Origin: Chryseobacterium shigense
GTDB lineage: Bacteria > Bacteroidota > Bacteroidia > Flavobacteriales > Weeksellaceae
DNA: 64,000 bases
Assembly (NCBI RefSeq): GCF_014207845.1
Contig: NZ_JACHLC010000001.1
Location: 1,364,001 to 1,428,000, forward strand
Direction: 5' to 3'
Shown here piece by piece: positions 1 through 64,000 of this stretch (positions are counted from its first letter, which is position 1; every line of letters begins with the position of its first letter). The notes under the pieces are model-generated. The model did not search any database. It worked only from the letters and a program-made list of their open reading frames with translations, and had not been told where the DNA came from. The position numbers and the translations under genes were made by a program.

Positions 1-887
1 TGATCATTTCTGTTAAACATGAATTGGTTGGTTGCCTGGGTAAATAAGCCTGTGGAAGGTGTTTCAAGATCTTTGATCTCTGCATAAGATCCTTTTAATT
101 TATATACACCGCCTGTAAAATCCACTTCAGGAATGGTAACCAGGCTTCTGGCAGCATCTAAACTTGCATTAGTGGCATCGTTATTATCCACATAATTACC
201 CGCGTAAGCTACCTGCATCCTGGAAAGAGGATCGGGATTGAAAATATATCCGTTCCCGGAAACGAAAACTTTCTTAGCGCTTACATCTTTTTTTGATTTT
301 TTTTTAGCAGGCTTCGGACTATCATTTTCATCATGATGGTAATTGGCAATATCCTTAACGCTTATGATATTTCCGTTTTGTGCATCTACAATAGTTTCCC
401 AGCTTCCCGGGTTGTCATGAGAGTTTGTAAGTACTCTGTAAGCAAGCTTTGTATCTCCTGATTCTGTAAGGTAAACAACCAGCTTGTTTTCTTCAAAAGT
501 CACAGTTCCTTTGGTATTAGAAGCAATATGCGCTTTTTTAAGAGCTTCTGAAGCTGTAAAAGAAGGATCTGTAATAATATCCTTTATTTCTTTTTTAAAG
601 CTCTCTGCTCCTGTATAGCTTATTCTGCCATCTTTATTGAAATGGATCACAATTTCAGACTGAAAAACAGGAACGTCTTTTATCATTTGTTGAAAACGTA
701 ATGTTTCACCTGTGTTTCCTTTTCGTACAGAGGTTAATTTCAATACACTGAAATCCTGAATCCCCAAATTTTTTGAGTTTTCCCTGATCCAGTTTTTAGC
801 CGGCATTTCAAAAGATGATTCCTGGGCATTTACCACAGAAAAGCATAAAGTAGCGCAAAGAATAAGAGAAGTAATTTTTTGTTTCAT
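1..887 (-). CDS. M36 (fungalysin-like) metallopeptidase, N-terminal part
   Basis: Only the first 295 codons lie in the window; the gene runs leftward off the edge from an ATG at 887. It has a signal peptide ending near A21-Q22. An FTP-type propeptide follows at about residues 55-95, containing RFQQMIKDVPVFQSEIVIHF. A PepSY-like stretch lies at about 115-180 and a lysine-rich linker at about 193-202. After it comes the segment GNGYIFNPDPLS...YVDNND, which is typical of the start of mature M36 peptidases. The zinc-binding HExxH region would lie outside the window, so activity cannot be judged. Family members are secreted zinc endopeptidases. The gene stands alone behind the clpS terminator. Confidence 0.8.
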   Translation of the reverse strand, partial: MKQKITSLILCATLCFSVVNAQESSFEMPAKNWIRENSKNLGIQDFSVLKLTSVRKGNTGETLRFQQMIKDVPVFQSEIVIHFNKDGRISYTGAESFKKEIKDIITDPSFTASEALKKAHIASNTKGTVTFEENKLVVYLTESGDTKLAYRVLTNSHDNPGSWETIVDAQNGNIISVKDIANYHHDENDSPKPAKKKSKKDVSAKKVFVSGNGYIFNPDPLSRMQVAYAGNYVDNNDATNASLDAARSLVTIPEVDFTGGVYKLKGSYAEIKDLETPSTGLFTQATNQFMFNRND

Positions 888-992
888 TTATTTATATTTA
901 AGTTATTAGGTGTAATCGCTAATATAAATAAATTTTATGAATTTCTTAACTAATAAGTGTGTATTTTGTAAAATAAATTACATATTTAATAA

Positions 993-1018
993 AAAACTCT
1001 GTCAATTGACAGAGTTTT
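993..1018 (-). terminator. Terminator downstream of clpS
   Basis: A perfect palindrome (AAAACTCTGTCAA and its complement) lies just past the clpS stop codon. The minus strand continues with a T-rich tract. It separates clpS from the peptidase gene. Confidence 0.7.
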
Positions 1019-1019
1019 A

Positions 1020-1325
1020 TTATACTATTTCGCTTGTTAATTCCCTTGAAAGTAGTTTTTCGTGCATCGGTTTAAGGATATCCATTGAGCCTGTTTTTAC
1101 CGTGCATTTGCCTTTGTAATGCACTAATATGGTACATTGTTCTGCCTGTTCCAAAGTATGTTTACAGATCTCGATCAGGCAGTCGATTACGTAATCAAAT
1201 GTATGAATGTCATCATTATGGAGCACCAGTTTATACACTTCATCCGTATCATCCAGAACCAGCACTTCCTCTTCGTACTGGCGTTTCGGATCTTCGTAAT
1301 CTTTTATGCTGTTATAAAAAATCAT
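1020..1325 (-). CDS. clpS: ClpS, ATP-dependent Clp protease adaptor
   Basis: The 101-residue protein has the usual adaptor length. ClpS delivers N-degron substrates to ClpAP/ClpCP in the cytoplasm. The substrate-pocket residues are visible: N37-D38-D39 in LVLHNDD, and H69 in ILVHYKGK, the position of the pocket histidine in E. coli ClpS. The conserved helix TFDYVIDCL lies at residues 42-50. The acidic, poorly conserved N-terminus (residues 8-28) fits the flexible arm that reaches the Clp ATPase. It begins 10 bases after the stop of the CNNM/CBS gene, so the two are probably cotranscribed. Confidence 0.93.
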   Translation of the reverse strand: MIFYNSIKDYEDPKRQYEEEVLVLDDTDEVYKLVLHNDDIHTFDYVIDCLIEICKHTLEQAEQCTILVHYKGKCTVKTGSMDILKPMHEKLLSRELTSEIV

Positions 1326-1335
1326 TTCTACTTTT

Positions 1336-2694
1336 TTAAACTTCTCCTATCTTATCGGCCAGATCATTCAGTACATTCGGGCCTTCGTATACTAATTCCA
1401 CGAGTTCCACACTCTTATTATTCATTTTCAGAATTTTGAAATGATAGTTTTCTAAATCAAATTCATCATTTTCCTCAGGGATATCTTCCAATCCGTGCAA
1501 AATGAAACCTGCCAGCGTGTTATATTCGCTTTCTTCTGAAAGAGGCAGTTTTTTAGGCAGATATTCATTAATTTCATCCAATGGCTGTGTAGCCTGAACC
1601 CAATAAATATTGTCTCCTATTTTATCTACCAGTTTGTCTTCATCATCTTCTTCATCCTGTATTTCCCCTACAAGCTCTTCGAGAATGTCTTCCAGGGTAA
1701 TAATACCTTCAGTTCCTCCAAATTCATCAATAACTATTGCAAGATGCTGTTTTTTCTGCTGGAAGATTTTAAGAAGATCTGAAATCTTTTTACTGCCCAC
1801 TACGAAAAATGCATCACGCATAAGGTCTTTGAGATCTTCATGGTTAAGATCTCCCTTTCTCTTCACAAACTCCCGGATAATCTCCTTTGTATAGAAAACC
1901 CCAATGATATTATCAATAGAATCAAGATATACAGGAATACGGGAATAACCGCTATCCATAATCTTGTTGATAATTTCATTGATATCTTCCTCAAAGTCAA
2001 TAGACGTAATATTCTGTCTTGGAACCATGATCTGCTTGGCGGAATGATCTGTAAAATCAAATGCATTTTTAATGATTTCATAGTTTTCCTCTTCAATTTC
2101 ACCGCTGTCTGCACTTTGTTTTACCAAAAGCTGGAGTTCTTCGGTAGAATGGATTTCCTGCTCTGATGCCGGATGTATTTTTACCAATCTTAAGAAAGTA
2201 TTCGACATCAGGTTCATCAACCAGATAAAAGGCTTGAAAACCGTATAAAAAACTCTTAAAGGAACAGCTGTAGCCATTGTAGTTGACTCAGATTTTCTGA
2301 TGGCAATTGATTTCGGGATAAGCTCACCGAATACAATATGCATCACTGTAATCAATACAAAACTTGTTACCACTGATATTGTGGTAATTGTAGTTTGAGT
2401 AAGATCAACATTTAAAGAATGGAAAATGCTTTCTACTACGTGATGTAAAGCACTTTCCCCTACCCATCCCAACGCCAGGGAAGCTAAGGTAATACCAAGC
2501 TGTGTAGCGGACAGATATTCATCAAGATGCTTGATAATATGCTCTGCCTGTTTCGCCATAGAGTTACCTTCGGCTGCTTTTAACTGGATTTGTGAGTAAC
2601 GAACTTTAACAATTGAAAATTCAGCGGCTACGAAAAAGCCATTTAATAAAACAAGAAATAAGGCTAGCAAAAGCCTGACTATGTCCGAGTCCAT
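1336..2694 (-). CDS. CNNM/CorC-type hemolysin family membrane protein
   Basis: The 452-residue protein has three parts. A CNNM (DUF21) membrane domain with about four hydrophobic segments fills roughly residues 1-150. Two CBS domains fill about 200-340; they include the signatures IMVPRQNITSID and DEFGGTEGIITLEDILEELVGEI. A CorC_HlyC domain fills about 355-445. Family members are linked to Mg2+/Co2+ efflux or metal homeostasis; the name hemolysin is historical. A promoter-like TATCTTTG lies at 2722-2729, and clpS follows 10 bases downstream. The transported ion cannot be told from sequence. Confidence 0.88.
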   Translation of the reverse strand: MDSDIVRLLLALFLVLLNGFFVAAEFSIVKVRYSQIQLKAAEGNSMAKQAEHIIKHLDEYLSATQLGITLASLALGWVGESALHHVVESIFHSLNVDLTQTTITTISVVTSFVLITVMHIVFGELIPKSIAIRKSESTTMATAVPLRVFYTVFKPFIWLMNLMSNTFLRLVKIHPASEQEIHSTEELQLLVKQSADSGEIEEENYEIIKNAFDFTDHSAKQIMVPRQNITSIDFEEDINEIINKIMDSGYSRIPVYLDSIDNIIGVFYTKEIIREFVKRKGDLNHEDLKDLMRDAFFVVGSKKISDLLKIFQQKKQHLAIVIDEFGGTEGIITLEDILEELVGEIQDEEDDEDKLVDKIGDNIYWVQATQPLDEINEYLPKKLPLSEESEYNTLAGFILHGLEDIPEENDEFDLENYHFKILKMNNKSVELVELVYEGPNVLNDLADKIGEV

Positions 2695-2721
2695 TTAGAA
2701 GTTGTATAATATTTTAGTTTA

Positions 2722-2729
2722 CAAAGATA
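2722..2729 (-). promoter_or_regulatory. Candidate -7 box of the CNNM gene
   Basis: The minus strand reads TATCTTTG, matching the Bacteroidota -7 consensus TAnnTTTG. A TTTG lies 16 bases upstream (2746-2749), slightly close for a -33 box. The start codon is about 28 bases downstream. Confidence 0.5.
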
Positions 2730-2750
2730 GATAAAATATAAATAACAAAA

Positions 2751-2776
2751 AAAGCATCGATAAGTATCGACGCTTT
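2751..2776 (-). terminator. Terminator of the ATP synthase operon
   Basis: A 12-base inverted repeat (AAAGCATCGATA / TATCGACGCTTT) lies after the atpG stop. Its single mismatch becomes a G-U pair in the minus-strand RNA. A U-rich tract follows. Confidence 0.75.
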
Positions 2777-2798
2777 AATATTATGTTAAAATAATTCT

Positions 2799-3665
2799 TT
2801 ACGAATTTTTCAAAGCTTCAGCTCCTGAAACGATCTCTAAGATTTCGTTTGTAATGGCAGCCTGTCTTGCTTTGTTATAGAAGATCACAAGATCATTCTT
2901 TAAAGCCTGGGCGTTGTCTGTAGCTTTATGCATAGCAGTCATTCTCGCTCCGTGCTCAGATGCTACAGAATCTAAAACCGCTTTGAAAACCTGAGTTTTA
3001 ATTGCTTTAGGAATTAAATTATCAAGAATTTCATTTCTGTTCGGTTCAAAGATATAATCTGTTTCTACCTGAGTTTCTTCAGCTTTTTCAGCCATAGAAA
3101 TCGGAAGAAGCTGTTCAGCCGTAACTTCCTGGGTAGCAGCATTAATAAATTTATTGTAGATTAAGTAAACTTCATCAAATTTACCTTCTTTAAAGCTGCT
3201 CATTACTCCTTCAGCAACATGGGCTACTGAATCAAAGTTCAAATTATCGTAAACAGCACTTTCATTGGAATATACTGTACGGGTTCTTCTTACCGCATCA
3301 AAAGCTTTTTTACCTACAGTAAGAACTTCAATTTCGTATTGAGATTTATCTCTGAACTGGTTGTTAAGTTCTTTTACGATAGATGAGTTAAAAGCTCCAG
3401 CAAGACCTCTGTTTGAAGTAACAGCGATGAAAAGAATTCTTTTCACTTCTCTTTTTTGAGCATAGACAGAAACCTGATCAGGATCAGAGCTAGAATTTAC
3501 ATTCTGGATGATTTCCTGAAGTTTTTCAGAATAAGGTCTTAACATTACGATTGCATCCTGTGCTTTTTTAAGTTTCGCTGCGGAAACCATTTTCATAGCA
3601 CGCGTAATCTGCATCGTAGATGAAATGGATGCAATTCTACCTCGTATTTCTTTTAAGTTTGCCAT
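2799..3665 (-). CDS. atpG: F1 ATP synthase gamma subunit
   Basis: The 288-residue protein is the central rotor shaft of F1, coupling rotation of the c-ring to catalysis at the inner membrane. The N-terminal helix MANLKEIRGRIASISSTMQI and the C-terminal helix ending in ITNEILEIVSGAEAL are the conserved coiled-coil termini of gamma subunits. It is the last gene of the leftward cluster. It lies 73 bases after atpA, and that gap holds an inverted repeat (3685-3731). A terminator follows it. Confidence 0.96.
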   Translation of the reverse strand: MANLKEIRGRIASISSTMQITRAMKMVSAAKLKKAQDAIVMLRPYSEKLQEIIQNVNSSSDPDQVSVYAQKREVKRILFIAVTSNRGLAGAFNSSIVKELNNQFRDKSQYEIEVLTVGKKAFDAVRRTRTVYSNESAVYDNLNFDSVAHVAEGVMSSFKEGKFDEVYLIYNKFINAATQEVTAEQLLPISMAEKAEETQVETDYIFEPNRNEILDNLIPKAIKTQVFKAVLDSVASEHGARMTAMHKATDNAQALKNDLVIFYNKARQAAITNEILEIVSGAEALKNS

Positions 3666-3684
3666 TAATTTGGGTTCAAAGTTT

Positions 3685-3731
3685 ATGGTCTAAAGTTTAA
3701 GGTTCAGAACGGGTTCCAAACCTTAAACCAT
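3685..3731. repeat. Imperfect palindrome between atpA and atpG
   Basis: GTTTAAGGTT (3695-3704) and AACCTTAAAC (3719-3728) are exact inverted copies separated by 14 bases. The outer flanks ATGG and CCAT extend the pairing. Similar AACC/GGTT words recur in other intergenic gaps of this window. The hairpin would form in the atp mRNA between two coding regions. Confidence 0.6.
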
Positions 3732-3738
3732 GAAGATT

Positions 3739-5316
3739 TTAGTTATATTTAGAAGCTAAATCGTTAGCTGCCTGCTTAAGAACGTTTGTAATATCGTTAT
3801 CGATTTTACCAGCTTTAATAGCTGCCATTGTATCAGGGTGCTTAGATCTTAAGAATTCGATGTATTCAATCTGGAATTCTTTTACTTTTCTGATAGGAAC
3901 GTTTCTTAGAAGGTTCTCTGTTCCTGCATAGATCATAGCTACCTGGCTGTCTACAGGAAGTGGAGAATTTACCGGCTGCTTAAGGATCTCAACGTTTCTT
4001 TCTCCTTTAGAGATTACGGCTAAAGTAGAAGCATCAAGGTCAGAACCGAATTTAGCAAACGCTTCCAATTCTTTATATTGAGCCTGGTCCAGTTTAAGAG
4101 TACCGGATACTTTTTTCATTGATTTGATCTGAGCGTTACCTCCTACTCTGGATACAGAAATACCTACGTTGATCGCAGGACGAACCCCTGAGTTGAATAG
4201 ATCAGACTCCAGGAAGATCTGTCCGTCAGTAATAGAGATTACGTTGGTTGGAATATATGCAGATACGTCACCAGCCTGAGTTTCGATAATTGGAAGGGCA
4301 GTTAAAGAACCTCCTCCTTTTACGATTGGTCTTAAAGACTCAGGTAAATCGTTCATCTGGCTTGCAATATTGTCATCAGCGATCACTTTTGCAGCTCTTT
4401 CCAATAGTCTTGAGTGAAGATAGAAAACGTCTCCAGGATAAGCTTCACGGCCCGGTGGTCTTCTCAATAGAAGGGAAAGCTCACGGTACGCTACCGCTTG
4501 TTTGGATAAATCATCATAAACGATTAGTGCCGGTCTACCAGTGTCTCTGAAGAACTCACCGATAGATGCTCCAGCCATTGCAGAATATACCTGCATCGGA
4601 ACCGGATCTGATGCATTAGCTGCAACGATTACAGTATATGCTAAAGCTCCCTTATCAGAAAGGGTTTTAACGATTTGTGCTACAGTAGAAGCTTTCTGAC
4701 CGATAGCAACATATATACAATATACAGGCTTACCTGCATCAAAGAATTCTTTTTGGTTGATGATGGTATCAATAGCAACAGTAGTTTTACCTGTCTGTCT
4801 ATCACCAATGATAAGCTCTCTCTGTCCTCTTCCTACAGGAATCATAGAGTCAATTGCAACGATACCTGTCTGTAAAGGTTCTGTTACCGGCTGTCTGAAG
4901 ATAACTCCAGGAGCTTTTCTTTCCAATGGCATTTCGTATAAATCCCCAGTAATAGGACCTTTACCATCGATAGGGTTACCAAGAGTATCTACTACTCTTC
5001 CTAACATTCCTTCTCCTACTTTGATAGAAGAGATTCTGTTTGTTCTTCTTACTGTGTCTCCTTCTTTTACTAATTTACTTTCCCCAAGTAGAGCAACACC
5101 TACGTTGTCTTCTTCAAGGTTAAGTACAATACCTTCTACATCACTAGAAAATTTCACCAACTCTCCGTATTGTACGTTTTCTAACCCGTATACACGAGCA
5201 ATACCATCACCGATGGTTAAAACTGTACCTACTTCCTCAACGTTGGATTGAGTATCGAAGTTGGCCAATTGCTGTTTTAAGATCGCAGATACTTCTGCTG
5301 GATTTATTTCTGCCAT
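3739..5316 (-). CDS. atpA: F1 ATP synthase alpha subunit
   Basis: The 525-residue protein is the non-catalytic nucleotide-binding subunit of F1. The Walker A motif GDRQTGKTT is at residues 171-179. A DELSEED-like and catalytic-interface region spans [20 protein letters not shown]. The arginine of SVSRVGG (R390) corresponds to the conserved alpha arginine that reaches the beta catalytic site. The gene lies 18 bases after atpH within the operon. No atpD (beta) or atpC (epsilon) gene follows; in Bacteroidota these commonly sit at a separate locus. Confidence 0.97.
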
Positions 5317-5334
5317 TGTATGGTTGTTTTTTCT

Positions 5335-5874
5335 TTAATTTAACTGAAAATCTTTTTTAACTTGATTAAGTTTTGTCTTTACAGACGCATCTACCTGCTG
5401 ATCACCTACTCTTAAAATGTAACCTCCCAGAATTTCCGGCTTTACATTTAAGTTCAGGTCAAAGTTTGAACCTGCTTTTACCAGATTGGTAGATCTCAGG
5501 ATCTGATCAAGGTTTTCTTTAGAAAGCTGAGTTGCTGTTGTAAGCGTTATTCTCTGTACTCCGTTGATATCCTCTACTTTATTGATGAACTCCTGAGCTA
5601 TATTTTTTAATTGGTTTTCACGTCCATGCTTGATCACTAACCTGATCAGGTTTTGTGAAGATGTTGAAAAACTTTTAAAAATTTCGTTTGCTGCCTCTAT
5701 TTTCTTTTTGGAATCTATGTAAGGCGTAAGGAAAAATTTGTTCAAATCCTTAGATTCAGACATGATCTTCACTACATCTTTCATTTCAGAAAATACAGCA
5801 GCTGTCTGGCCTGATTCATTGGTGAAATCCAGCAGACCCTGTGCATATCTTTTAGCTACTTTAGATGTAAGCAT
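5335..5874 (-). CDS. atpH: F1 ATP synthase delta subunit
   Basis: The 179-residue protein is the peripheral-stalk subunit joining F1 alpha to the b subunits. The N-terminal KVAKRYAQGLLDF and the C-terminal LGGYILRVGDQQVDASVKTK are the typical ends of OSCP/delta proteins. It begins 2 bases after the atpF stop and lies 18 bases before atpA, which fits translational coupling in one operon. Confidence 0.94.
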   Translation of the reverse strand: MLTSKVAKRYAQGLLDFTNESGQTAAVFSEMKDVVKIMSESKDLNKFFLTPYIDSKKKIEAANEIFKSFSTSSQNLIRLVIKHGRENQLKNIAQEFINKVEDINGVQRITLTTATQLSKENLDQILRSTNLVKAGSNFDLNLNVKPEILGGYILRVGDQQVDASVKTKLNQVKKDFQLN

Positions 5875-5876
5875 TC

Positions 5877-6374
5877 TTAGTTAAGGTTTGATTTGTTTAG
5901 GTAATTTTGAACTAATTCGTTTTGAGCTTCGTTGTTATCCAGCTTTTGCTTAAGGATAGATTCGGCGATGTTTACGGATAAAGCACCGATTTGAGTTTTG
6001 ATGTCTGCCATAGCAGCATTTTTCTCAGTCTGGATAGTTTGCTTAGCCGATTCAATCATTTTATCTCCTTCAGCTTTAGCAACATCTTTAGCCTCACCTA
6101 CGATTCTATCTTTAATTTCTCTGGCTTCTTTAAGGATAGCATCTCTTTCGATTTTAGCTTCACGAATAATTCTTTCGTTATCCTCTTTTAAAGTCTCCAT
6201 CTCTTTTCTAGCCAATTTAGCCTGATTAAGAGCATCAACAATGGAAGTTTCTCTGTCGTTGATTGATTTTAAAATAGGTTTCCAAGCAAATTTGCCTAAC
6301 AAAAATAATAATGCTAGAAAAATAACAGACTGGATAATAAATAGTCCTGATGAAAACTGGTGAATTAATTCCAT
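5877..6374 (-). CDS. atpF: Fo ATP synthase subunit b
   Basis: The 165-residue peripheral-stalk protein has one N-terminal membrane helix at about residues 10-30 (LFIIQSVIFLALLFLLGKFAW). A long charged coiled-coil helix follows to the end. The motif GKFAWKPILKSINDRE after the membrane helix is typical of subunit b. The gene is separated from atpE by 91 bases carrying a strong hairpin (6421-6453), and it nearly abuts atpH. Confidence 0.94.
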   Translation of the reverse strand: MELIHQFSSGLFIIQSVIFLALLFLLGKFAWKPILKSINDRETSIVDALNQAKLARKEMETLKEDNERIIREAKIERDAILKEAREIKDRIVGEAKDVAKAEGDKMIESAKQTIQTEKNAAMADIKTQIGALSVNIAESILKQKLDNNEAQNELVQNYLNKSNLN

Positions 6375-6420
6375 TTTATATAAATGTATAAATAATTATT
6401 ACTTTTTTCTTTTTTAAATT

Positions 6421-6453
6421 AACATTGCTGCAGCCAACCGCTGCAACAATGTT
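6421..6453 (-). promoter_or_regulatory. Intercistronic hairpin between atpE and atpF
   Basis: Arms 6421-6433 and 6441-6453 form a 13-base stem with a 7-base loop. In the minus-strand transcript the only irregular pair is G-U. No U-tract follows on that strand, so it does not look like a full terminator. It lies 12 bases past the atpE stop. A role in protecting or processing the atpE message is inferred, not shown. Confidence 0.6.
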
Positions 6454-6465
6454 TTTTTGTTTGGC

Positions 6466-6657
6466 TTATGATGCGAATAACGCAGCAAATGCAACACCTT
6501 CTACTAGTGCAGCTGCAATAAGCATAGCAGTTTGGATTTTTCCAGATTGCTCAGGCTGTCTAGCGATAGCTTCAAGAGCAGCAGCTCCGATTTTACCAAG
6601 ACCGATACCTACACCAAGTACGATAAGACCGCCACCAATAATTCTAGGGATTTCCAT
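6466..6657 (-). CDS. atpE: Fo ATP synthase subunit c
   Basis: The 63-residue proteolipid forms the rotor ring in the inner membrane. Two membrane helices flank the polar loop R33-Q34-P35. The first helix carries glycine repeats (residues 8-24). The second contains the ion-binding carboxylate E53 in ALVEGVAF. Helix 1 has no glutamine ligand and no Ser/Thr follows E53, so proton rather than sodium coupling is expected. It is short for the family, though still able to form both helices. A stable hairpin downstream may help raise its expression above its neighbours. Confidence 0.95.
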   Translation of the reverse strand: MEIPRIIGGGLIVLGVGIGLGKIGAAALEAIARQPEQSGKIQTAMLIAAALVEGVAFAALFAS

Positions 6658-6713
6658 AATAAATATAATTTAAAAAATTGTTTTTAATATTTTAAGCTTC
6701 AAACTTGTTCTAA

Positions 6714-7811
6714 TTAATGAGCTGCGTGATGTTCGTGCTCATGTTCTTCCACAGCCATTCCGATAAATAACGCTGAAAGCATTGTAAAGATATAAGCCTG
6801 AAGGAATGCTACCAATACTTCAAGGATATAAATTACTAAAGTAAGGAATGGGAAAGCAACTCCGGCAATCCAGTTTTTGAAAATATAGATTGATCCGATA
6901 AGCGTCATTACAACAATGTGTCCTGCTGTCATGTTTGCAAAAAGACGGATCATCAATGCAAAAGGCTTGGTAAGAGTTCCTAATAGTTCAATCGGCAACA
7001 TAATAAATTTCATTGGAACAGGTACACCCGGCATCCAGAAAATATGTTTCCAGTAATCTTTATTCGCAGAGAATGTTGTAATTAAATAAGTAAGGATAGC
7101 AAGGAAGAATGTCATGGTAATATTACCGGTAACATTAATTCCGAAAGGCATTAATCCTAATACGTTTAAAAGTAAGATAAAGAAGAATACAGTTAATAAG
7201 TACCCCATAAATCTTTTATACTTGTGCCCGATGTTCGGAATAGCAATCTCATCTCTCACAAAAATGATCAAAGGCTCTAAAAATCTTGCTGTTCCTGTAG
7301 GAACAACAGATTTCTTATAAGATCTTGCCATTCCTGTAAATAATACAAACATTAAAAGCGCAACCAGGAAAATAATAAGTACACTTTTAGTGATTGAAAG
7401 ATCTAAAGGTTTATCATTTGTAGGGTGACCGTCTTTATCTAAAGTTAAAGTTCCTGCAGCATCAGTCTTGTATATTTTTTCGTGATGCAGTTTGTAATAA
7501 GAACCATCTACTTCAGTTGTTTCTCCATGCATGAAACCTTCTTTGCTGCTCATAAAGCTATGAAACCCGTTATCATAGAAAATAACAGGAAGAGGAAATC
7601 CAATGTGGTGCCCCTCTTTATCTACCATCAATGTAAAGTCGTGAGCATCCAACAAGTGATGAGTGATGAACTCTTTGTTTTCTTTACCTGCTTTTTCTTT
7701 CTCTGAAAGCTCTTTAGCAGGAGCCTCACCAGCAGGAGCCTCGCCGTGCTGTGCAGACACTAAGTTTAATACAAAAATACTGTAGAATAAAACTGCGAAT
7801 TTCTTAAACAT
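6714..7811 (-). CDS. atpB: Fo ATP synthase subunit a, with exported N-terminal domain
   Basis: From the ATG at 7811 the protein is 365 residues. An in-frame TTG at 7835 would overlap the promoter's -7 box, so I reject it. The N-terminus resembles a signal peptide (MFKKFAVLFYSIFVLNLVSA). About 120 soluble residues follow before the membrane helices. This extension is common in Bacteroidota subunit a and makes the protein longer than the roughly 270-residue E. coli form. The essential stator arginine lies in LMIRLFANMTAGH. The C-terminus is histidine-rich (EEHEHEHHAAH). The protein forms the proton half-channels against the c-ring. Confidence 0.93.
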   Translation of the reverse strand: MFKKFAVLFYSIFVLNLVSAQHGEAPAGEAPAKELSEKEKAGKENKEFITHHLLDAHDFTLMVDKEGHHIGFPLPVIFYDNGFHSFMSSKEGFMHGETTEVDGSYYKLHHEKIYKTDAAGTLTLDKDGHPTNDKPLDLSITKSVLIIFLVALLMFVLFTGMARSYKKSVVPTGTARFLEPLIIFVRDEIAIPNIGHKYKRFMGYLLTVFFFILLLNVLGLMPFGINVTGNITMTFFLAILTYLITTFSANKDYWKHIFWMPGVPVPMKFIMLPIELLGTLTKPFALMIRLFANMTAGHIVVMTLIGSIYIFKNWIAGVAFPFLTLVIYILEVLVAFLQAYIFTMLSALFIGMAVEEHEHEHHAAH

Positions 7812-7832
7812 TGATAGGTTTTTTTCGTTGTG

Positions 7833-7861
7833 CAAAAATATAATATTTTTTCTATTTTCAA
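7833..7861 (-). promoter_or_regulatory. Promoter of atpB
   Basis: The minus strand shows TTG (7861-7859), 18 bases, then TATTTTTG (7840-7833). This matches the Bacteroidota -33/-7 pattern. The ATG at 7811 lies 21 bases downstream. atpB and the genes after it could therefore be transcribed apart from the upstream membrane-protein gene. Confidence 0.65.
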
Positions 7862-7870
7862 TAAATAATT

Positions 7871-8242
7871 TTACTGTTTTTTGTCATGATTAATCAGCTT
7901 GATCGCGTAGTACGTAAGCAGCGTAGTCAGGACGAAATATGGTAATATAAAATGAAATTTATAGCCTGGAATCACTTCAAAGTTCAATTTTTTACGAATT
8001 AAATACATTAAACCGAATTTTAATAAGATAAGACCAATGACGGACAATCCTAAAAATTGAGGCACAGTTCTGTTTATTAAGATCACAAGAGTAATCATCA
8101 TCATAAACATAACACTTAAAAAAAGATAAAATTTCACAATAATAATCTCATCTAAGTGAAAAACAAATTTCCAAAGGGAAAAATGAATCAGGAATGTTAA
8201 AAAGAATAATACCGTAACCAGGATATTAGGGTTCAATTTCAT
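7871..8242 (-). CDS. Small four-helix membrane protein in the atpI position
   Basis: From the ATG at 8242 the protein has 123 residues; the longer reading frame uses a TTG at 8275. Four hydrophobic segments are visible (about residues 9-26, 33-55, 60-81 and 95-115), with a short lysine-rich tail. It lies directly upstream of atpB, where many bacteria carry atpI, a helper of c-ring assembly. I see no clear AtpI signature, so a comparable role is inferred from position and topology only. It may belong to a flavobacterial DUF family. Confidence 0.6.
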   Translation of the reverse strand: MKLNPNILVTVLFFLTFLIHFSLWKFVFHLDEIIIVKFYLFLSVMFMMMITLVILINRTVPQFLGLSVIGLILLKFGLMYLIRKKLNFEVIPGYKFHFILPYFVLTTLLTYYAIKLINHDKKQ

Positions 8243-8367
8243 TATAAGCTTATTTTCAACCTTTATAAATAACAAGGTTTATTTTATCTGATCGCAAAAA
8301 TAGACTTTTTCTATCGAATTCTGATCAATTTGATTTTTATCATTTTTTCCAATATATATAATATTAC

Positions 8368-8379
8368 GTGTCCGGACAC
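8368..8379. promoter_or_regulatory. 12-base palindrome abutting the ffh promoter
   Basis: GTGTCCGGACAC is a perfect palindrome ending one base before the -33 TTTG of ffh. It lies in the divergent gap between the atp cluster and ffh. It could be an operator, but no regulator is identified. Confidence 0.4.
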
Positions 8380-8409
8380 TTTGGATATGCCAAAAATTCC
8401 TTATTTTTG
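8380..8409 (+). promoter_or_regulatory. Promoter of ffh
   Basis: TTTG (8380-8383), an 18-base spacer, then TATTTTTG (8402-8409). This is a near-ideal Bacteroidota promoter. The ATG of ffh is 23 bases downstream. Confidence 0.8.
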
Positions 8410-8432
8410 CAAACCTATAATTTACAATAAAT

Positions 8433-9794
8433 ATGTTTAATAGTTTACAGGATAAATTAGATAAGGCATTACACAATATTTCCGGACGTGGAAAAATTAC
8501 CGAAATCAATGTAGCGGAAACCGTAAAGGAGATCCGCAGAGCATTGGTAGATGCCGACGTTAACTATAAAGTTGCAAAAGATCTTACCAAAAGAGTTCAG
8601 GATAAAGCATTAGGAGAAAACGTTCTTACTTCCCTTACACCGGGACAGCTGATGACAAAAATTGTTCATGATGAACTGGTAGATCTTATGGGAGGTTCCC
8701 AGGAAGGAATCAATCTTTCAGGAAAGCCAACCGTGATCCTTATTGCGGGGCTTCAGGGTTCCGGTAAGACCACTTTCTCCGGAAAACTGGCCAATTATTT
8801 AAAAACCAAAAGAAGTAAAAAGCCGTTATTGGTTGCCTGTGACGTTTACCGTCCCGCAGCAATCGACCAGCTTAAAATATTGGGAGGTCAGATCGGAATT
8901 CCGGTATTTACAGAAGAAGGTTCCACCAATCCTTCTACCATTGCTGAAAATGCAATTAACTTTGCAAAAGCAAACGGTCATGATGTAGTGATCGTAGATA
9001 CAGCCGGACGTCTTGCGATTGATGAGCAGATGATGAACGAGATCAAATCCGTACATTATTTCATCAAGCCTCAGGAAACCCTATTCGTAGTAGACTCCAT
9101 GACAGGTCAGGATGCTGTGAATACTGCAAAAGCATTTAATGATGCACTGAACTTTGACGGTGTTGTTCTTACTAAATTAGACGGTGATACACGAGGTGGT
9201 GCGGCTTTAACAATCCGTTCCGTAGTTGAGAAACCAATCAAATTCATCTCCACAGGTGAGAAAATGGAAGCTTTGGACCTTTTCTATCCGGAAAGAATGG
9301 CAGACAGGATCTTAGGAATGGGAGACGTAGTTTCCTTAGTAGAAAGAGCTCAGGAACAATTTGATGAGGAAGAAGCTAAAAAACTTCATAAAAAGATCGC
9401 TAAAAACGAATTCGGTTTTGATGATTTCCTTAAACAGATCAACCAGATCAAGAAAATGGGTAATATGAAAGACCTTATGGGAATGATCCCGGGAGTCGGA
9501 AAAGCAATTAAGGATGTTGAGATCAGTGATGATGCGTTCAAACATATTGAGGCTATCATTTACTCTATGACGCCTGACGAAAGAAGAAGACCTTCAATCA
9601 TCAATACCCAGAGAAAGCAGAGAATTGCAAAAGGTGCAGGAAGAAAGATCGAAGATGTGAATCAACTGATGAAACAGTTCGAGCAGATGGGTAAAATGAT
9701 GAAAATGATGCAGGGACCTCAGGGAAAACAGATGATGCAGATGATGAGCAAAATGCCGAATATGCCGGGAATGGGCGGAATGCTTGGAAAATAA
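8433..9794 (+). CDS. ffh: Signal recognition particle protein Ffh
   Basis: The 453-residue GTPase binds 4.5S RNA and signal sequences and targets nascent membrane proteins to FtsY at the inner membrane. The N domain covers about residues 1-90. The G domain shows GLQGSGKTTFSGKLA (P-loop), DTAGR and TKLDGDTRGG. The M domain ends in a methionine-rich tail (QMGKMMKMMQG...MSKMPNMPGMGGML), which forms the signal-sequence groove. It is a single-gene unit with a strong promoter upstream and a bidirectional terminator downstream. Confidence 0.97.
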   Translation: MFNSLQDKLDKALHNISGRGKITEINVAETVKEIRRALVDADVNYKVAKDLTKRVQDKALGENVLTSLTPGQLMTKIVHDELVDLMGGSQEGINLSGKPTVILIAGLQGSGKTTFSGKLANYLKTKRSKKPLLVACDVYRPAAIDQLKILGGQIGIPVFTEEGSTNPSTIAENAINFAKANGHDVVIVDTAGRLAIDEQMMNEIKSVHYFIKPQETLFVVDSMTGQDAVNTAKAFNDALNFDGVVLTKLDGDTRGGAALTIRSVVEKPIKFISTGEKMEALDLFYPERMADRILGMGDVVSLVERAQEQFDEEEAKKLHKKIAKNEFGFDDFLKQINQIKKMGNMKDLMGMIPGVGKAIKDVEISDDAFKHIEAIIYSMTPDERRRPSIINTQRKQRIAKGAGRKIEDVNQLMKQFEQMGKMMKMMQGPQGKQMMQMMSKMPNMPGMGGMLGK

Positions 9795-9817
9795 TAAGCT
9801 TACAACAATAAGATATA

Positions 9818-9848
9818 AAAAAACTCTCAGGATTTCTGAGAGTTTTTT
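9818..9848. terminator. Bidirectional terminator between ffh and the beta-barrel gene
   Basis: The arms AAAAAACTCTCAG and CTGAGAGTTTTTT enclose a 5-base loop. A and T runs lie on opposite sides, so it can stop transcription from both converging genes. Confidence 0.85.
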
Positions 9849-9854
9849 ATTTTT

Positions 9855-10508
9855 TTATTTGAATTTGTAACCTATTCCGATCTGGAAGAAATTCATTTTC
9901 AATTTTTCATCGTTTACCGGATCTTTAATCATATTGGTCAATCCAAAACTGTAACGTGCATCTACAAATAATCCTTTGTATATGTTATAGTCAGCTCCTA
10001 AAAGCAAGCCGAATTCTGTAGATTTCAGATTATCATCAAAACTCTTTTCCAAAAACTTCTCACCTTCGCTTACAGCTGCCTGATCTGCCATTCCTCCTGA
10101 TACATCAATATTTACTTTTGTACTTGTTCTAAAGCTTACGAAAGGACCTGCATATAACCCAAGTTCCGGAGTAGCATAATATCTGGCTGTTACAGGAACT
10201 ACAATTCTGTTGAAATTGAATTTTTCTGTAACGGTAATTCCCATTGTTGAAACTTCAACTTTTCCGCCCAGATTTGCATACTGAACTTCACCCTGTACAG
10301 CAAATTTACTGTTGAATTTGTGCTCTACCAAAGCTCCAACATAGAAACCTGATTTGGATTTCAAGCCTCCACTTACCCCTTCAAATGCATCAAGATCGTC
10401 ATTTGAGTTTAGTTTTGATAAAGCATATCCTGCTTTTACACCGAATTTTGTCTGTGCATTCATTCCTGCAAAAAAAGCAAGAGCTGATACCAATAAGATT
10501 TTTTTCAT
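9855..10508 (-). CDS. Outer-membrane beta-barrel protein (PorT-like)
   Basis: I take the ATG at 10508, giving 217 residues, because it opens directly on the signal peptide MKKILLVSALAFFAGMNAQ; the longer frame adds an unlikely leader. The rest alternates polar and aromatic residues in short strands, as in small porin-like barrels (outer membrane protein beta-barrel domain). It ends in the beta signal IGIGYKFK. It is clearly related to the barrel protein at 12192-12845: both share the TKFG/TRFGxKAGYxLS opening, FYVGxLVEHK and LQGEV/VQGEV segments. A -7-like TATCTTTG lies at 10536-10543. Ligand and role are unknown. Confidence 0.82.
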   Translation of the reverse strand: MKKILLVSALAFFAGMNAQTKFGVKAGYALSKLNSNDDLDAFEGVSGGLKSKSGFYVGALVEHKFNSKFAVQGEVQYANLGGKVEVSTMGITVTEKFNFNRIVVPVTARYYATPELGLYAGPFVSFRTSTKVNIDVSGGMADQAAVSEGEKFLEKSFDDNLKSTEFGLLLGADYNIYKGLFVDARYSFGLTNMIKDPVNDEKLKMNFFQIGIGYKFK

Positions 10509-10544
10509 GGTTATTTTATTTAAAAAATTATTTTCCAAAGATAA

Positions 10545-10574
10545 AAAAGCCCTAAAATAAATCTTAGGGCTTTT
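10545..10574 (-). terminator. Terminator downstream of the barrel gene at 10596
   Basis: The 11-base arms AAAAGCCCTAA and TTAGGGCTTTT surround an 8-base loop, with a T tract on the minus strand. Confidence 0.8.
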
Positions 10575-10595
10575 ATTTTTATTTAATGCTTTTTA

Positions 10596-11204
10596 TTACT
10601 TAGCAAAAACATATTTAACACCGATTCCTACAGACGCTAAGTCAAGACCGAAGTTATAGTTATCTACGCTTTTAGCATCTTTGTACTTAAAGTTGCTATA
10701 TCCGAAATCTCCGATTGTAGCTTCGATAGTCCAGTTTTTGTTTAAGAAATAATCTAAACCTGGTTTGATAGAAACACCAAATGAATTGAAGTCATACTTT
10801 GCTGTGTTCGTTACGTTTCCGATAGACTCTTCAAATTTACTGTTTCCGAACTGCATTGGTACAGAAAGCTGACCGAAGATATAAAGTTTTTCTCCTAAAG
10901 TCCAGTATTTTCTAACGAAAGGCTCAACAATAACACCTTGCATAGTAGATTTATCATAACCACTAGCCATTTCAGTTTTTTCAACGTGAGAAGCATATCC
11001 TACTCCAACCCCAACAGCAACATTAGTTCCAACGAAATATCCTACAGTAGGAACTAGCGTTAGATCATTTACTTTTGAATCGTCGTTGTTATCGTGAGTA
11101 GATGAAAAGTTTAAAGTTCCTGATAAATAAGTAGTACCTTTTGCGATCTGTGCATTAGATAAACCAAAAAGTGCAACAGCACCCGCTAATAATAATTTTT
11201 TCAT
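10596..11204 (-). CDS. Outer-membrane beta-barrel protein
   Basis: The 202-residue protein has a signal peptide cleaved near NAQ19 (MKKLLLAGAVALFGLSNAQ) and amphipathic strand patterns throughout. It ends in VGIGVKYVFAK, with a penultimate aromatic typical of barrel insertion signals. The motif PTVGYFVGTNVAVGVGVGYAS resembles the barrel at 30409-30996 (PTVGYQFSDHWTAGV), suggesting a paralogue. A TAAATTTG box lies upstream at 11233-11240, and its own terminator lies downstream, so it is a single-gene unit. No enzymatic motif is visible. Confidence 0.8.
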   Translation of the reverse strand: MKKLLLAGAVALFGLSNAQIAKGTTYLSGTLNFSSTHDNNDDSKVNDLTLVPTVGYFVGTNVAVGVGVGYASHVEKTEMASGYDKSTMQGVIVEPFVRKYWTLGEKLYIFGQLSVPMQFGNSKFEESIGNVTNTAKYDFNSFGVSIKPGLDYFLNKNWTIEATIGDFGYSNFKYKDAKSVDNYNFGLDLASVGIGVKYVFAK

Positions 11205-11550
11205 TTTAAAAAATTTTAATACTTTCTGAGGGCAAATTTACAGTGGGTATGGCTAATATTAAAATTTGTTAACGTGATTAATATCATTGATCAATATTGG
11301 CTTTTTACAGGAATAAAGCTTAATAATATTAGTATTTTGATTTTTTCACAATATTATGAATAAAAAAACTACAATTTCTCAATTGGAGCTTAATATGGTT
11401 ACCTTTTTAAATTTCATCAATTTTAAATAAACTGTTCAGATTTATGGCTTAATGCAATATAATGTTAATAGGCAAGCCATTACTTCTTAAAATAAAATAA
11501 AAAAACTCCAGCGTGGAAGCCGGAGTTATTATTTATATGTAAGATTTCTC
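11205..11550. other. Intergenic stretch without a gene
   Basis: This 346-base AT-rich gap holds the probable promoter of the left barrel gene (minus-strand TAAATTTG at 11233-11240) and the terminator of the right one (11504-11527). I see no open reading frame or RNA gene in the middle. Confidence 0.6.
11504..11527 (-). terminator. Terminator downstream of the barrel gene at 11551
   Basis: The 9-base arms AACTCCAGC and GCCGGAGTT contain one pair that becomes G-U in the minus-strand RNA. An A run on the plus strand gives the U tract. Confidence 0.75.
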
Positions 11551-12048
11551 TTATTTCAGGAAGAAATTGTATCCGATATTAACAGCACCTACATTCCAGT
11601 TTGCTGTATACCATCCGTAATCGCGTTTGTTACTGATCGTCTGATATCCTAAATAAAGCTCACCTTTAGACATTTGGTACCCGAACTTAGGCTGTGCGTA
11701 GAAACCACCGTCTACTCCATCTTTTACAGAAATTCCATATCCAAGATCCAATCCTACAAAGATAGGTGCTCCCGAAAATTTATATTTTCCGGAAACCGCC
11801 ACCGGAATAAATCCGAAATCATCAAAATTATCTTTTCCGAAGAAATGGGAATATCCCGTTGTAACTCCCAGGTCAAGACCTTTTGTAATGTTCCACATAT
11901 AGGCGGCATCTACTCCTAATGTAAATGATGATGCATCACTTGCATCCCCTACCGGTATACCGATATGACCACCTAATTTAAAACCTTCCTGCGCCTGTGC
12001 AGCACCGCCCAGCAGCGCAAAAGCACTTAGTAAAAATAATTTTTTCAT
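11551..12048 (-). CDS. Small outer-membrane beta-barrel protein
   Basis: The 165-residue protein has the signal peptide MKKLFLLSAFALLGGAAQAQ. Glycine- and aromatic-rich strands follow, ending in VNIGYNFFLK. The length suits a compact eight-stranded barrel. A -7-like TAATTTTG lies at 12073-12080 about 25 bases upstream of the ATG. It is one of four consecutive barrel genes on this strand, each apparently with its own promoter and terminator. The function is unknown. Confidence 0.78.
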   Translation of the reverse strand: MKKLFLLSAFALLGGAAQAQEGFKLGGHIGIPVGDASDASSFTLGVDAAYMWNITKGLDLGVTTGYSHFFGKDNFDDFGFIPVAVSGKYKFSGAPIFVGLDLGYGISVKDGVDGGFYAQPKFGYQMSKGELYLGYQTISNKRDYGWYTANWNVGAVNIGYNFFLK

Positions 12049-12131
12049 TTTTTAATAGTTTGATTGATACCACAAAATTACTAATTATTTTCGTTATTAA
12101 CATAAAATTAACAAATTGCACTCATTGGAGG

Positions 12132-12153
12132 CAGCAAAAAAGCGGGCCAAAAA
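12132..12153 (-). terminator. GC-rich terminator downstream of the barrel gene at 12192
   Basis: GCGGGCCAAA and its complement form a 10-base stem, followed on the minus strand by a run of T residues. Confidence 0.85.
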
Positions 12154-12191
12154 TTTGGCCCGCCCTATGTTTTAAATCAATTTTCAAAGAA

Positions 12192-12845
12192 CTAGTTTCC
12201 TCCGAATTTGAAACCAACACCTACCTGAAGGAAGCTGTTAGTTAACTTTCCATCACCAGAGTCTTTAGCTAAGTTAGATACTCCCATGTTGTATCTTGCG
12301 TCGAAGAATAACCCGTTTTCCAATGCATATTCAGCACCAAGGAAAGGAGCTATATTCAAAGTATTCGTCTGATCTTTGATATCAACTTCGTCACCGATTG
12401 AAACATCAAGTCCTGGTAAACCAAGTCCTACATTAACATCATACTTTGTTTTTGCAGAAAGGATAAATCCGAAACTTGCCCCTGCAGAAACTGATAAACC
12501 TTCAGTAATGAAATATTTAGCAGAAATCGGAACCATTAATGTTCCAAAAGTAATCTTTGCTTTTGCTCCAACCATTGCTTCGTCAGTACCTTCTGCTGCA
12601 TCCAGCTTACCTCCAAGCGGAGAATACAAAACTTCTCCCTGAAGCGCAAACTTATCGCTTAGTTTATGCTCTACCAAACCTCCTACATAGAAAGTATGTA
12701 AAGGATCAGAACCTTCAGATTCTCCCCCGTCTTTATATTTTAAAGTTGAAAGTGAGTAACCGGCTTTAGCCCCGAATCTTGTTTCTTGAGCGCTTAGATT
12801 AGCGCTAACTACAGCCGCTGCTGCAATAAGTAAAATTTTTTTCAT
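12192..12845 (-). CDS. Outer-membrane beta-barrel protein (PorT-like)
   Basis: The 217-residue protein has the signal peptide MKKILLIAAAAVVSANLSAQ, then the outer membrane protein beta-barrel pattern starting TRFGAKAGYSLSTLK. It ends LQVGVGFKFGGN. Length and key segments match the paralogue at 9855-10508. A very good promoter lies upstream (TTTG 12899-12896, 19 bases, TAGTTTTG 12876-12869), and a GC-rich terminator follows the stop. It probably sits in the outer membrane; no substrate can be assigned. Confidence 0.82.
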   Translation of the reverse strand: MKKILLIAAAAVVSANLSAQETRFGAKAGYSLSTLKYKDGGESEGSDPLHTFYVGGLVEHKLSDKFALQGEVLYSPLGGKLDAAEGTDEAMVGAKAKITFGTLMVPISAKYFITEGLSVSAGASFGFILSAKTKYDVNVGLGLPGLDVSIGDEVDIKDQTNTLNIAPFLGAEYALENGLFFDARYNMGVSNLAKDSGDGKLTNSFLQVGVGFKFGGN

Positions 12846-12868
12846 GATTATTTTTTAGCATTCGGTCA

Positions 12869-12899
12869 CAAAACTAAGTATTTTTTTTAAAACACCAAA
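12869..12899 (-). promoter_or_regulatory. Promoter of the barrel gene at 12192-12845
   Basis: The minus strand reads TTTG, 19 bases, TAGTTTTG, an exact fit to the Bacteroidota consensus. The start codon follows 23 bases later. Confidence 0.75.
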
Positions 12900-12966
12900 T
12901 AGTGGCTAAAAATATTATCACAAATAATTAATATTAACCTTATTACAACCAGTTAGGTATTCAAAT

Positions 12967-13923
12967 TTAATCTTTCAGTCTTTTATCTTCTTCATTGTAT
13001 GCTAAAATAATCTTTTTTACCACAGGATGTCTTACCACATCTTCTTCCGTAAGATGAACAAAGCCAATTTCCTTAACGTCTTTCAGGATTCTCATAGCTT
13101 CTTTAAGTCCTGACTGTTGTTTTGGTGGTAAATCTATCTGGCTCGGATCTCCTGTAATAATGAATTTGGCATTCATTCCCATTCTTGTAAGGAACATTTT
13201 CATCTGGGCATGCGTAGTGTTCTGGGCTTCATCCAGAATTACAAAGGCATCATCCAGCGTACGCCCTCTCATAAAAGCCAGCGGAGCCACTTCAATCACT
13301 TTTTTCTCCATAAAACCTTCCAGCTTTTCGTGAGGGATCATATCTCTCAGTGCATCATATAAAGGCTGTAAATACGGATCCAGTTTTTCTTTAAGATCTC
13401 CCGGTAAAAATCCAAGACTCTCTCCTGCTTCTACGGCAGGCCTGGTAAGAACAATTCTTTTTACTTCTTTATCTCTTAAAGCTCTTGCAGCCAATGCCAC
13501 ACTCGTATAAGTTTTTCCGGTTCCCGCCGGTCCGATGGCAAAAACCATATCTTTTTTCTCCGTTTCTTTGACCAGCTTTTTAAGATTGGTGGTTTTGGCC
13601 TTGATGATCTTACCGTTTACTCCTTTTACAATAATATCCTGATCGAAAACCAATTGCTTTTCGTTCTCATCTTTAATATTTAGGATATTTTCAACGTCTT
13701 TCAGGGCAATAGAATTATTTTTAGAGATAAAATTAACAATGTCGTCCAGTTTTTGTTTTAATATATCTAAAGCTTCCTGATTACCCATTGCGAAGATAAA
13801 ATGGTCTCTTCCGGTGATCTTAATGGTAGGAAAGCTTGATTTTAATAAGTTGAAATATTGGTTATTAACGCCATAGAAAGTCTTTGCATCGATACCTTCC
13901 AAATCATATGTTAATTCAAACAT
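12967..13923 (-). CDS. phoH: PhoH family ATPase
   Basis: The 318-residue protein has a KH-like N-terminal part (about residues 1-110) and a PhoH P-loop domain. Walker A GPAGTGKTY is at 131-139 and Walker B FVILDEAQ at about 227-234, followed by NTTHAQMKMFLTRMG. This is the superfamily 1 helicase-like fold, and family members are associated with RNA metabolism and ribosome maturation. In many bacteria phoH/ybeZ lies beside ybeY; here no ybeY is adjacent. The divergent neighbour is a SAM hydrolase-like gene, and a TAAATTTG box at 13967-13974 probably drives phoH. Confidence 0.9.
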   Translation of the reverse strand: MFELTYDLEGIDAKTFYGVNNQYFNLLKSSFPTIKITGRDHFIFAMGNQEALDILKQKLDDIVNFISKNNSIALKDVENILNIKDENEKQLVFDQDIIVKGVNGKIIKAKTTNLKKLVKETEKKDMVFAIGPAGTGKTYTSVALAARALRDKEVKRIVLTRPAVEAGESLGFLPGDLKEKLDPYLQPLYDALRDMIPHEKLEGFMEKKVIEVAPLAFMRGRTLDDAFVILDEAQNTTHAQMKMFLTRMGMNAKFIITGDPSQIDLPPKQQSGLKEAMRILKDVKEIGFVHLTEEDVVRHPVVKKIILAYNEEDKRLKD

Positions 13924-13997
13924 GCAGTATTTTATTTTATTCGATTTTAAAATTAAAGCTTTTTTTCAAATTTATATCAATTCTTTTCCACAATCTT

Positions 13998-14029
13998 TTG
14001 GGGCTTTCTTTTTATTTTAAATAACTTTG
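13998..14029 (+). promoter_or_regulatory. Promoter of the SAM hydrolase-like gene
   Basis: TTG (13998-14000), 21 bases, then TAACTTTG (14022-14029), 31 bases ahead of the ATG. The phoH promoter lies back to back in the same 137-base gap. Confidence 0.6.
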
Positions 14030-14060
14030 CAGTAAACACTATTTATTCTACGAACGATCC

Positions 14061-14888
14061 ATGTCAATTATTACCCTTACTTCGGATTTCGGAAATTTAG
14101 ATTACAGAGTTGCTGCTGTGAAAGGCAAAATTCTGTCTCTTAATCCCAAGGTTAATATCGTTGATATAACCCACGATATCCAGGCTTTCAACCTTATACA
14201 GACATCGTATATCGTGCGGAATGCATATAAATATTTTCCTAAAGGCACTATCCATATCCTTTCTGTAGACAGCTTTTACAACAGATCAAGGAAAAATATA
14301 CTCTATAAAGCGGACGGCTCTTATTTTTTAGCCGCAGACAACGGGCTTTTAAGCCTTATATTTTTTGATATTAAACCGGAAGCCATATATGAAATCACTT
14401 TAAACAACCGTTTTGATGATGTGGTAAACTTTACTTCCACTGATGTTTTTGTACCTGCGGCAGTACATTTGGCCAATGGCGGACTTCCGGAAGTGATCGG
14501 GCGGAAAATAGATACATCCAAGCAACTCCTGTTCCCGAAACCGGTTTTCAATGAGTCTGAAAAAATGATTATCGGTGAAGTAACCTATATTGATAATTTC
14601 GGAAATATAATATCAAATATCAGTAAAGACTTTTTCGAAAGCAGTGGAAAAGGAAACGAAGGTTTTACTATAAAATTCAGAAATTTAACACTTTCAAGGG
14701 TGTATTCCAGTCATACGGAAGTCGTTTCTGACTGGGAAAGGGAAACGGAATTCCACGGACAGTCGGCAGCTATCTTCAATGACAGTCAGCTTTTGGAGCT
14801 TACCATCTATAAAGGAAGCAAAAAAAACGGAGCCAAAAGCCTGTTTGGACTTAATGTAGGCGAGAATATCTATGTTGAATTTGTCTAA
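14061..14888 (+). CDS. SAM hydrolase / hydroxide adenosyltransferase family (DUF62)
   Basis: The 275-residue protein starts with ITLTSDFGNLDYRVAAVKG. This is the signature N-terminus of the family that hydrolyses S-adenosylmethionine to adenosine and methionine, related to bacterial fluorinases. Other family segments follow: VDITHDI, GTIHILSVD, and ADNGLLSLIF with the conserved Asp-Asn-Gly. The C-terminal domain carries GEVTYIDNFGNIISNIS, which closes over the adenosine in known structures. The substrate and reason for the activity in this bacterium remain unclear. It stands alone between phoH and an E2 gene. Confidence 0.87.
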   Translation: MSIITLTSDFGNLDYRVAAVKGKILSLNPKVNIVDITHDIQAFNLIQTSYIVRNAYKYFPKGTIHILSVDSFYNRSRKNILYKADGSYFLAADNGLLSLIFFDIKPEAIYEITLNNRFDDVVNFTSTDVFVPAAVHLANGGLPEVIGRKIDTSKQLLFPKPVFNESEKMIIGEVTYIDNFGNIISNISKDFFESSGKGNEGFTIKFRNLTLSRVYSSHTEVVSDWERETEFHGQSAAIFNDSQLLELTIYKGSKKNGAKSLFGLNVGENIYVEFV

Positions 14889-14923
14889 AATTATCTATTT
14901 CATAAAAAAACCGATTTTTTTTA

Positions 14924-14931
14924 TATATTTG
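14924..14931 (+). promoter_or_regulatory. Candidate -7 box of the E2 gene
   Basis: TATATTTG fits the -7 consensus and lies 20 bases before the ATG at 14952. No convincing -33 TTG is visible at the right distance. Confidence 0.45.
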
Positions 14932-14951
14932 TCAAAATCTAAAAATTAAAA

Positions 14952-16265
14952 ATGGCAGAATACAAATTATTGCTTCCTTCCATGGGAGAAGGTGTTATGG
15001 AAGCGACAATTATCACCTGGTTGTTCAATGAAGGTGATAATGTAAAAGAGGATGATTCCGTAGTTGAAATTGCAACAGATAAGGTAGATTCAGACGTTCC
15101 GACACCGGTTTCGGGGAAAATTGTAAAAATCCTGAAACAGAAGGACGAAGTTGCCCAAGTAGGTGAAGCCATTGCTATTTTAGAAATTGAAGGAGAAGGC
15201 GGAAATACAGCTTCGGAGGAGGTAAAAACAGAAACTCCTGCTGCTGCTCCTGATCAGGAAACTTTAAAGACCATTGAAGAGCCATTAAAAGTTGCTGCCA
15301 ATGCAGAATTCTCAGGAGACATTTACCTGTCACCTCTTGTAAAATCAATTGCACAACAGGAAAACATCTCTGAATCTGAGCTGAAATCTATCAAAGGAAG
15401 CGGTTTAGAAGGAAGAATTACAAAAGAAGATATATTAGCCTACGTTTCCAACAGAGGAAACCAGCCTGTTCAGCAGGCAGCGCCGGTACAAACTCCGGCC
15501 CCAGCCCCATCAGCAGCTCCTGTAGCGACACCGGTTTCTACGGTTCAGACAGCAGCAGGCGATGAAATCATTCCAATGGACAGAATGAGAAAAATCATCG
15601 CTGAAAACATGGTGAAAGCCAAGCAAATTGCTCCGCACGTTACTTCTTTTATTGAAACAGACGTTACCAACGTTGTAAAATGGAGAAACAAGCATAAAGA
15701 TATTTTCGAAAAACGTGAGGGTGAAAAACTGACGTTCATGCCGATTTTCGTGAAAGCTGTAGTAAAAGCTATCCAGGATTTCCCTATGATTAACGTTTCT
15801 ATCAATGGTGAAAATATCATTAAAAAGAAAAATATCAACATTGGTATGGCTACTGCTTTACCGGACGGAAACCTTATCGTTCCTGTAATCAAAAATGCAG
15901 ACCAGTTATCACTTTCAGGTCTCGCAAAAGCAATCAATGACCTGGCTTACAGAGCAAGAAATAAAAAATTAAGACCTGAAGATACCCAGGGAGCAACTTA
16001 TACTATTTCTAACGTAGGAAGTTTCGGGAACCTTATGGGTACGCCTATTATTCCTCAGCCTCAGGTAGCTATTCTGGCTATTGGTGCAATCGTTAAAAAA
16101 CCTGCCGTTCTTGAAACTAAAGACGGGGATGTAATTGCAATCCGTCAACTTATGTTCATGTCTCACTCTTACGACCACAGAGTAGTAGACGGTTCTTTAG
16201 GAGGAATGATGCTGAAGCATGTTCACGACTATCTTCAGAACTGGGATCTGAATACAGAAATATAA
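14952..16265 (+). CDS. Dihydrolipoamide acyltransferase (2-oxoacid dehydrogenase E2)
   Basis: The 437-residue protein has an N-terminal lipoyl domain with the lipoylated lysine K44 in EIATDKVDSDVP. An alanine/proline linker and a peripheral subunit-binding domain (about 119-162) follow. A second Ala-Pro linker (about 175-205) leads to the catalytic acyltransferase domain. The active-site motif H409-R-V-V-D413-G lies in SHSYDHRVVDG. The lipoyl sequence TDKVDSDVP is more like branched-chain 2-oxoacid E2 than like the succinyl E2 encoded at 24989-26245, so branched-chain keto acid oxidation is my preferred role. No E1 or E3 gene is adjacent. Confidence 0.88.
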   Translation: MAEYKLLLPSMGEGVMEATIITWLFNEGDNVKEDDSVVEIATDKVDSDVPTPVSGKIVKILKQKDEVAQVGEAIAILEIEGEGGNTASEEVKTETPAAAPDQETLKTIEEPLKVAANAEFSGDIYLSPLVKSIAQQENISESELKSIKGSGLEGRITKEDILAYVSNRGNQPVQQAAPVQTPAPAPSAAPVATPVSTVQTAAGDEIIPMDRMRKIIAENMVKAKQIAPHVTSFIETDVTNVVKWRNKHKDIFEKREGEKLTFMPIFVKAVVKAIQDFPMINVSINGENIIKKKNINIGMATALPDGNLIVPVIKNADQLSLSGLAKAINDLAYRARNKKLRPEDTQGATYTISNVGSFGNLMGTPIIPQPQVAILAIGAIVKKPAVLETKDGDVIAIRQLMFMSHSYDHRVVDGSLGGMMLKHVHDYLQNWDLNTEI

Positions 16266-16315
16266 AAACTGTCAGTTCGGAGGCACTTTCCTCTTGTATT
16301 GGTCAGAAACAATAT

Positions 16316-16344
16316 AAAAAAGCTTCCAACAAGGAAGCTTTTTT
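16316..16344 (+). terminator. Terminator of the E2 gene
   Basis: The arms AAAAAGCTTCC and GGAAGCTTTTT surround a 5-base loop, with a T run following. Confidence 0.85.
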
Positions 16345-16432
16345 GTTTTTTCATCTTTATTTAAATAAGATTTTCTAAATTCCATCTAATTTTCATATTT
16401 TTCCGTTTGATAAAATGTTTTAGTTTACACAA

Positions 16433-17785
16433 ATGCTGAAGATCCTATCCCTTATACGAAAAGGCCTTAAAAAATCTTTTGACAACATCCGAAACGAGCA
16501 GCTGAAAAACAATCTGCTACAGGCCATTCCTTTCTGGATAGGTTCTGTAATTACCGGATTTTTTGCGGTTATGTATGCCAAGGTATTTGCCTGGGGAGAA
16601 CATCTTCTGAATTTCATTATAGACTGGCATTCATGGATGATTTTCATTATTGCGCCAATAGGTTTCGTACTTTCGTGGTGGCTGGTAAAAGAATTTGCCC
16701 CCAATGCCAAAGGAAGCGGTATTCCACAGGTGATGGCAGCCGTAGAACTTGCCAATCCAAAAGAGCATACCAAAATCAGAAGCCTTTTAAGCCTCAAAAT
16801 CATTGTCTTTAAAATTATTTCATCTGTAGTTCTGGTGATCGGAGGCGGTGCTGTAGGACGTGAAGGGCCAACGATCCAGATTGCAGGTTCGGTGTTCAGG
16901 AAAGTAAATGAATATCTTCCGCACTGGTGGCCAAAAATTTCAAAGAAAAATATGATTATGACGGGGGCTGCAGCAGGGCTTGCGGCGGCATTTAACACCC
17001 CTTTGGGAGGAATTGTATTTGCCGTGGAAGAACTTTCAAAAACCCATATCAATTATTTTAAAACGGCTTTATTTACGGCAGTAATTATTGCTGGTTTAAC
17101 CGCGCAGACCCTGGCAGGCTCCTATTTATATCTGGGCTATCCAAAAACGAATGATGTTTCCTTAATGGTTATGTTCCCGATTATCCTTGTAGCGGGAGTT
17201 GCAGGTATTCTTGCCAGCCAGTTGTCTGTAATGATGCTAAAAATGAGTGACTGGAAGAAAAGAAAACTTAAAACAGACAGAGCCAACATAGCTTTTCTTA
17301 TACTTTGCGCCCTGTTTATTGCTTCCATCGCTTATTTTATTAACCGGGAAATCCTCGGCTCCGGAAAAGAAATTATGGAGCGTGTTCTTTTTACCAAAGA
17401 TAAACATGAAGAATGGTACGTTCCGGTCTTAAGAATGCTTGGTCCTGCCCTGTCTTTTACATCAGGCGGTGCCGGAGGAATTTTTGCCCCCGCTCTTACT
17501 GCCGGAGCGAGTATAGGATCTGTAATTTCAGGCTTGATTCATTTGACCGCCAATGAGACCAATGTGGTTATTCTTGCAGGAATGGTCGCTTTTCTTACCG
17601 GAATTACCAGGGCACCGTTTACATCTGCCATTATTGTGCTTGAAATGACAGACAGGCATTCTCTCATCTTTCATCTGATGCTGGCCGGAATGGTTTCTTC
17701 CATCGCTTCAATTCTGGTGAGCAGGCATTCATTGTATGACATGATTAAAGTGAATTTTTTAACCGAAATCAGAGCGAAGGAATAA
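16433..17785 (+). CDS. ClC-type chloride channel / H+ antiporter
   Basis: The 450-residue membrane protein has the three ClC selectivity motifs: GSGIP (94-98), GREGP (142-146) and GGIFAPAL in the C-terminal half. The gating glutamate is E144. FAVEEL at 196-201 holds E199-E200, the place of the intracellular proton glutamate E203 of E. coli ClC. Both glutamates being present favours Cl-/H+ exchange over a pure channel. No CBS domains follow. It lies alone, 167 bases past the E2 gene. Proposed roles in bacteria include acid resistance and charge balancing. Confidence 0.9.
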   Translation: MLKILSLIRKGLKKSFDNIRNEQLKNNLLQAIPFWIGSVITGFFAVMYAKVFAWGEHLLNFIIDWHSWMIFIIAPIGFVLSWWLVKEFAPNAKGSGIPQVMAAVELANPKEHTKIRSLLSLKIIVFKIISSVVLVIGGGAVGREGPTIQIAGSVFRKVNEYLPHWWPKISKKNMIMTGAAAGLAAAFNTPLGGIVFAVEELSKTHINYFKTALFTAVIIAGLTAQTLAGSYLYLGYPKTNDVSLMVMFPIILVAGVAGILASQLSVMMLKMSDWKKRKLKTDRANIAFLILCALFIASIAYFINREILGSGKEIMERVLFTKDKHEEWYVPVLRMLGPALSFTSGGAGGIFAPALTAGASIGSVISGLIHLTANETNVVILAGMVAFLTGITRAPFTSAIIVLEMTDRHSLIFHLMLAGMVSSIASILVSRHSLYDMIKVNFLTEIRAKE

Positions 17786-17787
17786 TA

Positions 17788-17922
17788 GTTTCGGGATGCA
17801 GGGTTCGGATTTTAAATTTAAAGTTTCGGGGCTAAGTCTTTAGGCTAAAAGTATTTTACCAAAGTTTAAAAACCAACAACTGCTAACTGTCAGCTAAAAC
17901 CCCGGAGCCTGCATCTCGAAAC
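17788..17922. repeat. Long-range inverted repeat in the ClC-rpsF gap
   Basis: GTTTCGGGATGCAGG (17788-17802) pairs with CCTGCATCTCGAAAC (17908-17922), leaving one G-U position. Between them lie further short matches around a CGGGGCT / AGC..CCCCGG word. It follows the ClC stop and precedes the rpsF promoter. Confidence 0.55.
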
Positions 17923-17945
17923 CCCAAACAATTTCACTCCCGGTA

Positions 17946-17976
17946 TTGCATATTACAAATATATTCTCTAATTTTG
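17946..17976 (+). promoter_or_regulatory. Promoter of the rpsF operon
   Basis: TTG (17946-17948), 20 bases, TAATTTTG (17969-17976), 34 bases before the rpsF ATG. Confidence 0.75.
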
Positions 17977-18010
17977 CACCTCGAAATAATTAACAAATTC
18001 ATTTAACATT

Positions 18011-18352
18011 ATGAACAATTACGAAACTGTTTTCATTTTAACTCCCGTTCTATCTGACGCTCAGGTGGAGGAAGCAGTGAAAAAATTTGAAGATCTTATC
18101 AAAGAAAAGAACTGTGAAATCGTTGCTAAAGAAAACTGGGGATTAAAAAAACTGGCTTATCCGATCCAATTGAAAAAGAACGGATTCTACACTTTAATCG
18201 AGTTTAAAGGTGAAGGTACTGTAGTTGCTGATCTAGAATTAGCTTTCAAACGTGACGAAAGAGTAATTCGTTACCTGACTACAAAGCTTGACAAACATGC
18301 TGTTGAGTATGCTGTAACCAGAAGAACTAAATTAAAAGCGTCAAGAGCTTAA
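18011..18352 (+). CDS. rpsF: 30S ribosomal protein S6
   Basis: The 113-residue protein is a component of the small-subunit platform that binds 16S rRNA together with S18. The N-terminal [16 protein letters not shown] and the segment [23 protein letters not shown] are typical of S6. The operon order rpsF-rpsR-rplI is the common bacterial one, without a priB/ssb insertion here. rpsR starts 31 bases downstream. Confidence 0.97.
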
Positions 18353-18383
18353 TTATTAACCCTATTTTTAAAAAAGACAAGAC

Positions 18384-18686
18384 ATGGCAATAGATGAAAT
18401 GGCTAAACAAGCCTCAGCTGGAGGAGAATCAGAAGTAAAATTCCTTACTCCGCTTGATATCAATACAAAATCTGAAAAGAAATATTGTAGATTCAAAAAA
18501 TACGGAATTAAGCACGTTGATTACAAAGATGCTGATTTCTTATTACAGTTTGTAAACGAGCAAGGTAAAATCTTACCAAGAAGATATACAGGAACTTCTT
18601 TAAAATACCAAAGAAAAGTTTCTGCTGCTATCAAAAGAGCAAGACACCTTTCTTTACTACCTTACGTAGCTGACTTATTGAAATAA
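18384..18686 (+). CDS. rpsR: 30S ribosomal protein S18
   Basis: The 100-residue protein partners S6 on the small subunit. The conserved core runs from [18 protein letters not shown] through [33 protein letters not shown]. The N-terminal extension of about 25 residues ([16 protein letters not shown]) is longer than in E. coli S18. A hairpin with a T run follows at once and may limit read-through to rplI. Confidence 0.97.
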
Positions 18687-18700
18687 GACAAAAAATAAAT

Positions 18701-18726
18701 AAAAGAAGAGGACAACCTCTTCTTTT
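18701..18726 (+). terminator. Terminator or attenuator between rpsR and rplI
   Basis: The 11-base perfect arms AAAAGAAGAGG and CCTCTTCTTTT enclose an ACAA loop and end in T residues. It lies inside the ribosomal protein operon, 91 bases before rplI. Confidence 0.75.
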
Positions 18727-18766
18727 GTTGCTGAATTAATTAATAAATTCTAACGAAGTGATGGGA

Positions 18767-18797
18767 AACCCGGAACATAAAACCTGGAACCCGGAAC
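18767..18797. repeat. Three direct copies of AACCYGGAAC ahead of rplI
   Basis: AACCCGGAAC occurs at 18767-18776 and 18788-18797, with AACCTGGAAC at 18781-18790; the last two overlap by three bases. They lie in the rpsR-rplI gap just upstream of the ribosome-binding region. The words resemble those in other intergenic gaps of this window. Confidence 0.6.
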
Positions 18798-18816
18798 TCT
18801 AAAACGGACAACAACA

Positions 18817-19323
18817 ATGGATATCATCCTAAAAAAAGACGTAGAAAACTTAGGACTTGAGTTTGATACAGTAAGCGTAAAGCCTGGTTATGCCAGAAAC
18901 TTCTTAATCCCTCAGGGATTTGCACTTTTAGCTACTCCTAAAAACAAAGCAGCTTTAGAAGCTACTTTAGAAGCTAGAAAAGAAGAAGAAGCTAAATTAA
19001 TCGCTACAGCTAACGGTGTAGTTGAGCAATTGAAGAAAACATCTGTTACTATTCCTGCAAAAGTAGGTACTGGTGACAAATTATTCGGATCTATCAACAA
19101 TGCTGATCTTGCTGAAGCTTTAGGAAAAGCTGGTGTTTCTGTAGAGAAAAAATACATCAAAATTCCTGGTAACACCATTAAGAGAACTGGTAAATTCGCA
19201 GCTCTTATCAGACTTCACAGAAATGTTGAGTACAACTATGAATTTGACATCGTATCTGACGCTCCTGTAGTAGCTGCTCCAGCTGCTAAAAAAGAGGAAG
19301 TTAAATCTGAAGAAGAAGCTTAA
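18817..19323 (+). CDS. rplI: 50S ribosomal protein L9
   Basis: The 168-residue protein has the two-domain L9 layout. The N-terminal domain (about 1-45) carries the L9 signature GYARNFLIPQGFALLAT. A long helix (about 50-75) connects to the C-terminal rRNA-binding domain. An acidic, alanine-rich tail (PAAKKEEVKSEEEA) extends past the usual 150-residue length. The gene follows rpsR, but a hairpin and repeats lie in the gap. Confidence 0.96.
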   Translation: MDIILKKDVENLGLEFDTVSVKPGYARNFLIPQGFALLATPKNKAALEATLEARKEEEAKLIATANGVVEQLKKTSVTIPAKVGTGDKLFGSINNADLAEALGKAGVSVEKKYIKIPGNTIKRTGKFAALIRLHRNVEYNYEFDIVSDAPVVAAPAAKKEEVKSEEEA

Positions 19324-19350
19324 TTAAGCTGAGAGTTTTCTCAAAATATA

Positions 19351-19374
19351 AAACCACTTCGTTTGAAGTGGTTT
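19351..19374 (+). terminator. Terminator of the rpsF operon
   Basis: The 10-base perfect arms AAACCACTTC and GAAGTGGTTT with a GTTT loop are followed by a T run. Confidence 0.85.
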
Positions 19375-19384
19375 TTTTGTGTAT

Positions 19385-19800
19385 TTATATTTTCCATTTC
19401 CGGATGATCAATATCTTGCCAATGCAACAGCACAGGGAACAACAACACGTTTCCAGACCGCCGTAATAGGAATGCTTTAATGCATAATCTGATGCTTTTT
19501 TTAACCTTAAACATTCAGATACTTTAAGTTTTTCAGTCTGACAGATACCAATACTGTTTTTTACAGTCAGTGGAACCAGCTTTTCGGAGCTAATTTATCT
19601 AAACTTCCTGTCAATGAATCTTTATCCATTCCATAACTGCGGGAACATTTAAAGCAAAAAATAACAGCCCAATCCATCCTTCTTTCCGATATGGAAATTT
19701 TTACAGGATTATTCTGCCTGAATTTAATCATGGCCTTCGCTTTACTTCTATACCATTCCGTAAAAATTGTGGTGAGGAATATCATTTGATTTTAGGCCGA
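19385..19800 (+). pseudogene. Probable decayed coding region, no intact gene
   Basis: The gap between rplI and the aldehyde dehydrogenase has no intact gene. Plus-strand translation gives protein-like pieces interrupted by stops and frame changes. One is PDDQYLANATAQGTTTRFQT (ending with a stop at 19478-19480). A second is LTDTNTVFYSQWNQLFGANL, ending near 19610. A third, in another frame, contains RYGNFYRIILPEFNHGLRFT. This could be a gene remnant or chance. I cannot name the parent gene, and no insertion sequence ends are visible. A minus-strand frame at 19567-19785 looks like a shadow. Confidence 0.3.
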
Positions 19801-19831
19801 AAATTTGCTGTACATTCTGAAATTGGATTGT

Positions 19832-21193
19832 ATGGAAATTCAGGAAATCATAAATCACCAGAAAGACTTTTTTAAAACACAGCAAACGAAGAATATTAAA
19901 TTCAGGAAAATGTATCTTGAAAAGCTCCGGGAGCTTATTCTAAAGAATGAGGAACATCTATATCAAGCCATCTATAAAGATTTCGGCAAATCAAAATTTG
20001 ATACTTTTACAACGGAAATTTCCTTTGTTCTGAATGATATTGATTATTATCTGAAGAATTTACATTCACTTTCAAAACCTAAAAAAGTCAGGACCAATCT
20101 GGTCAATCAGTTGGGAAAAAGCAAAATTCACCCGGAACCTTTGGGCTGTGTCCTGGTTATCGGTGCATGGAATTATCCTTATCAGTTGTCCCTCTCTCCT
20201 GTTATTGCAGCACTGGCAGCCGGAAACTGCTGTATTTTAAAGCCCAGTGAAATAGCAGAAAATACCATGAAGGCAATGGCAAGGCTCATCAATGATAATT
20301 TTCCGCCTGAATATCTGTATGTTTATGAAGGGGGTATTGATGAAACCACTGAGCTTTTGAAATTAAAATTCGATAAAATATTCTTTACAGGAAGCACCAG
20401 GGTTGGAAAGATTGTTTATCAGGCCGCTGCAGAAAATTTAACACCTGTGGTTCTTGAATTAGGCGGAAAATCTCCTGCTATTGTAACCAAAGACGCCAAC
20501 CTTGAAACAGCCGCCAAAAGAATTGTATGGGGAAAATTTCTGAATGCCGGACAAACCTGCGTAGCTCCCGATTATCTTCTGGTTGAAGAATCCATCCATG
20601 AACAGTTTCTGGAAATGATGAGGAAATACATTACGGAATTTAAATACAAACCTGACTCTGAACAATATACAAGAATCATCAATCAAAAAAACTTTCAGCG
20701 GCTAATAAAGCTCATCACTAAAGAGAAAATTTATTTTGGCGGAAATTCTGACGAGGACAAACTTTTTATAGAGCCTACCCTCTTGACTCATGTTGATTGG
20801 GAAGATGATGTTATGCAGGAAGAAATTTTCGGGCCTATATTACCGGTTATTGGTTTTACCAACTTTAATATGATTCTCAATACCATTCTTGAACATGAAA
20901 AACCGCTTGCAGCCTATCTTTTTACCCGGAATTCTGAGGAAAAAGAAGCTTTTACCACGAAACTATCGTTTGGCGGCGGATGCATCAATGATGTAGTGAT
21001 GCATTTAGGCAATGACCGTCTTCCTTTTGGGGGAGTCGGAAATTCAGGCATCGGGAATTATCATGGAATATATGGTTTTGAAGCTCTCTCCCATCAGAAA
21101 TCTATTCTGGAAAAGGCAAACTGGGGTGAACCTGATATAAAATATCCTCCCTATTCGGAAAAAAAATTAAGCTGGATCAGAAAGCTGTTATAA
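19832..21193 (+). CDS. Aldehyde dehydrogenase (ALDH3-like)
   Basis: From the ATG at 19832 the protein is 453 residues; the longer frame begins with a TTG at 19805. The NAD-binding and catalytic motifs are WNYPYQLSLSPVIAALAAGN, FTGSTRVG, the general base E209 in LELGGKSP and the nucleophile C243 in GQTCVAPDYLL. The short form lacking N-terminal extensions, and the sequence around CVAPDY, resemble class 3 and fatty aldehyde dehydrogenases. It would oxidise aldehydes to carboxylic acids with NAD(P)+. The C-terminal tail is basic but has no obvious membrane anchor. It is a single gene with a terminator shared with the convergent gene. Confidence 0.9.
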   Translation: MEIQEIINHQKDFFKTQQTKNIKFRKMYLEKLRELILKNEEHLYQAIYKDFGKSKFDTFTTEISFVLNDIDYYLKNLHSLSKPKKVRTNLVNQLGKSKIHPEPLGCVLVIGAWNYPYQLSLSPVIAALAAGNCCILKPSEIAENTMKAMARLINDNFPPEYLYVYEGGIDETTELLKLKFDKIFFTGSTRVGKIVYQAAAENLTPVVLELGGKSPAIVTKDANLETAAKRIVWGKFLNAGQTCVAPDYLLVEESIHEQFLEMMRKYITEFKYKPDSEQYTRIINQKNFQRLIKLITKEKIYFGGNSDEDKLFIEPTLLTHVDWEDDVMQEEIFGPILPVIGFTNFNMILNTILEHEKPLAAYLFTRNSEEKEAFTTKLSFGGGCINDVVMHLGNDRLPFGGVGNSGIGNYHGIYGFEALSHQKSILEKANWGEPDIKYPPYSEKKLSWIRKLL

Positions 21194-21199
21194 ATAAAA

Positions 21200-21220
21200 A
21201 ACCGGGAAAATTTCCCGGTT
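21200..21220. terminator. Bidirectional terminator after aldehyde dehydrogenase
   Basis: AACCGGGAAA and TTTCCCGGTT form a nearly continuous palindrome between two converging genes. Confidence 0.75.
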
Positions 21221-21226
21221 ATATTT

Positions 21227-21799
21227 TTAAGATTTTGGAGCCCATTGATTAAAGAACTCTTTTACTTTGTCTTTACTGTACCCTTTTCCTTCCTCAAGAA
21301 CCGAACTGTCTTTCAGAACATGAACTATTTTGCCATTTTTATCTAAAACAATGAAAAATGGATATCCAAGCTTCTCATTAATGTCTACATATTTGGCAAA
21401 AACTTTTTCATTTTTATTATCCGGAGAATAATTCAGGTGATAATATAAATAGTTTTTATCTGCAGTTTCCTTTAGTTCAGGCGTGTTTTGTACAAAATTA
21501 TTAAAACGGAGACACCAGATACACCAGTTTCCCCCGGCCTGGATCATGATATTCTTTCCTTCTTTTTTAGCCTGGGCAATCAGCTTGTTAATATCAGCTT
21601 CTGCATTGGCTTTTGGATCATAAGGCTTTGGAAGTTTTGCTTTTTCCTCTGCTGCTTTCTTTTTCGCATCCAGCTCTGCATGATCAGCTTTCACCAAAAG
21701 GGCGTTCTCTGGTTTTCTTCCTTCCGGTGTATTTTTGATTTCCTGGGAAAAAGCAAATATGCTGAGTCCAAGAAAGGATATGATCGACAATTTTTTCAT
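21227..21799 (-). CDS. Exported thioredoxin-like protein
   Basis: The 190-residue protein has a signal peptide ending near FSQ19. A lysine- and alanine-rich helix spans about residues 37-80. A thioredoxin-fold domain follows with the redox pair C93-I-W-C96 in GGNWCIWCLRF and a cis-proline candidate in LGYPFFIVLD. The arrangement is typical of DUF255/thioredoxin_7-like periplasmic proteins. It may keep periplasmic thiols in a given redox state. A TATTTTTG box at 21835-21842 points to its own promoter, divergent from the acyltransferase gene. Confidence 0.82.
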   Translation of the reverse strand: MKKLSIISFLGLSIFAFSQEIKNTPEGRKPENALLVKADHAELDAKKKAAEEKAKLPKPYDPKANAEADINKLIAQAKKEGKNIMIQAGGNWCIWCLRFNNFVQNTPELKETADKNYLYYHLNYSPDNKNEKVFAKYVDINEKLGYPFFIVLDKNGKIVHVLKDSSVLEEGKGYSKDKVKEFFNQWAPKS

Positions 21800-21834
21800 A
21801 ACATAAAAATAAAAAAAATAATACTTATTGCAAG

Positions 21835-21871
21835 CAAAAATAGAACCATAATTTTATTATCACTAGATTTG
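21835..21871. promoter_or_regulatory. Divergent -7 boxes for thioredoxin and acyltransferase genes
   Basis: The minus-strand TATTTTTG at 21835-21842 faces left. The plus-strand TAGATTTG at 21864-21871 faces right, 8 bases before the acyltransferase ATG. Both fit TAnnTTTG; the second leaves almost no leader. Confidence 0.45.
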
Positions 21872-21879
21872 CATGTTTT

Positions 21880-22764
21880 ATGGATTTCTTAATCAAAATA
21901 TTATATTTCATTTCTAAGCTTCCGCTCAAAGTATTATATATTTTTTCGGACGTTATTTTTTTCCTAAACTATTACCTGGTAGGTTACAGGAAGAACGTAA
22001 TTACACAAAACCTCAAAAACTCTTTTCCTGAAAAATCAGAAGAAGAGATCAGGGATATCAGAAAGAAATTTTACCTCAATTTTTCAGATTATCTTGTAGA
22101 AACCATTAAATCTTTCAGCATTTCTGAGACAGAATCGCGGGTAAGGATGCAGCACATCAACCAGGAATTATTTCATGAGGCAAAAGCAGAGGGTAAAAAT
22201 GTTATTATGCTTGCCGGACATGTATTCAACTGGGAATGGATCAATGCGCTTGCAAGAATTATTCCGCAGAAACACTGCCATCCTGTATACAGAAAGGTAA
22301 ACAGTGATTTCTGGGAAAACCAGATGAAGAAAGTAAGGAATAAATTCGGAAACGAAGCCCTGGAAGCCAATGAAGTAATTATGAATATCTTCAGGTCTAA
22401 AAATGACGGCGAATCGGCTTATATGTTTGTAGCAGACCAGACCCCACACGTTGCCCATGTGAACTACGGATTAGAATTCTTAAATCAGAAGACACCTGCT
22501 TTTATAGGATACGATAAACTGGCTACCAGAATGGACCTCGCTTTTATTTACTGCGAAATGAAGAGGGTAAAAAGAGGCTATTACCAGGTAAACTATCACA
22601 GGATTTATCCTGACGGTGAAAAGTTTACAGAACATGAAGTGGTAAGAAAATTCCATAAACTTCTGGAAAATACTCTGCACAAGCATCCGGATAATTATCT
22701 CTGGTCTCACAGAAAATGGAAATACCAGGATGCCATTAAAACTTTTGATGCTGAAAAAATATAA
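21880..22764 (+). CDS. LpxL/HtrB-type lipid acyltransferase
   Basis: The 294-residue protein has an N-terminal hydrophobic anchor (about residues 5-35) and the HX4E acyltransferase motif, H114 to E119, in AGHVFNWEW. Other family marks are NLKNSFPEKSEEEI near the N-terminus and MFVADQTP in the middle. The family adds secondary acyl chains to lipid A or lysophospholipids at the inner membrane. The next gene, a glycosyltransferase, starts 5 bases after its stop, so the two form an operon likely acting on the same cell-envelope lipid. Confidence 0.88.
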   Translation: MDFLIKILYFISKLPLKVLYIFSDVIFFLNYYLVGYRKNVITQNLKNSFPEKSEEEIRDIRKKFYLNFSDYLVETIKSFSISETESRVRMQHINQELFHEAKAEGKNVIMLAGHVFNWEWINALARIIPQKHCHPVYRKVNSDFWENQMKKVRNKFGNEALEANEVIMNIFRSKNDGESAYMFVADQTPHVAHVNYGLEFLNQKTPAFIGYDKLATRMDLAFIYCEMKRVKRGYYQVNYHRIYPDGEKFTEHEVVRKFHKLLENTLHKHPDNYLWSHRKWKYQDAIKTFDAEKI

Positions 22765-22769
22765 TTCTC

Positions 22770-23750
22770 ATGTCAAAAAATTTAGCAGTTGTTATTTTAA
22801 ACTGGAATGGTAAAAACTGGCTTGAAAAGTTTCTTCCAGGTGTCGTAAATTCTTCTCAGGATACAGATATTTATGTAATAGATAATCTTTCTACCGATGA
22901 TTCCATAGCGTTTGTAGAACACTATTTTCCTACGGTAAAAATTGTCAGAAACAGTAAAAATTATGGTTTTGCCGGAGGTTATAATGAAGGCTTAAAGAAT
23001 ATTAAGAATGAATATTACTGCCTCCTCAATTCAGATGTGGAGGTTACTGAAAACTGGATTAACCCGGTTTTGGATTTATTTGAAAAAAATCCGTCCATTG
23101 CAGCTGTACAACCCAAAATTCTGTCTTTCAACCATAAAAAACAGTTTGAATTTGCCGGAGCAGCCGGAGGTTTAATTGATAACCTGGGCTATCCTTATTG
23201 CCGTGGACGTATATTCGATGATGTTGAAGAAGATAACGGACAATACGATGATGAAACGGAAATCTTCTGGGCTTCAGGCTGCTGTTTTTTTGTCCGTTCA
23301 AAAGATTTCTGGGAACAAAACGGTTTTGATGAAAGATTTTTTGCCCATCAGGAAGAAATTGACCTTTGCTGGAGACTGATTAATTCCGGAAAGAAAATTT
23401 TTTATACGGGAAAATCAAAAGTATATCATGTAGGAGGCGGAACCTTGAATAAACAAAGCGCACAAAAAACTTATCTGAACATCAGAAACAATCTTTCAAT
23501 GATGCTGAAAAATCTTCCGTTCCCCAAACTGGTAGCGTTGATTTTTTTCAGACTGTGTTTAGACGGAATTGCAGGAATTTATTTCGGGATTAAAAACGGA
23601 TTTCCACACCTCTGGGCAGTTGTAAGGGCACATTTCGGATTTTACGGTCAGCTTCCGGGCACATGGAAATTACGTCAGAAGCATCAGAAGCATGAATTTT
23701 ACCAATCGAAATGGCTTATATTCAGGCATTTTTTAGGTGGAGGACAGTAA
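22770..23750 (+). CDS. Glycosyltransferase family 2
   Basis: The 326-residue protein shows a GT-A fold. The opening AVVILNWNGKNWLEKFLPGV is the nucleotide-sugar binding start. LLNSDVEV carries the metal-binding Asp at about residue 90. FDERFFAHQEEIDLCWRL holds the probable acceptor/base region. It resembles rhamnosyltransferase-like members of the family. The C-terminal hydrophobic part could touch the membrane. It is coupled to the upstream acyltransferase gene, which suggests a lipid or polysaccharide acceptor; the sugar is unknown. Confidence 0.86.
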   Translation: MSKNLAVVILNWNGKNWLEKFLPGVVNSSQDTDIYVIDNLSTDDSIAFVEHYFPTVKIVRNSKNYGFAGGYNEGLKNIKNEYYCLLNSDVEVTENWINPVLDLFEKNPSIAAVQPKILSFNHKKQFEFAGAAGGLIDNLGYPYCRGRIFDDVEEDNGQYDDETEIFWASGCCFFVRSKDFWEQNGFDERFFAHQEEIDLCWRLINSGKKIFYTGKSKVYHVGGGTLNKQSAQKTYLNIRNNLSMMLKNLPFPKLVALIFFRLCLDGIAGIYFGIKNGFPHLWAVVRAHFGFYGQLPGTWKLRQKHQKHEFYQSKWLIFRHFLGGGQ

Positions 23751-23890
23751 GGATTAGGGAAATAAAGCTCAAATATCTTAAGTTAGTATCTAAAATCCAA
23801 TCATATTTTACGAGAAAAACTCTTAGCTTACAAAGCTTTACACTTAAAATCTTGAACGTTTAATAAAATAAGCAACTTATAATTTAAAAA

Positions 23891-24445
23891 ATGGATTTCT
23901 GCGCAATAGATTTCGAAACAGCAACACACGAGAAAAGTTCAGCGTGTGAAATGGGTATATGCGTTGTTCAGGATTCCAGGATCATAGAAACAAAGACCTG
24001 GCTGATAAAACCGCCCAGTTTTCCTTATTTCAGCAGGTTTAATATTGGTGTTCACGGGATAACTCCGGAAGATGTAAAAGATGCTCCTACTTTTGATGAA
24101 ATCTGGCATGAAGCCCAGGATATGATATACGGAAGCCTTATGATTGCTCATAATGCAGGTTTTGATGCTTCGGTTTTAAGAGGATGTTTTGAATATTATG
24201 GAATGTTTACACCCCAATTAAATTATCTGTGCAGTATACAGCTTGCCAAAAAATCCTGGAATTATCTTCCAAAATACGGACTGAAATCTCTGGCTGAATA
24301 TCACAGCATTAATTTTAATCACCACCGCGCCGGTGCAGATGCAGAAGTATGTGCCAAGATTTCTTTATTGGCATTTGAGAAACTCTTCCTCACCAGTAAT
24401 GATGAAGTACATGAGTATATGAAAGCAAAAATCAAAAGACTTTAA
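23891..24445 (+). CDS. 3'-5' exonuclease of the DnaQ/DEDDh type
   Basis: The 184-residue protein has the exonuclease motifs Exo I (D7-F-E9 in AIDFETAT), Exo II (AHNAGFD) and Exo III (HHRAGADAEVCAKI, with the DEDDh histidine and aspartate). It is a single-domain protein without a polymerase or GIY-YIG part. It probably trims DNA or RNA 3' ends. The gene stands alone between the glycosyltransferase and the convergent apaG. Confidence 0.9.
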   Translation: MDFCAIDFETATHEKSSACEMGICVVQDSRIIETKTWLIKPPSFPYFSRFNIGVHGITPEDVKDAPTFDEIWHEAQDMIYGSLMIAHNAGFDASVLRGCFEYYGMFTPQLNYLCSIQLAKKSWNYLPKYGLKSLAEYHSINFNHHRAGADAEVCAKISLLAFEKLFLTSNDEVHEYMKAKIKRL

Positions 24446-24457
24446 AAGTACAGGCAT

Positions 24458-24469
24458 GAACCCGGGTTC
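24458..24469. repeat. 12-base palindrome GAACCCGGGTTC
   Basis: A perfect palindrome lies in the short gap between the exonuclease gene and apaG. The half-site GAACCCGG resembles the words near rplI. Confidence 0.45.
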
Positions 24470-24518
24470 TTATTCTGTAACCTTTAATACTTTGTACTTT
24501 CTTTGTACAAAAAAATCG

Positions 24519-24905
24519 TTAATTGCTTAACACTTCGGACAACAGGTTGAATTTTGGGATTTCTATCTCGAAAGTTTCCTGGGTTTCCATGTTTTTAACA
24601 AGGTATTTCCCACTCATACTCCCTACTCCGGACCGGAGCATCACATTGGAGAAATAAGCAAAATTTTCGCCTACGGGAATCTCTGGTGTCAATCCTATTA
24701 CACCATCTCCTATAATCTCAGTGTATCCAAAGCCTACATCGAAAATAAGCCATTTTCTTTTAAGTACTTTAACCGGAAAGCTGCCATCGTTTTCTATGGT
24801 AATATTATACTTGAAGACGTAGCGGTTTTCAGACGGATAACTGTTTTTACTATCATATTCAGGTATTACTGAAACTTTGATATTGGAAGTCATTTTTGAG
24901 AACAT
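24519..24905 (-). CDS. apaG: ApaG domain protein
   Basis: I choose the second of two adjacent ATGs (24905), giving 128 residues, close to the 125-residue E. coli ApaG. The family pattern is present: YVFKYNITIENDGSFPVKVLKRKWLI, then the glycine-rich GYTEIIGDGVIGLTPEIPVGENFAYFS, and later GSMSGKYLVKNM. ApaG is an immunoglobulin-like fold linked by genetics to Co2+/Mg2+ efflux; its molecular role is not settled. It is a single gene near the terminator of the odh operon. Confidence 0.9.
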   Translation of the reverse strand: MFSKMTSNIKVSVIPEYDSKNSYPSENRYVFKYNITIENDGSFPVKVLKRKWLIFDVGFGYTEIIGDGVIGLTPEIPVGENFAYFSNVMLRSGVGSMSGKYLVKNMETQETFEIEIPKFNLLSEVLSN

Positions 24906-24934
24906 CATCTTAGTATTTTCTTAACAAATACAAA

Positions 24935-24959
24935 AATCTCGCCTTTTTGGGGCGAGATT
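24935..24959 (-). terminator. Terminator of the odhA-odhB operon
   Basis: The 9-base arms AATCTCGCC and GGCGAGATT enclose a 7-base loop. The minus strand then runs into T residues. Confidence 0.8.
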
Positions 24960-24988
24960 GTAAGAATATGTTATAATTTTCTTAAAAT

Positions 24989-26245
24989 TTATAATCCAAG
25001 GCCTTTTCTTTCGTCACCTCCCATTAGTATTTCAACAGGATTGTCGATACCTTCTTTTACCGCAACAAGGAATCCTACAGATTCTTTTCCGTCGATAATT
25101 CTGTGGTCATAAGACATTGCAACGTACATCATTGGTCTGATCACTACCTGTCCGTCAACCGCTACCGGTCTCTGGATAATGTTGTGCATTCCTAAGATTG
25201 CAGATTGTGGCGGGTTGATGATTGGTGTAGACATCATAGATCCGAAAGTACCACCGTTTGTAATGGTGAATGTACCGCCTGTCATTTCATCAACAGTAAT
25301 TTTACCGTCTCTTACTTTGGTTGCAAGATCCTTAATATTAGCTTCAACTCCTGCGAAAGACATATTTTCAGCATTTCTCAATACCGGAACCATAAGACCT
25401 TTAGGCCCTGAAACGGCAATTGAAATATCACAGAAATCATAGTTTACTTTGAAGTCTCCGTCAATAGATGCATTTACATCCGGATACATCTGCAATGCTC
25501 TTGTAACCGCTTTTGTAAAGAAAGACATGAAACCAAGTCCAACTCCGTGTTTTTGAGCAAATTCTTCTTTATACTGCTTTCTTAATCTGAAGATCTCAGA
25601 CATATCAACTTCGTTGAAAGTCGTTAGCATTGCTGTTTCGTTCTTCACAGAAACCAATCTTGAAGCAATTTTTCTTCTAAGAACTGAAAGCTTAGTCGTC
25701 GTAGTAGTACGTGCACCTGTTGCTGTAGAAGGACTTCCTCCTAAAGCAGGAACAGCAGCCAATTCTGCATCAGTTTTAGTGATTCTTCCATCTCTTCCAC
25801 TTCCTGAAACCTGACCTGCCTCAATACCTTTTTCATCAAGGATCTTTTTAGCTGCAGGAGATGGTGCTCCTGTTGCATAAGTTTGTGGAGCAGCTACCGG
25901 AGCAGCTGGTTTTGGAGCTTCCTGTTTAGCCGGTTCAGCAGCTTTCGGAGCTTCTTCCTGTTTTGGAGCTTCAGCAGCCGGAGCAGATGCGCCTTCAGGT
26001 TTTGCAGCGTCCATATCAATTAAACAAACTACCTGGCCAACCTGTACCACATCACCCTCTTCTGCTTTTAACGTGATTACACCGCTTTGCTCTGCAGGCA
26101 ATTCAAGAGTTGCTTTATCTGAGTCTACTTCTGCGATGGGCTGATCTTTTTCTACGTAATCACCATCTTTCACAAGCCAAGTTGCAATTTCAACTTCTGT
26201 AATGGATTCTCCCGGTGAAGGAACTTTCATTTCTAAAACTGACAT
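24989..26245 (-). CDS. odhB: 2-oxoglutarate dehydrogenase E2, dihydrolipoyl succinyltransferase
   Basis: The 418-residue protein has one lipoyl domain with the lipoylated lysine K44 in [14 protein letters not shown] long alanine/proline/glutamate linker spans about 80-125. A subunit-binding domain ([22 protein letters not shown]) follows, then the catalytic domain with H381-R-I-I-D385-G. The ATLE lipoyl context is typical of succinyltransferases. The product is succinyl-CoA for the TCA cycle. It follows odhA by 40 bases in the same operon. Confidence 0.95.
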
Positions 26246-26285
26246 ATTGAGTATTTTTTATTTTTTAATTGGGTATTATTTTAAA

Positions 26286-29096
26286 TTACGCTGTAACAGG
26301 TCTTTTTGCAGGAGCATCATCTCTGTCGAAAACTCTGTTGATCACTGCATTCTGGTTTTTCTCAAACATTTTGTGACTTCCCGGAGCCGGAGCACCGCTT
26401 GGTACCGGAGCTACTACCTGGATTCCCGTATCTCTGAAATTTCTCAGGATATAAGACCATGCTCCCATGTTTTCAGGTTCTTCCTGAGCCCATACAAGTT
26501 GTTTTCTGTTTTCATATTTGCTGAAGATTGCCTCAATAGCATCTGCCTGAAGCGGATACAGCTGTTCTAATCTTACCAATGCAATATTTTCACAGTTCAG
26601 TTCTTCTTTCTTCGCCAATAATTCGAAGTACAGTTTACCTGAGCAAAGAACTAATTTTTCTACTTTTCTCGGATCTGCAGCAGGATCATCCAATATCGGC
26701 TGGAATGAACCGTTTGCAAAATCTTCAAGCGGGGAAACTACTTTTGGATGTCTCAGCAGAGATTTAGGACTCATGACGATCAATGGTTTTCTGAACGCCC
26801 ATTTCAACTGTCTTCTCAATAAGTGGAAGTAGTTGGCAGGTGAAGTAATGTTAGCTACTACCATGTTTTCGTTGGCACAAAGGGTAAGGAATCTCTCCAA
26901 TCTTGCTGAAGAGTGTTCTGCTCCCTGGCCTTCTGAACCGTGAGGCAACAGCATCACCAATCCGTCCTGGATTTTCCATTTTTCTTCTGCAGCAGCCAGA
27001 TACTGGTCAACGATGATCTGAGCACCGTTCACGAAATCTCCGAACTGGGCTTCCCAGATTGTCAATGTATTCGGAGATGCCATTGCATATCCATAATCGA
27101 AACCTAGAACACCATATTCTGAAAGGTGAGAGTTGAATACATCAAATCTGCTTTCTGATACGTGTCTTAGCGGGATATATTCTTCTTCTGTATCTTCTGT
27201 TTTTACTACAGCGTGTCTGTGAGAGAATGTACCTCTTTCTACATCTTCTCCTGAGATTCTTACATTGTGACCTTCCACAAGAAGTGTAGCATACGCCAAC
27301 CACTCTCCTAACGCCCAGTCTAATGAATTTCCTTCAATAGCTTTGATACGGTTTTCGAATAGTCTTGTAATTTTATTGATAAACTTTTTATCAACAGGAA
27401 GGGTTGACATTTTAACAGCCAGCTCTTTCAGTTTCTCTAAGTTATATTTTGTATCAACCGGTAACTGAACAGCTCCTCTTTTTCCAATCGGATAGTTTAT
27501 CCAATCTTCAGCCATAAAGAGATCCATTACGTTTTTCTCAATCTCTTTGGAAGCGTCAAAATCTTTATCTAAAAGAGCTTTGAATTCCGTTTCCATTTTA
27601 GCAATTACATCATTTGAAGTAACGCTGTCTTTAAGCAATTTATCTTTATAAATTTCTCTCGGATTCGGGTGCTTTGAAATTGTTTTATATAAGTTAGGCT
27701 GGGTGAATCTTGGCTCATCCCCTTCGTTGTGGCCATATTTTCTATATCCTAAAAGGTCAATATAAACGTCTTTCCCAAATTTAGCCCTGAAATCGGCGGC
27801 AAAGTGGATGGCATGAACAACAGCTTCTGCATCATCAGCATTTACGTGCATTACAGGAGATTCTGTAACTTTTGCAATGTCTGTACAGTAGGTTGAAGAT
27901 CTTGCATCCATATAGTTTGTTGTAAATGAAACCTGGTTATTTACAACGATATGAACCGTACCTCCTGTTCTGTATCCTTCCAATGTCATCATCTGGGCAA
28001 CTTCGTAAGCAATACCTTGTCCGGCAATAGCTCCATCACCGTGGATGATAATTGGCAATACTTTAGAGTAATCTTTGTATTTATCATCTACTTTTGCACG
28101 GCAGATACCTTCTACCAAAGCAGCGACCGTTTCAAGGTGAGACGGGTTCGGAGTCAGGTTAATACAAACTTCTTCTCCTGAAGCTGTTTTGATTTTTTTA
28201 GATGATCCTAAGTGATATTTAACGTCACCTGAGAATACATCTTCTTCGAATTCTTTTCCTTCAAATTCTGAGAAGATCTGCTTGTAAGATTTCCCGAAAA
28301 TATTGGTCAGTACATTCAATCTTCCTCTGTGGGCCATTCCCAATACCACTTCATCCACTCCAAGCTGGGAAGATCTTGTGATTAACTGGTCTAAGGCAGG
28401 AATTAATGTTTCCCCTCCTTCCAGTGAGAATCTTTTCTGACCTACAAATTTTGTATGAAGGTAGTTTTCAAAAGCAACTGCCTGATTTAATTTTAATAAG
28501 ATTTCTGTTTTTTCATTCGCAGAAAGGTTCGGATGGTTTTCGTTTACCTGAAGCCATCTTTTGATGAAATCTTTTTCTTCAACGTTGTTGATGTGCATGT
28601 ATTCCACCCCGATAGAATCGCAGTAGATGTTTTCAAGGTGCTTGATTAAATCTGCCAGTGTAGCAGGTTCTTTCATACCTGTTTCAAGGGCACAGTTGAA
28701 TTTTGTATTTAAATCTTCTTTAGAAAGTCCGAAATTCTCGATGTCTAAAGTAGGCGTATAGTGTCTTCTTTCTCTAACAGGGTTTGTTTTTGTGAACAGG
28801 TGTCCTCTTGTTCTGTAAGCCTCAATAAGGTTTACTACTTTGAATTCTTTTTTGATATGTTCCGGAACTTCTCCTCCGGCTACTGCCTGAGAGATCTGCT
28901 GTACCGGAGCAGCGGTGGCCGGAGCCTGGATGTATTGAATGTTATCGTCATCTCCATAGTTCTCCAAAGCAAAATCAAAGCCTTGAAAAAAGGCTTTCCA
29001 TGATGGTTCTAAAGAATCCGGGAATTTTAAGTATTGTTGGTATAAATCCTCAATTAACTGAGAATGAGCTGCGTTTAGGAATGAAAATCTGTCCAT
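26286..29096 (-). CDS. odhA: 2-oxoglutarate dehydrogenase E1
   Basis: The 936-residue thiamine-diphosphate enzyme decarboxylates 2-oxoglutarate. The N-terminus carries the family helix that binds the partner subunits (LIEDLYQQYLKFPDSLEPSW). The mid region has GMAHRGRLNVL and the cofactor motif GDGAIAGQG. The C-terminal transketolase-like part shows LPHGSEGQGAEHSSARLERFL and WAQEEPENMGAW. It is the first gene of an odhA-odhB operon. A -7-like TAAATTTG lies at 29143-29150, about 47 bases upstream. The common symbol in enterobacteria is sucA. Confidence 0.96.
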   Translation of the reverse strand: MDRFSFLNAAHSQLIEDLYQQYLKFPDSLEPSWKAFFQGFDFALENYGDDDNIQYIQAPATAAPVQQISQAVAGGEVPEHIKKEFKVVNLIEAYRTRGHLFTKTNPVRERRHYTPTLDIENFGLSKEDLNTKFNCALETGMKEPATLADLIKHLENIYCDSIGVEYMHINNVEEKDFIKRWLQVNENHPNLSANEKTEILLKLNQAVAFENYLHTKFVGQKRFSLEGGETLIPALDQLITRSSQLGVDEVVLGMAHRGRLNVLTNIFGKSYKQIFSEFEGKEFEEDVFSGDVKYHLGSSKKIKTASGEEVCINLTPNPSHLETVAALVEGICRAKVDDKYKDYSKVLPIIIHGDGAIAGQGIAYEVAQMMTLEGYRTGGTVHIVVNNQVSFTTNYMDARSSTYCTDIAKVTESPVMHVNADDAEAVVHAIHFAADFRAKFGKDVYIDLLGYRKYGHNEGDEPRFTQPNLYKTISKHPNPREIYKDKLLKDSVTSNDVIAKMETEFKALLDKDFDASKEIEKNVMDLFMAEDWINYPIGKRGAVQLPVDTKYNLEKLKELAVKMSTLPVDKKFINKITRLFENRIKAIEGNSLDWALGEWLAYATLLVEGHNVRISGEDVERGTFSHRHAVVKTEDTEEEYIPLRHVSESRFDVFNSHLSEYGVLGFDYGYAMASPNTLTIWEAQFGDFVNGAQIIVDQYLAAAEEKWKIQDGLVMLLPHGSEGQGAEHSSARLERFLTLCANENMVVANITSPANYFHLLRRQLKWAFRKPLIVMSPKSLLRHPKVVSPLEDFANGSFQPILDDPAADPRKVEKLVLCSGKLYFELLAKKEELNCENIALVRLEQLYPLQADAIEAIFSKYENRKQLVWAQEEPENMGAWSYILRNFRDTGIQVVAPVPSGAPAPGSHKMFEKNQNAVINRVFDRDDAPAKRPVTA

Positions 29097-29142
29097 TATT
29101 ACAGTTTATCTATTATTAAAATTTATTTGTAGAATTAATCTT

Positions 29143-29150
29143 CAAATTTA
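29143..29150 (-). promoter_or_regulatory. Candidate -7 box of odhA
   Basis: The minus strand reads TAAATTTG at a suitable distance from the odhA ATG. No good -33 TTG is visible. Confidence 0.45.
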
Positions 29151-29220
29151 ATAAAAAAAACCGAGTTAAGACAGCCTGAAACCGTTAAAAAAAATTAAGA
29201 AAAAAATAATCGGATAAAAA

Positions 29221-30261
29221 TTATTTAAACACTGATAATGAAATCTTTACGTTTACTTCCTGCCCTTCAACCGGACGTTCAATAAAGGTCTGGCGGATAT
29301 CCCCGAAGCGCATCTCGTCTTTTTTCGCCTTCTGAATCAGCTGCTGAACTGCCCGTATTCTGCCTTCATAGTTTCCTTTGTAATACATGACGTAATTTTG
29401 GGAGGCATTTACCGTCCGGAAATTGAAGTTATTATCCGTAACCCCGAACTTTTTTGAAAGCGGAATTCCGAGGAAATAAGAAACCTCTTTGTCTTTATAA
29501 TTATCAGCATCAGTGATCAGTACCGGAAACCCGAACTCGTCATCTCTTTTTCCAAGATCCATTGTTACGTAATTATAAATTTTGCTGTAATTCATAACGA
29601 TGTTTTTGTAAAGTGCCTCTTTTTTGTTTGATGCACTTACATTAATCCCCAAAAGCAGCTGACTGTCATCATTTTCCACCATCAGGCTGTCGTATTTAAT
29701 GGAAGCCATCTGATTGTCTTTTTCGACCTTGTTACCCAGAACGTTTTTAAGGTTCACCATACTTTTGTCAATATTTTCGGCAAAGCGGTCTTCTGTCCAG
29801 AAGTTTTCCACTCTTCTTAATACTGAAAGTTTTGGTGTATGCACATGCCAGGTGATTTTCGTTCTTTGTGCTGAAACGGGCTTGAACTGAACGTCAACAA
29901 CGGTAGGATTTTCGTTTCTGTCTTCAAAAAGCTGGTACCGTAAACTTCTGGGAGCGTTTTCGTAACGGATGAACATTTCTCCGTTCGTGTCTTTTTTAGG
30001 GTCTACATAACTTATTGCGCTGCCCTGCCCTTCATAGGGAGTATAATAATCTATATCAATTGATTGCGAGCTTGTAAAAAAGTTATTCCATCGCGTAAAA
30101 TGCTGCAGGTTATTAAACTGTGAAAAAACTTTATCCAGGGGATAATCAACTTCTTTTTCAATCTTAAAATCCTTGTTTTCATCAACAAAATAATACATGG
30201 AAGCAGCATAAGCTCCTACCAGCAGAACAAGAATTACGGCTATTATTTTAAAAAAACGCAT
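29221..30261 (-). CDS. Membrane-anchored SRPBCC domain protein
   Basis: From the ATG at 30261 the protein is 346 residues; the longer frame starts with a TTG at 30279. One N-terminal membrane helix (about residues 3-22) is followed by a START/SRPBCC-like domain with the opening EVDYPLDKVFSQFNNLQHFTRW. Such helix-grip folds bind hydrophobic ligands, and GyrI-like regions often follow. The second half (about 180-346) ends with repeated strand-like segments and could be an effector-binding domain. The ligand is unknown. The gene sits alone beside odhA. Confidence 0.72.
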   Translation of the reverse strand: MRFFKIIAVILVLLVGAYAASMYYFVDENKDFKIEKEVDYPLDKVFSQFNNLQHFTRWNNFFTSSQSIDIDYYTPYEGQGSAISYVDPKKDTNGEMFIRYENAPRSLRYQLFEDRNENPTVVDVQFKPVSAQRTKITWHVHTPKLSVLRRVENFWTEDRFAENIDKSMVNLKNVLGNKVEKDNQMASIKYDSLMVENDDSQLLLGINVSASNKKEALYKNIVMNYSKIYNYVTMDLGKRDDEFGFPVLITDADNYKDKEVSYFLGIPLSKKFGVTDNNFNFRTVNASQNYVMYYKGNYEGRIRAVQQLIQKAKKDEMRFGDIRQTFIERPVEGQEVNVKISLSVFK

Positions 30262-30265
30262 TGCA

Positions 30266-30296
30266 CAAAAGTAATACAAATAAAAAAAGTGACCAA
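30266..30296 (-). promoter_or_regulatory. Promoter of the SRPBCC gene
   Basis: TTG (30296-30294), 20 bases, TACTTTTG (30273-30266) on the minus strand. It lies only 4 bases before the chosen ATG, so the transcript would be nearly leaderless. Confidence 0.5.
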
Positions 30297-30362
30297 TATG
30301 CTGATCACTCTGATTTTTAATTTTAACTGAAACTTTTTACTGTCACAAAGTTTCAGCCAATA

Positions 30363-30388
30363 AAAAAGCCGGAAGTTTCCGGCTTTTT
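30363..30388 (-). terminator. Terminator downstream of the barrel gene at 30409
   Basis: The 12-base arms AAAAAGCCGGAA and TTCCGGCTTTTT have a two-base loop and T residues on the minus strand. Confidence 0.85.
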
Positions 30389-30408
30389 ACTTCTTATCGG
30401 TGTTTGAA

Positions 30409-30996
30409 TTATTTTAACCCGAAGTTTTTAGAAATACCTACTCCTACTTCTTTACCAAAAGAGAAGTTGAATTGATTATTTTTTACATCAGCACCGTCCT
30501 GTTTCAAATAACCATATCTGATTCCTCCAATATTAAAGTTCAGTCCGAAGCCATTCTTAAAGTTGATGAATAATGCCGGTGTAAAATTGGCATAAACTCC
30601 GTTAAGTTTAGTTTCACTGGAAGTAGAACCTAGAGTATAGGTGTTTTTCATGCTCTGATATCCTGCTCCCAAATCTCCATAAACAGCAAAAGTCTGGCTC
30701 AACGGAACTGCATAACGAACAAATGGTCCGATCGCAAAGCCATTTTCTTTTAGTGTTCCATAATCCATTGGTCTTTTTCCTGATGTAATGGTAGAATTAA
30801 CTCCTGCTGTCCAGTGATCGCTAAACTGATATCCTACTGTAGGAGTAAAGCTAAAAGATTCTGTTTTACTTTTTTCCCCTGAAATACTAGTGTTATCACT
30901 GTTATACCCAATATTACCTCCCAATAACAAAGTATTTTTCTGAGCACTCACCATTCCGAATGCAGCTGCGGCTGCAATAACCAAGATTTTTTTCAT
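30409..30996 (-). CDS. Outer-membrane beta-barrel protein
   Basis: The 195-residue protein has the signal peptide MKKILVIAAAAAFGMVSAQ and strand-like alternation to the C-terminal VGVGISKNFGLK. The segment FTPTVGYQFSDHWTAGVNS resembles the barrel protein at 10596-11204. It likely forms a small outer-membrane barrel; its role is unknown. It is flanked by a strong terminator on its left and a 26-base palindrome about 100 bases upstream of its start. Confidence 0.8.
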   Translation of the reverse strand: MKKILVIAAAAAFGMVSAQKNTLLLGGNIGYNSDNTSISGEKSKTESFSFTPTVGYQFSDHWTAGVNSTITSGKRPMDYGTLKENGFAIGPFVRYAVPLSQTFAVYGDLGAGYQSMKNTYTLGSTSSETKLNGVYANFTPALFINFKNGFGLNFNIGGIRYGYLKQDGADVKNNQFNFSFGKEVGVGISKNFGLK

Positions 30997-31095
30997 AATT
31001 TCAAAATTTGTATTTTTTGGGAGTTATTAACAATTCGCGTGCCAAATCATAAAATTTGTTAAAAAAACATTTGAATCAATTGGAAAGACGTGCTG

Positions 31096-31121
31096 TTTAT
31101 CATTCAAATATGAATGATAAA
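31096..31121. repeat. Palindrome with 11-base arms upstream of the barrel gene
   Basis: TTTATCATTCA and TGAATGATAAA flank an AATA loop. It lies between the glgC terminator and the barrel gene at 30409-30996, about 100 bases from that start codon. It could be an operator or an extra terminator hairpin. Confidence 0.5.
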
Positions 31122-31128
31122 AAAACAA

Positions 31129-31154
31129 AAAAGTATCCCAAACGAGATACTTTT
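31129..31154 (-). terminator. Terminator of glgC
   Basis: The 9-base arms AAAAGTATC and GATACTTTT enclose an 8-base loop, and the minus strand continues with T residues. Confidence 0.75.
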
Positions 31155-31176
31155 AATTTTTTAACTGAAAGAGGTT

Positions 31177-32445
31177 TTATCCTATATGTGTTCCAGAAGG
31201 CAATACTGCTCCTTTTTTTACTACAACAATTCCATCCTGTACGGAATAGGTTCCATAATCTCCATCGGGAATATGTTTTCCGCCGATGATTTTTACATTG
31301 TCACCAATGTAGCAGTTCTTGTCGAGAATAGCCTTTTCGATATAGCAGTATTTCCCAATTCCCATATTCGGGTGCCCGCTTCTGTCGTTGAGGACAATTT
31401 CTGTGGTATTCTGGTAAAAATCTGCACCCATTACATAAGAATTTACGATGGTACTTCCTTTGTCGATTCTTGTCCTGTTCCCAATTACGGAATTTTCAAT
31501 CTTATCGGCCATGATGATGCATCCGTCCCCGAAAACGGCTTTGCTTACGTAAGAACCGTTGATCTTTGAAGGAGGAAGCATCCTTGCTCTCGTATAAATA
31601 GGCGAAGGAGAGAATAAATTAAACTGTGGAAAATCCTGACACAGATCCAGATTGGCTTCGTAGAAAGATTCTATGGTTCCGATATCTGTCCAGTACCCTT
31701 CATACTGATAGCTTAATGTTTTGTATTTCCCGATAGAGTTCGGAATAATATCTTTTCCAAAATCGTCCCCGGCTCCTTCATCAAACATTTTTTTAAGAAT
31801 TGTTTTTGTAAAGATATAGATTCCCATAGAGGCAAGGTATTCTTTTCCTTTATACTTGTTTTCTTCTGAAACTTCAGATTTCAGACCGTCCAGAATTTCA
31901 TAATCCGGCTTTTCATAGAAGGAGGTGATGTTCCCATCATCATCAGATTTTAAAATCCCGAATCCTGTAGCATCTTTGGCAACTACGGGAATGGTGGCAA
32001 TTGTTACATCGCCTTCGTTTTCAATGTGAAAATCCAGCATCTCCCTGAAATCCATCTGGTAAAGCTGGTCACCGGAAAGGATAAGAATATAGTCATAATC
32101 ATACTTTTCAAGGTGCTTCATAGACTGGCGGACCGCATCTGCCGTTCCCTGATACCAGCTTTCGTTTTCCACATTCTGTTCGGCAGCCAGGATATCCACG
32201 AAACCTTTGCTGAAAATATCAAAGTGATAGGAATTCTTGATGTGTGAATTTAAAGAAGCTGAATTGAACTGTGTTAAAACAAGGATTTTGTTCAGCCCGG
32301 AATTCAGACAGTTGGAAATAGGAATATCTACCAGCCTGTATTTTCCTGCAATAGGAACTGCCGGTTTTGATCTCGAATACGTTAACGGGAATAATCTTGT
32401 TCCCCTGCCGCCTCCCAATACAATGGAGATTACATTTCGTTTCAT
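31177..32445 (-). CDS. glgC: Glucose-1-phosphate adenylyltransferase
   Basis: The 422-residue enzyme makes ADP-glucose, the donor for glycogen synthesis. The nucleotide-binding start is VLGGGRGTRLFPLTYSRSKP, followed by GKYRLVDIPISNCLNSG. YQGTADAVRQ and the YEGYWTDIGTIESFYEANLDL region are glucose-1-phosphate and catalytic marks. The C-terminal part (about 300-422) forms a left-handed beta helix, as in regulated ADP-glucose pyrophosphorylases. It is last in the leftward glycogen cluster, 215 bases after glgA, with its own terminator. Confidence 0.96.
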   Translation of the reverse strand: MKRNVISIVLGGGRGTRLFPLTYSRSKPAVPIAGKYRLVDIPISNCLNSGLNKILVLTQFNSASLNSHIKNSYHFDIFSKGFVDILAAEQNVENESWYQGTADAVRQSMKHLEKYDYDYILILSGDQLYQMDFREMLDFHIENEGDVTIATIPVVAKDATGFGILKSDDDGNITSFYEKPDYEILDGLKSEVSEENKYKGKEYLASMGIYIFTKTILKKMFDEGAGDDFGKDIIPNSIGKYKTLSYQYEGYWTDIGTIESFYEANLDLCQDFPQFNLFSPSPIYTRARMLPPSKINGSYVSKAVFGDGCIIMADKIENSVIGNRTRIDKGSTIVNSYVMGADFYQNTTEIVLNDRSGHPNMGIGKYCYIEKAILDKNCYIGDNVKIIGGKHIPDGDYGTYSVQDGIVVVKKGAVLPSGTHIG

Positions 32446-32660
32446 ATATATCGTGCGTTTTATTGAATTATGTTACTTTTTTTAACCTGTAAACCTGTTG
32501 AAACTTTACTTTTTGAAGCATTAAGATATCATAAGGTATTAAGAATTCTCCTTCAAAACCTTAAAAATCAAAATGACTGATCTCAACTGTATTTTATCGC
32601 TTAAATTCTTCTTAATGGTTTAATTTTTTAATAAACTCAAACAGCTTTCTATTGTAAATT

Positions 32661-34067
32661 TCAGTTATTATATAAAGCTATATATTTTTCGGCAGATTTC
32701 TCCCATGCAAAATCAAAATTCATGTTGGCATGAACAAGATCTTCCATCGCGCCTTTCTGATTATAAATTGCAAGTGCCCTGTTCATGGCATGAACGATGT
32801 CATCTACACCAGGATAGGTAAAATTCAGCCCGGCTCCTCCTGTTGAGATATCTTCCACTGTATCCCTGAGCCCTCCGGTATATCTTACCACAGGAACCGT
32901 TCCATATCTCATGGAATACATCTGATTCAGTCCGCAAGGTTCCACCCGTGACGGCATCAGCAGAAAATCTGCCGAAGCATAGATCTTATGGGAAAGGTAT
33001 TCTTTATACCCGAGATCCAGAGCAAAATTAGTATAGGTATATGCGTATTCCTTAAGTTTATTTTCGATATAGGAGTTTCCTGACCCCAGGATCATAATAT
33101 TCAGTGCTCCATAGCTCTGTTTAATACTTTTCCAGACTACATCGGGAAGGAAATCTGCACCTTTTTCGGTGGCAAATCTTCCTATAAAGGCAAAAAGAGG
33201 CAGTTCAGGCTTCAGGCCGTATTCTTTGCAAAGTTTTTCTTTATTTTTCTTTTTCTGTGCCAGGGCATTTTTTATATTAAAATTAAAATCCAGCATCGGG
33301 TCGGTTTCGGGATTCCATACTTCCGTATCAATTCCGTTGATAATTCCGTATGCTTTTCCGAATTCCTGACGTACCAGGCTTTCCAGACCGCGGAAGCTGA
33401 TAAAAAGTTCTTCCAGATACCCTTCTGAAACGGTTGTAAAAGCATTGGAACATTTAATCATGCTTGCCAGAGGGTTGATATAGCCATTCCAGTCCATGAA
33501 GCCCCATTTATAGGAATCGAAAGACGGCATATAATTGGCCATATTCCAGCTCATCATTCCCTGGTATTCTCCGTTATGGATGGTTCCTATTGTTTTTACG
33601 CCTTTTAAAAATTCAAATTCAGGGCAATGTTCAATCATAAAAGGGACCAGCCCGGTATGATAGTCGTGACAGTGCAGTACATCGGGACGGATTTCCATTG
33701 CACTCAACCAGTGAAGCACTCCATGCTGAAATGCGAGAAACTGGAAACTTTCATCCTGATATCCATAGGGATTTTCCCTGTCTAAAAGCCCGGGAATTTT
33801 AACCATATAAAGCTCAAATCCCAAAACATCCGTTTTCTCCTTCAACACCTGAACCTGAAGCATATTTGGTCCCTGATGGATAAAGCCGTCAAAAACGATA
33901 TCAAATTCATGGTCATGGACAAAAGGTTTATTGTACCACGGCATTACTACCTTGGCATCTATCCCTTTTATTTTATTCTGATATTTAGGCAGCGCTCCCA
34001 CAACGTCTGCAAGACCTCCTACTTTTGCTACCGGATAACATTCTGTACTAAGGTGATAAATTGTCAT
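32661..34067 (-). CDS. glgA: Glycogen synthase
   Basis: The 468-residue GT5 enzyme extends alpha-1,4-glucan from ADP-glucose. The N-terminal donor motif K15-V-G-G-L lies in AKVGGLADVVGALP. The C-terminal domain has AFIGRFATEKGADFLPDVV and the GT-B motif MPSRVEPCGLNQMYSMRYGT, which contains the catalytic glutamate. It lies 37 bases after the unknown gene at 34105-34650, probably in one transcript with glgB. Confidence 0.95.
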   Translation of the reverse strand: MTIYHLSTECYPVAKVGGLADVVGALPKYQNKIKGIDAKVVMPWYNKPFVHDHEFDIVFDGFIHQGPNMLQVQVLKEKTDVLGFELYMVKIPGLLDRENPYGYQDESFQFLAFQHGVLHWLSAMEIRPDVLHCHDYHTGLVPFMIEHCPEFEFLKGVKTIGTIHNGEYQGMMSWNMANYMPSFDSYKWGFMDWNGYINPLASMIKCSNAFTTVSEGYLEELFISFRGLESLVRQEFGKAYGIINGIDTEVWNPETDPMLDFNFNIKNALAQKKKNKEKLCKEYGLKPELPLFAFIGRFATEKGADFLPDVVWKSIKQSYGALNIMILGSGNSYIENKLKEYAYTYTNFALDLGYKEYLSHKIYASADFLLMPSRVEPCGLNQMYSMRYGTVPVVRYTGGLRDTVEDISTGGAGLNFTYPGVDDIVHAMNRALAIYNQKGAMEDLVHANMNFDFAWEKSAEKYIALYNN

Positions 34068-34104
34068 TTTTATTATTAAAATTTAATTATTAAAAAAACT
34101 TCTC

Positions 34105-34650
34105 TTAAAGAGTTGTTTTTATATTGGATTGTAATTCAAACAGATACCGCATTTCATCTTCAAAAAAATAATTTTTGATCATGATAGTAAAATCTTCTGA
34201 TTGAAAGGTTATTAATCCATATTTTTCAAGGTGATCAATATCAAAAGTAGATGATTCATCGAATGCAAAAGTTTCCACCTTCCATGATAAGAAACCTTCT
34301 TCTGAAGCATTTTCATTATCTACCCATTCTGTATTTTGCAATTGTTCATTTGGGTAAAATCTGAAACGAAAAGAATCCTGAATTATCAGTTTTTTAATAA
34401 GACTGCGTGTGTCATCTTCTCTTAACATGCAAATCATTTCACGCACCTTGTCATCTGAAAAAGCGAGTTTATGCTTTTCCACTTTATACTCATAAAAATA
34501 CAAATCATCATTTAATTTTGCATCTGATAAAGGTGGATAAATTTCTGCCCTGGAAAAATCCCGCAATGTCTCTTCATCGAAATCGGTTCTTATAATATAC
34601 TTCCTAAGATCTTTATACTCTTTTCCTAAAACATCTAAAACCTGAATCAT
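34105..34650 (-). CDS. Unknown protein encoded inside the glycogen operon
   Basis: The 181-residue protein has no motif I recognise. It is acidic and soluble, with alternating charged helices and a strand-rich C-terminal half (about 105-175, including FLSWKVETFAF and YGLITFQSEDFTIMIKNYF). Its ATG overlaps the glgB stop by four bases (ATGA), and glgA follows 37 bases later, so it is translated with the pathway. This coupling argues for a real gene and perhaps a role linked to glycogen, though an accidental insertion is possible. Composition looks similar to its neighbours. Confidence 0.75.
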   Translation of the reverse strand: MIQVLDVLGKEYKDLRKYIIRTDFDEETLRDFSRAEIYPPLSDAKLNDDLYFYEYKVEKHKLAFSDDKVREMICMLREDDTRSLIKKLIIQDSFRFRFYPNEQLQNTEWVDNENASEEGFLSWKVETFAFDESSTFDIDHLEKYGLITFQSEDFTIMIKNYFFEDEMRYLFELQSNIKTTL

Positions 34651-36596
34651 TTTTTATGCTGTTTTATTCTCTGCAATTTATATTTTTTATCTTTTCTCTG
34701 TCTTAAAATAATTCCTGCCAACGGAGGAAGCTTGACAGTGATAGACTTTGGATACCTTCTCCATTCTTCGTGCTTTTCATTTAAAATATCAGCATCTGTA
34801 CCACTTCCGCTATATTTCTGATCGTCTGAATTAAAAATAACCTCCCAATGGGTTCCTGTATTCACGCCAATAGTATATTCCAGAACCTGTGGAGTCAGAT
34901 TGAGAACCACCATTAGAACATCATCTCTTCTTTTGCCTTTTCTAAGGTAAACGTATACGGAATTTTCCAAATCATCTGCTTCCACCCATTCAAATCCATT
35001 CTTATTAAACTGATTTTCATAAAAAGCAGGTTCGTTTCTATATAAATGGTTAAGATCTTTTACCAGTGTCTGCATTCCCTTGTGAACCGGGTACTGCAGC
35101 AGATGCCAGTCGAGACTGCGGGTAAAATTCCATTCACCGGTCTGTGCAAATTCATCACCCATAAAAAGAAGTTTGGCTCCCGGATGAGTATACATATAAA
35201 CATATAATGCTCTTAGATTGGCAAACTTCTGCCATTCATCACCCGGCATTTTATAAATCAGGCTTGCTTTTCCGTGTACTACTTCATCATGTGACAGCGG
35301 CATCATATAATTTTCATTATACATATATACGGATGCGAAAGTAATTTTATGGTGGTGATATTTCCTGTTTATCGGATCTTCTTTAAAATAATCCAGCGTA
35401 TCATGCATCCATCCCATCATCCATTTCATTCCAAAACCTACTCCCCCATCATGGACAGGTTTTGTAAGCATAGGGAAATCCGAGCTCTCCTCAGCTATCG
35501 TCATAATGCTGTCACCAAATTCTTTGTAAACCGCTGTATTGAACTCCTGCAGGAAAGCTTTGGCTTCAAGGTTTACATTTCCGCCTTCTATATTAGGTTC
35601 CCATTCGCCTTCATTCCTGGAATAGTCAAGATGCAGCATTGATGTAACCGCATCTACACGAAGCCCGTCTGCATGATAACGCTCCAGCCAGAACATGGCA
35701 TTGGAAATCAGAAAAGACTTTACTTCATTTCTGCCATAATTGAAAATATAGGATTTCCAATCGGGATGAAAGCCTTTCCGCGGATCTTCGTGCTCATATA
35801 AATAAGAACCATCAAAACGGTGAAGCCCGTTGGCATCTCCCGGAAAATGGGATGGCACCCAATCCAGAATAACCCCGATATTGTGTTTATGCAGTTCATC
35901 AATCAGGAACATAAGATCCTGAGGTGACCCGAAACGTGACGTGGCCGCATAAAATCCTGTAATCTGGTACCCCCAGCTCGGATCGTACGGATATTCCATC
36001 ACCGGCATAAATTCTACATGGGTAAAACCCATTTCCTTTACATAAGGAACCAGCTTCTCTGCAATATCACGGTAATTCAAGTATTTATCCGGAGCATTGC
36101 CTTCCCTTACCCAGGAACCTAAATGAAGTTCGTAAACGGATATCGGAGCATCCAGGGTATTTTTTTTCCAGCGGTTCTCCATCCATTCCTTATCGCTCCA
36201 TTCGTACCAGGTAGTGGAAACCAATGAAGCGGCCTGCAGATTTTGTTCCCAGCTTAAGGCATAAGGATCACTTTTCTCCAGAATTTCTCCTCTGGCAGTT
36301 TCCACTGCATATTTATATAATGTACCCCAGGTAAGCCCGGTAATAAATCCTTCCCAGATACCGGAACCGTCCCATCTCGGAAACAGAATATGATCTTTAT
36401 GATTCCAGTTGTTAAAATTTCCAATCACGGAAACTTTTTTTGCATTGGGAGCCCACACTGAAAAGTAGACACCTTTTACCCCATCTTTTTCAGCAGAATG
36501 TGCTCCAAATTTCCCATACAGCTTATAATGCCTGCCTTCTTTAAAAAGGTAAACATCATGATCATTAAACAGTGTATAGGTTTTAACAGAATTCAT
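34647..36596 (-). CDS. glgB: 1,4-alpha-glucan branching enzyme
   Basis: From the ATG at 36596 the protein is 649 residues; the longer frame uses a TTG at 36647. A CBM48-type N-terminal domain (about 20-110, with VYFSVWAPNAKKVSVIGNFNNW) precedes the GH13 barrel. Catalytic regions are DGLRVDAVTSMLHLDY (nucleophile Asp), IAEESSDFP (acid/base Glu) and MPLSHDEVVHGK (stabilising Asp). It forms alpha-1,6 branches in glycogen. It heads a leftward operon with an unknown gene and glgA, divergent from the esterase at 36809. Confidence 0.95.
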   Translation of the reverse strand: MNSVKTYTLFNDHDVYLFKEGRHYKLYGKFGAHSAEKDGVKGVYFSVWAPNAKKVSVIGNFNNWNHKDHILFPRWDGSGIWEGFITGLTWGTLYKYAVETARGEILEKSDPYALSWEQNLQAASLVSTTWYEWSDKEWMENRWKKNTLDAPISVYELHLGSWVREGNAPDKYLNYRDIAEKLVPYVKEMGFTHVEFMPVMEYPYDPSWGYQITGFYAATSRFGSPQDLMFLIDELHKHNIGVILDWVPSHFPGDANGLHRFDGSYLYEHEDPRKGFHPDWKSYIFNYGRNEVKSFLISNAMFWLERYHADGLRVDAVTSMLHLDYSRNEGEWEPNIEGGNVNLEAKAFLQEFNTAVYKEFGDSIMTIAEESSDFPMLTKPVHDGGVGFGMKWMMGWMHDTLDYFKEDPINRKYHHHKITFASVYMYNENYMMPLSHDEVVHGKASLIYKMPGDEWQKFANLRALYVYMYTHPGAKLLFMGDEFAQTGEWNFTRSLDWHLLQYPVHKGMQTLVKDLNHLYRNEPAFYENQFNKNGFEWVEADDLENSVYVYLRKGKRRDDVLMVVLNLTPQVLEYTIGVNTGTHWEVIFNSDDQKYSGSGTDADILNEKHEEWRRYPKSITVKLPPLAGIILRQRKDKKYKLQRIKQHKK

Positions 36597-36808
36597 CAAG
36601 ATATCGTTGTACTTTATTTTTTTTGAAACTACGAAAATTCTATGCAATAACCATTAATTATTATTCAAATAATTATTATGTTAATTACTTCCATTTTCCA
36701 CACGTTTATCAAATATATTATTTTTTATATTCATTTTTTTATGATTTTAAAACAATCTTTTTTATAAATTTAGCTTCCAATTTATATTTAAATTATATTT
36801 AAACACAC

Positions 36809-37933
36809 ATGATGAGGTTTGAACTTTATACTGAAGAAAGCGACGACAGGACGGTGTACATCACCGGAAATTTTAACAACTGGAACCCAAAGGATTACAA
36901 TTACCAGCTTAAACAGCTGAATCCGAACAATTATTTCATAGAGATTGATGACAAGATTCTTCCTGACATTGTGGAATACAAATTCACAAAAGGAGGCTGG
37001 GAAAATGTGGAGCTCGATAAGTACGGGAATATCACTCCGAACAGGAAAGCTGAAAAAGCTAAAGGAAAAACATCTGATAGCGTAGAGAAATGGAGGCTTA
37101 ACTGGGGACCCTTTAAAAAGGAATTTTTTCCACTTGCAGAAGTGATTTCGGATGAATTCTATATTCCTCAGCTTGACCGCTACCGGAAAGTTTGGGCTGT
37201 GCTGCCCTATGATTATTATGTATCCGAGAAAAGCTATCCTGTGCTCTACCTGCAGGATGCCCAAAATCTTTTCAATGAAGGAAGCGGGTACGGAAACTGG
37301 GAAATTGATAAAAAACTGTCTATCCTTGCCGAATACGGCCGCGGTGATGTGATTATCATAGCTATAGAACACGGCAGTGAAGAACGTATCAAGGAATACA
37401 TCTTTGATAATGATAATGTGGCGAACGGTTCGGAGGGAAAAAAATACATCCGCTTCATTACAGATACTTTGAAACCCTTTGTAGATGAGCATTACCGTAC
37501 CAAAAAAGACCGTGACAATACAGGAATCGGCGGCAGCTCTCTGGGCGCACTGATTAGTATTTACAGCGGATTCCTTTATCCGGAGGTCTATTCCAAACTG
37601 CTGATTTTCTCCCCTTCACTTTGGGTGGAGCCTAACAATAACTTCCCGATGATGAACTTCAGGATTCCGTTTAAAACCAAAATATATCTGTACGGCGGTG
37701 GTCAGGAGGGTTCCAAAATGGTAAAAAGAATCCATGTTTTTGAAGAATATTTAAAACGCTGGGAAAAGAAGAATCTTTTTGACTTTGAATTCAGAACGAG
37801 CATTAACCCTGAAGGAACCCACAGTGAATTTTACTGGTCGCAGGAATTCCCAAGAGCTATTGAATGGCTGTTCTATAATAACACAGAAAACCCGGTAGAA
37901 GTAAAACCGCAACAACAAAGCGTTAAAAATTAA
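36809..37933 (+). CDS. Esterase with N-terminal glycogen-binding-like module
   Basis: The 374-residue protein starts with an immunoglobulin-like module (about residues 1-85) whose VYITGNFNNWNPKD matches CBM48/AMPK glycogen-binding domains. An esterase D-like alpha/beta hydrolase domain follows. It has YPVLYLQDAQNLF, the nucleophile elbow GGSSLG, and a late histidine in NPEGTHSEFYW. No signal peptide is seen, so it is cytoplasmic. It is divergent from glgB and 4 bases before the aminopeptidase gene. A substrate tied to glycogen is an inference from the module and context. Confidence 0.82.
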   Translation: MMRFELYTEESDDRTVYITGNFNNWNPKDYNYQLKQLNPNNYFIEIDDKILPDIVEYKFTKGGWENVELDKYGNITPNRKAEKAKGKTSDSVEKWRLNWGPFKKEFFPLAEVISDEFYIPQLDRYRKVWAVLPYDYYVSEKSYPVLYLQDAQNLFNEGSGYGNWEIDKKLSILAEYGRGDVIIIAIEHGSEERIKEYIFDNDNVANGSEGKKYIRFITDTLKPFVDEHYRTKKDRDNTGIGGSSLGALISIYSGFLYPEVYSKLLIFSPSLWVEPNNNFPMMNFRIPFKTKIYLYGGGQEGSKMVKRIHVFEEYLKRWEKKNLFDFEFRTSINPEGTHSEFYWSQEFPRAIEWLFYNNTENPVEVKPQQQSVKN

Positions 37934-37937
37934 GTTT

Positions 37938-39353
37938 ATGAAATTAATCAATAAAAAAAATAAAAAATATACCCAGATCTTTCAACTTTTCACTGAAGAA
38001 GAATGGACCAAATCCGGTAAAAATTACAATAAAAATGTTTCTTCTTTTTTCTCCGGAAAGAAATTTGAGGTTTTCATTCATACCGATGAAGAAAGTATCA
38101 CTTACCTGATCGGTTTGGGAAAATCAACGCTGCAGAATTTCGAGGTTCAGCAGGTCGCCGTTAAATTTGCTCAGACCCAGAAAGAAAAAATTCAGGCCGC
38201 TCCCACTTTGCTTTTAGCAGATTTCCTGAAAGAAAAACAGTTTGAAGAATTTGTAAAAGGATTACTTTTGGGAACATACAGCTATCCTTTTGATAAGAAA
38301 CATGCTTTCTGGAATCCTAAGTTCGAGATTCATTTTGAAAATTTAAGTCAGAAAAAACTGGATACAATCAGTTCTAAAGCCGAGGCGTTGGCTAACGGGC
38401 AAACAACCTGCCAGGAATGGCTGAATAAACCTGCCAATCTTAAAAAACCTGATACTTTAGGTCTGTTTCTGAAAAATCTGGCAAAAAAATACGAATTAAA
38501 ATACACAGCATTCAACAGAAAAAAATGTGAAGAGCTTGGTTTGGGCGCTTATCTGTCGGTTAATCAGGGAAGTGCTTATGATGCTGCTTTTACCATTATA
38601 GAATATAAAACCACCGTTAAAAATGCCAAGACATTTGGCCTGGTAGGAAAATGTGTGCTCTTTGATACGGGAGGGATTTCACTGAAGAATCCGGACAATA
38701 TGCATTATATGAAATCTGATATGGGCGGTGCCACAGCAGTTATCGGAGCTCTGATCTATGCTGCGGAAATGCAACTTCCAGTCAATATTATTGCTGTACT
38801 TCCTGTTACAGATAATGCAATTTCCGAAAAGGCTTTCCTTCCAAGTGATGTTATCACAGCCTACAACGGAAAAACAATTGAAGTCCTTAATACCGATGCT
38901 GAAGGCAGGATGATCCTTGCCGATGGACTTTCTTATCTGGCAAAAAATTACAAAACAGATTTCCTGATTGATCTTGCCACTCTTACCGGAAGTTCTGTAA
39001 GAATGTTTGGGGACACCTGTGGGGCCATGTTCTCCAATAATGATGAACTGAAAAATCTTCTGATAAAAACAGGAGATGTTACCAATCAGAGAGTTTGGAA
39101 TCTTCCGTTATGGGATGTGTGGAAAGATGATATTCAATCTGATGTGGCGGATCTTAAAAATATCTCAATGAAACCTATCGGAGATTGTATTGTAGCCGCT
39201 AAATTTCTGGAACAGTTTATAGAAAACCATCCTAAATGGGCTCATCTTGATATTGCTGGTGTGGCATTTGGAAGTACAGGATATTCAAAAGAAAAGGCAG
39301 CAACCGGCTTCGGTGTACAATTATTGGCTGATTTAATTGAAAATTATCACTAA
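37938..39353 (+). CDS. Leucyl aminopeptidase family protein (M17)
   Basis: The 471-residue protein has a divergent N-terminal part and the conserved M17 catalytic domain. Metal and catalytic signatures are GKCVLFDTGGISLKNPDNMHYMKSDMGG (two-metal site) and NTDAEGRMILADGLSYL (the M17 family signature). It probably works as a hexameric Zn/Mn aminopeptidase in the cytoplasm, freeing N-terminal residues. It begins 4 bases after the esterase stop, so the two are cotranscribed. The ATP-grasp run starts 140 bases downstream behind its own promoter. Confidence 0.9.
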   Translation: MKLINKKNKKYTQIFQLFTEEEWTKSGKNYNKNVSSFFSGKKFEVFIHTDEESITYLIGLGKSTLQNFEVQQVAVKFAQTQKEKIQAAPTLLLADFLKEKQFEEFVKGLLLGTYSYPFDKKHAFWNPKFEIHFENLSQKKLDTISSKAEALANGQTTCQEWLNKPANLKKPDTLGLFLKNLAKKYELKYTAFNRKKCEELGLGAYLSVNQGSAYDAAFTIIEYKTTVKNAKTFGLVGKCVLFDTGGISLKNPDNMHYMKSDMGGATAVIGALIYAAEMQLPVNIIAVLPVTDNAISEKAFLPSDVITAYNGKTIEVLNTDAEGRMILADGLSYLAKNYKTDFLIDLATLTGSSVRMFGDTCGAMFSNNDELKNLLIKTGDVTNQRVWNLPLWDVWKDDIQSDVADLKNISMKPIGDCIVAAKFLEQFIENHPKWAHLDIAGVAFGSTGYSKEKAATGFGVQLLADLIENYH

Positions 39354-39456
39354 AAATTAGTTTTTTTCAAAATTTCTCTGTATACTTGATTATACATTTT
39401 CAAAAACGCAGTTTATTGAGGTTTTTAACGTTAATTAATCAATAAAAAATTGCTTT

Positions 39457-39464
39457 TATTTTTG
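39457..39464 (+). promoter_or_regulatory. Candidate -7 box of the ligase run
   Basis: TATTTTTG lies 29 bases ahead of the ATG at 39494. No clear -33 TTG is seen, but the fit to TAnnTTTG and the distance are good. It suggests the five ligase genes form a transcription unit of their own. Confidence 0.5.
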
Positions 39465-39493
39465 ATAATTTACTAAAAACTAAAAAACATTAT

Positions 39494-40705
39494 ATGGAGG
39501 AGAAAACTATAGTATGTATTTCGTGCTATTACAAAGGCTATGATTTCATGGATGAAATGAAGAAGCTTGGTAATAAAATCATCTTGGTAACATCAGAGAG
39601 CCTTAAAGAAAAAGACTGGCCATGGCATGCTATTGATGAGGTATTTTATATGGCTGAAGTAAAGCCGTCTGTCTGGAACCTGGAACATCTGATCCAGGGC
39701 TTTTCACACCTGATGAAAACCAGAAAAGTAGATGCCGTAGTGGCACTCGATGATTATGACGTAGAAAAAGCAGCGCTAATCAGGGAAACATTCCGTATTC
39801 CCGGGATGGGACAGACCACGCACCGTTATTTCAGAGACAAGCTGGCCATGCGCCAGAAAGCGAAAGATTCAGGAATCAGTGTTCCGGAATTCACCGCTGT
39901 TTTTAATAACGATGAGGTTAACAGCTTTGTAGAGGCAGTTCCGGCTCCCTGGGTATTAAAACCGCGTTCAGAAGCATCTGCATCAGGAATTAAAAAGTTT
40001 TCTTCAAAAGATGAACTTTGGAATGAACTGAACGCGCTTGGTGAAGAACGTCACCTCTTCCTGCTGGAAAGCTTTAAGCCGGGAGATGTATATCATGTGG
40101 ACAGTCTGACGTTTAACAAAGAGATCGTATTTACATCTGCCTCTAAATATCTTGCTCCACCTATGCAGGTTTCTCATGAAGGCGGTGTATTCAGATCAAA
40201 AACTCTCGGAAGATATTCTGAAGAGTTCAAAGCCCTTGAAGAAGTAAATGCAAAAGTTCTTTCCAGTTTCGGATTGATAAACGGAGCTACCCATACTGAA
40301 TTTATCCGTGGAAAAGCTGACGGAAAATGGTATTTCCTTGAAACATCTTCCAGAGTTGGCGGTGCGCATATTCCGGATCTTGTTGAAGCTTCCAGTAATA
40401 TCAATATCTGGCGGGAATGGGCAAAAATTGAAGATGCCCTTCTTCGTGGAAAAGATTATCAGGCTTCCAAACCTACAGGCTATTATTCAGGGCTGATTGT
40501 TGCTTTAATCAAAGATAAAGATCCCGATTACAGTGTCTTTAACAGTGAAGAAGTCGTAAAATTTCTTCCTATTGATCACCATGTAGGAATTGTTTACAAA
40601 TCCAGCGATCCGGAAACTATACAGCAAAGGTTAGACAGCGCCGCGGAAAAGATTCAGGCGGAAATGCTGAATATCCTGCCTCCCAAAAGCAAACTGACAA
40701 GTTAA
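39494..40705 (+). CDS. ATP-grasp ligase A
   Basis: The 403-residue protein has the ATP-grasp layout: a pre-ATP-grasp domain (about 1-110), a lysine-bearing subdomain (PWVLKPRSEASASGIKKFSS) and a C-terminal metal-binding part (TEFI...WYFLETSSRVGGAHIPDLVE). These match carbamoyl-phosphate-synthase-like and dipeptide-ligase ATP-grasp enzymes, which join a carboxylate to an amine through an acyl phosphate. Substrates are unknown. It is the first gene of a run with an esterase, a second ATP-grasp enzyme, a GCS2-type ligase and an amidotransferase, with gaps of 30-57 bases. Confidence 0.87.
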   Translation: MEEKTIVCISCYYKGYDFMDEMKKLGNKIILVTSESLKEKDWPWHAIDEVFYMAEVKPSVWNLEHLIQGFSHLMKTRKVDAVVALDDYDVEKAALIRETFRIPGMGQTTHRYFRDKLAMRQKAKDSGISVPEFTAVFNNDEVNSFVEAVPAPWVLKPRSEASASGIKKFSSKDELWNELNALGEERHLFLLESFKPGDVYHVDSLTFNKEIVFTSASKYLAPPMQVSHEGGVFRSKTLGRYSEEFKALEEVNAKVLSSFGLINGATHTEFIRGKADGKWYFLETSSRVGGAHIPDLVEASSNINIWREWAKIEDALLRGKDYQASKPTGYYSGLIVALIKDKDPDYSVFNSEEVVKFLPIDHHVGIVYKSSDPETIQQRLDSAAEKIQAEMLNILPPKSKLTS

Positions 40706-40735
40706 AACGCAAAATATAACAAAAGAAATTTATCA

Positions 40736-41449
40736 ATGCCGCATATTGAACACACAGATTATTATTCAAACATATTAGGAACAAGTCTTAAAGTAGAAGT
40801 TACCGGACATTACGGATACCCCATCATTATGTTTCCAACTTCACAGGGACAATACACTCAAAATCATGATTTCCATCTTAACGGAAGCATCAACTGGTTT
40901 ATTGAGCAGGGAAAAGTAAAGCTTTATAATATCCAGACCATTGACGGCTGGAGCTTTTATGATGAAAAGATTTCTCCGCAACAAAGAATAAAAAATTATG
41001 AAATGTATGTACAATTTCTGATCCAGGAATTTGTCCCGTACATTCAGAAGATTCATAAAACGCACCGTGTAGCAGTTGCCGGGGCAAGCTTCGGAGGTTA
41101 TCATGCCGCTAATTTTGCCTTCCGGTTTCCGGATGTAGTTTCACATCTGTTCTGTCTTTCAGGGGCATTCAGCATCAGAAACTTTATGGACGGATATTCG
41201 GATGAGCTTGTTTATTTTAACTGTCCCAGGGAATTTGTAAAAAATGATGAAGCCTGGAAATACAAGCACATGCATATTGTACTGAGTACTTCCGATCAGG
41301 ACATCTGTAAAGATAAAAACCTGGAAATGGCAGAAATATTAAGTTCAAAAGGTATAGACTTCTGGTATGATGAAAGAAAATGGATCAATCACGACTGGCC
41401 TTTATGGAGAATGGTATTTCCAACATTTATAGGAGCATTTTTTTCCTGA
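40736..41449 (+). CDS. Esterase-like alpha/beta hydrolase within the ligase run
   Basis: The 237-residue protein fits the esterase D-like alpha/beta hydrolase fold. It shows the nucleophile elbow GASFGGYHAANFAFRFPD, an aspartate-bearing STSDQDIC segment and the C-terminal histidine of WINHDWPLW. It lacks the N-terminal module of the esterase at 36809. There is no signal peptide. Its place between two ATP-grasp genes suggests it hydrolyses or transfers an ester or amide intermediate of the same pathway; that role is inferred. Confidence 0.83.
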   Translation: MPHIEHTDYYSNILGTSLKVEVTGHYGYPIIMFPTSQGQYTQNHDFHLNGSINWFIEQGKVKLYNIQTIDGWSFYDEKISPQQRIKNYEMYVQFLIQEFVPYIQKIHKTHRVAVAGASFGGYHAANFAFRFPDVVSHLFCLSGAFSIRNFMDGYSDELVYFNCPREFVKNDEAWKYKHMHIVLSTSDQDICKDKNLEMAEILSSKGIDFWYDERKWINHDWPLWRMVFPTFIGAFFS

Positions 41450-41506
41450 AAAAACAATACATTTAAGAAAATAAAATAATAACACACCAATTTAAAAACA
41501 GAAATT

Positions 41507-42460
41507 ATGGCAAAAAAAGTGGGAATTCTATTCGGTATGGAAGATACATTTCCTTGGGCGTTTATCGATAAAGTGAATGAACTGGGAGGCGGAGAGATCG
41601 TTGCTGAAGCAGTTAATATCGACAAACTGGAACAGGGAGCAGATTACGGCTATGCAGTAATTATCGACAGAATTTCGCAGGATGTTCCTTTCTACAGAGC
41701 GTATTTAAAAAATGCAGCACTTAACGGAACTTATGTAATCAATAACCCATTCTGGTGGAGTGCTGATGAAAAATTCTTTAACAATGCACTGATGACAAAA
41801 CTGGGAATTCCACTTCCTAAAACAGTGCTTCTTCCTTCGCACGAAAGACCTACAGATACAACGGAAACATCATTCAGAAACCTGAAATTCCCTCACGACT
41901 GGGAGTATATTTTCAATTATGTAGGATTTCCTGCTTATATGAAACCTCATGACGGAGGCGGATGGAAAAGTGTGTACAGAGTGGAGAGCCCGGAAGATCT
42001 ATGGGATAAACTAAGCGAAACAGAACAGCTTGTAATGATGGTACAGGAAGAAATTGTATTTGATGACTATTACAGAGTTTATTGCCTGGGTAAGAAATAT
42101 GTTCATATTATGCCTTACGAACCCCGTAATCCACATCACCTGAGATATGCTACCACGCACCAGACTCAGGGTGAAGATCTTGAAAAATTATTAAAAACAA
42201 TCCACGACTATACCATTAAAATGAATGAAGCTCTCGGCTATGATTTCAACACTGTTGAATTTGCCATCAGAGACGGAATTCCATATGCTATAGATTTCTG
42301 TAACCCGGCTCCGGATGCTGACAGAAATTCCGTAGGCGAAGAAAACTTTGCATGGATTGTAGAGCACGCAGCCAAACTTGCCATTGAAAAGGCAAAAGAA
42401 TATGTTCCCGGAAAACCTAATATCTCCTGGGGTACTTTTGTAAAAGACTCTGTAAAATAA
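41507..42460 (+). CDS. ATP-grasp ligase B
   Basis: The 317-residue protein has ATP-grasp motifs: PAYMKPHDGGGWKSVYRV (nucleotide lysine), VQEEIVFDDYYRVYCLGKKYVHIMPYEP (central beta sheet) and NTVEFAIRDGIPYAIDFCNPAPD (metal-binding Glu and Asn). It is RimK/glutathione-synthase-like in overall order but shorter than ligase A. It would form an amide or peptide bond with ATP. It follows the esterase by 57 bases and precedes the GCS2-type ligase by 31 bases. Confidence 0.87.
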   Translation: MAKKVGILFGMEDTFPWAFIDKVNELGGGEIVAEAVNIDKLEQGADYGYAVIIDRISQDVPFYRAYLKNAALNGTYVINNPFWWSADEKFFNNALMTKLGIPLPKTVLLPSHERPTDTTETSFRNLKFPHDWEYIFNYVGFPAYMKPHDGGGWKSVYRVESPEDLWDKLSETEQLVMMVQEEIVFDDYYRVYCLGKKYVHIMPYEPRNPHHLRYATTHQTQGEDLEKLLKTIHDYTIKMNEALGYDFNTVEFAIRDGIPYAIDFCNPAPDADRNSVGEENFAWIVEHAAKLAIEKAKEYVPGKPNISWGTFVKDSVK

Positions 42461-42491
42461 TCATTAAAAAATAAAAAAACACGAAAAGAAA

Positions 42492-43610
42492 ATGCATCAG
42501 TTTACTATAGGAATCGAGGAAGAATATCAGATCATTGATGTTGAGAGCAGAGACTTAATATCTCATGTTTCCAAAATAATTGAAGGCGGAAAAGCAGTTT
42601 TAAGTGAAAATTTAAAACACGAAATGCACGAATCCATGATTGAAATGGAAACCGGCATCTGCCAGAATATCAAGGAGGCCAGAACAGAACTGACCAACCT
42701 GAGAAGACATCTGATCAACACAGCACATGAGCAGGGGCTTAGAGTTTCCGGAGGCGGAACCCACCCTTTTTCAAACTGGGAACATAACACCATTACCAAC
42801 GGTGAACGGTACAACAAAATTGTAGATGATATGGGAGATGTTGCCCGTGGAAATTTAATTTTCGGGCTCCATGTTCATATCGGAATTCCAAACCGTGAAG
42901 AAGGCGTAAGAATCCAGAATGTGATGCGTTATTTCCTTCCACACGTCTATGCACTTTCTACAAACTCTCCTTTCTGGATAGGAAGAAGTACAGGCTTTAA
43001 ATCTTACAGACAGGAAATTTTTGTAAAGTTCCCAAGAACAGGGATTCCAAGCTATTTTAATTCTCTTGCTGAATTCGACAGCTATGTGGATCTTCTTGTA
43101 AAAACAGGGACTATCGACAATGCCAAGAAAATCTGGTGGGACTTAAGAGTACATCCATTCTACCCTACCATTGAATTCCGAATTTGCGACATGCCATTGA
43201 GAATAGAAGAAACCGTCTGTCTGGCAGCCATTATGCAAAGTCTGGTAGCAAAAATCTATAAACTTCATCAGCAAAACTTAAGTTTCAGAAGCTACAGAAG
43301 ATTATTGCTCAACGAAAACAAATGGAGAGCATCCAAAAGTGGTATTGACGCTCACCTGATTGATTTTGGAAAAGAAGAATCCGTTCCTTATCCTCATCTT
43401 TTGAAAGAGCTTCTGGAATTCATTGATGATGTGGTAGATGAACTGGACTGCAGAAAAGAAGTTGAGTATGCCTGGACCATTCTGGAAAACGGAACAGGAG
43501 CCGACAGACAGCTTAAAGTGTTCAATGAGACCGGCGATCTTACCAAAGTGGTAGATTATATGATCTCTGAAACAGAGTTTGGCATAACACATGGCGAAAC
43601 CGCTTCATAA
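42492..43610 (+). CDS. Carboxylate-amine ligase, GCS2/YbdK family
   Basis: The 372-residue protein opens with FTIGIEEEYQIID, the family signature. Other segments are SGGGTHPFSNWEH and HVHIGIPNREEGVRIQNVMRYFLPH, and TIEFRICDMPLRIEE near residue 235. These glutamine-synthetase-fold enzymes form gamma-glutamyl or related amide bonds (compare gamma-glutamylcysteine synthetase type 2). The actual substrate pair is unknown; E. coli YbdK has only weak glutamate-cysteine ligase activity. It is the fourth gene of the run, 35 bases before the amidotransferase. Confidence 0.9.
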   Translation: MHQFTIGIEEEYQIIDVESRDLISHVSKIIEGGKAVLSENLKHEMHESMIEMETGICQNIKEARTELTNLRRHLINTAHEQGLRVSGGGTHPFSNWEHNTITNGERYNKIVDDMGDVARGNLIFGLHVHIGIPNREEGVRIQNVMRYFLPHVYALSTNSPFWIGRSTGFKSYRQEIFVKFPRTGIPSYFNSLAEFDSYVDLLVKTGTIDNAKKIWWDLRVHPFYPTIEFRICDMPLRIEETVCLAAIMQSLVAKIYKLHQQNLSFRSYRRLLLNENKWRASKSGIDAHLIDFGKEESVPYPHLLKELLEFIDDVVDELDCRKEVEYAWTILENGTGADRQLKVFNETGDLTKVVDYMISETEFGITHGETAS

Positions 43611-43645
43611 TATTTTTGGTAACTTTGCAAAAAATATGAAGTAGT

Positions 43646-44479
43646 ATGAGAGATATTCGGATGGCATTGATAGACATGAACAATAATCATGTGAATCAAG
43701 GCTTTAGAAATATTAAAGAGATTTCAGAAGCATTCCAGCAGAATTCTGAAGAAAACGTGACCATCGAAACATTTGATGTAAGGTTTAAAAATGAAATGCC
43801 GGACATTAATGATTTTGACATCTTTATTTCTTCAGGAGGGCCGGGAAATCCACACAGAGAAGGCCTGGAATGGGAAGATAAGTATGCAAGCTTTTTGGAT
43901 GCTGTTTTAGAGCATAATAAATATAGTGAAGATAAAAAATACCTCTTCCTGATCTGCCATTCATTTCAACTGGCAAGCATTCACTGGAAACTGGGTAATA
44001 TCTGCAAAAGAAAATCCTATTCTTTTGGGGTAATGCCTGTTCACAAAACAGAGGAAGGCAAACAGGAATTTTTGTTCAAAAATCTTCAGGACCCTTTCTA
44101 TGCTGTAGACTCCAGAGCTTATCAGTTCATTGAACCGGATATGGACCGCTTTGATGAATTGGGTATGAAAATCATGGCTATTGAGAAATTCAGGCCACAT
44201 ATTAATCTGGAAAGAGCCGTCATGGCTGTACGTTTCTCAGATGAAATATTCGGGACACAGTTCCATCCGGAAGCTGATCCTAAAGGCATGATTGAAAATC
44301 TGAAAGACGAAAAAAACAAAGCAGCAATGATCGAGAATTTCGGAATGGAAAAATATCTTGAAACAATGGACAGAATAGATGATGAAGACAAGATTATCCT
44401 TACCAGAAACCAGATCCTGCCAAGATTCCTTCAGTCTGCAAAAAAAAACATTTTGAAGGAAAGTGAAGTTTTAGCTTAA
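43646..44479 (+). CDS. Class I glutamine amidotransferase
   Basis: The 277-residue protein shows the class I GATase fold: the oxyanion strand SSGGPGNPH at 62-70, the nucleophile C104 in FLICHSFQLA and H207/E209 in GTQFHPEADP. It lacks a fused synthetase domain. A C-terminal helical extension (about 215-277) is unusual for the bare domain. It could supply ammonia to a partner ligase or act as a gamma-glutamyl hydrolase. It ends the five-gene run; a repeat and terminator follow. Confidence 0.86.
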   Translation: MRDIRMALIDMNNNHVNQGFRNIKEISEAFQQNSEENVTIETFDVRFKNEMPDINDFDIFISSGGPGNPHREGLEWEDKYASFLDAVLEHNKYSEDKKYLFLICHSFQLASIHWKLGNICKRKSYSFGVMPVHKTEEGKQEFLFKNLQDPFYAVDSRAYQFIEPDMDRFDELGMKIMAIEKFRPHINLERAVMAVRFSDEIFGTQFHPEADPKGMIENLKDEKNKAAMIENFGMEKYLETMDRIDDEDKIILTRNQILPRFLQSAKKNILKESEVLA

Positions 44480-44501
44480 ACTTTTTATAAGATGAAATAA
44501 T

Positions 44502-44581
44502 ATGCTTCGACTCCGCTCAGCATGACATTTCTAATAGGAATTGTCTTTTTAGCGTTGTCATGCTGAGCGGAGTCGAAGCAT
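44502..44581. repeat. Perfect 26-base inverted repeat after the ligase run
   Basis: The left arm (44502-44527, starting ATGCTTCGACTCC) and the right arm (44556-44581) are exact complements around a 28-base spacer. This word, with TGCTGAGCGGAGTCGAAGCA inside, is, to my recollection, a recurrent intergenic palindrome in flavobacterial genomes. It separates the amidotransferase gene from the next gene and may act as a transcription end structure. Confidence 0.75.
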
Positions 44582-44620
44582 TATTAATAAATAAGACATT
44601 CTTTTAATCTTAAAGAAACT

Positions 44621-44644
44621 AAATCGGGCATAACAGCTCGATTT
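44621..44644 (+). terminator. Terminator or attenuator before the ATP-grasp-like gene
   Basis: The arms AAATCGGGC and GCTCGATTT (one G-U pair) surround a 6-base loop and are followed by T residues. It ends 28 bases before the start codon at 44673. Confidence 0.6.
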
Positions 44645-44672
44645 TTTAAAATCAAAACCACAGACAAAAAAT

Positions 44673-45857
44673 ATGATCCCAAAATACAGAAAACAATTCA
44701 ACCAGGAGTTTTCACAGGAAAAATACGAACAGTTTAAAGAAATTCTTACCCAAAAAGGAGGTATTGCACCTGCATTCAGAATTTCAGAAAGCCCTCTTTT
44801 TCTCACTAATGAATTCAAAGACAAGCTTCTTGATGCCAGTGAAAGCATTATCGACCAGATTAAAGGACTTCCTGCTGAAGTACTTGATAAAGCCGTTCCG
44901 GACAACTGCAGGGTTCCCAATGATACACTTCAGCCTCACTTTTTTACCATTGATTTCGGGATCTGCCGAAGCGAAAACGGGCAAATTGAGCCACAACTGA
45001 TAGAGCTGCAGGCTTTTCCTTCATTATATGCCTTTCAAAAGGTGTTTGAGGATACATTTTGTGAAGTTTACCCTTTCCTCTCTGAGATTAAAAATAAAAT
45101 GCCTCATTCGGAATTCGAAAATCATTTAAAGAAACTGATCATTGGCGATGAAAATCCCGAAAATGTTATCCTGCTTGAAATTTTTCCTGAAAAACAGAAA
45201 ACAGCAATTGATTTTGCATTAACTGAGCAATTACTAGGAATAAAAACAGTCTGCCTGACGAAAGTAAAAAAAGAAGGCAAAAAACTGTTCTACGAGAATG
45301 ACGGAAAACCGGTGGAAATTAAAAGGATCTACAACCGTGTTATTTTTGATGAGTTGGACAGAATCCCTGATTTAAAAGCCGGATTTGATTTCCGTGAAGA
45401 TATTGATGTAAAATGGATCACCCATCCTAACTGGTTCTTTAAAATATCAAAATTTCTTCTTCCGATCCTGAAACATCAGTTTGTTCCGAAAAGTTATTTC
45501 CTGCACGAGTTTCCCGAACATGAGCAGCTTGAAAATTTTGTATTGAAACCTCTGTTTTCTTTCGCTGGAAGCGGAGTGAACTTAAATCCTACAAAAGAAA
45601 TCACAGAAGCCATCGAGGATAAAGAAAACTATATTTTACAGAGAAAAGTAACGTATGAGCCTGTTTTTGAAGATATCAACGGTGAATTTTCAAAAGCAGA
45701 AATCCGGTTGCTGTATGTTTGGCATGAAAATGACGAACGCCCTATTCTCCTGGAAAATCTGGGAAGAATGACAAAAGCCGCAATGGTAAATGTGGATTTC
45801 AACAAGAAAGACGCAATCTGGATTGGGAGTTCTAATGCTTTTTTCGGAGAAGAATAA
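44673..45857 (+). CDS. Divergent ATP-grasp-like protein
   Basis: The 394-residue protein has no close family I can name. The C-terminal part looks ATP-grasp-like: NFVLKPLFSFAGSGVNLNPT resembles the nucleotide-binding lysine and glycine loop, and SKAEIRLLYVWHENDERPILLENLGR resembles the metal-binding end. The N-terminal 230 residues are less clear but include FFTIDFGICRSENGQIEPQL. A glutathionylspermidine-synthase-like, permuted ATP-grasp is one option. It lies on the same strand as the ligase run but behind a terminator, and faces cphA tail to tail. Confidence 0.65.
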   Translation: MIPKYRKQFNQEFSQEKYEQFKEILTQKGGIAPAFRISESPLFLTNEFKDKLLDASESIIDQIKGLPAEVLDKAVPDNCRVPNDTLQPHFFTIDFGICRSENGQIEPQLIELQAFPSLYAFQKVFEDTFCEVYPFLSEIKNKMPHSEFENHLKKLIIGDENPENVILLEIFPEKQKTAIDFALTEQLLGIKTVCLTKVKKEGKKLFYENDGKPVEIKRIYNRVIFDELDRIPDLKAGFDFREDIDVKWITHPNWFFKISKFLLPILKHQFVPKSYFLHEFPEHEQLENFVLKPLFSFAGSGVNLNPTKEITEAIEDKENYILQRKVTYEPVFEDINGEFSKAEIRLLYVWHENDERPILLENLGRMTKAAMVNVDFNKKDAIWIGSSNAFFGEE

Positions 45858-45875
45858 TTTAATTTAAAAACTATA

Positions 45876-45944
45876 ATGGAAGAAAGTTCAGCTTTGAAGC
45901 AAATGGTAACTTACGAAGAAGAAGTTTATTACCCGCATGGATGA
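45876..45944 (+). other. Short open frame, possible gene remnant
   Basis: The 22-codon frame MEESSALKQMVTYEEEVYYP.. follows the ATP-grasp-like gene and ends at a stop at 45942-45944. A second ATG frame follows at once. It may be the remains of a longer gene; I do not claim it is translated. Confidence 0.25.
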
Positions 45945-46012
45945 AAATATTATATTTCTATCTTTTGAAAATGCAGCAGATTAAAAAGAACTGGGAAAAT
46001 ATGTAATAGTAA

Positions 46013-46034
46013 AATCTCAGAAAAATCTGAGATT
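46013..46034 (+). terminator. Weak terminator for the ATP-grasp-like gene
   Basis: The 8-base arms AATCTCAG and CTGAGATT with an AAAAAT loop are followed by CTTATTTT on the plus strand. Confidence 0.5.
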
Positions 46035-46049
46035 CTTATTTTAGAAATT

Positions 46050-46086
46050 AAAGTTTCGGCGGCATCTTCGATGCCGCCGAAACTTT
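46050..46086 (-). terminator. Long GC-rich hairpin downstream of cphA
   Basis: A perfect 17-base stem (starting AAAGTTTCGGCGGC) with a TTC loop lies 18 bases past the cphA stop. Neither side has a good T run, so it may act by RNA stability or with a factor rather than as a classical terminator. Confidence 0.6.
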
Positions 46087-46104
46087 GAATATTAAATTAT
46101 TTAA

Positions 46105-48732
46105 TTATTTTTTATCATCTTCGAGTAATTCTCTTGCCTGATATTCCTGTACAAGATCAATTGCATTGGAAATAACATCACTTAAAGCTGTAATGAAAGT
46201 ACCTTCTTCAGCCATTCCCATCGCGTGCTTTAAAGCTTCAATTTCTTTCGGGATAATCTCATAGCTCACATCTCTTCCTGAAGACTGCATCCCTTCAATG
46301 ATTAATCCGTTGATCTCTTCTTCTGTTCTTCCGCGGAGATGTTTTTCATTTCTGATGATGATATGATCAAACATTCTTCCTGCGATCTTTCCGCATTCCT
46401 TAATATCACTGTCACGTCTGTCGCCTACTCCTGAAATAATACCTATTTTCTTAGTAGATTCTACATTTTTAAGATAATCTTCGATTGCTTCATAGCCGGA
46501 AGGATTATGTGCAAAATCAATCAATACCTTAAAATTCTTGAATTTAAAAATATTCAGTCTTCCCGGTGTAAGCTGTGCACTTGGAATAAAGGTTCTTAAA
46601 GAATTGGAAATATCTTCAATCCCGAAGCCATAAAGATAACTTGCCAAACTCGCTGCCAGAACGTTTTCAATCATGAATCTGGCTTTCCCTTCCATTGTAA
46701 TAGGGAAATCTTTGGCCTTTCCGATTCTGATCTTCCAGTCGCCTTTTTTAATGGTTACAAAACCTTCTTCGTAAATACAGGTAATTCTTCCTTCTTTGGC
46801 AAATTTTACAATATGCGGATTATTTTCATCCATACTGAAAATAGCGACTTTGCTGTCAAGATCATTAATGATCTTCATGGAATATTCGTTATCGGCATTC
46901 AGGACGCTCCAGCCATTTTTCTTTACACTGTCCAGAACAACTCTTTTTACTTTCGTAAGGTCTTTTAAATTGTGGATATCATTCAATCCCAAATGATCTT
47001 CCTCAATATTAGTCAGAACACCAATGTCGCATTGGGAATATCCTAAACCTGAACGCAGGATTCCACCTCTGGCTGTTTCCAGAACGGCAAATTCTACCGT
47101 AGGGTCTTTCAGGACGAATTCAGCAGAAAGAGGTCCCGTGGTATCTCCTTTTGAAAGCATTGTATTTTGGATATAAATACCGTCAGAAGTAGTAAATCCT
47201 ACCCTGTAACCGTTACTTTTTACAATATGGGAGATCAGTCTCGTTGTGGTTGTTTTTCCATTGGTTCCCGTTACTGCAATAATTGGAATTGTAAACGGTT
47301 TTCCCGGAGGATAGAGCATATCTACTACCGGAGCTGCAACGTTTCTCGGAAGCCCTTCACTTGGGGCCAAATGCATTCTGAACCCGGGTGCAGCGTTTAC
47401 TTCTATAATGGCAGCACCGCTTTCTTTAAGAGGCTGTGTTAAGTTTTCTGCCATGATATCAATTCCGCAGACATCCAGTCCTATAATTTTGGAAACTCTT
47501 TCCGCCATAGTGATATTTTCAGGATGTACCATATCGGTAACATCTATAGAGGTACCTCCTGTAGAAAGATTGGCGGTAGACTTCAAATAAACGACCTCCC
47601 CTTTTTGCGGAACGGTTTCAAGGGTATACTGAAGTTTTTCGAGGAGTTCCATAGTATCTTTATCCACTTCTATTTCAGTAAGGACATTTTCATGGCCATA
47701 TCCTCTTCTCGGATCTTTATTTTCTTTATCTATCAGTTCCTGGATATTCAGCTCACCGTCCCCAACAACATGTGCAGGGACTCTTCTTGCAGCAGCGACC
47801 ATCTTATTATCAATCACCAAAACCCTGAAATCATATCCTGTAATGTACTTTTCTACAATTACTTTTCTTGAATATTTCTGAGCATGTTCCAGGCCTATTT
47901 TTGCAGCTTCCCAATCGTTTACATTGATCGATGAGCCTTTTCCGTGATTTCCGTCCAGTGGTTTTAAAACAATTGGATACCCTATTTTTCTTATAACACT
48001 GTTCAAATCTTCTTCATCCACCACCAGATCTCCAACAGGAACCGGAATAGCGGCATCATGAAGCATTTTTTTAGTCAGTTCTTTATTACATGCAATATCT
48101 ACTGCAATAGAGCTTGTTTTTCCGGTGATGGTAGCCTGAAAACGCTGTTGGTTAACTCCATAACCAAGCTGTACCAAAGAGTTTGTTCCTAATCTGATCC
48201 ACGGAATTCTTCTGGAAACAGCTTCTTCCACAATACTTCCCGTAGAAGGGCCCAGACGAACACGCTCTCTAATTTCCTTTAATTTATGTATGCAGGCATT
48301 AATATCATATTCTTTATTGTCGATTAAAGCCTGGGCTATATTTACTGCCTGTTCAGCTGCATAAATCCCTGCGTTTTCTTCAATATAATTAAATACCACA
48401 TTATATACTCCCGGTGATCTTGTTTCGCGGGTTCTTCCGAAGCCTACATCCATACCCGCCAACGTCTGTATTTCCAGTGCAATATGTTCAATAACGTGCC
48501 CCATCCACGTCCCGGTCTCTATTCTGTGGAAAAAACCTCCTTCTTCTCCTTCTGAACATCTGTGAGTGTACAGAGATGGGATCAGCTTTTCAATTCTTTC
48601 CCTGAAACCGTCAATTTTGTTTGTAGGATAATTTTCCATTTCTTCAAGGTCCAATCTCATCTGTATCAGCTTCTTTCTCCTAATACTCCAGATATTTGGG
48701 CCGCGTAACGCCTGTATCTTCTCAATTTTCAT
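46105..48732 (-). CDS. cphA: Cyanophycin synthetase
   Basis: The 875-residue protein has the full three-part layout. The N-terminal domain (about 1-160) opens IQALRGPNIWS. The ATP-grasp domain (about 215-475) has YPIVLKPLDGNHGKGSSI. The C-terminal Mur-ligase-like domain begins with the P-loop GTNGKTTTTRLI and has FAHNPSGYEAIEDYL. The ATP-grasp part adds aspartate to the polymer backbone and the Mur-like part adds arginine to each side chain, giving a cytoplasmic nitrogen store. A -7-like TATCTTTG lies at 48778-48785. The gene is divergent from cyanophycinase. Confidence 0.95.
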   Translation of the reverse strand: MKIEKIQALRGPNIWSIRRKKLIQMRLDLEEMENYPTNKIDGFRERIEKLIPSLYTHRCSEGEEGGFFHRIETGTWMGHVIEHIALEIQTLAGMDVGFGRTRETRSPGVYNVVFNYIEENAGIYAAEQAVNIAQALIDNKEYDINACIHKLKEIRERVRLGPSTGSIVEEAVSRRIPWIRLGTNSLVQLGYGVNQQRFQATITGKTSSIAVDIACNKELTKKMLHDAAIPVPVGDLVVDEEDLNSVIRKIGYPIVLKPLDGNHGKGSSINVNDWEAAKIGLEHAQKYSRKVIVEKYITGYDFRVLVIDNKMVAAARRVPAHVVGDGELNIQELIDKENKDPRRGYGHENVLTEIEVDKDTMELLEKLQYTLETVPQKGEVVYLKSTANLSTGGTSIDVTDMVHPENITMAERVSKIIGLDVCGIDIMAENLTQPLKESGAAIIEVNAAPGFRMHLAPSEGLPRNVAAPVVDMLYPPGKPFTIPIIAVTGTNGKTTTTRLISHIVKSNGYRVGFTTSDGIYIQNTMLSKGDTTGPLSAEFVLKDPTVEFAVLETARGGILRSGLGYSQCDIGVLTNIEEDHLGLNDIHNLKDLTKVKRVVLDSVKKNGWSVLNADNEYSMKIINDLDSKVAIFSMDENNPHIVKFAKEGRITCIYEEGFVTIKKGDWKIRIGKAKDFPITMEGKARFMIENVLAASLASYLYGFGIEDISNSLRTFIPSAQLTPGRLNIFKFKNFKVLIDFAHNPSGYEAIEDYLKNVESTKKIGIISGVGDRRDSDIKECGKIAGRMFDHIIIRNEKHLRGRTEEEINGLIIEGMQSSGRDVSYEIIPKEIEALKHAMGMAEEGTFITALSDVISNAIDLVQEYQARELLEDDKK

Positions 48733-48777
48733 AGTCTGTTTGCATTTTTATCAGTTAACAATAACTCCTTTAAAAAT

Positions 48778-48785
48778 CAAAGATA
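48778..48785 (-). promoter_or_regulatory. Candidate -7 box of cphA
   Basis: The minus strand reads TATCTTTG, with a TTTG 16 bases upstream (48805-48802), slightly close. The cphA ATG lies 45 bases downstream. Confidence 0.5.
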
Positions 48786-48916
48786 ATGTAAAACCCTAAA
48801 CCAAACTATACCACGTTTAAAGATTTCTCAAAAAAAAATTCAAATAAATCAACAATCCTAAAACATTAAAAATCATTAAAATGTGGCATGAATTTCGCCA
48901 AATGTTAATTATTTTT

Positions 48917-48924
48917 TAAATTTG
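48917..48924 (+). promoter_or_regulatory. -7 box of cyanophycinase, nearly leaderless
   Basis: TAAATTTG ends only 6 bases before the ATG at 48931. A TTTC lies 20 bases upstream (48893-48896). If used, the transcript starts at or next to the start codon. Confidence 0.55.
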
Positions 48925-48930
48925 CACACT

Positions 48931-49821
48931 ATGATGAAACCTATTGGAAAATTAATTATTATCGGAGGAGCTGTAAACAAAGGAAGCTTTGCAGAAACCG
49001 ATTTCGACCAGAATATTGAAAAAAACCTTAACTTTTTTGAAAGAGGAATCCTGAGAAAGATCATTAATGAATCAAAACTTAAGGAAAATTCGGTCATCGA
49101 AATTATAACTACAGCCTCTCAGATCCCACAAATTGTAGGCACAGAATACAAAAAAGCTTTTGAATTTCTTGGTGCTAAAAATGTAAATATCCTTGATATC
49201 CATAACCGTGAAGAAGCTAATTCGGATGCTATTGTTGCGAGAGCCAGTGCTGCAGATGTCGTGATGTTCACAGGTGGAGATCAGCTTAGGCTTACTTCTA
49301 TTCTTGGAGGAACAAGATTTCATGATACCATTTTATTGAAGTATCAGGAACAGGATTTCATTTATTCAGGAACTTCCGCAGGTGCAGCCGCAGCTTCTGA
49401 GAATATGATCTACCAGGGAAGCAGCTCTGAATCTCTTTTAAAAGGTGAAATTAAAACAACACAAGGACTGGGGTTGATAGATAATGTGATTATTGATACG
49501 CATTTCGTACAGCGTGGCAGAATCGGACGTCTTTTCCAGGCTGTAGTCAATAATCCGAGAACACTGGGAATAGGTCTGGGTGAAGACACAGGTCTTTTTA
49601 TCCATAATGATACCATGACGGCTGTAGGTTCCGGCCTTGTAATCCTGGTAGACGGAAGATTTATTAAAGATACCAACCTTACGAACATCAACTTAGGGGA
49701 ACCTATTTCAATTGATAATCTTACGGTACACGTAATGTCTATGAATGATCATTACGATCTTGCCACAAAGAAGCTTACAATAGAGAATTCTCAGTTTAAT
49801 CCGATACCGCAGGATAAATAG
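48931..49821 (+). CDS. cphB: Cyanophycinase
   Basis: I start at the ATG at 48931 (296 residues) because the upstream TTG at 48922 overlaps the -7 box. The serine-peptidase-like fold shows GKLIIIGGAVNKGSF, the region VVMFTGGDQLRL, the nucleophile serine in YSGTSAGAAAASENM and the histidine of IDTHFVQRGRIGRLF. The enzyme cleaves cyanophycin to beta-Asp-Arg dipeptides in the cytoplasm. It is divergent from cphA and 94 bases before the isoaspartyl peptidase gene, so polymer breakdown is encoded as one unit. Confidence 0.94.
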   Translation: MMKPIGKLIIIGGAVNKGSFAETDFDQNIEKNLNFFERGILRKIINESKLKENSVIEIITTASQIPQIVGTEYKKAFEFLGAKNVNILDIHNREEANSDAIVARASAADVVMFTGGDQLRLTSILGGTRFHDTILLKYQEQDFIYSGTSAGAAAASENMIYQGSSSESLLKGEIKTTQGLGLIDNVIIDTHFVQRGRIGRLFQAVVNNPRTLGIGLGEDTGLFIHNDTMTAVGSGLVILVDGRFIKDTNLTNINLGEPISIDNLTVHVMSMNDHYDLATKKLTIENSQFNPIPQDK

Positions 49822-49915
49822 AAGTAAATAGTGAATGATGAATTTCACCAGCTATAATTTTATCCCTATCTTTAAAATTGACAATTGATTTTTCACAATT
49901 GCCCCATACAACCTT

Positions 49916-50758
49916 ATGAAAATAATAATCCACGGTGGTTTTTTCTCTGAAAGCGATCAAAGCCACGAAGTGAAGACAGCGAAACAAAATTCTTTAAAAC
50001 ATATAGTACAAAAGGCTTTTGAATACCTTCAAACCCATTCAGCTTTTGATACGGCAGCTTATGCTGTTTCTCTTTTGGAAGATGATCCATTGTACAATGC
50101 AGGTATCGGTTCCCAAATACAAAGTGACGGTGTGATCCGCATGAGTGCAGCTATTATGGACGGAGAAACACAGAAATTAAGCGGTGTTATCAATCTGCAG
50201 GACGTAAAGAACCCGATTTTTGTGGCAAAAGAGCTTATAAAAGAGGATGACAGAGTTCTTGGCGGAAAAGGTGCCAAAACGTATGCATCCGAACACGGTT
50301 TCGAGAATTTTTCCACTGAAATTCCTCAGAGAAGAAGTGAATATGAAGCAAAACTTCATAACGGAGGTAAAGGAACTGTAGGCTGTGTAGCTCTTGATAA
50401 AGATGGAAAACTGGCCGTAGCTACATCTACTGGCGGAAAAGGCTTTGAAATCCCCGGAAGAATTTCAGATTCGGCAACAGTGGCAGGAAATTATGCCAAT
50501 TCAGTTTGTGCCGTGAGCTGTACAGGCGTAGGAGAAGATATTGTAAGCAATGCCACAGCTGCAAAAATTGTAACGAGAACTACCGACGGAATGAGTCTTG
50601 AGCAGGCATTCAACAAGACATTTGAAGAGCTCAAGACCATAGATGGTTTTGCTGGAGCTATTGCCATTGACAGGGAAGGGAACGTTTATCATCAGGATTC
50701 TTATCCTACAATGGTCTTCGCCAGTTTTGATGGGAAAAATTTTCAGGTGTTTCAATAA
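49916..50758 (+). CDS. Isoaspartyl peptidase / plant-type asparaginase
   Basis: The 280-residue protein is an N-terminal nucleophile hydrolase made as an inactive precursor that cleaves itself before T154, in HNGGKGTVGCVALD. The early motif IIIHGGF and the late NATAAKIVTRTTDGMSLEQA region are typical of this family. It splits beta-aspartyl dipeptides, so it would finish cyanophycin use by releasing aspartate and arginine. It is shorter than E. coli IaaA (about 320 residues). It follows cphB on the same strand. Confidence 0.91.
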   Translation: MKIIIHGGFFSESDQSHEVKTAKQNSLKHIVQKAFEYLQTHSAFDTAAYAVSLLEDDPLYNAGIGSQIQSDGVIRMSAAIMDGETQKLSGVINLQDVKNPIFVAKELIKEDDRVLGGKGAKTYASEHGFENFSTEIPQRRSEYEAKLHNGGKGTVGCVALDKDGKLAVATSTGGKGFEIPGRISDSATVAGNYANSVCAVSCTGVGEDIVSNATAAKIVTRTTDGMSLEQAFNKTFEELKTIDGFAGAIAIDREGNVYHQDSYPTMVFASFDGKNFQVFQ

Positions 50759-50858
50759 TTTTAACATTTTTTTATTATTTCATTTAATTTTTTGGCACGT
50801 ATTTTACATATTTACCAGTAACAAGTTTTAATATAAAAATCATTAAAAAATAAAAATC

Positions 50859-51095
50859 ATGGGAAATAAGACAAAAGGGCTATTAGCCTTACTAGGTATC
50901 GGTGCTTTGGCATTTTGGAAATATAAAAATTCTACTCCTGAAGAGCAACAGGCTGTAAAGGATAAAATTAATAATGCTAAGGACAATCTGAACAAATGGG
51001 GAAATGATCTTAAGAGCAAAGCTAATGATGTAGCATCTCAGGTTCAGAACAAAGTAGATGAGGCTAAAACAAAAGCTGAAGATTCTTTAAGCTAA
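50859..51095 (+). CDS. YtxH-type small membrane protein
   Basis: The 78-residue protein has one N-terminal membrane helix (about residues 7-22, LLALLGIGALAFW). A charged amphipathic helix rich in Lys, Asp, Asn and Ala follows to the end, as in YtxH or gas-vesicle-like stress proteins. It stands alone between the isoaspartyl peptidase and a terminator. A role in general stress is suggested only by the family. Confidence 0.72.
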   Translation: MGNKTKGLLALLGIGALAFWKYKNSTPEEQQAVKDKINNAKDNLNKWGNDLKSKANDVASQVQNKVDEAKTKAEDSLS

Positions 51096-51128
51096 TAACA
51101 AATTAGTTTTTTTAACATTCATATATAG

Positions 51129-51162
51129 AAAGTCATCATAATCTCAGGGTTATGATGACTTT
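51129..51162. terminator. Bidirectional terminator after the YtxH gene
   Basis: The 13-base perfect arms AAAGTCATCATAA and TTATGATGACTTT enclose an 8-base loop. A T run follows on the plus strand; the convergent methyltransferase gene ends 30 bases further on. Confidence 0.85.
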
Positions 51163-51191
51163 TTTATGTTATACTTTGGCTGAAATCTACT

Positions 51192-51983
51192 CTACTTTTT
51201 CTGCCCTTTCAAGGCATATACCAAAGGTAATTTATTTCCGAATTTTGAAATTCTCCATTTGCCTTTTTCAAATTCTTCTACATGGTTGAAGCATGGATAT
51301 GGTGACCAGTCAAACTCCTGGAAGATCTCCAGTTCTATATCATGCTTTATCAGGTTTTGCAGAACTTCGGCCAAGGAATGGTTCCACATCACATATTCCT
51401 GAACGATATCTGCCGATTTATCAGCATAAGTCCCTTCATAAGTTTCTACAATTGGCTTTTCGTTAAAATAATTATAGGCTACTTTTGTAAAATCATCATC
51501 AAACATCCAGACTGCGGGATGGAATTCTGCCATTACCAGCTGCCCGCCCGGTTTCAGAAAATTATTGATTAATCCAGCCCATTTATCAAGATCAGGAAGC
51601 CAGCCTATAACGCCATAACTGGTATAAACAATGTCGAATTTTTGATCGAGAATATCCGGAAGACTATATACATCCGTACATATGAATTTTGTGTCTGTCC
51701 CACATTTTTGCGCAAGATCTTTTCCGGCTTCAATAGCTTTATCAGAGAGATCTACACCAGTAACCTGAGCTCCCATCCTTGACAGGGAAATAGAATCCTG
51801 TCCAAAATGACATTGCAGATGCAGGATGTTTTTACCTTTTATATCTCCCAGAAGCTCCAGCTCTATTGAATTGAGCGAACTTCTTCCTTTTAAGAATTCA
51901 TCCACAAAATAGAAATCCGAATTAAGATGCGGGTCTACTTTAGCATTCCAGGAGTTTTTATTGATTGTTAAGTAATTTTCCAT
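51192..51983 (-). CDS. Class I SAM-dependent methyltransferase
   Basis: The 263-residue protein has a Rossmann methyltransferase core: motif I ILHLQCHFGQDSISLSRMG (a Cys-His variant of the usual glycine loop), the acidic VTGVDLSDKAIE, and a later FDIVYTSYGVIGWLPD. Methyl acceptor and pathway are unknown. It is on the opposite strand to the cyanophycin genes and about 100 bases downstream of the GNAT gene, so no shared operon is evident. Confidence 0.85.
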   Translation of the reverse strand: MENYLTINKNSWNAKVDPHLNSDFYFVDEFLKGRSSLNSIELELLGDIKGKNILHLQCHFGQDSISLSRMGAQVTGVDLSDKAIEAGKDLAQKCGTDTKFICTDVYSLPDILDQKFDIVYTSYGVIGWLPDLDKWAGLINNFLKPGGQLVMAEFHPAVWMFDDDFTKVAYNYFNEKPIVETYEGTYADKSADIVQEYVMWNHSLAEVLQNLIKHDIELEIFQEFDWSPYPCFNHVEEFEKGKWRISKFGNKLPLVYALKGQKK

Positions 51984-52081
51984 GGTATTTTTGTTTCCGG
52001 CAAAATTAATGAATGTTTTTAAATCCTGCTCCGGGGAGGTATAAAGATTAAGTATTTAATCCCTATTTCTTCAGAATTAAC

Positions 52082-52726
52082 TTAGTTAGCAGGAATAACA
52101 ATAGATATATACGGGCTGTAAAGCTTCCATCCGAGAGATTCATAAAGCATTTTTCCGTCTTCTGTTGCCACTAAAAAATTATTGCAAATATCATTTGACA
52201 AGGCAATTTTCTCAAGTTCCAGCATCAAAAAAACAGCAAGGCCTTTTCTCCGGTGTTTTTCTTCTGTGATTATCCTGTCATAAACAGCCAGATCATCTAC
52301 CATAACAATACGGCCAGTAGAAGCCAATTCTCCATTTTCAGCAATAATTTTAACTACTGTGGTTGAATTATATTTTTCATATTCTAAATGATAATCTTCA
52401 CACAAAGCCTGACCGCGGTTTTTCATTGGACCCAAACAATACATCATATAACCAGGCGGTTGTATTTCCCATCTTTCAGGCACTGAATTTTTTACCTCAT
52501 CAGGGGAGGCACATACCTTAAGATAGATCCAGGGCTCATTGATGAGTTTTGAGAGATCAAGAAAATCATTATTCAACTCAGGAAAAACATACCTTACCTT
52601 CTGATTTTCTTCTCCTACTTCTACTCTAAAGCCGGATTTATATTGTGCAGGAAGAGGAAGCTTCCTTGACAGAGACCATGCTTTTAGCCATTTTTCTACA
52701 ATACTATGAGATATTTTGCTTTCCAT
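52082..52726 (-). CDS. GNAT-family N-acetyltransferase
   Basis: The 214-residue protein ends in a GNAT fold. The acetyl-CoA pyrophosphate loop is recognisable in ITEEKHRRKGLAVFLMLELEKIA (about residues 154-176), and the last strands contain EDGKMLYESLGWKLYSPYISIV. The N-terminal half is less conserved and may bind the amine substrate, which is unknown. It lies 16 bases downstream of the PH-SHOCT gene on the same strand, so the two may be cotranscribed. Confidence 0.8.
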   Translation of the reverse strand: MESKISHSIVEKWLKAWSLSRKLPLPAQYKSGFRVEVGEENQKVRYVFPELNNDFLDLSKLINEPWIYLKVCASPDEVKNSVPERWEIQPPGYMMYCLGPMKNRGQALCEDYHLEYEKYNSTTVVKIIAENGELASTGRIVMVDDLAVYDRIITEEKHRRKGLAVFLMLELEKIALSNDICNNFLVATEDGKMLYESLGWKLYSPYISIVIPAN

Positions 52727-52742
52727 GGTTCTCTATTTATAT

Positions 52743-53282
52743 TTATGAAGGCTCATCCAGCAATCTCCTTTTCTGTTCTGTAAATTCTTCTTCGGATAGA
52801 ATTCCACTTTCTTTTAATCTTCCCAATTGTTCTAACTTATCTAAAACAGTAGGCTCTGATTTGATCTGAAAATTCTCTTTGGGCTGAGCCATAAAATCTC
52901 TTACTTTTTCACAGAATAATTCTGCATAATATTTTCCAACATTGTCGATCTCGAGAATATTATCTGAAATATGAATATCTATTGAAGCCAGCATCAGAGA
53001 CTTTTCATATTGTATGGAACTTACTTTATCGTAAGAAAAATCTTCTACTTTTAATCCATACATGAATTCTTTGTCCACAAAAATCAATCTTCTTTCGGTG
53101 GCTACCAAAATGATATGATGATTGGTAAGTTTATTTCGTCCTTCAACCAGGTATACAATTCTTTCATTTTCAGAAAGCACTTCCGGTAATGCCCGGATTT
53201 CTTTTCTTGCAAAAATGGTAGGATTGATATCTAATGCTTCCAGTTCGTCTTTTATTTCGTCAAGTCTTGATTTTTCGCTCAT
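52743..53282 (-). CDS. PH-like domain protein with SHOCT tail
   Basis: The 179-residue protein has a bacterial PH-like domain (about 35-135), with NHHIILVATERRLIFVDKEF and VEDFSYDKVSSIQYEKS typical of YokE/YvbH-type PH domains. A C-terminal SHOCT module follows (about 148-178, LDKLEQLGRLKESGILSEEEFTEQKRRLL). Such pairs are soluble proteins of uncertain role, perhaps binding lipid or partner proteins. The gene precedes the GNAT gene by 16 bases. Confidence 0.8.
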   Translation of the reverse strand: MSEKSRLDEIKDELEALDINPTIFARKEIRALPEVLSENERIVYLVEGRNKLTNHHIILVATERRLIFVDKEFMYGLKVEDFSYDKVSSIQYEKSLMLASIDIHISDNILEIDNVGKYYAELFCEKVRDFMAQPKENFQIKSEPTVLDKLEQLGRLKESGILSEEEFTEQKRRLLDEPS

Positions 53283-53335
53283 TATTCGTTTTTATAAATG
53301 GTAGGTGTTACAAATTTAATTTTTTTCCAAAATAC

Positions 53336-53366
53336 AAAAAGCATTACCTCACAGATAATGCTTTTT
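53336..53366 (-). terminator. Terminator of hisS
   Basis: The 11-base perfect arms AAAAAGCATTA and TAATGCTTTTT surround a 9-base loop. It lies between the hisS stop and the PH-SHOCT gene. Confidence 0.85.
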
Positions 53367-53386
53367 ACTTTATATTTTTTTAGTTG

Positions 53387-54736
53387 TTATCCTAAAAATT
53401 CTTCCAAAGAAACTGTTTTCTGCTCTCCGGCTTCAAGATCTTTAAAAGTAACCGTTCCATTTTTAATTTCTTCTTCGCCTAAGAAAACAAGGTTTTTAAT
53501 ACCTTTCTTTTCAGCGTATGTAAACTGTTTGTTCAGTTTTGCATTTTCCGGATACAGTTCTGCAGAAATTCCTTTTTCTCTTAACTGCATGATCAATCTT
53601 AAAGCTTCTACAGTTTCTTCGCCTCCGAAATTAGCAAACAGGTATTCTACTTTTGTTGATGCTTCTTCAGGGAAAAGATCAAGTTCTTCCATCACCAGGT
53701 AAACCCTGTCCAAACCAAATGAAATCCCGATTCCCGGAATATTCTTAACTCCGAAGACTTCTGTCAGGTTATCATACCTTCCACCACCACCGATGGAGCC
53801 CATTGCCACTTCATCCGCTTTTACTTCAAAAATAGCTCCTGTATAATAATCCAAACCTCTGGCCAATGTAATATTGAATACAAGATTCTGCATATCCACT
53901 CCCAGGTTCAGGGATTGTGTGAGGACAAATTCTAATTCCTCCACTCCTTTAAGGCCAATTTCACTGTCTGCAAATTTTTCTTTCAGCTGAAGAAGATTTT
54001 CCAGTGCATCGTCCGACTGATTAAACAAGAACTCTAATTTATCTATAGACTCCTGAGAGATTTCTCTCTCCAGTAATTCTTTAACAACTCCTTCTTTTCC
54101 AATTTTGTCAAGTTTATCAAGAGCTACGGTAAATTCTATCAGTTTATCCGTAATCCCGGCATATTCTGCTAAACCGGAAAGAATCTTTCTGTTATTCATG
54201 TGAATAGTAACAGGGATTCTCAGATCGGAGAATGATTTAAGGTATAGCTGCACTAAATCTACTTCCTGAAGCAAACTCTCGCTTCCTACTACATCTGCAT
54301 CGCACTGATAAAATTCTCTGAATCTCCCTTTTTGCGGACGGTCAGCTCTCCATACCGGCTGGATCTGATAACGTTTGTAAGGAAATGTCAGTTTACCATG
54401 ATTCATTGCTACAAATCTTGCAAAAGGTACGGTAAGATCGTAACGGAGTGCTTTATCTGAAATCTGAGGGATAAGCTTCTGATGATTTTTATGATCCCAA
54501 TCTTCCTGATTTACTTTTGAAGCGTACTCACCTGAATTTAAAATTTTAAAGATCAGCCGGTCACCTTCCTCTCCATATTTTCCCGTTAATGTAGACAGAT
54601 TTTCAAAACTCGGTGTTTCCAATGGCTGAAAACCAAATAATTCAAAATTTTTCTGTAAAATATTGATAATATATTTCCTCCTTGAAACTTCCTGTGCTGT
54701 AAAATCTCTTGTTCCTTTTGCTAAACTTGGCTTCAT
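53387..54736 (-). CDS. hisS: Histidyl-tRNA synthetase
   Basis: I take the ATG at 54736 (449 residues), which opens [12 protein letters not shown], the usual HisRS start; the longer frame adds 46 unconserved residues across a promoter-like TATTTTTG at 54762-54769. Class II motifs are visible: [11 protein letters not shown], motif 2 [30 protein letters not shown], the histidine-binding [14 protein letters not shown] and motif 3 [15 protein letters not shown]. The C-terminal anticodon-binding domain ends the protein. It charges tRNA-His in the cytoplasm. Confidence 0.96.
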
Positions 54737-54860
54737 TTGCTGTATATCATTTTGATGACTGCAAAAATAAGGAATTGAAAGGACTTTTCCGAACGATAAA
54801 ACTGAGGAAGAAATCTTCCCCAGTTCTTTTGATGCATTATCATTACTGAATCCGAAAAAA

Positions 54861-55313
54861 TCAGACGCTTTCAAGAATTTCTAAGATCTCTTCACCATAG
54901 TTTTCAATCTTATGTTTTCCGAAACCTTTGATATCAAGCAGTTCTTCTTTTTTAGCAGGTTTATACTTGGCTACAGACATCAGTTCTTTATTGCTCGCGA
55001 TAAAATAAGTGGGGAGATTCTGTTCCTTAGCCTTCTCAGACCTCCAGTATTTCAGGGCATTTAAAATTTTAACTTCATCGGAGTTTAAGACATCACTATC
55101 TGCAGAGTACTTTACTGCCTTTGGTTCTTTCACTATATTTCTGGCTGTTTTCAGCTCTTCAAAACACAGGATTACGGACCAGTAACATTCATCATTTACA
55201 AAAGCGGTATCCACTTTTATAATTTCGTTCATTTCAAGAAAATCATCAAGCATTTTTTGATCTCGATGAAGAAATTCCTTGGAAATTCTGATTTTAAAAA
55301 TTTTCATTTTCAT
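54861..55313 (-). CDS. HRDC domain protein
   Basis: The 150-residue protein has an N-terminal part of about 70 residues without known motif. An HRDC domain follows at about 80-148, with [20 protein letters not shown] and [31 protein letters not shown] domains bind DNA or proteins in RecQ helicases and RNase D; here no catalytic domain is attached. It begins 17 bases after the short SSB gene, so the two probably work on DNA together. Confidence 0.85.
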
Positions 55314-55330
55314 GATTTGTGTTTTTAGAA

Positions 55331-55663
55331 TTATTTGCCTCCTAAAAGCAGGATCTCATCGATTCTGATTTCTGTTATATAACGTTTAACGCCATCTTTG
55401 TCATCATACGATCTGTATGTAAGCTTTCCTTCAATTGCGATTTCTTTTCCTTTTGGTACATACTTCTGAAGGATTTCAGCAGGTTTGCCAAAAGCAATCA
55501 GATTATGCCATTGTGTTTCTTCCACTTTTTCACCTTTTGCGTTTGTGTAATGATCGCTGGTGGCTAAGGATACGCTTGCTTTTACATTTCCGTTTTCGAA
55601 GTTTACTGTTTCAACTTCTTTACCTGTGTAACCAATTAATGTTACTTTGTTTCTTAGTGACAT
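55331..55663 (-). CDS. ssb: Short single-stranded DNA-binding protein
   Basis: The 110-residue protein has the OB-fold of bacterial SSB: NKVTLIGYTGKEVE at the start, WHNLIAFGKPAEILQKYVPKGKEIAIEGKL and YITEIRIDEILLLGGK. It ends there, without the flexible linker and acidic C-terminal tip (DDDIPF-like) that recruits partner proteins. It is therefore probably a paralogue rather than the main SSB. It is followed by an HRDC protein gene after 17 bases. Confidence 0.88.
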   Translation of the reverse strand: MSLRNKVTLIGYTGKEVETVNFENGNVKASVSLATSDHYTNAKGEKVEETQWHNLIAFGKPAEILQKYVPKGKEIAIEGKLTYRSYDDKDGVKRYITEIRIDEILLLGGK

Positions 55664-55997
55664 AGCTTTTAAATTTTTAAGATTAATAATTCAGATAAGA
55701 GACGTTCACTGTCTTTCTCAAATCTCTGTTGCAAAGATTGCCACACTACAACATCTTAGTCGGTTATAAACTATTTAAATTCATTTGTATTCGTTTGTTG
55801 TCGATTATTTAATGATCCTTTTCATTTATTTTTTAGCTTTAAAAAATTCTCTATCTTTTTATAATCAACAAATAAGAATTAGAATCAGGTTCTATTAAGT
55901 AAAATTTTAAAACGTTTCTACAATTTTTCTTTAAATACCCATTTCAAAATACCGAATACAAACGTTAAGGAAACATTCCTGCATATAGTTTTATCCG

Positions 55998-56025
55998 TTT
56001 GCAAATGGATAATTCCGTATCTTTG
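55998..56025 (+). promoter_or_regulatory. Promoter upstream of the HPP gene
   Basis: TTTG (55998-56001), 16 bases, TATCTTTG (56018-56025). A 12-codon frame starts 5 bases later at 56030, and the HPP gene lies 78 bases downstream. Confidence 0.5.
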
Positions 56026-56029
56026 AGTT

Positions 56030-56065
56030 ATGATGAAAACGGAACCTATACAAGACCTTTTGTAA
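56030..56065 (+). other. 12-codon leader frame upstream of the HPP gene
   Basis: MMKTEPIQDLL followed by a stop. It starts right after the promoter-like sequence and ends 37 bases before the HPP start codon. It might be a leader peptide or chance. Confidence 0.3.
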
Positions 56066-56102
56066 AAAATTTAATTCAAATAATAAAAAATAAAGAAGAT
56101 TA

Positions 56103-56705
56103 ATGAGGAAGACAATAAGAAGAACATTCAGGGTTTCAAAATATGTAATTTATAAAGAAACGCTGGTTGATTATAAAGAGCATTTCTGGTCCTTTCTGGG
56201 AGCGTTTGTCGGGATTGGAATTATTGCGTTCATTCAGTCACATACTTTAGCCGCAACTGAAAATATATTTCTTATTGGCTCCTTTGGTGCATCAAGTGTT
56301 CTGATCTATGGAGCTATTCAAAGTCCTCTTGCCCAACCCAGAAACCTTGTCGGCGGACATGTTATTTCAGCACTTGTAGGCGTTACCGTTTATAAGATCG
56401 TTCCCGATATTATCTGGCTTTCTGCACCGATGGCAGTTGCTTTTTCCATTGTTCTGATGCAGTATACCAAAACCCTTCATCCACCCGGCGGAGCAACAGC
56501 TTTAATTGCCGTAAGCTCTACAGGGAAAATTCCGGAGCTGGGATACTGGTATGTTCTCTCCCCTGTTTTATCAGGATGTATTATTCTTTTATTGGCTGCT
56601 CTCTTATTCAACAATATGACCCCGAACAGAAGCTATCCTTCGCACACCAGGTTTAAAAGATTATTAAGGAAAAAGCATGAGCACATGCACAAAATGAAAA
56701 AATAA
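56103..56705 (+). CDS. HPP family membrane protein
   Basis: The 200-residue protein has about four to five membrane helices between residues 28 and 180 and the HPP signature LHPPGGATALIAV at about residue 125. Related HPP proteins of the plastid envelope and of cyanobacteria have been linked to nitrite transport; for this bacterium the substrate is not known. The N- and C-terminal tails are strongly basic (RKTIRRTFR; RLLRKKHEHMHKMKK). The next gene follows after 4 bases, so they are probably cotranscribed. Confidence 0.85.
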   Translation: MRKTIRRTFRVSKYVIYKETLVDYKEHFWSFLGAFVGIGIIAFIQSHTLAATENIFLIGSFGASSVLIYGAIQSPLAQPRNLVGGHVISALVGVTVYKIVPDIIWLSAPMAVAFSIVLMQYTKTLHPPGGATALIAVSSTGKIPELGYWYVLSPVLSGCIILLLAALLFNNMTPNRSYPSHTRFKRLLRKKHEHMHKMKK

Positions 56706-56709
56706 AAGT

Positions 56710-57054
56710 ATGAACTGTATTGAATGTGGCGAAAAAATTATCGGCAGATCAGATAAAAAGTTCTGCAATGATGCCTGCCGGAATGCCTATAATAATAAAC
56801 AGAATAAAGATTCAACCAATCTGATGCGGAATGTCAACAATAAACTCCGCAAAAATTACCGTATCCTGCTGGAACTGAATACTGATGGCAAAGCAAAAAT
56901 TGCAAAATCAAGGATGGACGGCCTCGGTTTTGATTTTGATTATTTTACGAATCTGAAAGTTTATAAAAACGGTTCTGAATACCGGTTTATTTATGACTAT
57001 GGCTATAAATTTCTGGAAGACGATTTTGTCCTGATTGTAAAAAACCAGGCATAA
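56710..57054 (+). CDS. Zinc-ribbon protein of unknown function
   Basis: The 114-residue protein opens with a Cys4 zinc ribbon: C3-x2-C6 and C19-x3-C23 in MNCIECGEKIIGRSDKKFCNDACRNAY. The remaining 85 residues are basic, soluble and lack a known motif (NKLRKNYRILLELN, then GLGFDFDYFTNLKVYKNGSEYRFIYDYGY). It could bind nucleic acid or protein. It sits 4 bases after the HPP gene and 29 bases before the epimerase gene, in one rightward run. Confidence 0.75.
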   Translation: MNCIECGEKIIGRSDKKFCNDACRNAYNNKQNKDSTNLMRNVNNKLRKNYRILLELNTDGKAKIAKSRMDGLGFDFDYFTNLKVYKNGSEYRFIYDYGYKFLEDDFVLIVKNQA

Positions 57055-57083
57055 TTTCCTCAATCACTTCAAAATATTGTATT

Positions 57084-58007
57084 ATGAAAGAAATTGTTCT
57101 TATAACCGGCGCAGGCGGCATGATCGCAAGAAAGCTCTCTGAAAAGATTGAGAAAGATTATACGGTAAGATTCCTGACCAGAAAGAAAAAACACGACAAT
57201 GATTTTGAATGGGACATTAAAAACGGAACAATGGATGAATCTGCCCTTGAAAATGTTTCCCACATTATTCATCTGGCCGGAGCCAATATTTCGGAAAAAC
57301 GCTGGACTAAAGAAAGAAAGCATGAATTAATATCCAGCCGTGTGGATTCTGCCGGACTTCTTTTAAATACTGTAAAAAAGAAAAAAATAAAACTAAAATC
57401 CTTCATTTCCGCTTCAGGAATCAATTATTACGGTACCGTAACCACAGAAAAAATCTTTACTGAAAATGATCCCCCGGGAAATGATTTCCTGAGTGAAGTT
57501 GTAGTCTTATGGGAAAGGGCCGCAGATGATTTCAAAGAACAGGATCTGGCTGAAAGAGTTGTTAAAATACGGACTGCCGTTGTTCTGTCCAAAGAGGACG
57601 GAGCATTAAAGAAAATGGTTCCTACCATAAAATACGGCATCGGGTCTGCTTTAGGAAGCGGAAAACAATATATGCCCTGGATTCATATTGATGATATCTG
57701 CTCTGTTTATGAAGCGGCTTTGAAAAACTCAGAGATGGATGGAGCTTATAATGCCGTTTCTCCTCAAGATACAACCAATGAAAATTTAACAAGAAAGATC
57801 GCTGAAGTATTGAAAAAACCACTGTTTATGCCTAATGTACCGACATTTGTCTTAAAACTGATATTTGGCGAACTGGCAGATGCTTTACTGGAAGGTTCCA
57901 GAGCTTCTTCTCAAAAGATACAGAATACCGGATTTCAGTTTAAGTTTAAATTCCCCGATCTGAAGAAAGCATTACAAAACTTATTAACTGATAATCAGAC
58001 TAAATAA
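57084..58007 (+). CDS. TIGR01777 family NAD(P)-dependent epimerase/oxidoreductase
   Basis: The 307-residue protein is an extended short-chain dehydrogenase: the Rossmann start [28 protein letters not shown] and a Tyr-containing SASGINYYG. The C-terminal DUF1731-like part carries [29 protein letters not shown], a hallmark of TIGR01777 (SDR39U1-like) proteins. Their exact reaction is not known. It is followed by nudK after 28 bases in the same run. Confidence 0.9.
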
Positions 58008-58035
58008 ATTACTATTCAAAATATTCAATCCCTAT

Positions 58036-58617
58036 ATGCATACCCCTAAAATCGACATTATTAAAACGGAAATTCTTTCAGATAACTGGTATACTTTAAA
58101 GAAAGTTACTTACGCTATTGAAAAGAAAGACGGAACTAAGGACACCCAGAGCAGAGAAGCTTACGACAGAGGAAATGGAGCGGTTATCCTGCTTTATAAT
58201 AAAATTTCAGGGACCGTAATTTTAACAAGGCAGTTCAGACTTCCTACTTTCATCAACGGGAACACTACAGGCATGCTTATTGAAGCCTGTGCCGGCTTAC
58301 TGGATAATGACAACCCCGAAGAGTGCATCAAACGAGAAACTGAAGAAGAAACAGGCTACAAAATTTCAAAAGTGGAAAAAGTATTTGAAGCCTATATGTC
58401 ACCCGGTTCTGTAACGGAAATTCTGCACTTTTTCACTGCCGAGTATTCCCATGAAATGAAGACTGCAGACGGAGGCGGCCTTGAAGAGGAAGGTGAAAAC
58501 ATTGAAGTCCTGGAGCTTCCTTTTAATGATGCCCTTGCCATGATAGACAACGGAGAGATTATGGATGCAAAAACCATTATGCTGCTGCAGTACCTGCGTA
58601 TCAAAAATATTGTATAG
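58036..58617 (+). CDS. nudK: NudK-type Nudix hydrolase (GDP-mannose pyrophosphatase-like)
   Basis: The 193-residue protein has the Nudix box [22 protein letters not shown] at about residues 88-109, with the metal-binding glutamates in the REtEEEtG part. The preceding region ([23 protein letters not shown]) is typical of ADP-sugar/NudK hydrolases. E. coli NudK hydrolyses GDP-mannose to mannose-1-phosphate and GMP. It likely controls nucleotide-sugar levels. It lies in a rightward run, with the lipoprotein gene 7 bases downstream. Confidence 0.88.
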
Positions 58618-58624
58618 AAATCCA

Positions 58625-59305
58625 ATGAAAGAAATAGTTTCAGTACTGGTTTTGCTCAGTCTTTTATATTGTAAGGAAGAACCGAAAAAAGAAAACATAT
58701 CTGTCAGACAAGAGATTCCTGACACTTCCAAGACTGAAACCGTAAAAGATGTTGTATATACTGAATTTAAACCGGAAAGTATTCCCAATTTAAAAATCGA
58801 AGGATTTGATGTTGAGGAAGCATTCTCTGTTGAAGGAAACAGCATTGTGGCAGGACACTATCAGTCTGTTGACGGTAAAATTACTTTACCGGACACTGAA
58901 GAAAACTGGGGAAAAAGACTTTTAATGCTGAACAGTAAGAACCAAATCATCTATCAGTCCAAAGGATCAGGAGAAGCCTATATTTATCAGCCCTATTTTT
59001 ATAAAAACAATCTGAATGGCAATATCATCATTGTCTGCCAGCAGGCTTTTGAGTATTTCTTTGGCGGTGATGCATTTGTATTGGAAAAAGGAAAAATAAA
59101 GTATCTTGGCAATTTAGATATTGAACCTAAGAATGATGAAAAGAAATTAACCGATATCTTAAAAATTAAAGAATCAGATAATAAAATTACTTTTACTTTT
59201 GAGACGGATTCATTAGTCCTGAAACCAGGAAGCGAAGATATTGTCATCAGAAATAATAATGTGAAATATGTATATGACCATCAGTCATTAAAATTATACC
59301 GGTAA
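58625..59305 (+). CDS. Predicted lipoprotein of unknown function
   Basis: From the ATG at 58625 the protein is 226 residues; the longer frame would overlap nudK. A hydrophobic leader ends in LLSLLYC16, a lipobox with an atypical Tyr before the cysteine. The mature part is acidic and strand-rich (SIPNLKIEGFDVEEAFSVEGN, ENWGKRLLMLNSKNQIIYQS). No catalytic motif is recognised. It lies 7 bases after nudK and 1 base before the DUF2306-like gene, so the run is continuous. Confidence 0.72.
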   Translation: MKEIVSVLVLLSLLYCKEEPKKENISVRQEIPDTSKTETVKDVVYTEFKPESIPNLKIEGFDVEEAFSVEGNSIVAGHYQSVDGKITLPDTEENWGKRLLMLNSKNQIIYQSKGSGEAYIYQPYFYKNNLNGNIIIVCQQAFEYFFGGDAFVLEKGKIKYLGNLDIEPKNDEKKLTDILKIKESDNKITFTFETDSLVLKPGSEDIVIRNNNVKYVYDHQSLKLYR

Positions 59306-59306
59306 G

Positions 59307-59966
59307 ATGATAATTAAGATCGTTAGGGCACTTGCTATCATTTCAATTCTAATTTTCAGTATTCTGATGCTGAAAGTCATCTCCCAGTACACAGGATTTG
59401 ATAAAAATGTGGGTTTCCTTATGTTCAAGCAGAAAGTTGTCAGCAATCCGTATTGGATGGCATTTTTTTATATTCATATTTTTTCAATCACACTTTGTTT
59501 GCTGGCAGGACTTACGCAGTTTTCGGGCCGGTTTTTAAGAGAGAACCGGAAACTTCACCGGTGGATAGGTAAAATATATGTTTACAATATTCTGATCATC
59601 AATGTTCCGGCTTGTTTTGTATTGGGATTATTTTCAAATGGCGGAGTCATCGGGATTTCGGGCTTTTTGCTCCAGGATATTCTTTGGGCTTATTTTACCG
59701 TTACTGCTGTTATTTCCATTAAAAAAGGAAATATTCAGGTCCATAAAAAATATATGATCCTTAGTTATGCGGTGACAACCACAGCCATTACCTTCAGGAT
59801 CATCAAGAACCTGATCTATCAGGAAAACCGGTATGATTATGAGCTTTTTTACGGACTGAATGTCTGGATTTCCCTGCTAGTCAATCTTTCTGCAGCATAT
59901 TTTATCATAAGAAATCAAAGAACATTACCTTCCCATATTGACATTCGACATAAAAATAACAAATGA
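59307..59966 (+). CDS. DUF2306-like integral membrane protein
   Basis: The 219-residue protein has six or seven hydrophobic segments. The pattern LCLLAGLTQFSGRFLRENRKLHRWIGKIYVYNILI, with HRWIGKIY, together with VHKKYMILSYAVTTTAITFRI, is typical of DUF2306, a cytochrome b561-like four-helix family. Two histidines in these segments could bind haem, but this is not shown. Its last 42 bases overlap the convergent small membrane protein gene on the other strand. Confidence 0.75.
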   Translation: MIIKIVRALAIISILIFSILMLKVISQYTGFDKNVGFLMFKQKVVSNPYWMAFFYIHIFSITLCLLAGLTQFSGRFLRENRKLHRWIGKIYVYNILIINVPACFVLGLFSNGGVIGISGFLLQDILWAYFTVTAVISIKKGNIQVHKKYMILSYAVTTTAITFRIIKNLIYQENRYDYELFYGLNVWISLLVNLSAAYFIIRNQRTLPSHIDIRHKNNK

Positions 59967-60122
59967 AATGAACAGTAACAGCGCGTATGATGCAATAAAG
60001 ATCAAACCATTCAATACTGTTTTATGTTGTGATTTTGCTGTCCACCGGTTAAAAAACCGCACCACAAGGTAAGATATCCCGGCCGGGATCAATAAAATAA
60101 AGACAAAAAAAAGCAATTCCAT
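59925..60122 (-). CDS. Small two-helix membrane protein
   Basis: The 65-residue protein has two membrane helices (about residues 3-22 and 38-58) separated by a basic loop (RFFNRWTAKSQHKT). A near-perfect promoter lies 18 bases upstream of the ATG (TTG 60169-60167, 19 bases, TAGTTTTG 60147-60140), which argues that it is real. Its 3' end overlaps the DUF2306-like gene by 42 bases on the opposite strand. No family is recognised. Confidence 0.65.
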   Translation of the reverse strand: MELLFFVFILLIPAGISYLVVRFFNRWTAKSQHKTVLNGLIFIASYALLLFISFVIFMSNVNMGR

Positions 60123-60139
60123 AGCTATTAATTTTATAT

Positions 60140-60169
60140 CAAAACTATTATTTTAAAATTAAAAAACAA
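60140..60169 (-). promoter_or_regulatory. Promoter of the 65-residue membrane protein
   Basis: The minus strand reads TTG, 19 bases, TAGTTTTG, matching the Bacteroidota consensus exactly. Confidence 0.65.
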
Positions 60170-60237
60170 TAACCTGATAAATATTTTGTAAAAAACGGCC
60201 CAATTAAATCATAATTTTACCTAATGGTTAGATTGAT

Positions 60238-60245
60238 TATATTTG
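60238..60245 (+). promoter_or_regulatory. Candidate -7 box of the unknown gene at 60282
   Basis: TATATTTG with TTTT at 60215-60218, 19 bases upstream. The start codon lies 36 bases downstream. Confidence 0.45.
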
Positions 60246-60281
60246 ATAGTAATCAGAAAGTGAACATAATATTTCTTTGAA

Positions 60282-60839
60282 ATGGATTGGAAAATCAATT
60301 ATTCGTCTCAGTCAAAATGGCAAAATGTTGTTGACATTTACGAGACTATTCTTAAAAATGAATTTTATGATACAGATTATTGGTATTCTGTGGGAAGTAC
60401 CGATGTCAGTTTTAAGCTTTCATTATTTACAAAAGAAGACTGGGAAAAGCTGAAAGAAGATATTGTTAACTGGAAAAGTAACCAGATTGAAATATTAAGC
60501 CTGATCCTTACATCAGATAAGGATCGTTTTGAATTGACTGATATAAAATCATTTCAATCATTAAAAAGTGAATGTTATTCTTATCTATTGATCATTTGTA
60601 ACGATGATCTTTTTACAGATTTAATTGATAGTATAGATTTCATAAAATTCAATAACAATAAAGATTCTGAAATCCTCAATGAAATAAAGTTTCGTCTTTT
60701 AAAGCTAAAAGATTCTCCCCTAATCCAGAATAACAACTCTAATCATTTTTTGTATACCCAAACCCGGTTCGAAAATTTTATGCAGTTAGTTAATGATGAA
60801 ATAGAAAAAGCAGATGATAATTCCTCATATGTTCAATGA
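60282..60839 (+). CDS. Unknown acidic protein
   Basis: The 185-residue protein has no motif I recognise. It is acidic, rich in Asp, Glu, Ser and Leu, and mostly helical by appearance (SLFTKEDWEKLKEDIVNWKS, DSEILNEIKFRLLKLKDS). There is no signal peptide or membrane segment. The size and composition would suit a small soluble partner or immunity-like protein, but nothing nearby encodes a toxin. It is a single gene with its own -7 box. Its AT content seems slightly higher than its neighbours. Confidence 0.65.
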   Translation: MDWKINYSSQSKWQNVVDIYETILKNEFYDTDYWYSVGSTDVSFKLSLFTKEDWEKLKEDIVNWKSNQIEILSLILTSDKDRFELTDIKSFQSLKSECYSYLLIICNDDLFTDLIDSIDFIKFNNNKDSEILNEIKFRLLKLKDSPLIQNNNSNHFLYTQTRFENFMQLVNDEIEKADDNSSYVQ

Positions 60840-60962
60840 AAACAGCCGGATTTGCCGGAATCTAATTAGCTTATGCTGAATTACTTCTTATTTTATTTTT
60901 AAACTCTGAAGCATCAAATAAATTAAAAGTGAACAACTTACGATTTTTCAAATTTAATTGCC

Positions 60963-60970
60963 TAATTTTG
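60963..60970 (+). promoter_or_regulatory. Candidate -7 box of the J/KTSC gene
   Basis: TAATTTTG lies 25 bases before the ATG at 60996. No clear -33 TTG is visible. Confidence 0.45.
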
Positions 60971-60995
60971 CACTCCGAAAATAAGGATCGAGAAT

Positions 60996-61442
60996 ATGAA
61001 AAAATTAGGCGAATACAGAAAGCTTCTTGAGGTTGACAAAAATGTTACACTGAAGGATTTAAAAACAATTTACAGGAATACGATGAAAGATTCTCATCCT
61101 GATAAATTTATTAATGATGAAGCCGGAAAACTGGAAGCAGAAGAAAAAAGCAAATCTGTGATTGAAGCCTACCACTTTTTAGTAAGCATCAACCCGGAAA
61201 CACAGGAAAAATATAAAGAAGAATACACAGAAACCATAACAACATCCAATATTCAGGATTTTTATCTTGAAAAATCCATCCTGACGGTTCAGCACCTGAA
61301 CGGTAAAATGTATGAATATATTGGTGTTCCGAGAAATACTTATATAAAAATGGTCAATGCCGATTCGCCCAGCCGTTTTGCAAGAAGACATATTTATGGA
61401 AATTTTACCTACAGAAAGTCTGGTGAGGCTATGGCAGATTAA
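60996..61442 (+). CDS. J-domain and KTSC-domain fusion protein
   Basis: The 148-residue protein joins two modules. Residues about 4-75 look like a J domain: YRKLLEVDKNVTLKDLKTIYR, then the HPD tripeptide in KDSHPDKF, and an AYHFLVS helix. Residues about 95-145 look like a KTSC domain (LTVQHLNGKMYEYIGVPRNTYIKMVNADSPSRFARRHI). The J part would stimulate a DnaK-type chaperone, and KTSC is a small module of unknown role. It is a single gene with a terminator downstream. Confidence 0.8.
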   Translation: MKKLGEYRKLLEVDKNVTLKDLKTIYRNTMKDSHPDKFINDEAGKLEAEEKSKSVIEAYHFLVSINPETQEKYKEEYTETITTSNIQDFYLEKSILTVQHLNGKMYEYIGVPRNTYIKMVNADSPSRFARRHIYGNFTYRKSGEAMAD

Positions 61443-61467
61443 TTTTTTCATATTATAATATAAAAAG

Positions 61468-61496
61468 AGCTTTCAGTTTTTACTGGAAGCTTTTTT
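61468..61496 (+). terminator. Terminator of the J/KTSC gene
   Basis: AGCTTTCAGT and ACTGGAAGCT pair with one G-U and a TTTT loop, followed by a T run. Confidence 0.75.
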
Positions 61497-61526
61497 ATTG
61501 CTAAAAAGGACAAAATATTATGTTTC

Positions 61527-61716
61527 GGCTAAAGCCATATGGATCTATACAATTAGGCGGGCTAAAGCCCGCTCCTATTGAATATTTTTCTTAATGCACC
61601 ACGATTGACGAAAAGGAAAACAGGCTCCTTTACAATACTATAATAACAATTAATCATCAATAGAAATGGGCTTTAGCCCATTTACAATAATGAACATACT
61701 CCAATGGCTTTAGCCA
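61527..61716. repeat. Cluster of four GGCTAAAGCC palindromes
   Basis: Palindromes occur at 61527-61536 (GGCTAAAGCC), 61557-61572 (GCGGGCTAAAGCCCGC), 61664-61683 (AAATGGGCTTTAGCCCATTT) and 61705-61716 (TGGCTTTAGCCA). The first and last, and the two middle ones, are inverted relative to each other, giving nested symmetry. The rest of this 367-base gap (61443-61809) holds only two terminators and no gene. Confidence 0.75.
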
Positions 61717-61757
61717 AAACCTATATGGTAAATCTTGAATCATCATCTGCCAACAAA

Positions 61758-61787
61758 AAAAGCGCATCAGAAATCTGATACGCTTTT
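61758..61787 (-). terminator. Terminator of the RND permease gene
   Basis: The 13-base arms AAAAGCGCATCAG and CTGATACGCTTTT have one position that pairs as G-U on the minus strand. T residues follow on that strand. Confidence 0.8.
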
Positions 61788-61809
61788 CGGTTAATTAAGG
61801 TTAAATATT

Positions 61810-64000
61810 TTAGTCTACGTGCTTAGTAGTAAATCCATCTTCACTTAGCTCTTTATGTACATAATCTGCCTTCATTTCAGATTCATAATCTACTTTTTCA
61901 TGTTTGCCCATTCTTCGTAGAATAGAATCAAACAGAGAGTATACTACCGGTACGATAATCAAGGTAAGGAATAGAGACGATGTCAAACCACCGATAACTA
62001 CCCATGCAAGACCTTTGTTCATCTCCGCTCCTGCTCCTGTTGCCAATGCAATTGGTAACATACCGAAGATCATCGCAATCGTTGTCATCAGGATCGGACG
62101 AAGACGGGCGTGGTTAGCCTGTACTAATGCATCATGCGTATTGGCACCTGCTTCTTTTCTGGCATTCGTAAAGTCTACGATCAGAATCGCGTTTTTCGCA
62201 ACAAGACCGATCAACATGATCATACCCAGCATCGTAAAGATGTTCAGTGAATTCGCAGTTAAGGCAAGGATCACCATTACCCCGATCATTGCCAGCGGAA
62301 TGGAGAACAATACCACGAACGGATATACGAAACTGTCATACAAGGAAACCATTACCAGGTATACCAATACGATAGCTGCCAATAAAGCAATACCCAACGT
62401 ACCGAAACCTTCCTGCTGGTTTTCCATATCACCACTCCAGATGTAATCTACCCCTACAGGTTTGTTTTTGCTGGTCATGAACTGGTTCGCCCACTCATTA
62501 GCTACGTCACCTACAGGTCTACCCACTGCTTTTGCTCTTACTTTTACAGAAGGAGATTTATCTCTACGTTCAAGCAAACTCGGTCCTGAACCCATTTTTA
62601 CATCTGCAAACTGGCTCAAACGAACCTGCTGTCCCTGTGGATTGGTAAACATAAGGTTTTTAACATCATCAATGGATTGTCTGTTCGCATCACCGAAACG
62701 GATATTGATATCATATTCATATTCTCCTGCTCTGAATTTACCGTCTGTATTTCCGTTGAATGCAGTCTGCATCGTTTGTCCTACACTTGAAAGATTCAAC
62801 CCTAAAGATGCCATTTTATCCCTGTCTATGTTTACCTGAACTTCCGGGTTACCTGTATCGGTTGATAATTCGGCATCTACTGCTCCGGGAACTTTTTTCA
62901 GTAATTCTAAAATTCTCGTAGCTTCTTTTACTGCTGTTGCATTATCCGGGGCTGTCACTACCATTTCAATCGGCGCATTTTCAGCACCCATGATACCAAT
63001 TGGAGCGGTTTTAAATTCAACACCTGTGAATTTCTCTTCCAGCTCTCTTTTTATTTTTGCAGCCTTGATATTCGTACTTTCGGAACGTTCAGACTTATCT
63101 GTTAAGTTTACCTGAACCTCAGACTGGTAAGTTGTAGCCTGCGCCCCACCAAAACCTGTTGACTGCTGACCAACTGTTGTAATCAGGTCAACAACATCTT
63201 TATCGTTTCTTAAAAACTTCTCAACATCTAATGTTAACTGGTTTGTTTTTTCAACGGTTGCATCTTTTGATAATTCCATCTGAACAAGGAACTGTCCACG
63301 GTCAATCGGAGGGAAGAATTCCCCACCAATGAAGCCGAATGCAACTAACATGAATGAAGCAATCAGGATAACAAATGTAATTACTACTGTTGATATTCTT
63401 CTTAAAGTGGATTTCAGACACCATTCAAGGATTCCCGTGATCCAGTGTGTGAATTTATCAATTAAACCTTCAAACCAAAGGATGAATTTCTGGAACCAGT
63501 TTTTACCTGTTAAATGCTCTAGTTTACCAAATCTTGATGATAACCACGGGATAATGGTAAATGAGGCCAACAATGATAACATTGTTGCAATAACCACTGT
63601 GACGCAGAACTGGGCAAGGATATTGGCCACAAGACCTGAACTCATCGCAATCGGTAAGAATACCACCACAATTACCAAAGTAATCGCTGCAACGGTAAAC
63701 CCGATCTCTGAAGCTCCATCGTAAGCCGCTCTGATCTTGCTTTTACCCATCTCCATGTGACGGTAAATGTTTTCAAGTACCACAATGGCATCATCCACAA
63801 GGATACCTACCACAAGTGACAACCCAAGTAAACTCATCAAGTTTAGGGTATATCCCATTAAATTCATTCCGATGAACGTTGCCACCAATGAAGCCGGGAT
63901 GGAAACCATTACGATGAATGCGTTTCTGATACTGTGAAGGAATAACAACATTACAATTGCCACGAGAATAATCGCTAAGAATAAGTCGAAAATAACGTGG
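61810..64000 (-). CDS. RND efflux permease (AcrB-like), C-terminal part
   Basis: The gene enters from beyond the right edge; about 730 residues are visible, and the in-frame GTG at 63963 is internal. The visible part starts within the membrane segment LFLAIILVAIVMLLFLHSIRNA of the first half. It then shows GILVDDAIVVLENIYRHME with the paired aspartates of the proton relay. Both periplasmic porter regions and the second membrane half (VSLYDSFVYPFVVLFSIPLAMIG, MLIGLVAKNAILIVDF) follow. It is a hydrophobe/amphiphile efflux-type permease exporting drugs or bile-like compounds with a periplasmic adaptor and outer-membrane channel. Partner genes are outside the window. Confidence 0.92.
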   Translation of the reverse strand, partial: HVIFDLFLAIILVAIVMLLFLHSIRNAFIVMVSIPASLVATFIGMNLMGYTLNLMSLLGLSLVVGILVDDAIVVLENIYRHMEMGKSKIRAAYDGASEIGFTVAAITLVIVVVFLPIAMSSGLVANILAQFCVTVVIATMLSLLASFTIIPWLSSRFGKLEHLTGKNWFQKFILWFEGLIDKFTHWITGILEWCLKSTLRRISTVVITFVILIASFMLVAFGFIGGEFFPPIDRGQFLVQMELSKDATVEKTNQLTLDVEKFLRNDKDVVDLITTVGQQSTGFGGAQATTYQSEVQVNLTDKSERSESTNIKAAKIKRELEEKFTGVEFKTAPIGIMGAENAPIEMVVTAPDNATAVKEATRILELLKKVPGAVDAELSTDTGNPEVQVNIDRDKMASLGLNLSSVGQTMQTAFNGNTDGKFRAGEYEYDINIRFGDANRQSIDDVKNLMFTNPQGQQVRLSQFADVKMGSGPSLLERRDKSPSVKVRAKAVGRPVGDVANEWANQFMTSKNKPVGVDYIWSGDMENQQEGFGTLGIALLAAIVLVYLVMVSLYDSFVYPFVVLFSIPLAMIGVMVILALTANSLNIFTMLGMIMLIGLVAKNAILIVDFTNARKEAGANTHDALVQANHARLRPILMTTIAMIFGMLPIALATGAGAEMNKGLAWVVIGGLTSSLFLTLIIVPVVYSLFDSILRRMGKHEKVDYESEMKADYVHKELSEDGFTTKHVD

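Follow-up and report, generated by a model that had tools for sequence, protein, structure and literature searches.

In Chryseobacterium shigense a run of genes for amide-bond-forming enzymes stands beside cyanophycin genes, which raises the question of whether these enzymes work in a single pathway and, if so, whether that pathway acts on cyanophycin or on a molecule of its own. We addressed this in a 64,000-nucleotide stretch of one contig (NZ_JACHLC010000001.1; hereafter the window, whose numbering is used unless a locus is named), and in genomes sampled across the phylum.

The gene run and its surroundings

The initial annotation had described five rightward genes with gaps of 30–57 bases, and all five were found in place on the plus strand: A (39494..40705), an ATP-grasp protein resembling L-amino-acid ligases; E (40736..41449), an alpha/beta-hydrolase esterase; B (41507..42460), a RimK/Ddl-like ATP-grasp ligase; G (42492..43610), a YbdK-family GCS2 carboxylate-amine ligase; and T (43646..44479), an enzyme of class-I glutamine-amidotransferase fold. 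The gaps are 30 bases (A-E), 57 (E-B), 31 (B-G) and 35 (G-T). After a longer gap of 193 bases comes X (44673..45857, plus strand), a ligase of the glutathionylspermidine-synthetase/YgiC fold, which had been described as following T and preceding cphA; its position was given correctly, but X is no mere follower, being a member of the core unit, E-B-G-T-X, and its most informative part. A is accessory to this core. Upstream of A, and only 4 bases apart, lie gbE (36809..37933, plus strand), encoding a PF00756 esterase with an N-terminal extension, and lap (37938..39353, plus strand), encoding an M17 leucyl-aminopeptidase-family peptidase (PF00883, 347 bits); in part of the relatives these two form a second module together with A, gbE-lap-A.

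Downstream, on the opposite strand and facing X, lies cphA, the cyanophycin synthetase gene (46105..48732, minus strand; TIGR02068, 1271.8 bits vs. a cut-off of 850), which is a neighbour outside the unit, as are cphB, encoding cyanophycinase (48922..49821, plus strand; TIGR02069, 226.5 vs. 126.6), and a gene of the Asparaginase_2/isoaspartyl-peptidase family (49916..50758, plus strand; PF01112, 259.6 bits vs. 27). On the other side, starch/glycogen-synthase-type and CBM48 alpha-amylase-family genes occupy the minus strand at 32661-36647, and many Chryseobacterium loci likewise have genes of these types upstream of the unit. An RNA element or riboswitch was looked for and rejected, no Rfam model matching at gathering score between 36500 and 46200; promoter (34 vs. 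27.8) and terminator (10 vs. 7.9) scans came close to chance and were left unused. Anti-phage defence was considered and rejected, as PADLOC returned no family for any of six proteins at an E-value of 1e-3.

Conserved order, co-occurrence and independence from cphA

We searched for B in 296 genomes of the phylum and found matches in 109, representing 78 of 139 genera, and the 109 surrounding loci (L031-L139) were then searched with the window proteins at cut-offs of 60 to 150 bits. All 50 loci with an E match at 60 bits have it upstream of B in the same orientation, 56 of the 57 loci with G carry it downstream of B and on B's strand, and both T (46/46) and X (47/47) are invariably downstream on B's strand. 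A second set of named loci, the best 80 of 589 confirmed and thus biased towards close relatives, contains E-B-G-T-X in order on one strand in 69 cases; the arrangement is not due to chance. The full order occurs, for example, in Chryseobacterium, Elizabethkingia, Kaistella, Maribacter, Dyadobacter, Emticicia, Winogradskyella, Polaribacter and Cryomorpha. Gaps between neighbours in these loci (best 80 of 589), measured between alignment ends, are mostly below 300 bases: T-X in 70/72, G-T in 67/71, B-G in 66/77 and E-B in 68/77. Five of the 11 exceptions are contigs of less than 6 kb (L164, L188, L189, L198 and L209), of which L164 shows no E despite 3.7 kb being present upstream of B, and in L201 and L207 the order is interrupted by the contig end. 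In L174 (a 9-kb contig) and L215 (a 6-kb contig) no G separates B from T, E being missing from L215 as well, and two Runella loci (L184 and L192) are without T and X within 10 kb.

The second module is looser. The three genes stand together in the window, L206 and L120, and the trio occurs alone, away from the core, in L260 (genome G076). Out of 20 A regions we examined six, L260 and five others, and in those five A has no lap or gbE match (L264 ends at a contig end). lap lies within the same stretch as B (up to 21 kb) in 31 of the 80 named loci (best 80 of 589). Other hydrolase genes were seen around B: an M29-type metallopeptidase gene between G and X in four of the 109 loci (L031:6284-7303, L036, L042 and L082), and another esterase of PF00756 (one member scanned), often near B on the opposite strand (e.g. 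L032:10895-11713), where it appears as a gbE-like best match in 13/109 loci and in 25/80 named loci (best 80 of 589).

Across whole genomes we counted B in 108, X in 92, G in 103, T in 70 and A in 66 of the 296, after dropping single rows for B (G089), G (G198) and T (G127) with E-values of 7e-4 to 1e-3, and 20 of 86 genomes for A with E-values of 4.8e-10 or weaker; four B matches that are probably paralogues (G007, G087, G160 and G287; 30 to 42% identity) were retained. B and X occur together in 89 genomes, B alone in 19, X alone in three and neither in 185, whilst B and G share 91 genomes and G and X share 87. A single genome has T without B, alongside X and G, and strong matches of A never occur without B (0/66). 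G without B was found in 12 genomes, nine of them with G at only 33 to 41% identity. In the reverse direction, the B genomes are without T in 39 cases, X in 19, G in 17 and A in 42, and the five-gene set is thus not obligatory as a whole. Fisher P values for co-occurrence range from 1e-19 to 1e-52. As these ignore shared ancestry, the patchiness inside family f2 is the better evidence for linkage: of the 27 genomes tallied there, 20 possess none of the four genes B, X, G and T, six possess all of them, and one possesses all but B.

The initial annotation had supposed that scattering of these genes without linkage in related genomes would count against a common pathway. Scattering does occur in the Kapabacteria/Ignavibacteria-type genomes of family f24, where B, X and G lie apart, yet they are retained together in the same genomes; where a name is given at that level, among the matches listed, the f24 relatives of B come from an Ignavibacteria, Kapabacteria or Chlorobi bacterium. 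In f24 and f27, X adjoins an amidohydrolase gene (family n3; two members scanned) in eight of 20 X regions, and G adjoins a serine-carboxypeptidase-family gene (n7; one member scanned) in seven of 20 G regions, these in f24. In L221 (6957-9610) and L222 (9050-11763), from f24 and f27 genomes, the X gene and an Amidohydro_3 gene share 4 bases, an overlap which suggests co-translation and a possible hydrolytic partner.

The same genomes bear on whether the unit modifies cyanophycin or its beta-Asp-Arg dipeptides, a reading prompted by cphA, cphB and the Asparaginase_2 gene adjoining X in the window. Full-length cphA (over the cut-off) is present in 33 of the 296 genomes, and 17 of these 33 have B; put the other way, 17 of the 108 B genomes carry it and 91 do not (odds ratio 2.0, Fisher p 0.08, ancestry ignored). 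Of the 80 named loci (best 80 of 589), 13 have cphA no more than 10 kb from B, 12 of these being from Chryseobacterium and one from Halpernia. Among the Chryseobacterium-labelled loci it is near B in 12 of 16, some of the others being short contigs (best 80 of 589). The unit therefore neither depends on nor travels with cphA, its five-gene order is conserved without it, as the initial annotation had proposed to check, and the cyanophycin genes beside it look like a local coincidence. The earlier suggestion that cyanophycin-derived dipeptides are modified here does not hold against these counts, and we regard a role on cyanophycin as highly improbable.

Families, folds and active sites

GCS2/YbdK and ATP-grasp enzymes activate a carboxylate as an acyl phosphate and then form an amide. 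A falls below the cut-offs of the Pfam ATP-grasp families and reaches no NCBIfam cut-off, and its profile matches the L-amino acid ligase structure 4wd3 (1.4e-23, over profile positions 73-328), 3vot (3.6e-14) and BacD (1.1e-8). In these profile matches A resembles the L-amino acid ligases (4wd3, BL00235) and BacD, a dipeptide-forming activity being only predicted; it differs from them in falling below the NCBIfam cut-offs and in the constant company of B, found with all 66 strong A matches. The esterases are both assigned to PF00756 (cut-off 22), gbE with 82.7 bits over residues 121-277 of 374 and E with 36.8 bits. The catalytic triad of E is likely Ser118, Asp189 and His219, conserved in 23/25, 25/25 and 23/25 aligned sequences, respectively, and most of its 19 PDB sequence matches are named esterase, feruloyl/ferulic acid esterase or xylanase-linked esterase.

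B, which is 97% identical to a Chryseobacterium luteum protein, has no Pfam match at 1e-3 and scores well below the RimK alpha-L-glutamate ligase model (TIGR00768, 35.7 vs. a cut-off of 143.4), but the ATP-grasp fold, of the RimK/LysX/Ddl type, is clear in its structure model. Relatives of RimK, LysX and TTL type act on protein or carrier substrates, and B, together with X, might accordingly attach residues to a protein, ribosomal or otherwise, with editing left to T, E and the peptidase. Such tagging is unlikely: in the window the unit contains no small carrier gene, with no further plus-strand open reading frame of at least 20 amino acids in the T-X or lap-A gaps, and the families of G and X typically use small-molecule or peptide substrates.

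G belongs to PF04107 and passes both curated cut-offs for the YbdK family (NF010039, 535.5 bits vs. 371; TIGR02050, 303.2 vs. 176.4), matching the E. coli YbdK structure 1r8g at 1.3e-48, and it is distinguished by being embedded in a conserved ligase operon. To our knowledge, the E. coli family has no agreed role. T is a class-I glutamine amidotransferase by PF00117 (39.3 vs. 22.8), and the intact Cys-His-Glu set first noted from its translation is borne out, as Cys104, His207 and Glu209 are invariant in 23 of 23 aligned sequences. PuuD-type hydrolases have such a set, and amidoligases were reportedly linked with amine utilisation in the 2009 survey of Iyer et al., so that G could gamma-glutamylate an amine and T hydrolyse the intermediate, as in the E. 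coli Puu pathway, with X and B on side branches. An assignment of T as PuuD was tried and is weak (hhalign probability 15), and T is absent from more than a third of the B genomes (39/108). Beyond the families of the window and f7 (see below), each gene family is limited to at most 12 of the 109 loci, and the two commonest (one member of each scanned) encode an ABC ATPase and an ECF sigma factor rather than oxidases or aminotransferases. Amine utilisation, like tagging, is in our judgement improbable.

X has the GspS/glutathione-synthetase fold over its whole length. It scores below the Pfam GSP_synth cut-off (PF03738, 18.9 vs. 29.3 bits), and a profile comparison with Gss gave no match (hhalign probability 0.8). 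Asp94 and Glu111, present in 32 of 32 X sequences, would correspond to two residues of the Gss Mg site, which we take to consist of D318, E330 and N332. The asparagine of that site in Gss (N332) and in YgiC is replaced by Gln113 in all 32, and the arginine two residues ahead of the conserved aspartate is missing. X thus differs from the E. coli peptide-spermidine ligases YgiC/YjfC and from Gss in having E-x-Q for E-x-N and no R-x-D arginine, and its substrates may differ for this reason; it also has no amidase domain, and its gene shares an operon with those for GCS2 and ATP-grasp enzymes.

In some relatives the place of X is taken by f7, a circularly permuted ATP-grasp protein (PF14403 in the one member scanned), found downstream of B in L089 (7610-8968) and 14 further loci (L090-L103). 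X and f7 never occur in the same locus (0/109). X is missing from 19 B genomes; 15 of these have f7 downstream of B, and the remaining four are the divergent B matches of 30 to 42% identity. Homology between X and f7 by sequence was rejected (hhalign probability 5), their relation resting on structure 3n6x, which matches both. The f18 genomes, which have f7 in place of X, carry an Asparaginase_2-like gene next to A, in the opposite orientation (L091:3106-5374, L092 and L093).

A proposed pathway and its relatives

The conserved order in 69 of the 80 named loci (best 80 of 589), together with the co-occurrence, upholds the original idea that the linked amidoligases are one pathway, probably for a small amide- or gamma-glutamyl-linked molecule. 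On balance we favour a single pathway of E, B, G, T and X, supplemented by an accessory module of A, lap and gbE, for the synthesis and turnover of a small peptide-like amide of non-ribosomal origin. We infer its steps, substrates and product as follows. G would activate the gamma-carboxylate of glutamate and link this to an amino acid or an amine, B would attach a further residue, and X would cap the peptide by coupling an amine, which may be a polyamine, to its carboxylate. T could either supply ammonia to a ligase or cleave gamma-glutamyl amides, E, the M17 peptidase and gbE would trim or recycle intermediates by hydrolysis, and A, where present, may form an amino-acid amide precursor.

A more specific product can be put forward only tentatively. 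The Bacteroidota and their Kapabacteria/Ignavibacteria relatives might produce a gamma-glutamyl peptide that has not been described and that carries an amine cap, probably a polyamine, and it is possible, though doubtful to the same degree, that this is a glutathionylspermidine-like metabolite whose assembly would fall to the YbdK ligase, the RimK-like ATP-grasp enzyme and the ligase of YgiC fold. It would be made without glutathione; the genome has a bacillithiol gene, BshC (G000:C3:193469-194965; 380.7 vs. a cut-off of 265.8 bits), and no glutathione synthetase above the cut-off, a search of the same genome returning only a cphA fragment below it. Of the polyamine genes, nspC (46.7 bits) and speA (86.8 bits) both fall below their cut-offs in this genome.

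The missing glutathione synthetase could also be read to mean that the unit itself makes a glutathione-like thiol, G forming gamma-Glu-Cys, B or X completing it and E acting as an S-formyl-thiol hydrolase; GCS2 and glutathione-synthetase-fold ligases are indeed present, and E is a PF00756 esterase. With BshC already in the genome, none of the 19 PDB matches of E named S-formylglutathione hydrolase, and G scoring 61.9 bits against a cut-off of 249 for cyanobacterial GshA, a thiol pathway is decidedly unlikely.

Our preferred reading, of one pathway to a small peptide-like amide, has parallels elsewhere. The amidoligase systems of the Iyer et al. survey are said to link ATP-grasp and glutamine-synthetase-fold ligases with peptidases, and resemble the unit in such linked ATP-grasp, ligase and peptidase genes. 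The E-64 pathway combines the ATP-grasp enzyme Cp1B with an amide bond synthetase (PMC12568646), but is fungal, and the accessible part of that source mentions no GCS2 or amidotransferase for it. A named product of this multi-ligase set was not found in the literature searched, subscription journals being mostly outside its scope.

B is kept in 108 of the 296 sampled genomes, more than one third, which suggests a common metabolite that genome mining based on NRPS and RiPP genes would miss, and the unit would give the YbdK family a testable pathway context.
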